From Candidatus Berkelbacteria bacterium CG10_big_fil_rev_8_21_14_0_10_43_13 (GTDB taxonomy: Bacteria > Patescibacteriota > UBA1384 > XYA2-FULL-43-10 > 1-14-0-10-43-13): a DNA stretch of 34,568 nt. Below the pieces are notes generated by a model that worked only from the letters and a program-made list of their open reading frames with translations, did no database searches and had not been told where the DNA came from. The first letter of the stretch is position 1; each line of letters begins with the position of its first letter. Where the stretch lies: the NCBI GenBank assembly GCA_002773985.1, contig PEZW01000021.1, positions 2,952 through 37,519 of the forward strand, given 5' to 3'. A program made the position numbers and the translations under genes. Of this stretch, positions 1 to 34,568 are shown piece by piece.

Positions 1-1
1 T

Positions 2-1210
2 ATGCACGGAAATCGCCATGGCAGGCCAAAGCTAATCATTTTGGTAGTAATCATACTGGCGACTGCGATTCCACTAAACAACTCTCGCGTTAGCGACACT
101 CTGTTTGAGCGTGAAAAAAACACGGGGCAATATTCACAATATTTTAAAGATAGTTTTGATAGTTATGATCAGTATTCAGAAATTTTAGATCAGGCACCAG
201 AGGATCTGAGCCGCTGGCAGGACAAAGGTGTTATCACGGTGTGGACCGACATAGCAGATTGGCAAACCATACAAAGGATTGATCTTAAACTAACCGACGC
301 CGACGGCAATTTTGTTGTTCTAAATGGTCTTGAAAATATTCAAGCTCCCAGAGAAGACGACCAGATTAGATCTGATGACAAATTTTCGGATTACGATTTT
401 AATTGTCAGCAGGGACACACCAAGTGGGAGGATTTTATGCTGGTTTATGGCCGCAACCTACTTTTCTACGAATACAATCAATCACCAAAAATTGATATGT
501 CCAGAATAGTGAAATGGCAAGCATATGACGACAAGGGTAAAGAGCTTAAAATATATGATGTGGTTATCCATGACGGACTATGCGAGAAGGTAAATAGTTT
601 AAATGGAGTCTGGTATACTCCCAATGGCTTGCCACAATACGGGGTTTGGTGGCCCAAGGATGACAAACTTATCATACGAAATGTAAAACAAGACCAATAT
701 CCAAGCAATGGTGATCATGGCAGAATCTTATCCAGTTACAAAACACCCCAAAATTTTATTTCACGAACCAGATTCACAGTTGATTCCATCCGCAATGATC
801 AGAATGGTTATATCCGTTTAGCCTGGGACTTTGATGATCAGTATAATCCAGGCCAGGACCAAACTTTGATTTATGCCTCGCTTAAATATGGTTTTCTGGG
901 TTTACAAAGAGTCTACCCAATAAAAAGATATTTTACCCAGGGTTTTGAACCAACGAAAAACAGCCAACAAGTCAAGACCAAGTTTACCTTTGAATCTGGC
1001 AAGACTTACGAAATCCAGGCCAAGGTAGCAGGGCAAAAAACTTGGGTCGAGGTCTATGAGATTGAAGGATCACACACCAAAAAAGTGGCTGAAGTTGAAT
1101 ATTTATTCAAAAAAGCCCGACCGACCCAGGCATATCCTTTTTCCTTTGAAACTACAGGAAATATACAAGTATCTCTAGATGAATTTGAGGTTTGGCAAAT
1201 GGCTAAATAA
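2..1210 (+). CDS. Hypothetical membrane-anchored or secreted protein (may extend upstream of the window)
   Basis: Long ORF; hydrophobic N-terminal segment LIILVVIILATAIP followed by a large polar domain; stop TAA. No family confidently recognised. Confidence 0.7.
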   Translation: MHGNRHGRPKLIILVVIILATAIPLNNSRVSDTLFEREKNTGQYSQYFKDSFDSYDQYSEILDQAPEDLSRWQDKGVITVWTDIADWQTIQRIDLKLTDADGNFVVLNGLENIQAPREDDQIRSDDKFSDYDFNCQQGHTKWEDFMLVYGRNLLFYEYNQSPKIDMSRIVKWQAYDDKGKELKIYDVVIHDGLCEKVNSLNGVWYTPNGLPQYGVWWPKDDKLIIRNVKQDQYPSNGDHGRILSSYKTPQNFISRTRFTVDSIRNDQNGYIRLAWDFDDQYNPGQDQTLIYASLKYGFLGLQRVYPIKRYFTQGFEPTKNSQQVKTKFTFESGKTYEIQAKVAGQKTWVEVYEIEGSHTKKVAEVEYLFKKARPTQAYPFSFETTGNIQVSLDEFEVWQMAK

Positions 1211-1227
1211 TGTAAGTGCATCTTTTC

Positions 1228-3042
1228 TTATTTATAGCCTTTCGCCTGCAAAGCAAAAAGTCGTGCATAGTCCCCTTTTTGCGCCACTAATTGATCGTGA
1301 CTACCTATTTCACTGATTGTACCGTCTTTGATGACGACAATCTTGTCGGCTTTTCTGACAGTCGAGAAACGGTGTGAGATGAGGATAACCGAACGATCCT
1401 CTGGCAAAGTCTGTAATTGCTCGAAGATTCTGGCCTCTGCCTCAGAATCAATCGACGAAGTCGGTTCGTCCAAAATCCAGAGTTTCGGATCACGATAAAA
1501 TGTCCGCGCCAAGGCTAGTTTTTGCCACTGACCGATCGATGGTTCGATACCACCGCTAAATTGTTTGCCAAGCATCGTCTCATATTTGTCTTTCCACTCT
1601 TCGATAAAAGTTGCTGCCTCGGCAAATTGCGCCGCACTCCTGATTTCTTCGACGCTTGTCTCTGCGTCACTACGCCCGACCGCAATAGCATCGCGCACCA
1701 GTAGATGATAATGGGCATAGTCCTGAAAAATCGCACCAATTTTCTGATACCAACTATTCAAGTCAAGTTCCCTGAGATCAACACCGTCGATAGTGATCTT
1801 GCCAACTTGAGGATCGTAAAAACGGAATAACAATTTTACCAGCGTTGTCTTGCCGGCACCATTGACACCAACAATCGCGACTTTTTCACCTGGTTTGATC
1901 TCAAGCGAAAAATTTTGCAGTGCCGGCTTCTTGGCCCGTGGATAGGTGAAGGTGATGTTGTCGAAAACAATCTGCGGCGTGCTTGATTGGTCCAGTAAAA
2001 CAGAATTTACTGGCGAAGTGATAATCGGTTTCGAATCGAGAAACTTGAAAGTGTCGGTCACAAACAAACTGTCAGCGTGCTGTCGACCAAGATAAACAAA
2101 AAGATCAGTCAAGGACGAGCTCAGCTCGCCGACCGTTGCCAAGATGAAGGTCAGAGTACCGATGAGCATGGCACCAGATAAAACATTGGCGACAAGCCAA
2201 AGAATGACAAAAATTATCGATGCTTGGGAAAAAATCAGTGAAACCAGCTGCCAGCTTGTTCGCTTCCTATCATATTTTTTCTGATCAGATTGAAAATCAC
2301 GAAAAACCTTTCTAATTTCTGCGGCAAATTTCTTGGTATTTTGTAAAAGCTTTAGCTCGGTTAATTTGGGAATCTCGCTAAAATGGCTGCGCAAATCCCA
2401 ATATTTTCGTCTTATCTCCGCCTTTGCGCCCCAGATATCCCAAATCTGATTGCCATATTTCGCCTCAACCATCAGAGAAGGTAGCGCGCCGATCAGCAAG
2501 ATGAGAAAAAGCCACCATTTGACTGAGATGATGATGACGGAGGCGATAATTGCCGAGAGTAGATATTGCAAAATGACGAAAAGACGATCAACAAAATCTT
2601 TAATCCGATAGCCGCCGTTTTCATCAACTTTGTTGATAATGTCTGAAATTTCCGGACTTTCATGAGAAGCAATATCGAGCTCACCCCGTTTTTCGACTAC
2701 CATCATATCGATTTTCTCGTCGAGAAAAAACCAAAAAAGCTTCAAAATATATGTTTGAATCGTGTTGGCAAGAGGTTGGAGAATTCCCGCCGCTAGGATG
2801 AATAAGACTGCCCAAAACAGATTTCGTGTCACCGTGTCATGACCGGCAATTCGAATCAGTTCATTGATCAGAAAACCGCGTGCACCTGACTGAAGAAACG
2901 GCGACGCAGAAACGATGACAAATAGAAAAATAAGACCTAGTGTCAATACTTTCTTCTCTCGCCAAAGCATCTGGCTAAGACGAAATGAATAACTGATCGT
3001 TTGCGAGATTGCTGATTTTCCTTTTCCCCCAGGTTTTTTCAT
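1228..3042 (-). CDS. ABC transporter, fused permease and ATP-binding protein
   Basis: 604 aa; N-terminal TM segments; Walker A GVNGAGKTT, LALAR region, Walker B LWILDEPTSSID, H-loop SHR. Confidence 0.93.
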   Translation of the reverse strand: MKKPGGKGKSAISQTISYSFRLSQMLWREKKVLTLGLIFLFVIVSASPFLQSGARGFLINELIRIAGHDTVTRNLFWAVLFILAAGILQPLANTIQTYILKLFWFFLDEKIDMMVVEKRGELDIASHESPEISDIINKVDENGGYRIKDFVDRLFVILQYLLSAIIASVIIISVKWWLFLILLIGALPSLMVEAKYGNQIWDIWGAKAEIRRKYWDLRSHFSEIPKLTELKLLQNTKKFAAEIRKVFRDFQSDQKKYDRKRTSWQLVSLIFSQASIIFVILWLVANVLSGAMLIGTLTFILATVGELSSSLTDLFVYLGRQHADSLFVTDTFKFLDSKPIITSPVNSVLLDQSSTPQIVFDNITFTYPRAKKPALQNFSLEIKPGEKVAIVGVNGAGKTTLVKLLFRFYDPQVGKITIDGVDLRELDLNSWYQKIGAIFQDYAHYHLLVRDAIAVGRSDAETSVEEIRSAAQFAEAATFIEEWKDKYETMLGKQFSGGIEPSIGQWQKLALARTFYRDPKLWILDEPTSSIDSEAEARIFEQLQTLPEDRSVILISHRFSTVRKADKIVVIKDGTISEIGSHDQLVAQKGDYARLFALQAKGYK

Positions 3043-3053
3043 TTTTATAAAAT

Positions 3054-3482
3054 TTATTTTTGAATAATCAGCTCTTTGAGTCGTCTTAAAACTTCCGGCT
3101 GATAATAATTTGGTAAGTCAAAAAATTTCTCAAAATCGTGCCACTCCGGTAAATATTGATTTTCGTCACAATGACGCTCTAGCTCCGGACCACCAATCTT
3201 GATATCACTGCCACGATATTTCTCGATCAAAAAGAATATAAAATTTTTAGTTTCGTCTCTTACTTCATCATACCACTCGTGATGAAACAGCTCAGAAAAA
3301 ATTTCTACATCAAGATTTGTCTCTTCCCTGATCTCGCGAATCAGTGTTTCTTTATCTGTCTCATCTACCTCGATGCCTCCGCCAGGGATAGAATAAAACT
3401 CCTCACCGTTTTTGATACGATGAATGAGCAAGATTTTCCCCTTGTCAATAATGATCCCGCGAACCCGACGATTGAGTTTCAT
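3054..3482 (-). CDS. Nudix hydrolase
   Basis: Nudix box GGGIEVDETDKETLIREIREETNLDV. Confidence 0.93.
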   Translation of the reverse strand: MKLNRRVRGIIIDKGKILLIHRIKNGEEFYSIPGGGIEVDETDKETLIREIREETNLDVEIFSELFHHEWYDEVRDETKNFIFFLIEKYRGSDIKIGGPELERHCDENQYLPEWHDFEKFFDLPNYYQPEVLRRLKELIIQK

Positions 3483-3514
3483 CTATAAAAAATTAGCAGT
3501 TATAATATTCCAAA

Positions 3515-3545
3515 TGGCTGTGCCACGTGAATCGAACGGTTAGAT
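3515..3545 (-). pseudogene. Possible degenerate tRNA 3' end (T-arm plus CCA)
   Basis: Minus strand reads ...CCGTTCGATTCACGTGGCACAGCCA, resembling T-loop TTCGATT and a CCA end; no 5' half visible. Confidence 0.35.
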
Positions 3546-3625
3546 AACTAAATATTTTCTGTCCCGTAAGGTTCACTTCGTTCACCACGGGACACGCAAA
3601 AACCTCACTTCGTTCGATTTTTACG

Positions 3626-3701
3626 TGGTACCCGCGGAAGGAATCGAACCTTCGGCCAATAGCTTAGAAGGCTACTGCTCTATCCACTGAGCTACGCGGG
3701 C
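3626..3701 (-). tRNA. tRNA-Arg(TCT)
   Basis: Cloverleaf GCCCGCG-TA-GCTC...GTAGCC TTCTAAG...GAAGG TTCGATT CCTTC CGCGGGT A CCA; anticodon TCT; encoded CCA. Confidence 0.93.
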
Positions 3702-3704
3702 TCT

Positions 3705-3972
3705 TCGCTCACTCTGTTCGCTCGGAGTAAACATCATCGTTAATTGATTTATCTTTCTTCTCTCTGCGCCATCCCTTAATTTCTTTTTCTCTGAGCGCAG
3801 CTTCGTGTCTATTTTCAAACTCTTCGTAATAAACCAATTTAATTGTACCCCTGTTTTTTGTATTCCGGCACAGACCGTGTTGATGTTCCGCAATTCTCTT
3901 CTTGACAGAAAAAGTAAGTCCTACGTAAAGATAGTTATCACATCAACGTAAAATATAGACAAAACTTTTCAT
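3705..3972 (-). pseudogene. GIY-YIG nuclease-domain gene interrupted by an in-frame TGA
   Basis: Minus-strand reading from ATG at 3972: MKSFVYILR*CDNYLYVGLTFSVKKRIAEHQHGLCRNTKNRGTIKLVYYEEFENRHEAALREKEIKGW...; VYI...YVG motif and R..EH typical of GIY-YIG; one TGA at codon 10. Confidence 0.75.
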
Positions 3973-4007
3973 GTTAGTTTTTTACGTTTACACCGAACAA
4001 AGTGAGG

Positions 4008-4083
4008 TGGTACCCCGGATAGGAGTCGAACCTATAACCTCTTGTTCCGAAGACAAGCGCTCTATCCATTGAGCTACCGGGGC
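4008..4083 (-). tRNA. tRNA-Arg(TCG)
   Basis: GCCCCGG-TA-GCTC AATGGATA GAGC G CTTGT CTTCGGA ACAAG ... CCGGGGT A CCA; anticodon TCG; encoded CCA. Confidence 0.93.
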
Positions 4084-4159
4084 AAATCATCAAAATTATA
4101 ATACCATTTAATGTACTCAGAAACAAGCAAATCCCGCCACTAAATCAGATAATGGGTGA

Positions 4160-4195
4160 ATTATACTACAGTACAATATAGTACTGTAGTATAAT
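4160..4195. promoter_or_regulatory. Palindromic operator candidate upstream of the TrpR-like gene
   Basis: 15-bp perfect arms ATTATACTACAGTAC-AATATA-GTACTGTAGTATAAT; right arm contains a TATAAT -10-like box; ATG follows at 4202. Confidence 0.7.
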
Positions 4196-4201
4196 ATTAA
4201 T

Positions 4202-4648
4202 ATGAGAAAAATTGGCAGAACAAGTGATGTTAAATTAAGAACACACCAATTGAAGGTTTTGGCAAATATTTTAATAAGTGCAAAAAACGAAACGGAAATG
4301 ATTTCAGTCCTCAATTCACTACTAACTAGAAGTGAAAAGGCAGCAATTGCGCAGAGAATTTGCATTATCAAAAAAGTTCAAGCAGGTAAACAGTATTGGG
4401 AAATTGAGAGCGAATTAGGGACATCGCCTGTTACGATTTCAAAATCAATTGATATGTATTTAAAGTATAGCGACGATAACAACACATTTAACGAAGTAAT
4501 TACGCGTTACTCCGAACCAGAATTAAATTACGAAATAGTAGACAAAACAAAATATCGCGATATCTCAAATATGAAAATCGGTCTCAGAAGTGTACAAAGA
4601 GAAGAGGAACAGCACCGCAAAGTCTGGGACAGACATAAAAAGAAATGA
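4202..4648 (+). CDS. TrpR/YerC-YecD-like HTH transcriptional regulator
   Basis: Trp-repressor-like segment LLTRSEKAAIAQRICIIKKVQAGKQYWEIESELGTSPVTISKS; stop TGA. Confidence 0.82.
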   Translation: MRKIGRTSDVKLRTHQLKVLANILISAKNETEMISVLNSLLTRSEKAAIAQRICIIKKVQAGKQYWEIESELGTSPVTISKSIDMYLKYSDDNNTFNEVITRYSEPELNYEIVDKTKYRDISNMKIGLRSVQREEEQHRKVWDRHKKK

Positions 4649-4803
4649 AGCTCCCCGCGGCCAAGCCGTCGGGGTATCAGTATTATTTAATTTGCTTCAA
4701 TCCCTCCGTAGCCAGATCCACTTCGCCCTTTGGGCTACGCGGCATCCACCTCGCCATTCATCCCGCTGTCTTGCCACTGGGTTTTCTGGCGAAGGGGGAT
4801 AAA
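4645..4803 (+). repeat. Dispersed repeat, copy A (inverted copy at 33597-33728)
   Basis: GAAGCTCCCCGCGGCCAAGCCGTCGGGGTATCAG...TCTGGCGAAGGGGGATAAA matches the reverse complement of copy B, with an extra ~28 nt CTTTGGGCTACGCGGCATCCACCTCGCC. Confidence 0.9.
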
Positions 4804-4852
4804 TTGAAATCTCAAAAGTCACACTCGCTTAAAAAATGCATTTCTGGTCGGT

Positions 4853-4884
4853 TTACTACAGTACCATATAGTACTGTAGTAAAG
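4853..4884. promoter_or_regulatory. Second copy of the TACTACAGTAC-N6-GTACTGTAGTA palindrome
   Basis: 13-bp perfect arms; the 28-bp core differs from 4164-4191 at one spacer base. Confidence 0.7.
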
Positions 4885-4946
4885 ACACGTTCAGCGGGAC
4901 TTCGTATTGATTTTAAACGGGATTTGAGATAGAATTACTTTATCGT

Positions 4947-5023
4947 CGGGGTGTGGCTCAGTTGGCTAGAGCACCGCGTTTGGGACGCGGGGGTCGTCGG
5001 TTCGAGTCCGACCACCCCGACCA
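4947..5023 (+). tRNA. tRNA-Pro(TGG)
   Basis: CGGGGTG-TG-GCTC...CCGCG TTTGGGA CGCGG...GTCGG TTCGAGT CCGAC CACCCCG A CCA; anticodon TGG. Confidence 0.95.
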
Positions 5024-5074
5024 TGAAAAATAAAATAGTGAGGTTGGACGAGAAGTTTATCCGCCTTTGGCGGA

Positions 5075-5093
5075 AGTCCGACCACCCCGACCA
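5075..5093 (+). repeat. Duplicated 3' end of tRNA-Pro (19 nt)
   Basis: AGTCCGACCACCCCGACCA occurs at 5005-5023 (inside the tRNA) and again at 5075-5093. Confidence 0.9.
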
Positions 5094-5145
5094 ACCTTCG
5101 CCGAAGACTACGGTTGGCACAGCCAAATTAAATTGTTTGAATATT

Positions 5146-6009
5146 ATGATAAAACCTATTGGGGATTGGAAAGAAATATTTGCACCGACCAAGAACTCCC
5201 GTTATGTCAACGACCATACTATCTTTGCTGACAAATCGGGACAGTATCGCCTGATCGGCACCACGAGCTCAAAAAACTACGCTGTTCATCGAGAGCGTTT
5301 TTTTGTTGAAGCGATTGCTGACAAAATTGATGGTACATACATAGAAAACAAAATTACATTTAAATACGATCCTCATCCAGGGGTAAAGATTTCCCCGTTC
5401 GTATTTTTTTCTGATAAAGACAAAAAATTTCATCTCTTCTTCGGACCGGGGAAAATTTCCCATTATATCTCTGACGATGGGGAAAATTGGACTTATGCCG
5501 GTGTCGCAGTCAAAACCATCTGGCCGCTGACTCGCGACCCTTACATTTTTCACTACAACGATAAATATTTAATGTATTTGACTGGAAGCAACAACAGAAT
5601 TATTGTCTTCGAGTCCCTCGATTTATCAAAATGGAAATATATCGGTGCTGCGCTCAAGCTTGGACTCGGGTCTCCAGTCTCTCCAAATTCCGCTTGCGAA
5701 TCACCATCAGTACTGGAACACAACGGATCATTCTATCTGTTCACAACTATTGTCCCCGGACTAGTTGGCGTGAAAAAGCATTACAACGACACTTTTGTAT
5801 TCAGATCATCCAATCCATATGATTTTGGAAAATTCAATGGCAAGAATGGCCAAAATGCAAAATTAATCGGTCAGCTCGAAACTCACGCACCGGAAATTTT
5901 TATTCAGGATGATAAAATCTTTTACACCACCTGTGGTTGGTCAAAAATGCCGAGACCGGAGGGAGTAGATTGCGACGGCGTTTGCATCAGAGAACTTGAA
6001 ATTGATTAG
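5146..6009 (+). CDS. Five-bladed beta-propeller glycosidase-like protein (GH43/GH32-like)
   Basis: ORF 4951-6009 runs through tRNA-Pro, so the ATG at 5146 (MIKPIGDWKE) is preferred; motifs SRYVNDHTIF, RDPYIFHYNDKYLMYLTGS, ESPSVLEHNGSFYLF. Confidence 0.72.
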   Translation: MIKPIGDWKEIFAPTKNSRYVNDHTIFADKSGQYRLIGTTSSKNYAVHRERFFVEAIADKIDGTYIENKITFKYDPHPGVKISPFVFFSDKDKKFHLFFGPGKISHYISDDGENWTYAGVAVKTIWPLTRDPYIFHYNDKYLMYLTGSNNRIIVFESLDLSKWKYIGAALKLGLGSPVSPNSACESPSVLEHNGSFYLFTTIVPGLVGVKKHYNDTFVFRSSNPYDFGKFNGKNGQNAKLIGQLETHAPEIFIQDDKIFYTTCGWSKMPRPEGVDCDGVCIRELEID

Positions 6010-6021
6010 ATGAATTTTTGC

Positions 6022-6051
6022 TAGACACACAGATATCTTTTAATATATAAT
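6022..6051 (+). promoter_or_regulatory. Putative sigma70-type promoter for the giant surface protein operon
   Basis: TAGACA - 18 nt - TATAAT upstream of the ATG at 6113. Confidence 0.5.
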
Positions 6052-6112
6052 GACTATAAGAAATAAGTTTCAGATGTAACTCAGTTTGGTTATTGATCTA
6101 TTCTGAGGGGAA

Positions 6113-9100
6113 ATGTTCAACTGGAGGAAGAAAACAAATGAAAAAATTCAAGAAGCTTCCAGCAAATCAGCTGAGGCTGATTTTGTGACACCAGAAGACA
6201 AGAAAAAGGTTTTAGAGTTGGCGCGAGAAAAAGAGGCCGAGCTCGAAAAACTGGCCAAGATTGATGATGAGATCTATATGGTTCAGCGCTCAACCAAGAC
6301 ACTCGTCCCATTTATGGCGCCCTTACACAATAAATTGCGAATGAAATACAAGTGGTATTATGGGTGGCACTTGAAGCGCTACTCCGACCTGGTCCACTGG
6401 CTAACTCTCATCGCGATGGTGCCACTGTTGACGTTGAGCATATTTGCATCTCTTTACAGCCAAAATGTCCCGATGACAAAGGCGACTGCTGCTTGGTATG
6501 ATGCCTCTTGGTCATACCGTCGCGCTCTAACAATTGATTACACCAAGGTCGACGCAGATCTGACCGGCTTTCCGGTGGAGGTTTCCTTGAGCGGTTTGTC
6601 CAATATCAATGCCGATGGGTCTGACATTCGCTTTACCTCCTCCGACGGCACGACGGAGTTGCCACGACAGATTGAATCATACTCAGCCGGAACTTTAGTC
6701 GCCTGGGTTAAGACCAATCTCTCATCATCTGTGGATACTACTCTATATATGTATTATGGTAACGCGGCTGCGACTGAGCCGGCGGCTGATTCTACTTATG
6801 GTAGTCAAAATGTTTGGGACAGCAACTACGCTGCTGTCTGGCATATGAACGCCGACGCCAACGATTCAACAGTCAATGCCAAAAATGGTACTGACCACGC
6901 CATTACTCATGGCACAAGCTACGGAGTCGCCGGCGGCGGTCTCAACACCTCTAACTCATCATCTGGTATTACAATCCCCACCGACACCATCGGAGCGATA
7001 GGTACAGGCGATTTTACAATTGAATTTTGGATGAATCCAGTCGCACCACCCGCCAGTAGATATGTTTATATGGCTGCTTTATTTAACAGTGGAGCATCCT
7101 ATACCGGACCATTTATGTTTTATGATCCCCTTGGTTATACTGGTCACGGTGATGGACTATGTGTACGTCTCCAAACAACAAGTGTGCAGTGCATTACCAG
7201 TCCTTCAGCATCTTCTCTTTATGGCACATGGGTAAATGTTGTCTGGAACCGCATAAGTGGAGTCAATACAGTTTATTATGATGGTGTTCAAAAACTACAA
7301 TTCACTAATAATACCAGTATTACAGCTCCAAGCCTTGGACATATTTTCGGTAATTATACCGGCCCCCCGCAGCCATGGGCATTCAACGCCGGCGCAAACG
7401 GTGACGAATACCGTATTTCGACAACAGGACGCTCTGTCGAATGGGTCACAACACAATACAACAATCAAAGTTCTCCTAGCACCTTCCTCACTGCAGGTGC
7501 CGAAGAAGTTCCTTTGTTTGTTCCCGATGCCCCGACACTTGATTCTGTAACTTCCGGAGATTCACAGGCTGTTGTCTACTTTAGTGCTCCAGCAAGCGAC
7601 GGTGGTGACGCAATTACCGGATACACCGTTACCGCTTCTCCCGGCGGTGCTACTGGTACTGGCACATCATCTCCGATCATTGTCGCCGGCTTGACGAATG
7701 GCACCGAATACACTTTTACTGTTTATGCCACAAACGGTGTCGGTAATTCATCGGAGTCGAGCGCCTCTAGCGCCATCACTCCGACATCTGCCTCTTGGTA
7801 CAATGCTTCCTGGAGCAATCGCCGTGCTGTCATTATCGACCACACCAAAGTACCGTCTGATCAGACAGGCTTTCCGTTAGAAATTTCCATGACCGGTCTT
7901 TCCGGTATTAACGCCAACGGAACTGACATCAGATTTACATCTTCTGATGGCACTACGGAGCTACCGAGAGAAATTGAAAAATACGATTCGGGAAATCTGA
8001 TTGCTTGGGTCAAAACCGACCTATCATCTTCTGTCGATACCACTCTATATATGTACTATGGTAATGCGGCTGCCACTGAGCCGGCGGCTGATTCTACATA
8101 TGGAAAAAATAATGTTTGGGATAGTAATTACAAAGGTGTCTGGCATCTTGCCGATCCTACAAACCCAACTGATTCCACTAGCAATGGACATAGTGGCACA
8201 AACAACGGTACATCTGCAACAACTGGAAAAATAGGTGGCGGCGGAAGTTTTGACGGTTCATCTTTTATAAACGCAGGCACCATCAATTTATCAGGTAGCT
8301 CAATAACAATGCAGGCGTGGGTCAACGCAAGTAGCTTCCAGTCTTCTTGGCCTTATATCTCCTCTATAATGGGGGCTGAGTCGGGTTCCGATATTGCACT
8401 ACTACGTCTCGGTGATACTGGATTGAGCAACAACCTTGCACAGATCAGTCTTCATCTAGCTGGTAACACAAATGCTATCAATGGTATGGATACGAGTACT
8501 TGGTATTTGGTAACAGCAACAGCAGACGGAACAAATATTAAAATTTATTTAAACTCCAACCAAGAAAACTCTAGCGGCCAAAGTAGCTCTGTTGTTTCCA
8601 ATGCAAGTTTTAATATTGGAAGTAATAGTGATTCCGGTGATCGTTATTTTTCAGGAATAATGGACGAGCTCACTGTCGCGACAACAGCCCGTTCAGCCGA
8701 TTGGATCACGACTCAGTACAATAACCAGAGCAGTCCGTCAACATTTTTCATCGCCGGTGGTGAACAGGTTGCATCTAATACAACCATTTCAGGCACAATC
8801 TATACAGCCCTTGATCAATCGACAAATATCGGTGCTGACAAGACAGTCAATCTCTCAATCAATGGCGGAGCGGCCGAATCAACGACGACTGATGCCAATG
8901 GGGCATTTAGCTTTTCCACCAGCACCGCCCTAGACACTGACTACCCTGTCGCTGTTTATTTATCTGGCGACACGAATAAAGCCAGCTACATCACGGTTGC
9001 CACTGACGGCTCGACTGACATTACCGACTTGGCATTGTACACTGGTCATGTCTCACTTTCTCAGGAAAATTCGACCGCAATGACAAATACACTTTTGGCA

Positions 9101-12100
9101 ACAGCCAATACGATTGCCGACTCCGATATGCTGATTTTGACTTCTGCCGGTACGACGACATTTACAACCGGAATGACCACCAGAATCGTCACGGGAAAAA
9201 CCTACACACCCGGAGGCAATGTTGCGTCAGATAATTTTCAACTCTACGGGACATTTATACCGGAATCTAATAATGTTAATATTTCCGGCAGTTGGGACGC
9301 AACCGGTGGAACACTGACTAGTGCGTCTTCAACTTTTGTTTTTAACAGCACTGCAACCGGCAAGACTGTCACATCTAATAGTCAATCATTTAACAATCTG
9401 ACATTTAATGGTAGTGGTGGTGGCTGGACACTATCTGATGATCTGACGGTGGCAGGAGCTTTGAATGTGACTACCGGAACTCTCGATGCTTCAAGCCATA
9501 CAATCAATTTGAGTGGCTCGGGAACACCTTTTACAATCGCCGGGACATTTACACCAAGTACTGGAACGGTTAACTACACCGGGAGTAGTGCGACCAATGT
9601 TACTGGTATCACTTACTACAACTTGACACTCAATCATACTGATACCACCTTTACCGCCGCTGGCGACATAACAGTTAGCAATGTCTTGACGGTGACTGCC
9701 GGAACCTTTGATGCTTCGAGTAGGACTATTACACTGACAGGAGCAAGCGGTACACCGTTTGTTAACTCTGGAACGTTTACACCGTCGACGTCAACAGTTG
9801 TCTTTAATACAGATACCGCAAATGTCCCGTTTTCGGGTATCTCGACTTTTAATAATTTAACACTTAGCCCGACATTGACGGCCAGCCGCAATTGGACTCT
9901 TCCGGCAGTCACAGTCAACGGCACAAGCGCGACAAGTTTTGATATAAATCCGACAGCCGGTTCGGCATACGCCCTGACTGTTACTCTAGGTGGAAATCTG
10001 GCTTTGTCAAATGCCAGTACTCTCCTGATAAGAGGTACAAGCAGTGCAACCTCAGTTCTCGATACTTCGATTACTAATTACAGTATTAGTACCGGCAAAC
10101 TGCAAATAAATCCGGGGGGATCCGTTACTGCCAACGGTTCGACAATCACACTTACGGGTAGTTCAACACCCTTTTCTTACTGGACCTCAAATGCTTTCTC
10201 GGCCGGCACATCGACAATCGTCTTTTCCGGAGATGCTGACATATCATACCTCTTTTATCTCCACAACGGAGATTTGTCCGTTAATAATGTTCAAATTTCA
10301 CCTACTCTGACTGCCCCACATACCCAGGCTCTCAATAGTTATAATTATACTCTGACTATTGGCGGAACATTGGTGATCAATCCATCATCTGATTCAGCCA
10401 ATCTCTTGACAATCACCAATAGCAAATCAATTGCTGTCACCGGCTCCACGACGGTTGGCGGTAGTGGTAGCGCAACCTCAACTTTTGTCTCGTCGGCATC
10501 ATCGACATTTGGCGCAGTTACAATCAATTCCGGCGATACAATGGCCCCGACTGCATCAATAACTGTTTCGTCGATGACAATTGACAGTGGTGGTACTCTT
10601 ACCCTTGCCACCAATACAGTCACGATCAGCGGTTCCGGTACTCCGTTTGTCAACAACGGTACATTTACACCATCGACTGGCTCTACGATTATTTACACCG
10701 GCAGTTCAGACACCACTGTTGCGGGGACTGATTATTATAATTTGAATCTAAATCACGCTGATACCACCTTTACTGCCGGCGGCAATATCTCGATTGCCGG
10801 CGTGTTGACGATCAATGCTGGAACCTTTGATGCTTCGATTAGGACGATTACGCTCTCCGGTACGTCAGGCACACCGTTTATTAAAACTGGAACGTTTACC
10901 CCGTCAACTTCAACCATTGCAGTAACCGGAAACTATTCTAGTGGAAACACTGGTCTGCCCGGTGGTACTTACTACAATTTAATTTTAAATAATGCCTCGG
11001 AGACCTTCTCTGTCGATAGTTCATTAACGATTAACAACGACTTAAATATCACTGCTGGCACCTTTGCTCCGGGTCAAAATATCAGCATCTATGGTAGCTG
11101 GACTAATGCCGGATCATTTACTCCAAGCACAAATACTGTCAACTTTGTTGCTACTGCGACAGGCAAAACGATCACTTCAAACGGTCAGTCGTTCTACAAT
11201 CTGGTCTTCAATGGCTCTGGTGGTGGTTGGACGTTACAGGACAACAGCACAATTGAAAATGACATTACTTTAACTGCCGGCACGGTCACTGCTGGGGCAA
11301 CAACGATAACGGTTGGGGGTAACTGGACAAATGATGGTGGTACATTTACTTACGGAACCAGTACGGTTGATTTGACAGGGGATGCGACGATAGGCGGGGG
11401 TGGTAACTTCTATAATCTAAGGGCTGGTCATGATGGTACTACTGTCAACTTCGGCTCAGATAACATTTCTATCTACAACATACTTTATGCATATTCTGGT
11501 GGCACACTAACTGGTGATCCCATCAATGTTTATTTGAGAAAAACTGATGGTGATCCGTTTATCGACACTGGAGTCACTATCACCACATTAACTTTCTACT
11601 ACATATCTCCGAACAGTATAAGTGTTAGCGGTCATGATTTTTACGGTGTTGGGTTCCGCGGCTACAACAATGATGTAACTTACACATTGACCTCAGACCT
11701 CAGCTCTGATGCCATTTCTACTTTTTCAGATACCGAAGGAAAAACAACAACATTAGACACAAACTCTCATAATCTAGCAATAACTAATTACATTCGATTG
11801 GGTAATGTATACGCCGGCATAATTAACTTTAGTAGTGGTGTACATTCTACCGGTAGCCTTGGTTGGACAAGTCCAGTCGCCTCGGGCAGTGGTTTTGATC
11901 TGGGATCATCATCAATTTCGGTCAACAATAGTGTTTACTTTACTGATACCTCTGTCACCCCCGGCACCTCAACAGTAACAATGAATGCAACTGCAACTGG
12001 CAAGACTGTCACATCTAATAGTCAATCATTTAACAATCTAACCTTTAATGGTAGTGGTGGTGGTTGGACATTGGCTGATGATCTTACAGTTAATGGGGCA

Positions 12101-15100
12101 TTGAATGTCGCCGTCGGCACTTTAGATGCTTCAAGTTACACAGTTAATTTAGCTGGCTCAGGAACACCACTTACAATCGCCGGCACATTTACACCAGGTA
12201 CAGGAACAGTTAATTATACCGGTAGTAGCACAACGAATGTTGCCGGAACAACTTACTACAATCTAACGATGAATCACTCCGGCGTCACATTTACCGTCGC
12301 GGCTGGTATGACGGTTAACAATGTCTTAACAGTGACAGCCGGAACATTTGATGCTTCGAGTAGAACTATTACGCTGGCCGGTTCCGGTACTCCACTGGTA
12401 GTTAATGGTACATTTTCACCGAGTACATCGACAATTGTTTATGGTGGCAGTGATTCAACGACTCAAACAGTTCCGGGGGGTCTAACCTTTTACAACCTGA
12501 CTGCTTCTACTTCTAGTAATTCCGCGGGGCGAACAATAGAGTTTACTGGTGGGTCTACCACAACAGTCAATAATGCCCTAACTCTTACTGGTGCCAGCGA
12601 TAAAATCCTAACAGTCCAGTCATCAGATTCAAGCGATTACACAATTAATCCCGTTAGTGTCACCGCATCCTATGCTGACATCTCCTACTTTGTTGATTCC
12701 GGCAGTGCTTTCTGTGCCACCAACTCAACCGATTCAGGCAACAACTCCGGCTTTATCTTCAGCACTGGTGATTCCTGCCCGATCCCAACTGCTCCATCCG
12801 GTCTTACCGGAACCGCTGCTTCCACCTCAGAGATTGATTGGACCTGGACTGACAACTCTGACAACGAACTATCATGGCAAGTTCAGGACAGTTCGAGCAA
12901 CGGTGTCTCCAGCTCTCTGACCGTGAACACAACTTCTTGGAACGAAACCAGCCTTTCGGCCAACACCGGCTACACTCGCAAAGTTGTAGCGACCAACACG
13001 AGTGGTAGTTCATCATCAAGCCTAGTAACTGCCTATACATTGGCAAATACTCCAAGTGCCCCTACTCTATCAGCCACCTCTGCCAATGCCATCAATATTG
13101 TGATTAATACAAATAGCAATCCGACCACAACAACTCTCTATGCTATTTATAATGTGACGCTTGGCGCATACGTCAAACATGCCGACGGTAGCACTCAGAC
13201 TGATCCTGATTGGCAGCTCTATGCTGACTGGGGCGGAGCCAGTGGCTTTGACAACACTGGATTAACCGCTGGTACTAATTATGTTTACAAGGTCAAGGCG
13301 AAAAATGGTGACGATATTGCTACTGATTTCTCAGCAACCGCCAATACCAATACCGGCAATCCGACTATTGCTTTCAGCTCAGCAACTGCTTCCGGTTCTA
13401 TTTCGACCGCCACAGTAACCGTCCCCATCTCCATTTCGGGAGTTTCCGGCACCGATGCCACGGTTGATTTTTCAGTGTCCGGCGGTACGGCCACTTCTGG
13501 CGATGACTTTACTTTGGCTGATGGCACTGCCTCAATCTCGAGTGGAGATAGTTCGACCAGCTTTGACATCACTATCACCAACGACCATCTGGTTGGGTCG
13601 GACAAGACAATTATCGTTTCTCTGTCCAATCCGACTGGTTCAAGTCTGGGTGCAAACACCACTTATACTTACACCATTGTTAATGATAATGTCGGCCCAT
13701 CCGGTGGCTTCGTTATTAATTCGACCAACCCGAGCAGAACCAACTCTCGCGATCTGACTCTGACACTCAGTTACTCATTGGCAACGCAATACAAAGCCTC
13801 TCTCGACTCTGGCTTTACCGACGCTAGCTGGACCAGTGTTGCCGCTTCTGTGTCACAAGCTTTGGCCGATACAGACGGAACCCAAACCGTTTATCTCAAA
13901 TACAAAGATGCTTACGGCAATGAATCCGGAACTTACAATCGCTCAGTTGTTCTCGATCGTGTTGCTCCCGCAGTACCGACAACACTGTCTGTCTCAGCCG
14001 GAAACACGGCAATCTCGCTTACCTGGGTCAATCCGACAGATTCTGACTTTGCGGCAATCAATATATATCGCTCGACTGTATCTGATTTCACAGCTGGAAC
14101 CGACAACTTGCTGACAACTACCACAAGCGCTTCGACCGCAACCTACACTGATTCCTCCGTCACAAACAACACTACCTACTATTATAAGATCGCCGGACTT
14201 GATAATGTCAGCAACTTAAGTGCTGCGTCAGCACAGGTAAGCGGTAGACCGGACTCAGACCAGCCGACAACACCAGGGCAACCATCTATCACCGCTAGCG
14301 TCAACACTATTGACTCCGCGCTTGTCGCCAACACTAAGTCAGTCACATTTAATTGGGCCAAGTCAACTGATGAAAACTCCGGTCTCAAAGCATACTACAT
14401 AAATATCGGCACCGCTTCTGGCACCGCCAATATTCTTGATAGCCAGGAGGTTAAAAACGATACGACTTCATACGACTATTCTTTTGCCGTTGACGGAACA
14501 TATTTTGTCAAGGTGTTTGCCCGTGACAACAAAAATAATCTCTCTGCTGCCTCGCCTGAGACAACTTTGATAGTTGACTCGACATCGCCGACTACACCAA
14601 CCGATGCAGTTATGGCTGATGTTTCCAATCGCGCCGATGATTATTACGCCGTCATACTTTCATGGAAACCAGCAACCGACACAGGTAGTGGACTTAAGGG
14701 TTATGTGGTTTCTCGGACCGGCCAGGCGATGAACCTTGATTCGAACAGCGTCACTATGAATATTTCAACTGATGCAAAATCCGGCTTAATTTCCTATCTC
14801 GACATCTTGTCGGCTGACGCAAAGGCTAGCTACACAATCAAGGCTGTTGATCTGGCCAAAAACGAAACAGCCGCAGTGGCCGCCACCCTCTCGGACACCA
14901 ACATGACAAAAACAACCGGTCAAAAGGTTGGCAGCACTGAAATTATCCTACCAAGCTCAATAATTGGTGAAGGAGAATTGGCTGTCTCTGATATTAAAGT
15001 ATCTTCATCTGCCACAACGAATGACAAGACACAAGCGGAGGTCACTTGGTTGACTTCTGTACCGGCAAACTCACAGGTTATGTACGGTGCGTCTGCCAAT

Positions 15101-15997
15101 TACAGCCTGAAAACTGAGATTGATACTGGCTTAAATTCATCACACACCGTCATACTTTCCGATCTCAAGCCAGCTACGACTTATCACTACAAGGTTGTCT
15201 CTATCGATCAGCACAGCAACACGGTCTCCTCAGGTGACCAAACATTTACAACCAGTGGCCAGATCAAGCAAAAAACGGTCCTGGATATAATTGCTGATTA
15301 TGTTTCAAACTTCTTCAACAGCGTCTACAATGCGGTTAAAAAAGTATTTTCAGTCAATCCTGATACCGCTTTGGCTGCTGCTAGTACTGGACCAAAATCA
15401 ATTTATGTCACCAATATCTCCTCACCTTCTCAGCCTGGCTACGCTATCTACTGGCCAGATAATCTCGGCAAGGTAAATCTTGAACGCTCAGAAAACGGCG
15501 GCGCTTTCAGCAGTGTAGTACAGACAGAAAGAAACTTTTATTCCGACATAGATGTCAAGGCTGACTCTACTTATACTTATCGAGTCGGCAGTCTGACAGC
15601 CTCAGTTTCCGACGCTATGTCTGGTAAAAGTATTATTTCCGATATAAAGATAAAGTCTGGCGTCGTCGACAAGAACAGTGCTAGTGTCATTGTCACCTTC
15701 AAGACGGACAAGTTGGCACAGTCTCAGATCCTCTACGGAGAAAACGGAGTGATGGACAGTAAAACTACACTGGATGAATCTCTAAATCAGTCTCATACTG
15801 TTTTGATCAAGAAGCTAAAAGTTAATACCCCTTACAGTTTTACCCTGAAGGCAATCGATAGCTCTGGACAAAACACTACGGATTCAGCGATTCAAAAATA
15901 TGTCACCCCGAAAGCACCTGTCGATATGTCCCTCTTTGAAATAATTATTAATGCTCTTGAATCGGCCTTCGCCGGACTTAGCAAGATAGGCAAATAA
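6113..15997 (+). CDS. Giant (3294 aa) repeat-rich surface protein with DUF2341/LamG-like, FN3 and Calx-beta-like domains
   Basis: N-terminal charged region, one TM (LVHWLTLIAMVPLLTLSIFASL), two DUF2341-like modules (ASWSYRRALTIDYTKVD..., ASWSNRRAVIIDHTKVP...), LamG-like segments, FN3-like segments, Calx-beta-like ISISGVSGTDATVDFSVSGGTATSGDDF, many SGTFTPSTxTVxYTG repeats. Confidence 0.92.
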   Translation: MFNWRKKTNEKIQEASSKSAEADFVTPEDKKKVLELAREKEAELEKLAKIDDEIYMVQRSTKTLVPFMAPLHNKLRMKYKWYYGWHLKRYSDLVHWLTLIAMVPLLTLSIFASLYSQNVPMTKATAAWYDASWSYRRALTIDYTKVDADLTGFPVEVSLSGLSNINADGSDIRFTSSDGTTELPRQIESYSAGTLVAWVKTNLSSSVDTTLYMYYGNAAATEPAADSTYGSQNVWDSNYAAVWHMNADANDSTVNAKNGTDHAITHGTSYGVAGGGLNTSNSSSGITIPTDTIGAIGTGDFTIEFWMNPVAPPASRYVYMAALFNSGASYTGPFMFYDPLGYTGHGDGLCVRLQTTSVQCITSPSASSLYGTWVNVVWNRISGVNTVYYDGVQKLQFTNNTSITAPSLGHIFGNYTGPPQPWAFNAGANGDEYRISTTGRSVEWVTTQYNNQSSPSTFLTAGAEEVPLFVPDAPTLDSVTSGDSQAVVYFSAPASDGGDAITGYTVTASPGGATGTGTSSPIIVAGLTNGTEYTFTVYATNGVGNSSESSASSAITPTSASWYNASWSNRRAVIIDHTKVPSDQTGFPLEISMTGLSGINANGTDIRFTSSDGTTELPREIEKYDSGNLIAWVKTDLSSSVDTTLYMYYGNAAATEPAADSTYGKNNVWDSNYKGVWHLADPTNPTDSTSNGHSGTNNGTSATTGKIGGGGSFDGSSFINAGTINLSGSSITMQAWVNASSFQSSWPYISSIMGAESGSDIALLRLGDTGLSNNLAQISLHLAGNTNAINGMDTSTWYLVTATADGTNIKIYLNSNQENSSGQSSSVVSNASFNIGSNSDSGDRYFSGIMDELTVATTARSADWITTQYNNQSSPSTFFIAGGEQVASNTTISGTIYTALDQSTNIGADKTVNLSINGGAAESTTTDANGAFSFSTSTALDTDYPVAVYLSGDTNKASYITVATDGSTDITDLALYTGHVSLSQENSTAMTNTLLATANTIADSDMLILTSAGTTTFTTGMTTRIVTGKTYTPGGNVASDNFQLYGTFIPESNNVNISGSWDATGGTLTSASSTFVFNSTATGKTVTSNSQSFNNLTFNGSGGGWTLSDDLTVAGALNVTTGTLDASSHTINLSGSGTPFTIAGTFTPSTGTVNYTGSSATNVTGITYYNLTLNHTDTTFTAAGDITVSNVLTVTAGTFDASSRTITLTGASGTPFVNSGTFTPSTSTVVFNTDTANVPFSGISTFNNLTLSPTLTASRNWTLPAVTVNGTSATSFDINPTAGSAYALTVTLGGNLALSNASTLLIRGTSSATSVLDTSITNYSISTGKLQINPGGSVTANGSTITLTGSSTPFSYWTSNAFSAGTSTIVFSGDADISYLFYLHNGDLSVNNVQISPTLTAPHTQALNSYNYTLTIGGTLVINPSSDSANLLTITNSKSIAVTGSTTVGGSGSATSTFVSSASSTFGAVTINSGDTMAPTASITVSSMTIDSGGTLTLATNTVTISGSGTPFVNNGTFTPSTGSTIIYTGSSDTTVAGTDYYNLNLNHADTTFTAGGNISIAGVLTINAGTFDASIRTITLSGTSGTPFIKTGTFTPSTSTIAVTGNYSSGNTGLPGGTYYNLILNNASETFSVDSSLTINNDLNITAGTFAPGQNISIYGSWTNAGSFTPSTNTVNFVATATGKTITSNGQSFYNLVFNGSGGGWTLQDNSTIENDITLTAGTVTAGATTITVGGNWTNDGGTFTYGTSTVDLTGDATIGGGGNFYNLRAGHDGTTVNFGSDNISIYNILYAYSGGTLTGDPINVYLRKTDGDPFIDTGVTITTLTFYYISPNSISVSGHDFYGVGFRGYNNDVTYTLTSDLSSDAISTFSDTEGKTTTLDTNSHNLAITNYIRLGNVYAGIINFSSGVHSTGSLGWTSPVASGSGFDLGSSSISVNNSVYFTDTSVTPGTSTVTMNATATGKTVTSNSQSFNNLTFNGSGGGWTLADDLTVNGALNVAVGTLDASSYTVNLAGSGTPLTIAGTFTPGTGTVNYTGSSTTNVAGTTYYNLTMNHSGVTFTVAAGMTVNNVLTVTAGTFDASSRTITLAGSGTPLVVNGTFSPSTSTIVYGGSDSTTQTVPGGLTFYNLTASTSSNSAGRTIEFTGGSTTTVNNALTLTGASDKILTVQSSDSSDYTINPVSVTASYADISYFVDSGSAFCATNSTDSGNNSGFIFSTGDSCPIPTAPSGLTGTAASTSEIDWTWTDNSDNELSWQVQDSSSNGVSSSLTVNTTSWNETSLSANTGYTRKVVATNTSGSSSSSLVTAYTLANTPSAPTLSATSANAINIVINTNSNPTTTTLYAIYNVTLGAYVKHADGSTQTDPDWQLYADWGGASGFDNTGLTAGTNYVYKVKAKNGDDIATDFSATANTNTGNPTIAFSSATASGSISTATVTVPISISGVSGTDATVDFSVSGGTATSGDDFTLADGTASISSGDSSTSFDITITNDHLVGSDKTIIVSLSNPTGSSLGANTTYTYTIVNDNVGPSGGFVINSTNPSRTNSRDLTLTLSYSLATQYKASLDSGFTDASWTSVAASVSQALADTDGTQTVYLKYKDAYGNESGTYNRSVVLDRVAPAVPTTLSVSAGNTAISLTWVNPTDSDFAAINIYRSTVSDFTAGTDNLLTTTTSASTATYTDSSVTNNTTYYYKIAGLDNVSNLSAASAQVSGRPDSDQPTTPGQPSITASVNTIDSALVANTKSVTFNWAKSTDENSGLKAYYINIGTASGTANILDSQEVKNDTTSYDYSFAVDGTYFVKVFARDNKNNLSAASPETTLIVDSTSPTTPTDAVMADVSNRADDYYAVILSWKPATDTGSGLKGYVVSRTGQAMNLDSNSVTMNISTDAKSGLISYLDILSADAKASYTIKAVDLAKNETAAVAATLSDTNMTKTTGQKVGSTEIILPSSIIGEGELAVSDIKVSSSATTNDKTQAEVTWLTSVPANSQVMYGASANYSLKTEIDTGLNSSHTVILSDLKPATTYHYKVVSIDQHSNTVSSGDQTFTTSGQIKQKTVLDIIADYVSNFFNSVYNAVKKVFSVNPDTALAAASTGPKSIYVTNISSPSQPGYAIYWPDNLGKVNLERSENGGAFSSVVQTERNFYSDIDVKADSTYTYRVGSLTASVSDAMSGKSIISDIKIKSGVVDKNSASVIVTFKTDKLAQSQILYGENGVMDSKTTLDESLNQSHTVLIKKLKVNTPYSFTLKAIDSSGQNTTDSAIQKYVTPKAPVDMSLFEIIINALESAFAGLSKIGK

Positions 15998-16001
15998 AAC
16001 C

Positions 16002-16319
16002 ATGCTTAGAAAATTAACCAAGATCGGCGCGTATCTTCTACTAGCTTGTGGTGCAATTATTTCAATCGCTATCATCGCGTTCGCCCTCTACTTCTGGTTT
16101 GTATATCCAGAAGCCACTCCGTCAGCAAAGGTTATTGTTCCTATTTTGTTTTTTCTCATTGCCATTGTCATAATAATTGTGACAATTTCTGTCTTCGAAA
16201 CAATGACTGAAACCGTGATACTTGAAGATGAATTTGAAAAAGGTACGAAAAGAAAAACAGCAATTAGCATCCCAGTGGTTAAAAAACCAGTAAATCAGGA
16301 CGAAGAAAAAAATGTCTGA
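16002..16319 (+). CDS. Small membrane protein (two predicted TM segments)
   Basis: 105 aa; starts 5 nt after the giant ORF and overlaps the downstream ABC transporter start. Confidence 0.7.
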   Translation: MLRKLTKIGAYLLLACGAIISIAIIAFALYFWFVYPEATPSAKVIVPILFFLIAIVIIIVTISVFETMTETVILEDEFEKGTKRKTAISIPVVKKPVNQDEEKNV

Positions 16320-18246
16320 TCCAATCATTAAGGCAGAAAATTTAACTCGAACTTATTGTGTTGGTCGCAATAAAGTTACTGCGCTTTCTGGTGTCAATCT
16401 TGAAATCAACCAAGGCGATTTTGCTGTGATATTTGGACCATCTGGCTCAGGCAAGACCACCCTCCTCTCTCTCTTGGCCGGACTGGATACGCCTACCGAG
16501 GGTCAGGTTTTTGTTGATGGCACAAATATTAACAAATTGAGTCCAAACAAGCTCGCTCAATTTCGAAGTGATAATATCGGCATGGTTTTTCAACAGTTCA
16601 ATCTTATTTCCGCTTTAAATTCTCGTGACAATGTAGCGATTCCTTTGCTTCTCCGCGGTCTACGCTCCAAATATTCAAGAAATCAGGCCAACAAAGTTTT
16701 GAGCACACTGGGCCTGTCAGACCGTACCAGCCATAAACCATCAGAGCTTTCCGGTGGCCAACAACAGCGAGTTGCTATCGCCCGGGCACTGGTTACCAAG
16801 CCAAATATTTTGCTGGTAGATGAGCCAACCGGTAATCTAGATATTCCGACCGGAAACGACATATTGGAAATCTTGAAAGAAATTAATACTAAATTTGGGA
16901 CAACAATAATTTTGGTCACTCACAATCCAGAGTTTGTCAAATACGGGAACAGAATTATCAACGTTGCTGACGGGAAAATTATTCAGGATCGCACTGTTGA
17001 TACGAAGAGAGAATTAGCAGAAAACATCAGTAGTTTGCCAGCTAGCAATGGCCACCTGAGCATCTTCGAGGCCTTTCGACTCGCAATGGTTCATTTTTTC
17101 AACAAGGGTTTTAGAGCTTTTCTAACGACTCTCGGCGTTGCCATGGGCGTCGGCTCGGTTGTCGCCCTAGTCTCACTTGGTATTGGCCTGCAAACGATTA
17201 CTTCCAGTCAACTCGCTTCCTTTAGTGATCTTGTTTCCATAACTGTCACAGCAAACAAGGACGCTACGACCAATCTTGACGACACCACTGTCAGTCGGAT
17301 TAAGTCACTGAGTCACGTCGCCATGGTCAGCCCAAATCTGACTTTACCAGCTCAAGTTTCGATAGGTAATTCATCTTCTCAGGGCATTGTCGAAGCAATC
17401 AAGCCCGAGGCTCTTGATTTTGAAGGCGTGACACTCTCTGCCGGCACAGCTTTTAAAAATGATTCCGGTGTAATTATTACGAAGGCAGTTGCCAAGAGTT
17501 TCAATATCACAAACCTCGAATCGCTTATCGGAGAAGATATTACTTTGAGTTTAGTTAGTAGCGACGGTACTGATTTATCGCAAGCAAAAATAGTCACCGT
17601 ACCAGAGAAAATTAGCGGCGTCTCTGATGACGACATGAGCTCAAATATCTATCTGTCGCTAACACATTTAAAAAACTACATTAGCCCTGATAATTATAAT
17701 GCCGTCAAAGTAAAAATTGACAATAGAACCAACGTCGAAGCGGTTAAAAATACCATTGATACTATGGGATTTAATACCACTTCTGTGGTCGACCTGATAA
17801 ATCGAGTTGACAAGGTTTTCTTGATCACTCAGCTGACCTTGGGCATCATCGGTGGCGTTGCCCTACTTATCGCGCTGATTGGAATAGTAAATATCATGAC
17901 CATAGCTTTGCTCGAGCGGACTCACGAAGTCGGCGTCTTGAAAGCTATCGGAGCCACGGCTTTAGACATTCGCCGTATTTTTGAATACGAGGTTATCCTT
18001 TATGGTTTCTTTGGGGCAATCCTCGGTGTTGCTGCCGCTTGGAGTTTTGGCTGGGGCATCAATTCTCTGATTGCCTACTTTATGCAGAGAGAAAATATCG
18101 CTGGCAATATCGCTCTCTTCGTCACGCCAGTAAGCTTCATTATTCTTATGATCGTGCTGACAATGTTTATCTCGCTTATGGGTGGTTGGTTTCCAGCCAA
18201 AAAAGCTGCCAAGCTCTCGGCAATGGAAGCCCTGCGTTACGAATAA
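16312..18246 (+). CDS. MacB-like ABC transporter (ATPase fused to FtsX-type permease)
   Basis: Walker [10 protein letters not shown], signature [25 protein letters not shown]-terminal [17 protein letters not shown] and [21 protein letters not shown]. Confidence 0.93.
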
Positions 18247-18372
18247 ATTATCTCGATCTCAAATATTTTATTTAAAATCTGATCAACTAAATCCTGATCA
18301 GCGCTTTTTCTGTGTATTACTTGATAAAAAACTGATAAAATAATCTCGTGCAAGCACATTCACAAGGAGGAT

Positions 18373-20049
18373 GTGATGGCTAAGCTCTTTCGCGTACCGG
18401 CAGTACTTACTGCCGTTTTTGTTGGCATCTTGCTCGCCGCCTGTGGTGGCGGTGGTGATGCGGCCAACAACAACTCAAACGGTGGCAATGGCAACGCTGT
18501 CATCACTCTGCCGTCCCAAGAGAAAACGGCCAAGTTCACGGCGCAACCGCACCAAACGACGATCCAGCCGATCGGCGACGTCAGCGTCGTCATTTCAGCC
18601 GGAAGTGTCACCGCGCCGACGCAGGTGACGGTGGCACGAAGTCAGCCGACAACGTTGCCACAGTTCGCGGGCTTCACCGCAGCAAACAACGCGGAGCTCA
18701 AGGTAAGCTTCTCTGATCACCAAAGCGGTCAGATCGAGATCAAGCCACTCGATCAGCCGGCATCTCGTGGCCTCGGCACGACCGTCTGGGGCTATCTGAC
18801 TGGCTCAGATCGCAATTGGCATTTGACCAGCGCGCTGTCAGCGATCGCGATGACCGCTATGGTCGAAGTCGATGAGACTCTCGGCGGCATCATCGGCTCG
18901 TTCATCGTCAGCCCGATCGATTCGACGACTGGACTGAAGAAACTCGCAACCAATCCGGCCGGTAATGAGCTCTCGGCTCTGATACTGGTCCACGGCTTCA
19001 ACGGCCGAGTCGAAGACATGGAGTTGGCGGCAACGAAGTTCAACGGCTATCTGTGCGAGGATGAGCCGTCGGTGATCTACGGCTTCGAGTACGACTATCG
19101 CCAGCACTGCGCCGACTCGGCTCAGAAGCTGGCCAACTTGATCAATGATCTGTCTTATGCCAACATCTACATCACGGCCCACTCGGCCGGGGTGGTAGTG
19201 GTCAGGGATATGATCGAGAACGGGCGCTGTCACGCCAACATCGTCGACAGTGTCAACCTCGTCAACGGCGCCAATTTCGGCTCGATCTGGGCCAACGGCG
19301 CCGAATTCGCCAAGACACTTGAGGAGGGTGTTCTCAACAATCACCCTGCTTCAGCTGGTTCTCTGTTGGCACTGGCCAACGACCCGATCATCTCCGACCT
19401 GGCCCGTCGGAGTCCGTATCTCACGGAGCTCAACAACAGGATACCGCCACAACCAGCGCGCGCCGCCTACCTGCTCATCGGTAGCACTGGTGATGCAGTA
19501 GTCGGAGTCGACAGCGGACTCGGGACTGATATCCCCTTCGAGAGGATGATCAGTGGCAGCGTCAACCGGATGACAAGTTCAGGTAGCCATACCTACCTTA
19601 TCGAGACCAACGCCGGCCTCGACGCGCTCCTCGATGCTGTCTATCACGGCTGGGGTAGCTACTTCTGGGCGACGACTTATCCGGAGAACGATGTCTACAC
19701 TAATACCGATGGTTGGGGCTATTACATCGTCTTGGATAACCGTGACGGAAGTGACGAAGTGATCGTCAACGACATCGCCGCCGATGTCAGAGACAGCGAC
19801 AATACTCCGATGGGCTATCGCTGGCTTGACTGGACTGGCCGATACCAATCGGAGTACACCAGTCTAGATCTGACCGTGCCGGTCGGCGAGACGAGAAGAA
19901 TCGATGTTCACGAACCGATCGAGAATACAAGAACACTGCTCGCTCGGACCGATTGGCTAGTCTTTGATCGGGCACACAAGATCAACGTCCGCTACACGGT
20001 GAACGACCGACAGATGTGCTGGCTGACATTTGTCCGACTCCACGAGTGA
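18373..20049 (+). CDS. Lipoprotein with alpha/beta-hydrolase (lipase/esterase-like) domain
   Basis: Lipobox-like LLAACGGGG; LILVHGFNGRVEDME; nucleophile elbow ITAHSAGVVVVRDMI; strong Shine-Dalgarno AAGGAGGATGTG before the ATG. Confidence 0.8.
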   Translation: MMAKLFRVPAVLTAVFVGILLAACGGGGDAANNNSNGGNGNAVITLPSQEKTAKFTAQPHQTTIQPIGDVSVVISAGSVTAPTQVTVARSQPTTLPQFAGFTAANNAELKVSFSDHQSGQIEIKPLDQPASRGLGTTVWGYLTGSDRNWHLTSALSAIAMTAMVEVDETLGGIIGSFIVSPIDSTTGLKKLATNPAGNELSALILVHGFNGRVEDMELAATKFNGYLCEDEPSVIYGFEYDYRQHCADSAQKLANLINDLSYANIYITAHSAGVVVVRDMIENGRCHANIVDSVNLVNGANFGSIWANGAEFAKTLEEGVLNNHPASAGSLLALANDPIISDLARRSPYLTELNNRIPPQPARAAYLLIGSTGDAVVGVDSGLGTDIPFERMISGSVNRMTSSGSHTYLIETNAGLDALLDAVYHGWGSYFWATTYPENDVYTNTDGWGYYIVLDNRDGSDEVIVNDIAADVRDSDNTPMGYRWLDWTGRYQSEYTSLDLTVPVGETRRIDVHEPIENTRTLLARTDWLVFDRAHKINVRYTVNDRQMCWLTFVRLHE

Positions 20050-20092
20050 CAACCGCCCAGCGCGATGCGCCAAGCGGTGTGAACTCTCACGT

Positions 20093-20133
20093 GGACCTCG
20101 CTCCGCCGCTCGGCGGGGCGAGGTCCCTTTTTG
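20093..20133 (+). terminator. Rho-independent terminator
   Basis: GGACCTCGCTCCGCCG-CTC-GGCGGGGCGAGGTCC followed by CTTTTTGT. Confidence 0.88.
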
Positions 20134-20179
20134 TAAGATTGAATTTTACTCAAAAAATTGATAGTATTAACTTTGGTTT

Positions 20180-20254
20180 GCGGGTATCGTATAGCGGTTA
20201 TTATGCGAGTTTTCCAAACTTGAGACGAGGGTTCGACTCCCTCTACCCGCTCCA
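20180..20254 (+). tRNA. tRNA-Gly(TCC)
   Basis: GCGGGTA...CGAGT TTTCCAA ACTTG...TACCCGC T CCA; anticodon TCC. Confidence 0.93.
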
Positions 20255-20304
20255 AAAAAAATTTACTGATATATTTTTGCTGAGTTTTCATGTAGTTAAC
20301 AATC

Positions 20305-20556
20305 TTGGGTTTGATGACGATAACATTAAATAAACTCGAACTAGATTCTTCCGCTATAATTGAATCGATCAAAACCGATCAACCGACAAAAGAAAGACTG
20401 GAATCGCTGGGTTTTCTGCCCGGGGTTAGGATTTTTGCTGTTGTGAAGACTCCACTTGGCTCATCTGGGGTCTATCTTTGTTTAAATTCGATGATCGCTC
20501 TAAGGGAGGAGGTTACAGCCTTAATTGAAGTTAGGTTGGAAGCAAACAATGAATGA
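20305..20556 (+). CDS. feoA: FeoA-family ferrous iron transport protein
   Basis: ERLESLGFLPGVRIFAVVKTPLGSSGVYLCLNSMIALREE; directly upstream of feoB with overlapping stop/start. Confidence 0.85.
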   Translation: MGLMTITLNKLELDSSAIIESIKTDQPTKERLESLGFLPGVRIFAVVKTPLGSSGVYLCLNSMIALREEVTALIEVRLEANNE

Positions 20557-22345
20557 TATTACCGTCGCTTTGATTGGAAACCCAAATACCGGCAAAACCT
20601 CGCTTATAAATTCTCTGACTGGTTTGAGTCTTCATGTCGGCAATTGGCCGGGTAAGACCGTCCAAAAAAAAGAGGGGAGTTTTAAATCTGGTCAAAATTT
20701 AATCCATCTTGTCGACCTCCCCGGGACATATAGTGTAAAACCATATAGTGAGGAGGAAAAAGTTACAGACGATTTTCTCAAATACGGTCACGTCGATGTC
20801 GTCATCCAGGTCATCGACGTCAATGTCCTGGCTCGCAACCTTATCATGACCCACGAGATTGTCGCTCTGGGCAAAAAAGTCGTGTTAGCTTTCAATTTTA
20901 ACACTGAAGCAAAAAAACGCGGATTAAAAATAGATCTTCAGAAAATCTGTCAAAAATTGTCTTTACCGGTTGTCGCAATAGAAGCGAATAAGGGAATAAA
21001 TAAGAAAAAACTGATTGAGACCGTGATAAAAGTATCGCAACAAGATTTTTGTCGTCCGAGTTATTTGAGCAGTTTACTGGATTCTAACAAAAAAAATGTT
21101 GATCGAGAAAAGGCTTTAGATTTTTTTAACAAAGAAATTTCACCTTTTTATGATGACAACTCTATCTGGCAAAAAATCCAATCCATAGACCGAATAGTGA
21201 TGAACAAGTTTACTGCTTTCCCAGTCTTTTTGTTGGTAATGTTTTTGATTTTCAAACTTATCTTTACAATTTCCAACCCATTGATCAGTACCATTGGACT
21301 TTTTTTTGAAAAAATAGCCGCTGTCATGCCGACTTCTTTGCCACCGCTACTGCACTCATTTATCACTGGTGGATTAATAGGCGGAATTGGCACCGTGCTT
21401 TCGTTTGCTCCGTTGATTTTCACCCTCTTCATCATGATCGCAATTATTGAAGACAGTGGATATCTTGGCAGAACAGTCGTATTATCAGATCGTTTTTTCC
21501 AGAAGTTCGGTATTTCCGGTCACAGCTTCATCCCGATGATCCTTGGTTTTGGTTGTAATGTCCCAGCGATTTTGGCTACTCGAACTATCAAAAATCACAA
21601 AGAACGGTTAATCGCCATTCTGACAAATTCATTTATTAGTTGTGGGGCGAGGTTACCGGTGTATGCCTTGTTTGCTGGAATATTTTTTCCAAATCGTGCC
21701 TCAGTGGTAATTTTTGGATTGTATTTTTTGGGTATTTTGGTCAATCTGACAGCTAGTGCAATCTTAGCCAGATTTATCAAAAACAATGAATCAGCTACTT
21801 TGATTTTGGAGCTCCCGCCGTATCGAATGCCGGTTTTCTCCAATGTTTTAAAACATGCTTGGTATCATACTCGAGGATTTATTCAAAAAGCCAGCACAAC
21901 GATTTTTTTTGCTGTAATTATTATTTGGTTTTTTGCTAGTATCCCTTTTGGTGTCGATTACGGGTCACGACTTAGCTTGGCTGGAAAAATTGGCGAATTT
22001 ATCTCTCCGATTTTTCAACCGCTCGGATTTTCACATTGGACATACACAATTTCTCTCCTTTTTGGTATCTCTGCCAAAGAGATTATAATCGGAACGCTGG
22101 GAACGCTCCACAGCGTGAGTGCTGATGGGTTAATACAAATTTTGCCACAGACTATCAGCAAGGCCGGAGCCTTAAGTTTTCTGGTTTTTGTTTCCCTTTA
22201 TACGCCATGTGTCGCCGCAATCTCTGTGATGAAAAAAGAAACGGGAAAATGGAAATATGCTATCATCCAGCCGCTGACAACAATCGTTGTCGCCTGGCTC
22301 TTTGCATTTGCAACTTACCGAATCGCACTGGCCTTTATACCCTAG
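20549..22345 (+). CDS. feoB: Ferrous iron transport protein B
   Basis: G1 GNPNTGKTSL, LHVGNWPGKTV, G3 VDLPGTYSV, GFGCNVPAILATRTI, SCGARLPVYALFAG; ATG at 20549 gives MNDITVALIGNPNTGKTS. Confidence 0.95.
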   Translation: MNDITVALIGNPNTGKTSLINSLTGLSLHVGNWPGKTVQKKEGSFKSGQNLIHLVDLPGTYSVKPYSEEEKVTDDFLKYGHVDVVIQVIDVNVLARNLIMTHEIVALGKKVVLAFNFNTEAKKRGLKIDLQKICQKLSLPVVAIEANKGINKKKLIETVIKVSQQDFCRPSYLSSLLDSNKKNVDREKALDFFNKEISPFYDDNSIWQKIQSIDRIVMNKFTAFPVFLLVMFLIFKLIFTISNPLISTIGLFFEKIAAVMPTSLPPLLHSFITGGLIGGIGTVLSFAPLIFTLFIMIAIIEDSGYLGRTVVLSDRFFQKFGISGHSFIPMILGFGCNVPAILATRTIKNHKERLIAILTNSFISCGARLPVYALFAGIFFPNRASVVIFGLYFLGILVNLTASAILARFIKNNESATLILELPPYRMPVFSNVLKHAWYHTRGFIQKASTTIFFAVIIIWFFASIPFGVDYGSRLSLAGKIGEFISPIFQPLGFSHWTYTISLLFGISAKEIIIGTLGTLHSVSADGLIQILPQTISKAGALSFLVFVSLYTPCVAAISVMKKETGKWKYAIIQPLTTIVVAWLFAFATYRIALAFIP

Positions 22346-22404
22346 ATTAATCTCTCGTACTGACTTCACAGACAGCATATTTTGTGGTAATATAACTTGC
22401 ATAT

Positions 22405-22480
22405 GGCGGCCATAGTGAAGTGGTTATCACGGCAGTTTGTGGCACTGCAGTGGTGGGTTCAATTCCCGCTGGCCGCCCCA
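22405..22480 (+). tRNA. tRNA-His(GTG)
   Basis: G-1 plus GCGGCCA...CAGT TTGTGGC ACTG...GGG TTCAATT CCC...TGGCCGC C CCA; G-1:C73 identity pair encoded. Confidence 0.92.
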
Positions 22481-22484
22481 TTTA

Positions 22485-22513
22485 AAAGAGTCGGTCGATA
22501 GACTGGCTTTTTC
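22485..22513 (+). terminator. Terminator-like hairpin after tRNA-His
   Basis: AAAGAGTCGGTC-GATA-GACTGGCTTTTT. Confidence 0.6.
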
Positions 22514-22553
22514 AAATGGGGATGAAGGGAATTGAACCTAAAAATCCCGCTTT

Positions 22554-22600
22554 ACCCCGCATATCCAGCTCTTTTCACAAAAGGGCTGGAGAAGTGGGGT
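22554..22600. repeat. Long imperfect palindrome P1 with ACCCCGC/GTGGGGT ends
   Basis: ACCCCGCATATCCAGCTCTTTT-CAC-AAAAGGGCTGGAGAAGTGGGGT. Confidence 0.75.
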
Positions 22601-22650
22601 GGCCGCCCCATTTGAAAAAGTCAATCGTCAAGATTGTCTTTTTTAAATTG
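22601..22650 (+). repeat. Duplicated tRNA-His 3' end plus a second terminator-like hairpin
   Basis: GGCCGCCCCATTT (also 22471-22483) followed by AAAAAGTCAATC-GTCAA-GATTGTCTTTTTT. Confidence 0.7.
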
Positions 22651-22673
22651 ACAAAATTAGAATCGAATGCTTT

Positions 22674-23399
22674 TTAGAATTTTTCTCGCTTCAATCTTTT
22701 TCCAATCTCGAAAGTGTCCTTTATTAACCGCCAGCCATCTCTAAACGGACTGACTGTAGAGTGCGGATTGTCATGCCAGATGATGCCGACTTCCTTAATT
22801 TTGTATCCCAGTTTTCTCGCCACCGCCAACAGTTCGATGTCAAACGAAAAATCGGTCACTTTTGTATGTTTAAATATCTCATACGCCGCATCACGCTGAA
22901 ACATCTTGAAACCGCACTGTGTGTCCTTAATCCCCGGCACGGCAAAAAACTGGATGATAATGTTCAAAAACCGACTGCCAAGACGACGGATAAATGGCTG
23001 AGGTGTCGCCATTTCCCCCCCCTTGATATATCGCGAACCGATGACAACTTCATACTTTGTCATAAATGGTAGTAATTTGTCGACCTGTTCGATCGGCGTC
23101 GAGTTATCAGCATCGGCAAAGATAATATGATCGCCTTTTGCCTCCACAATCCCTTCTCTGACCGTACCCCCTTTGCCAAGATTCTTCTCACGGTCGATAA
23201 CTCTCAGTCCGGTTATTTTTCCACTATAACTCTTGGCGACCTCAGCTGTTTTGTCAGGAGAACCGTCAACTACAACAATAGTCTCGATATTAAAATCCTT
23301 GGATTCAGCGTATTTTTCGACAGCATCAAGAATCAAATGGATCCGCTTCTCCTCCTTATACGCCGGCACAACGATTGTCAATTTTATTTTGTCTTTCAT
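22674..23399 (-). CDS. Glycosyltransferase family 2 (dolichyl-phosphate sugar synthase-like)
   Basis: IVVPAYKEEKRIHLILDAV, VVDGSPDKTAEV, FADADNSTPIEQ, DTQCGFKMFQRDAAYEIF. Confidence 0.92.
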   Translation of the reverse strand: MKDKIKLTIVVPAYKEEKRIHLILDAVEKYAESKDFNIETIVVVDGSPDKTAEVAKSYSGKITGLRVIDREKNLGKGGTVREGIVEAKGDHIIFADADNSTPIEQVDKLLPFMTKYEVVIGSRYIKGGEMATPQPFIRRLGSRFLNIIIQFFAVPGIKDTQCGFKMFQRDAAYEIFKHTKVTDFSFDIELLAVARKLGYKIKEVGIIWHDNPHSTVSPFRDGWRLIKDTFEIGKRLKREKF

Positions 23400-23400
23400 C

Positions 23401-25233
23401 TCATAGTCCTATCAAATTATTTTCGTCCTCCGTGGGTGCTACGATTGTCGTAATAGGATACGGCGAGACAGGATAATTTTTTTCTAATTCCTCGGGTGAA
23501 ATATTGAAAACTAAGATCGAGCCACCGATGATCGCCTTTGGTTTGAAAGCGTCAAGCCACTGATACGACCATTTTCCCTCCTCTGGTCCTGACAGACGGG
23601 ATGATTGGTAAAAAGTCGCTGAGACGGCAAGCCAGCCGCTTGTCGGGCCGTTTTGTGAGTGCCACCCAGTTGATTGAGGTATGTAATAGCTCGGAAGCGA
23701 CCCACCAAAATAATCAACCTTAATATTCTTAATATTATTTTCGTCAACATATTTTTTTAATCGTAAAAGGTCCTGACCCCAGTCGAGTGAAGAGTCAACT
23801 AGTCGTTGATATCGCTGGTCTTTTGGTGTGAACTCGTTGAAGTAAGCAATAAAATTCGGGTAATTATATAGTGTGGATCCCATCATATAGATAACCAGAA
23901 GACCAATGATTGTTTTCTGCCATTTCTTGCCCCCGTTTATAATCGGCTGGATGAAATATCCAATCATCAACAAGACAAAGGGGATCGTCGGCATCAAGTG
24001 ACGAATACCGATGTCGAGACGACCGCGCAATGTTACAACCCAATACACAACAATCGGAGTTAAAATAATAGCTAATTGCCATTTTTTTTCCTTACTCTTA
24101 GGCCAGCGTAAAATTATTGCAAAAACTGAGGCAAAAACTAGTAGAATAATCGGAATTGGTGTTTTGAGAAGCCAAGCAAGTGGAAAGAAATAGGGAATTG
24201 ATTTATGCGAGAGTTCACCCCAGATAAAAGTATTGTTACCACCACTAACACGACCAATGACCAGAAACACACCAAGAGCATAATGACCTAGCCCGCGCAA
24301 AATCGTGTTGTTTTCAAAACGATGCAGAAAAGTTCGCAGACCCAAGGTGCTAGGATTGTCTGTCAGATTAGTCTCGATCAGCTGATGTTCGACTGCCGGC
24401 GGTGTATTGCGGACAAATGGAACATAGACAATCCAAACAAAAATAACCGACAGAATCGAGATCAGTAAAAACGGTTTGAAATATCTCCAAATATTATTCC
24501 AAAACTTGCCTTTTTCTCTATTCATAAACGTCTTGAAAAAAATGAGTAGGAGAAAAATTGGAAAAAGCAAAATAGCTGAGAATTTCAGCAATTGAGCAAG
24601 CGCTAGTGCTAGAGCAGCACTGATAATTGTTTTCCACGATATTTTTTTCAAAACCTTAGTAAAGCAATAGGTCGCAACGGTGAAGCCGAGAGCTGCTGCG
24701 ACATCAGTGGTCACTAGACGTCCATGAGCAAGCACATCAGGATAAAATGCGTACAAAAGCAGGACGACAAGTGCAACTTTGCGACCAAATAATTCTCTGC
24801 CCCACTTGAAAAGAAAAAGGCCGAGAAAAATCATCAGCAACATCATCGGTAAACGAGACAGACCCAAAACGGTTTTTGGATTATTTCCAGCCTGATATAT
24901 TATATACCAGCCAGTGCCCCACTGATCGATCGCTGGCCAACTCGAGTCCTTCTCTGGTCCTATAATTCTTTTATCAGCAACCAAGGGTAGGGCAGCCAAA
25001 GATTTCACTAAGGGTGGATGTTCTGGATTTAGACGATAATCAGCATCTTTGACATAAGTATACCCGGCCGGGATGTGAGCAATTTCGTCAAAAATGGCTG
25101 AGTCGCCAGGATCACCAAAAGCCCCATATGACGATGATCGGGCCAAAGCAAACATAAAGAGCAAAATCAGAACCACGGCGAGACCAGTAAAAAAGTCTTT
25201 TCTCGCCGATACATAGTTTTTAATTTTCTCCAT
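23401..25233 (-). CDS. Membrane glycosyltransferase of the PMT/ArnT-like (GT39-type) superfamily
   Basis: FDEIAHIPAGYTYVKDADYRLNPEHPPLVKSLAALPL, many TM helices, DSSLDWGQDLLRLKKYVDEN. Confidence 0.88.
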   Translation of the reverse strand: MEKIKNYVSARKDFFTGLAVVLILLFMFALARSSSYGAFGDPGDSAIFDEIAHIPAGYTYVKDADYRLNPEHPPLVKSLAALPLVADKRIIGPEKDSSWPAIDQWGTGWYIIYQAGNNPKTVLGLSRLPMMLLMIFLGLFLFKWGRELFGRKVALVVLLLYAFYPDVLAHGRLVTTDVAAALGFTVATYCFTKVLKKISWKTIISAALALALAQLLKFSAILLFPIFLLLIFFKTFMNREKGKFWNNIWRYFKPFLLISILSVIFVWIVYVPFVRNTPPAVEHQLIETNLTDNPSTLGLRTFLHRFENNTILRGLGHYALGVFLVIGRVSGGNNTFIWGELSHKSIPYFFPLAWLLKTPIPIILLVFASVFAIILRWPKSKEKKWQLAIILTPIVVYWVVTLRGRLDIGIRHLMPTIPFVLLMIGYFIQPIINGGKKWQKTIIGLLVIYMMGSTLYNYPNFIAYFNEFTPKDQRYQRLVDSSLDWGQDLLRLKKYVDENNIKNIKVDYFGGSLPSYYIPQSTGWHSQNGPTSGWLAVSATFYQSSRLSGPEEGKWSYQWLDAFKPKAIIGGSILVFNISPEELEKNYPVSPYPITTIVAPTEDENNLIGL

Positions 25234-25241
25234 TCCCTCTC

Positions 25242-26771
25242 CTAAACTTTAGTAGATTCAGTCACACCAGAACGTTTTGTTGATTTTATTGTAACGCGGA
25301 AAACTTCCAAATAGTTGCCAGTCATCAGCCTTGTCTGGGATTCGAAAGCCGGCAATGAAGAAAATAAAATGCTTGAAAGTGGCAACACGATTGGTGTTAA
25401 AATCCAGTCATAAGCGATGCGCCAAAAAGATCGCTTGGTTCGGTGTGGTGGTGGCGGAAGAAGTAAGGTAGAAATTACCAGAGTAACGATCATACCAAGC
25501 CAAGCAATCATCAGCATCCTGCCATAGATAAAAGGGAAGCTGTAGGACAAGATATCAGAATGAAAATTTGCTTTGAACACTAGAGGTATCCACGACGAGG
25601 TTGCCATGATGAGAGGGTTGGTAGACCATGACAGATGTGATTCCCATAAAATCAAGGCATTCGCCCAACGATCAAAAAATGGAATTTTCGTGTCATTTAA
25701 GGTGTGTTCCATGACGTACGGGATGTCGGAAACGCCCCAGGACCAACGTTTTTTTTGCAGATATTGTTCCTTCATCGTTTCGACAAAACTATTAGCCAAA
25801 ACGGCGTCCTGATAAATCGGCGTATACATCGGCACAACTTCATGTCGACCATTGAATTTATAGTATGATCGCCAAAATTGATGACCGTCCTCGACGATTG
25901 TTTTTGTTGACCAAAAGTCTACTCGCTTGAGCGCCTCTAAACTCTGAGCTTGAGCCGAAAAATTTCGCAGGCGTGATGGCCGTGTCGTCACGATTAACTG
26001 CCAGAAAGATGAGCCGGTCGCGATCAGCCGATTGACCATTGGCACATCCCAGATGTTGTTGAAAAACATTGGCAATGGTTGAAAACTCTTATGGATTGGG
26101 TCATCATCAATTACATATTTAAATGTGAGATCGGCAAGATAGTTTTTGTCGACGACATGATCGGCATCCATCGTCGTGACGATGACGTCTTCGGCCGGTA
26201 TTTTGTTTTTATCAAAATATGGCAAGACCTGTTTAGCAGCGTAGGTGATGTTGCCACCCTTACCGATAACTTCGCCAGGAATATTTCCTGGGTGAAGCGT
26301 GGCTTCAAAATGTTTAAATTTACTACCAAATTCTTTTTCCAGTATCTGACTGTATTTTTGTGCCTGTTCTTTGTCGCGCTCTTCCGTACCCAAAACACAG
26401 ATAATTTTATCAGTCGGATAATTTGAATGAATGATCGCCGCTATCGAAGCACGCAAGATTGAGATGTCCTCCTTGTAGGTCGGTATGATGACGAGATGAT
26501 AGATCCGCTGCCAATCAAACGATTTATCAAGTGATTTCAATCTATCCAACCAGTTTATTTTTTGATCGCGGCGGAAGTTGCGATAGCCGACGATAAGACG
26601 ATATGCCATTATCACCGTCTTGATCAGCCAATAGACCATAAAAAATATCATAATTACTGCGAAAACCCGTGGGGAAATAATTGCTAAAACAATCGGTGAA
26701 ATGATTAAGATCCAGGCAAATGCGCCGGGCAAAATTTCAAACAGTCGTTTGTATTTCCATCTTGAGTTCAT
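25242..26771 (-). CDS. Membrane-associated glycosyltransferase family 2
   Basis: TM N-terminus; IIPTYKEDISILRASIAAI, TTMDADHVVDKNYL, QKKRWSWGVSD (QxxRW-like), C-terminal TM. Confidence 0.88.
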   Translation of the reverse strand: MNSRWKYKRLFEILPGAFAWILIISPIVLAIISPRVFAVIMIFFMVYWLIKTVIMAYRLIVGYRNFRRDQKINWLDRLKSLDKSFDWQRIYHLVIIPTYKEDISILRASIAAIIHSNYPTDKIICVLGTEERDKEQAQKYSQILEKEFGSKFKHFEATLHPGNIPGEVIGKGGNITYAAKQVLPYFDKNKIPAEDVIVTTMDADHVVDKNYLADLTFKYVIDDDPIHKSFQPLPMFFNNIWDVPMVNRLIATGSSFWQLIVTTRPSRLRNFSAQAQSLEALKRVDFWSTKTIVEDGHQFWRSYYKFNGRHEVVPMYTPIYQDAVLANSFVETMKEQYLQKKRWSWGVSDIPYVMEHTLNDTKIPFFDRWANALILWESHLSWSTNPLIMATSSWIPLVFKANFHSDILSYSFPFIYGRMLMIAWLGMIVTLVISTLLLPPPPHRTKRSFWRIAYDWILTPIVLPLSSILFSSLPAFESQTRLMTGNYLEVFRVTIKSTKRSGVTESTKV

Positions 26772-27100
26772 AGATTGAGAAGATAAAATATCTCTAAAAT
26801 AAGCACCAGTGAGGTCAGCAAGAAACTGCTGAGAAATAGGAAATAACCGATTTCTTTTTCTTTATCGTGAGCGACAACTGCCAAAAAGGTATTTATCGCC
26901 ACCATGATTGCTAGTAATTTAATCGGATAAATATTAACACGAAGATAGACATATAGATCTGGACTACTTAATTGTCGCGACCAAATAAAATAATCAATGA
27001 CAAAAAGAATAAGTGTCAGAATAAAAAGTGTTCGGTCAGTAATATCGTCCCAGAGGGCACTTTTGAGTAGTTGATAATTTGTCTTGAAATAATTTTGCAT
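26768..27100 (-). CDS. Small multi-TM membrane protein
   Basis: 110 aa hydrophobic; 4-nt overlap with the downstream GT2 gene (ATGA). Confidence 0.7.
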   Translation of the reverse strand: MQNYFKTNYQLLKSALWDDITDRTLFILTLILFVIDYFIWSRQLSSPDLYVYLRVNIYPIKLLAIMVAINTFLAVVAHDKEKEIGYFLFLSSFLLTSLVLILEIFYLLNL

Positions 27101-27107
27101 GATATTG

Positions 27108-27168
27108 GTGGATAGAAGTTAGTGGATAGTTGATAGAAGTTAGTAGATAGTGGATAGTTGATAGTTTA
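27108..27168 (+). repeat. TGGATAG-type short tandem repeat array
   Basis: GGTGGATAGAAGTTAGTGGATAGTTGATAGAAGTTAGTAGATAGTGGATAGTTGATAGTTT. Confidence 0.85.
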
Positions 27169-27202
27169 TGGGTAATATTTTATTTATGATAGGGTGGCAT
27201 GG

Positions 27203-27550
27203 TCAGGGAGTAAGTTTTTTAGATTTAATTAGCCCGCTTAGCATTTTACAGATTTCTTCAATTTCAACAAACCAGTCATCTTTCTTTAATAATTCAAGCC
27301 CTTCGCAGATCTCTAATATTGCAATTAATTCGTAAGCTGAGGCCTGAGCAATACGGTAAAAATGACATTTTTCTTTTGGCGCAAATCTACCCGATCCTTC
27401 TGCAATGTTTAATGTGATCGAAGTAACCGCGCCAATCAACTGATCTTGCAATCGTTTGAAACGATATGGAAATTTTACTGCAACCCGACATAATTCAATC
27501 GAAAGTTTTAACGACCTATTGTAAACAGTCAGATTTTGAGACTGAAACAT
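27203..27550 (-). CDS. Four-helix-bundle protein (23S rRNA IVP/S23 or Avd-like family)
   Basis: LTVYNRSLKLSIELCRVAVKFPYRFKRLQDQLIGAVTSITLNIAEGSGRFAPKEKCHFYRIAQASAYELIAILEI, a characteristic pattern for this family. Confidence 0.88.
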   Translation of the reverse strand: MFQSQNLTVYNRSLKLSIELCRVAVKFPYRFKRLQDQLIGAVTSITLNIAEGSGRFAPKEKCHFYRIAQASAYELIAILEICEGLELLKKDDWFVEIEEICKMLSGLIKSKKLTP

Positions 27551-27560
27551 ATACGCCCCC

Positions 27561-27602
27561 CCTATCCACTATAATCTATCCCCTATCCACTATAATCTAT
27601 CC
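27561..27602 (+). repeat. 21-bp exact tandem repeat (CTATCCA type, opposite orientation to 27108-27168)
   Basis: CCTATCCACTATAATCTATCC x2. Confidence 0.9.
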
Positions 27603-27649
27603 ACTCTTAACTAACTATGGAGCCGATGAGAGGAGTTGAACCTCCGACC

Positions 27650-27681
27650 TTACCCCGCCCAAGCAGCGAGGGCGGGGCGAG
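27650..27681. repeat. Palindromic element P2 (variable-loop position)
   Basis: TTACCCCGCCC-AAGCAGCGA-GGGCGGGGCGAG. Confidence 0.85.
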
Positions 27682-27704
27682 CTTTACGAAAGTGCTGCTC
27701 TACT

Positions 27705-27968
27705 TCACCCCGCCTTGGGCTCAGGCGGGGCAAGCTGAGCTAAGAATTCCTTGTATTTTCTATTCTTCTTTTTCAACCAAATTTCGTGTTTTCTGGCTTC
27801 TAAGTAATTAGTGTGTTCTTTAAAGTAAACTAATTTCCATGGTCTTTTTTGAGAAGTTGTCTTTAATTTTCCGCAATTATGTTCGTGCAAGCGCTTCTCT
27901 GGGTCTTCAGTAATCCCAGTGTAGAAGTTGTTGTCCTTTTCACTTTTAATAAGATAAGTGTAAATCAT
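27705..27968 (-). CDS. GIY-YIG nuclease domain protein
   Basis: From ATG at 27968: MIYTYLIKSEKDNNFYTGITEDPEKRLHEHNCGKLKTTSQKRPWKLVYFKEHTNYLEARKHEIWLKKK...; the longer ORF to 28007 reads through tRNA-Thr. Confidence 0.9.
   Translation of the reverse strand: MIYTYLIKSEKDNNFYTGITEDPEKRLHEHNCGKLKTTSQKRPWKLVYFKEHTNYLEARKHEIWLKKKNRKYKEFLAQLAPPEPKAG
27706..27734. repeat. Palindromic element P3 (D-loop position)
   Basis: CACCCCGCCT-TGGGCTC-AGGCGGGGCAAG, 8-bp perfect arms. Confidence 0.85.
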
Positions 27969-27970
27969 TT

Positions 27971-28046
27971 TGGAGCCGAAGGCGAGATTCGAACTCGCGA
28001 CCTCCACTTTACGAAAGTGTTGCTCTACCAGCTGAGCTACATCGGC
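27971..28046 (-). tRNA. tRNA-Thr(CGT)
   Basis: GCCGATG-TA-GCTCAGCTGGTAGAGCA ACACT TTCGTAA AGTGG AGGTC GCGAG TTCGAAT CTCGC CTTCGGC T CCA; one U-U mismatch in the acceptor stem. Confidence 0.92.
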
Positions 28047-28142
28047 AAGATTTCAGCAGATAGCGGGTAAATGATAGTTTACAGGGAAACAAAAAACACT
28101 TCTTCCCTATCTACTAAAAACTACCCTCTTTCAACTAATCTA

Positions 28143-28216
28143 TGGAGCGAGTAGGCGGAATCGGACCGCCGCCTCAACCTTGGGAAGGTCGCATTCTACC
28201 ACTAAACTATACTCGC
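28143..28216 (-). tRNA. tRNA-Gly(CCC)
   Basis: GCGAGTA-TA-GTTTAGTGGTAGAATG CGACC TTCCCAA GGTTG...TACTCGC T CCA; anticodon CCC. Confidence 0.93.
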
Positions 28217-28245
28217 CAACAACTATGAAGGAGGAGGAAGGACGC

Positions 28246-28267
28246 ACCTGCCTGCCGGCAGGCAGGT
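28246..28267. repeat. 22-bp perfect palindrome
   Basis: ACCTGCCTGCCGGCAGGCAGGT. Confidence 0.95.
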
Positions 28268-28272
28268 TTTGC

Positions 28273-28342
28273 CACCCCGCCTGCACCCAAGGCGGGGCAA
28301 GCTAAACTATACTTTACCCCGACCTAAATTTCAGGCGGGGCC
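28273..28342. repeat. Palindromic elements P4 and P5 flanking a tRNA-Gly D-arm fragment
   Basis: P4 ACCCCGCC-TGCACCCAA-GGCGGGGCAAG; P5 TTACCCCGACCTAAATTTCAGGCGGGGCC; between them GCTAAACTATACT, which shares CTAAACTATACT with tRNA-Gly(CCC) at 28202-28213. Confidence 0.8.
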
Positions 28343-28480
28343 GCAGATGGCGTATATTTAACAATCTCTAGCTTAAAATTTACCACTTTCACTCGATAAT
28401 AACAACACTTTTACCGTTGATAATCAGAAAACTGCCTACATTTACAAACAGAGTAAAAAACGGTTTAATTATATTAGTCT

Positions 28481-28617
28481 CTAACGCGTTATATGTAATT
28501 ATTGTTCGAAGCTGAAAACTATCAGCTGAGAACTTAAAAAGTTTATTAAACTTCTCACTTCCGCTCGAAGAATAAAAAAACAGTTAAATGTTAATTTAAT
28601 TGCACATAACGCGTTAG
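28481..28617. repeat. Nested inverted-repeat region (structured element)
   Basis: Outer arms CTAACGCGTTATATGTAATTA / TAATTGCACATAACGCGTTAG (19/21 paired); inner TTCGAAGC/GCTCGAAG arms; hairpins AGCTGA-AAACTA-TCAGCT and AAGTTTA-T-TAAACTT. Confidence 0.85.
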
Positions 28618-28709
28618 TTTCTAATAAAAACCTTAGTTTCAGAAAAAAATCAGTATGTTTTAGTATTGTTAAAAGGTTTATGATGTTAAATTGTTCAATA
28701 GCTTAGCTC

Positions 28710-29504
28710 ATGATTAGATACCGCCAAAAACAAAAACGACGCAAAACTATGGCTATCGCCGTTTTTCTTTTTTTAATATTCGCTGCAGCCGGAATAAGTT
28801 TTTTAATTTCATCGCGAAATTCACAAATTATTGCAACTGCAGACACCACAGAACCTGACAACCCTGATACCCTACCAAAAGGTAGTGTGACGGAAGAAGC
28901 TCCAACAAAAACAGAGATAGTTTGCCTCGATCCTGGTCATGGTGGTAAGGACGCCGGAGCTGTTTACAAAAACATCACAGAATCAGAACTAAACCTAAAA
29001 GTCGCATTACAAGTCAGAGATATGTTGGAGGCCGACGGATACAAGGTATATATGAGCAGGTCTGACGATTCGTTTGTCTACAAACGTCCTCGCGCCAGAT
29101 ATTGTAATTCTATCAATGCCTCGATAATGGTGGCGATTCATCATAATTCCTACAACACTGACCACAACGTGAATTACAGCACAGCCCTTTACAACAAAGA
29201 TATCGACAAGGCTCTGGCCGCCAGCGTTTTGAACGCCGTTTCAGAAAAACTGAATACCAGAAATCAGGGTATCGCCACCTTCGACGACTCCCTGCTTTAT
29301 ATCGCCACGATGCCAGCGATGCTGTCTGAAGCAACTTTTATTACCAGTAGTGCTGAATATCAGCAAATCATTCAGAAAAATTCGCCACGAATTACTGCCG
29401 AAGCACAAGGCATCGCTACCGGTATTGAAAACTATTTCGCCGACCAGACAGCTTCGGCTGATATCACGAGTACAGACTCTCTTATCATCGACAGACCCGA
29501 CTAG
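28710..29504 (+). CDS. N-acetylmuramoyl-L-alanine amidase (Amidase_3)
   Basis: N-terminal TM; IVCLDPGHGGKDAGAVYKNITESELNL, MSRSDD, ASIMVAIHHNSYN, MLSEATFIT. Confidence 0.92.
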   Translation: MIRYRQKQKRRKTMAIAVFLFLIFAAAGISFLISSRNSQIIATADTTEPDNPDTLPKGSVTEEAPTKTEIVCLDPGHGGKDAGAVYKNITESELNLKVALQVRDMLEADGYKVYMSRSDDSFVYKRPRARYCNSINASIMVAIHHNSYNTDHNVNYSTALYNKDIDKALAASVLNAVSEKLNTRNQGIATFDDSLLYIATMPAMLSEATFITSSAEYQQIIQKNSPRITAEAQGIATGIENYFADQTASADITSTDSLIIDRPD

Positions 29505-29535
29505 CCAGGTTCGATAGCAAATTTATGCTATTTAA

Positions 29536-29565
29536 TCTTGAAAACAGGCTTCGTCTGTTTTTTTG
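29536..29565 (+). terminator. Rho-independent terminator after the amidase gene
   Basis: TTGAAAACAG-GCTTCGT-CTGTTTTTTTG. Confidence 0.75.
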
Positions 29566-29612
29566 TTGATAACTTTGTTCAGTTTTTGTTCGGTTTAGTT
29601 TATACTGGTGAT

Positions 29613-30896
29613 ATGGGCATAAATACTGAGCCAAAAAATTACCAAGTCCTTTTTCTCGACATGAACTCTTTTTTTGCTTCAGTCGAGCAACAGGTCCGAC
29701 CGGAATTGCGCGGCAAACCGATTGGCGTCGCGCCATACACTGGTGACTCCGGCTGTATCATTGCCGCCTCGATCGAGGCCAAGCGACAGGGTGTCAAAAT
29801 CTGTCGCATTGGTGAGGCTAAAAAAATCATACCAAGTATGACTATTTTAGAGGCTCGCCCAGCGCTGTATATGCTTTATCACAAAGAAATTCGCAAAGTT
29901 ATCGAAAAATTTACACCTTACTATCGCGCCATGAGTATCGATGAGTTTGCTATTTGCCTGACACCGCTGGATCAAAATTACAATAATTCGATTAAATTAG
30001 CCCGAAAAATTAAACAAACAATAAAGTCTGAAGTTGGTGACTATTTGAATTGTTCAGTTGGAATAAGCACCAGCAAATTTCTCGCCAAGATGGCGGCGAG
30101 CAGTCAAAAACCCGATGGTTTGGTCGTCTTGAATCTTGGTCAACTTGAAAATTTTTACGCCAAATTAAAACTAACCGATCTGACCGGTGTCAACTTTCGG
30201 ACAGAAGCGAGATTAAATTTTATCGGTATCAAATCACCACTTGATTTTTATAACTGTAATTTGAGTTATCTATCAACGACCTTAAAACACGCCGGCAAAA
30301 ATTGGTATTATCGTCTTCGCGGTTATGAAGTCGATGACTTTATTTCCAAGACAAAAACTATTGGTCATTCTCATGTTTTAGAACCGGCCTTGCGTGACAA
30401 AAACTCCGCTCTTTCTGTTTTACACAAATTAGTTTTTAAGGCCGGATATCGTTTGCGACAAGAAAATTATTTGGCTGGCGGAGTCTATCTCACAATCGGT
30501 TTTTCAGATCGGACGACCTTTAGTCAATCACAAAAATCAGTCGATTTTTTTTCCGACAATATGACGTTTTGGCAAAAAATAGAATTAATCCTGAAAAAAT
30601 GTCCCTGGCCCGGTCAGCCTGTCTCGCCGTCGGTCTCGGCTGGCCCAAGCCCAGACGGAAGTCAAGGCGGACCGATTTATCTGGCGGTCGGTGCTTTCAA
30701 TTTGAAGAAAAATAAAGGCGAGCAAATTTCTATTTTTGCCGAAATAGAAAAACGCAAAAAGTTGGCGACTGCACTTGATCATATAAACGATGATTTCGGC
30801 GCCGACACCGTTATCTCCGCCTCAATGATGCAAGCCGGTGATTCCGCCCCCGATCGCATCCCCTTCGGCCGCCCACGATATGACATTTTGCACTAA
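29613..30896 (+). CDS. dinB: Y-family DNA polymerase IV
   Basis: VLFLDMNSFFASVEQQ, YRAMSIDEFAICL, CSVGISTSKFLAKMAASSQKPDGLVVL; upstream ORF start (29538) lies in a terminator, so the ATG at 29613 is preferred. Confidence 0.93.
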   Translation: MGINTEPKNYQVLFLDMNSFFASVEQQVRPELRGKPIGVAPYTGDSGCIIAASIEAKRQGVKICRIGEAKKIIPSMTILEARPALYMLYHKEIRKVIEKFTPYYRAMSIDEFAICLTPLDQNYNNSIKLARKIKQTIKSEVGDYLNCSVGISTSKFLAKMAASSQKPDGLVVLNLGQLENFYAKLKLTDLTGVNFRTEARLNFIGIKSPLDFYNCNLSYLSTTLKHAGKNWYYRLRGYEVDDFISKTKTIGHSHVLEPALRDKNSALSVLHKLVFKAGYRLRQENYLAGGVYLTIGFSDRTTFSQSQKSVDFFSDNMTFWQKIELILKKCPWPGQPVSPSVSAGPSPDGSQGGPIYLAVGAFNLKKNKGEQISIFAEIEKRKKLATALDHINDDFGADTVISASMMQAGDSAPDRIPFGRPRYDILH

Positions 30897-30936
30897 AAAA
30901 TTTAAAAGTTTAATTTTATTATGTTATCATTAGCTT

Positions 30937-31704
30937 ATGACAATATTGCATTCAATAATTCTCGGTATTATCGAAGGAATTACGGAGTTTTTGCCGATCT
31001 CTTCGACCGCTCATTTGGTTTTGGTTTCTCATTTACTTCAAATCAGCCAATCTGAATTTGTCAAAACCTTCGAAATATCTATTCAATTCGGTGCTATCTT
31101 GGCAGTTCTATATTTGTATTGGCAAAAAATTTTCCATAACTTTGAAGTCTTAAAACGCATCATCGTTGCCTTTATCCCGACCGGAATTTTGGGCTTAATA
31201 TTTTACAAAGTTGTCAAAAATTTCCTGCTTGAAGATATATCCGTCATCATCTGGGCGATGATTCTCGGTGGTGTTTTTCTGATTCTTTTCGAACGTTGGC
31301 ACCAAGAAAAAGCTGAAGCAACTGCTCAGCTTGAAAATATCACTTACAAGCAATGCCTTGTTCTCGGTGTTTTTCAGTCTTTCGCCATGGTTCCCGGGGT
31401 TTCGAGGTCAGCGGCGACAATCATCGGAGGTCTTTTCTTGGGACTGAAGCGCAAAACCATCGTTGAGTTTTCTTTTCTCCTCGCGCTACCGACAATGCTG
31501 GCGGCGGCAGGATATGACTTGATTAAAACCAGCGCAACCTTCACTTCAAATGATTTTTTTGCGCTCGGTATTGGATTTGCGGTTTCGTTCGTCGTCGCCG
31601 TACTGGCAATTAAATTTTTACTCGATTATGTCCGCAAACATGACTTTACCGCTTTTGGCATCTACCGCATCGTCGCCGGCATCGTATTACTTTTGACTCT
31701 CTAA
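30937..31704 (+). CDS. uppP: Undecaprenyl-diphosphate phosphatase
   Basis: GIIEGITEFLPISSTAHLVLV and MVPGVSRSAATIIGGLFLGL. Confidence 0.96.
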   Translation: MTILHSIILGIIEGITEFLPISSTAHLVLVSHLLQISQSEFVKTFEISIQFGAILAVLYLYWQKIFHNFEVLKRIIVAFIPTGILGLIFYKVVKNFLLEDISVIIWAMILGGVFLILFERWHQEKAEATAQLENITYKQCLVLGVFQSFAMVPGVSRSAATIIGGLFLGLKRKTIVEFSFLLALPTMLAAAGYDLIKTSATFTSNDFFALGIGFAVSFVVAVLAIKFLLDYVRKHDFTAFGIYRIVAGIVLLLTL

Positions 31705-31842
31705 TATTTTGTAAATATAAGATCCGCCAGAGTTTACCCGGTATTCTGATACGGGACAGGAATGACAGCCGTGTTAGCGGTTATGTTTTTTTGTTGAATT
31801 ATATCTCAAAAAGTGATAATATCTTGGTTGTCACGCTAGCAC

Positions 31843-31894
31843 GGGGTCGTAGTGTAGCGGTTATCACGAGCCGATGGACATCGGCTAGATCGCC
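31843..31894 (+). pseudogene. tRNA-Asp 5' fragment with replaced anticodon arm, truncated in the T-stem
   Basis: GGGGTCGTAGTGTAGCGGTTATCACG identical (26 nt) to the intact tRNA-Asp 5' end; AGATCGCC also shared; anticodon arm replaced by AGCCGAT-GGAC-ATCGGCT. Confidence 0.9.
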
Positions 31895-31902
31895 AACAAA
31901 AT

Positions 31903-32169
31903 ATGAAATCTGCGGTATATATTCTAGAATTGTGCAATGGTCAATACTATATTGGCTCTACCCCCAATTTAGAAAGACGACTAAACGAGCATCGGCTCGG
32001 TAAAGCAATGAGCACAAAGGGGAAATTGCCATTTAAACTTGTCTTCAGCCAGGGTTTTGTACAATTACAAGAAGCCCGAAATATGGAATACAAGCTTAAG
32101 AAATATAAAAACAAGAATATAATTAAACAAATTGTTGCCGACGGTTTTATAAAATCGTCCGGGTGTTAG
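31903..32169 (+). CDS. GIY-YIG nuclease domain protein
   Basis: MKSAVYILELCNGQYYIGSTPNLERRLNEHRLGKAMSTKGKLPFKLVFSQGFVQLQEARNMEYKLKKYKNKN. Confidence 0.93.
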   Translation: MKSAVYILELCNGQYYIGSTPNLERRLNEHRLGKAMSTKGKLPFKLVFSQGFVQLQEARNMEYKLKKYKNKNIIKQIVADGFIKSSGC

Positions 32170-32292
32170 TAAATTTTTTCGATCGGTCCGATTGGGGTCG
32201 TAGTGTAGCGGTTATCACGTCTCCCTGTCACGGAGAAGATCGCCGGTTCGAATCCGGTCGACCCCGCCATTGGATCGATCGAAAAAATTTAC
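32169..32292. repeat. 21-bp inverted repeat enclosing tRNA-Asp
   Basis: Left GTAAATTTTTTCGATCGGTCC (32169-32189), right GGATCGATCGAAAAAATTTAC (32272-32292); 20/21 complementary. Confidence 0.9.
32194..32269 (+). tRNA. tRNA-Asp(GTC)
   Basis: GGGGTCG-TA-GTGTAGCGGTTATCACG TCTCC CTGTCAC GGAGA AGATC GCCGG TTCGAAT CCGGT CGACCCC G CCA. Confidence 0.96.
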
Positions 32293-32353
32293 TTTGGTAA
32301 TTCCGCTTGATTTATCAAGATTTTACAGCGGCAAAGAATTGTCGACTTCACTT

Positions 32354-32384
32354 GAAAAAGTAGCTCGTTAAGAGCTATTTTTTT
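32354..32384 (+). terminator. Terminator T1
   Basis: AAAAAGTAGCTC-GTTA-AGAGCTATTTTTTT. Confidence 0.8.
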
Positions 32385-32509
32385 GTTGTATGGCAGACCG
32401 GACATAAAACTTTCAATGTAATGTAAAATTTCGGACTGAAATTTAAATTAAGTATATTGACAATCGTCTACCATTCGACTACAATTAGTATATAAACAAG
32501 GAGGCTATA

Positions 32510-33541
32510 ATGTTCGAGCCAAAATATAATATCACCTCGAAACTCTTACAAAACATCAAAAGAATTGGTGTTATTGTTGCTGATCTAAACAATCGGCACT
32601 TTTCGAAATTGACCTTAGTTAAACTGGAAAAAACCGCCAGAGAGGTTTCCTCGCATTCCTCGACCAGTATTGAGGGCAATCCGTTGCCTTTGACTGAAGT
32701 TAAAAAAATCATTAAAAACAGACCAGAAAACTTGCGAGACAGCGAAAAAGAAATTATTAATTACAACCAAGCGTTAGAAATATTAGACGCAGATATTCGG
32801 AATAACGCAACCAAATTCAATCTTGATTTAATACTAAAAACTCAAAAGATTGTTACCAACGAATTAATAAACGACTTTAATTCCGGCAAAATTCGTCAGC
32901 AACCAGTCTTCGTTAATGATCCGATAGCCAGAAAAGCGATCTATCTGCCACCGGATCACAAAGATGTTAAGAATCTTCTTGATGATTTGATTAAATATAT
33001 TACGACTAACAAAAACAGCATTGATCCACTAATCCTGGCTGGTCTTTTTCACAAACAATTTGTAATCATCCACCCATTCATTGATGGAAATGGCCGAACC
33101 GCAAGATTAATAACAAAAGTTCTTCTCGCTAATATGGGGCTCAACACTTTCAATCTTTTCAGCTTTGAGAACTACTACAATCAAAATGTTAGTAAATATT
33201 TTGAGAATGTCGGAATTTGTGGCAATTACTACGATCTGAAAGATCAAATTGATTTTACAACATGGTTAGAATATTTCACCGACGGAATAATTGATGAGTT
33301 TATGCGAGTCAGTAAAATCCTAAACACTGAAACCATCTCTCCTGAGACAACCTTAAAGCCATATCACCAAAAAATTCTTGATTTTATTAAGAAAAACGGC
33401 TTTATTGCCGATCGTGACTACACCAAACTAACCGATCGGGCTAAACCGACCAGAAACAAGGATTTTAATAAACTCATTGAGCTTGATTTAATCAAACGGC
33501 TCGGCAAAGGCAAAGCGACCTACTACAAACTGAGAGATTAA
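32510..33541 (+). CDS. Fic-family protein
   Basis: Fic motif HPFIDGNGRTARL; upstream SSTSIEGNPL resembles Fic-family N-terminal segments; C-terminal winged-helix-like region. Confidence 0.94.
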   Translation: MFEPKYNITSKLLQNIKRIGVIVADLNNRHFSKLTLVKLEKTAREVSSHSSTSIEGNPLPLTEVKKIIKNRPENLRDSEKEIINYNQALEILDADIRNNATKFNLDLILKTQKIVTNELINDFNSGKIRQQPVFVNDPIARKAIYLPPDHKDVKNLLDDLIKYITTNKNSIDPLILAGLFHKQFVIIHPFIDGNGRTARLITKVLLANMGLNTFNLFSFENYYNQNVSKYFENVGICGNYYDLKDQIDFTTWLEYFTDGIIDEFMRVSKILNTETISPETTLKPYHQKILDFIKKNGFIADRDYTKLTDRAKPTRNKDFNKLIELDLIKRLGKGKATYYKLRD

Positions 33542-33596
33542 AATGTCTCAAAAGCACAAAACTTTGTATGTGCTTAATTGGTTTCACGGCAATAAT

Positions 33597-33728
33597 TTTA
33601 TCCCCCTTCGCCAGAAAACCCAGTGGCAAGACAGCGGGATGAATGGCGAAGTGGATCTGGCTACGGAGGGATTGAAGCAAATTAAATAATGCTGACACCC
33701 CGACGGCTCGGCCACGGGAAGCTTCATT
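33597..33728 (-). repeat. Dispersed repeat, copy B (inverted relative to 4645-4803)
   Basis: Reverse complement reads GAAGCTTCCCGTGGCCGAGCCGTCGGGGTGTCAGCATTATTTAATTTGCTTCAATCCCTCCGTAGCCAGATCCACTTCGCC...GGGGGATAAA. Confidence 0.9.
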
Positions 33729-33756
33729 AAAGGTTCTAGACCACACTGCCCCGCCA

Positions 33757-33788
33757 TTAAAAAATAGCTCTTGACGAGATATTTTTTT
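33757..33788 (+). terminator. Terminator-like hairpin T2
   Basis: TTAAAAAATAGCTC-TTGAC-GAGATATTTTTTT, related to T1/T3. Confidence 0.65.
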
Positions 33789-33842
33789 GTTGTTTACGGC
33801 TAAATTTGACATCATCCGGTTGGTAGCTGTATCATTGAACCT

Positions 33843-34232
33843 ATGCAAAGCGAAACAAAAATTGAAAAAATTGTGAAAAACCTGACCACACAGATGGTTA
33901 AGGGGTTTGCTGATCAGGAGAAAAGATTTGATAATAAAATTGAAAACCTGACCGCACAGATGGTCAAAGGTTTTACTGATCAGGAGAAAAGATTTGATAA
34001 TAAAATTGAGAATCTGGCTGTCTCTGTGGCGAATGGTTTTGCTGATCAGAACGAACGGTTTGGGAAAAGATTTGATAATCTTGAAAAAGATAATGTTTGG
34101 ATCAAAGATACGCTAGAAAATCATTCGTCAACACTTGCCCGTCTCGACCAGGAAAGATTTTTTACCATCAATCACGTCAACCGGTTGGAATCAGAGATTA
34201 AGGAAATCAAAAAATTTCTCAAACTAGCATAA
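33843..34232 (+). CDS. Coiled-coil protein with 22-aa (66-bp) tandem repeats
   Basis: NLTTQMVKGFADQEKRFDNKIE / NLTAQMVKGFTDQEKRFDNKIE / NLAVSVANGFADQNERFGKRFD. Confidence 0.75.
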   Translation: MQSETKIEKIVKNLTTQMVKGFADQEKRFDNKIENLTAQMVKGFTDQEKRFDNKIENLAVSVANGFADQNERFGKRFDNLEKDNVWIKDTLENHSSTLARLDQERFFTINHVNRLESEIKEIKKFLKLA

Positions 34233-34314
34233 CAAAAATCATTCTATAATCCCCATCCTTTATATTATCTTTCTGGAGCAAAAAGTTCTGATTTCCTCCA
34301 CTATGCTCCGCCAT

Positions 34315-34346
34315 TAAAAAAGTAGCTCCTGACGAGCTATTTTTTG
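34315..34346 (+). terminator. Terminator T3
   Basis: AAAAAAGTAGCTC-CTGAC-GAGCTATTTTTTG. Confidence 0.75.
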
Positions 34347-34435
34347 TTTAGAACAGACCTGTATTATGTAGAATTTATTAATTTATGTATTAAGCTTCAA
34401 ATTAGAAATTAAGGATATTTTTTGTCAATACTTAA

Positions 34436-34477
34436 TAGAAATGTCCGGTTTGAACTTTTTAGAAATGTCCTGTTTTT
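34436..34477 (+). mobile_element. Putative IS481-like element terminus (transposase presumably beyond the window)
   Basis: Two direct copies of TAGAAATGTCC(G/T)GTTT; followed by promoter-like sequence and AAGGAATT at the window edge. Confidence 0.5.
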
Positions 34478-34568
34478 GTGGCTTAATATCAAAATCTGGG
34501 TGCTAAAAGTACCAGTTTGTGCTATTCTAGAGCCAATAATCAATCATTTATCTACAAGGAATTGTATT

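Follow-up and report, generated by a model that had tools for sequence, protein, structure and literature searches.

The window analyzed here, a 34,568-nt stretch of the Candidatus Berkelbacteria genome (838 kb in 28 contigs; G000 in the comparisons below), encodes on its minus strand an intact tRNA-Gly(CCC) and an intact tRNA-Thr(CGT), each accompanied by the remains of a split tRNA of the same type into which short palindromes are inserted (Table 1). An open reading frame (ORF) for a small GIY-YIG nuclease starts 3 nt past the intact tRNA-Thr; its C-terminus is encoded across the D-arm of the Thr remnant, and its stop codon lies within the D-loop palindrome of that remnant. A tRNA-Asp cassette with a GIY-YIG ORF of its own is found on the plus strand. 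A protein of the 23S rRNA-intervening-sequence family (PF05635) is encoded close to the Thr remnant (27203-27547).

Table 1. Features of the tRNA-Thr/tRNA-Gly locus and of the tRNA-Asp cassette (positions in the window).
Feature	Position	Strand	Evidence or remark
tRNA-Thr remnant, position 8 to CCA, with two palindromes	27618..27743	-	
Anticodon-arm palindrome, Thr remnant	27649..27681	-	Common to G001, where the inner segment is inverted
D-loop palindrome CTTGCCCCGCCTGAGCCCAAGGCGGGGTGAA, Thr remnant	27704..27734	-	Directly after TTAGCTCAG (27743-27735)
Small GIY-YIG nuclease ORF, between intact tRNA-Thr and Thr remnant	27705..27968	-	PF01541, E=7.6e-16
Intact tRNA-Thr(CGT), sole copy	27971..28046	-	tRNA prediction, anticodon count, Rfam
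Intact tRNA-Gly(CCC), sole copy of the anticodon in the genome; presumed replacement copy	28143..28216	-	ARAGORN, Rfam, anticodon count
Spacer TCCTCCTTCATAGTTGTTG, Gly remnant to intact tRNA-Gly	28217..28235	-	Matches 5' inverted-repeat arm flanking a nested tRNA-Gly in G045
Anticodon-arm piece TGCGTCCTTCC, Gly remnant	28236..28246	-	Stops after second anticodon nucleotide
Perfect palindrome ACCTGCCTGCCGGCAGGCAGGT, at about position 25 of Gly remnant	28246..28267		Not in orthologous remnant of same-genus G001
D-loop palindrome CTTGCCCCGCC...GGCGGGGTG (in full CTTGCCCCGCCTTGGGTGCAGGCGGGGTG), Gly remnant	28273..28301	-	Directly after AAGTATAGTTTAG
D-arm piece AGTATAGTTTAG, Gly remnant	28313-28302	-	Copy of D-arm of neighbouring tRNA-Gly(CCC)
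Acceptor/D-arm piece AAGTATAGTTTAG, Gly remnant	28302..28314	-	Sequence reading, repeat comparison
Palindrome GCCCCGCCTGAAATTTAGGTCGGGGTA, near position 3 of Gly remnant	28315..28341	-	Precedes D-arm piece; absent from G001
5' remnant of tRNA-Asp (positions 1-26)	31843..31868	+	
Hairpin AGCCGATGGACATCGGCT in place of anticodon arm, tRNA-Asp remnant	31869-31886	+	
GIY-YIG ORF, tRNA-Asp cassette	31903..32169	+	PF01541, E=9.5e-14
Intact tRNA-Asp(GTC), flanked by 19-bp-scale inverted repeat (AAATTTTTTCGATCGGTCC / GGATCGATCGAAAAAATTT)	32194..32269	+	

The sequence-only reading of this DNA had described a minus-strand palindrome directly following a copy of the tRNA-Gly D-arm, and this description is borne out: AAGTATAGTTTAG, whose last 12 nt are the 5' part of the intact tRNA-Gly(CCC) (28213-28202; repeat D6), runs into CTTGCCCCGCCTTGGGTGCAGGCGGGGTG. 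The fragment is longer than first noted, however. An insertion-tolerant alignment of the intact tRNA-Gly with its upstream flank orders it as GCG, a palindrome, AGTATAGTTTAG, the D-loop palindrome, GCAAAA, the palindrome ACCTGCCTGCCGGCAGGCAGGT and TGCGTCCTTCC, so that it extends over about 28344-28236, covers positions 1 to about 35 and contains three palindromes. Given the palindrome ahead of the D-arm piece and the continuation of tRNA sequence past the D-loop palindrome, the fragment is a whole 5' half of a tRNA-Gly. The palindrome start CTTGCCCCGCC, with at most one mismatch, occurs five times in the window against 0.37 expected, a count reached in none of the shuffles. Two of the three Gly palindromes are missing from the orthologous remnant in G001, with no target duplication evident, and were therefore gained after the G000 and G001 lineages separated. 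At this locus the inverted-repeat arm is incomplete and the 3' half is absent; common descent or transfer, instead of repeated insertion, may account for the Gly event.

The parallel drawn earlier between the Gly palindrome and tRNA-Thr also holds, the Thr remnant consisting of TTAGCTCAG followed by CTTGCCCCGCCTGAGCCCAAGGCGGGGTGAA. The Thr locus is orthologous in G001 and G002, and past the D-loop palindrome the G002 remnant is identical to the intact tRNA and has no anticodon palindrome. A single junction, with TAGCTCAG before and GTAGAGC after the insert (that is, TAG, the palindrome CTTGCCC...GGTGAA, and GTA), recurs for the CTTGCCCC...GGGGTGAA palindrome family in remnants of tRNA-Gly(CCC) and of three tRNA-Thr isoacceptors, Thr(CGT), Thr(TGT) and Thr(GGT), and it is seen in four families (f1, f22, f14, and f114). 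The recurrence at the D-arm is therefore real, and further D-arm insertions, for which the sequence-only reading had looked to the genome and its relatives, are present in both. Its proposal that two different tRNAs were hit at one structural position stands as regards the shared D-loop junction but not as regards functional tRNAs being struck, as both struck copies are dead and lie beside an intact replacement; generally, the struck gene is a dead, split tRNA. Likewise, target-site specificity survives in that the junction recurs across tRNA types, but a D-arm that serves as the general target is not supported: palindromes of unrelated sequence are located all along tRNA remnants, in acceptor, anticodon, and T regions too.

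These observations bear on an explanation in which a REP- or MITE-like palindrome is inserted by a transposition machinery that picks the tRNA D-loop (AG before and GTA after the insert) by sequence or by structure, which we regard as possible but doubtful. The shared junction just described speaks for it, as does a modest excess of loop junctions over all palindrome families, 26 of 42 where 19 would be expected (P about 0.016), in a test that assumes uniform placement along each remnant, allows for shift ambiguity, and includes some Thr rows that are one palindrome split by the aligner. Against it, the same palindrome family is not confined to D-loops: it occurs in anticodon arms (27681-27649 and locus L313) as well as in the acceptor region, and it has copies outside tRNAs too. 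Several of the D-loop cases, moreover, are ascertained, having been found with a D-loop pattern. The impression of a D-arm choice is further inflated because in a short 5' remnant there is little but the D-arm to be hit. With an excess of this size we reject strict D-loop targeting as the main rule; targeting of the D-arm explains the pattern only in part. Matches to the Y1 transposase domain (PF01797) are present in G000, G001, G002, and G045, but at E<=1e-5 none turned up in G020 or G032, both of them palindrome-rich; as candidate mobilizer, the Y1 transposase does not follow the abundance of the palindromes. Palindrome copies were counted by pattern searches. One family, that of G020 and G032 (L174-L199), has up to about 42 CTTGCCCCGCC...GGCGGGGT palindromes, many of them situated away from tRNAs and with TCTC next to them.

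Most of the insertions of at least 12 nt in the remnants are hairpins (median fold z -3.0, with 34 of 42 below -1.5). In length the insertions mostly measure 20-60 nt, and they belong to several families of unrelated sequence. In G000, the window's palindrome family has copies outside tRNAs on C5, C9, and C13. Palindrome ends in copies outside tRNAs are CTTG and GTGAA, with no GTAG end tag, and the GTAG found beside the Thr palindrome copies is tRNA sequence. At the Val loci of G045 and G009, the arms that bear a tRNA terminate in TTCACCC...GGGCAAG, the reverse complement of CTTGCCC...GGGTGAA of the window's palindrome; on these sequences, hairpins that bear a tRNA and palindromes that do not may be forms of one thing. 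Two more copies of the window's palindrome, at L001 and L005, are found close to the apex of an imperfect hairpin repeat of larger size (ATCCTCGG...CCGGGGATCC). At L092, L125, and L157, and in the window at 31869-31886, the anticodon arm is wholly replaced by a palindrome, not interrupted. Downstream of tRNA-Ser, several genomes have a hairpin ahead of GIY-YIG ORFs (L056, L140, L144, and L096); its outer arms are TGTACC/GGTACA, and its inner hairpins vary.

Several loci have an intact tRNA inside a split copy of the same type, with inverted repeats on both sides: this arrangement is found for Phe and Trp in G000, Thr and Val in G045, and Val in G009, and nested Lys, Val, and Thr tRNAs also occur in more distant families. 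Inverted repeats score at least 10 around 16 of 201 intact tRNAs, against 0.86 expected from mispaired flanks. The split often falls at the anticodon, between positions 35 and 36, or at the loop edge (Thr L173, Val L288 and L249, Ile L240, Trp, and Phe) and, where a GIY-YIG ORF is present, often near positions 25/26. The tRNA-Phe of G000 (L029) begins as GCCGATG...GAGGA and resumes as CTGAAAA...CATCGGCACCA; the break is filled by TCCCGTAGAAAATTTC, a different, foreign tRNA-Phe, and GAAATTTTTACGGGACAGG, with the inverted repeats on either side of the newcomer. The syntenic place in G001 and G002 (L247 and L303) holds one uninterrupted tRNA-Phe, GCCGATG...CATCGGC, followed by tRNA-Cys and tRNA-Gly. 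We take this empty site to be decisive as to which event came first. The tRNA-Trp nest, which like that of Phe has no ORF, also has an empty site in two relatives. Downstream of the G000 tRNA-Trp (L030) are two successive 3' remnants, the second of them older, which suggests two rounds of displacement.

The two nested loci that were folded each place one cloverleaf inside another (z -3.4 and -4.2). This nested structure is the minimum-energy fold in each, the insertions are hairpins with some bias to loops, and stems persist in compact genomes, all of which would fit a split outer tRNA that is kept, with its hairpins, as a structured RNA aiding the folding or processing of the inner tRNA. We consider such a role unlikely, in that related genomes can lack the outer copy wholly, many loci have one half only, and many remnants carry stem-breaking insertions or replaced arms.

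Split copies are widespread and have a consistent polarity. In a sample of 292 tRNAs, drawn mainly from eight genomes, which is enriched for GIY-YIG loci and includes all 43 tRNAs found in G000, a 5' half of the same type (score >=28) lies upstream of 44 tRNAs, as compared with 2 in the opposite-strand control and 10 in the wrong-side control. A 3' half of the same type lies downstream of 44 of the 292 at the same score (controls: 2 on the opposite strand, 6 on the wrong side). The cross-tRNA null for these scores is inflated by the real remnants in the flanks. In G000, 16 of the 43 tRNAs have a remnant beside them (score 26), and the intact tRNA is almost always the sole copy with its anticodon. 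The Phe and Trp remnants are closer to tRNAs of relatives than to the adjacent intact copy, although this comparison is biased because it takes the closest among several relatives. Of 75 remnants, 16 match the neighbouring tRNA exactly, and some cases are thus possibly local duplications and not foreign replacements. Such identity is what ordinary tandem tRNA duplication followed by decay would leave, and if palindromes landed in any non-coding DNA they would be found, as they are, in other intergenic DNA too. As a general account this is nonetheless improbable: tandem copies have no reason to place complementary halves around the intact gene, the 5' one upstream and the 3' one downstream, broken at the same or nearly the same point, and the inverted repeats between the halves and the empty site in relatives would go unexplained. 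Misassembly of metagenome bins at repeated tRNA sequences is highly improbable, for although most of the genomes compared are multi-contig drafts, the consistent polarity recurs in many genomes, the structure is orthologous, with variation, among G000, G001, and G002, and nested loci lie deep inside long contigs (e.g., G111:C1 near 482 kb).

A nuclease gene is often part of these loci. Besides uvrC, G000 encodes 12 small GIY-YIG ORFs (PF01541), 10 of which are within 300 nt of a tRNA, and in a survey of this genome and 30 relatives, 61 of 114 such ORFs are within 300 nt of a tRNA, 60 of the 61 in the orientation of the tRNA. About 4.7% would be expected to be so placed by chance (P about 5e-50, with loci treated as independent). 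The typical order is 5' tRNA half, ORF, intact tRNA, and 3' tRNA half, as for Leu(CAA), the outer halves of which have complementary acceptor strands (GCCGAAG and CTTCGGT). The ORF is absent from many nested loci, including those of Gly, Phe, and Trp. Between tRNA-Arg(TCG) and tRNA-Arg(TCT) in the window (3626-4083) is a GIY-YIG ORF with an in-frame TGA, a decaying cassette ORF.

The anatomy is observed directly; from it we infer how the elements would move. We assign a probability of roughly 0.72 to the reading that hairpin elements, whether bare or carrying a cargo tRNA or nuclease gene, break tRNA genes, that cargo tRNAs replace the broken ones, and that the Gly fragment is, by this route, the leftover 5' half of a displaced older tRNA-Gly(CCC) beside its replacement tRNA-Gly. 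The units entering tRNA genes would be short hairpins, some of them bearing a tRNA in the loop and many a GIY-YIG nuclease ORF. Where the broken tRNA is essential and single-copy, the insertion would survive only by bringing the same tRNA, so that the match of cargo to target would result from selection for a living tRNA, and the dead copy would afterwards tolerate more empty hairpins. By analogy with homing endonucleases, the GIY-YIG protein probably cleaves the resident tRNA gene and causes the cassette to be copied into that gene. The Gly case in the window would be a member with no ORF, its 3' half probably removed when it recombined with the cargo. The tRNA-Gly of G001 (L102) has an unmatched acceptor stem (GCGAGTG with TACCCGC) and, judged by these ends, looks hybrid, with a newcomer's 5' end joined to the resident's 3' end as if by recombination, which suggests that 3' halves are lost in this way. 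A more specific version is tentative, and we would put it at somewhat under even odds: tiny mobile elements, each a DNA hairpin body with a complete tRNA gene and with or without a GIY-YIG gene, would insert site-specifically in the anticodon or D loop of the cognate tRNA and replace the resident, with repeated rounds building tRNA-within-tRNA nests and with bare palindromes as the empty forms.

Our literature search, from the scope of which subscription papers and preprints were excluded, gave no description of nested tRNAs or of tRNA-linked GIY-YIG ORFs, and none of the known systems with which we compared these loci has a whole replacement tRNA in a hairpin inside the tRNA replaced. SegB of phage T4, a member of the GIY-YIG family, is reportedly a free-standing homing endonuclease linked to the inheritance of a tRNA gene region. 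The loci described here likewise link a small endonuclease to a tRNA gene region, with cleavage a presumed step; we know of no replacement tRNA nested in the target and of no palindromes in the SegB system. Mobile ORFs of fungal mitochondria form gene hybrids (Allomyces atp6; Glomus atp6, atp9, cox2, and nad3) in which an endonuclease ORF, of the GIY-YIG type in atp9, enters with a foreign replacement of the interrupted part while the native gene end stays downstream as a remnant (PMC3630166). The combination of endonuclease ORF, replacement sequence, and leftover native remnant is shared, and homing-nuclease domains (the PF01541 ORFs) adjoin the interrupted genes. Fungal mobile ORFs, however, replace part of a protein gene and the hybrid is transcribed, whereas here a complete tRNA is supplied, a remnant lies on both sides, many copies have no ORF, and inverted repeats surround the cargo. 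Targets uninterrupted in relatives, a property that for mobile ORFs concerns ORF-bearing loci, are seen here at the ORF-less Phe and Trp nests. Group I introns, which occur with homing endonucleases in the anticodons of bacterial tRNAs (PMC3984707), resemble our insertions in lying at or near the anticodon, but at about 10-40 nt the spacers here could not accommodate such an intron, and positions 27500-28500 gave no Rfam intron match. Splicing would be unneeded because the insert carries a whole tRNA.

Among palindromic repeats, REPs, or GTAG-tagged palindromes associated with RAYT transposases, are 20-40 bp long and dispersed in the genome (PMC3733652). The window's family is similarly short and dispersed, but it lacks the GTAG end tag and has no consistent link to Y1 transposase genes. 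The palindromic elements of Rickettsia measure 105-146 bp, lie within genes thought to stay functional, including RNA genes (tmRNA and M1 RNA), and can supply coding sequence to ORFs (PMC2229807). Those of the present loci also lie in genes, RNA genes among them, and contribute coding sequence to an ORF, but they are about 20-60 nt long and occupy dead, split tRNA copies beside an intact sole copy. The target-site duplication of a classical MITE or insertion sequence is absent, by inspection, from the junctions of the Gly remnant (G000 compared with G001) and of Phe (G000 compared with G001 and G002).

Genes for tRNAs are usually regarded as conserved and vertically inherited. For a large part of the single-copy tRNAs of a minimal genome, about 16 of 43 by the remnant test, there are traces of a displaced predecessor, which, if confirmed, would constitute a route for the horizontal replacement of essential RNA genes, give a role to the many small GIY-YIG ORFs of these bacteria, and provide a setting for studying the origin of bacterial palindromic repeats. 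The annotation of tRNAs in such genomes can be misled by split halves. Elsewhere in the window, tRNA-Pro(TGG) is followed (5055-5092) by the palindrome TCCGCCTTTGGCGGA and then by AGTCCGACCACCCCGACCA, a remnant of the tRNA-Pro 3' end. Downstream of tRNA-His, a tRNA-like piece split by a 49-nt hairpin lies within an inverted repeat (TTTTTCAAATGGGG / CCCCATTTGAAAAA; 22510-22615); we dropped this neighbourhood as a candidate 3' remnant and excluded it from the evidence, as the piece may be antisense. The window also contains an open reading frame of 3294 codons (6113-15997), an unusual length for a genome of 0.84 Mb.
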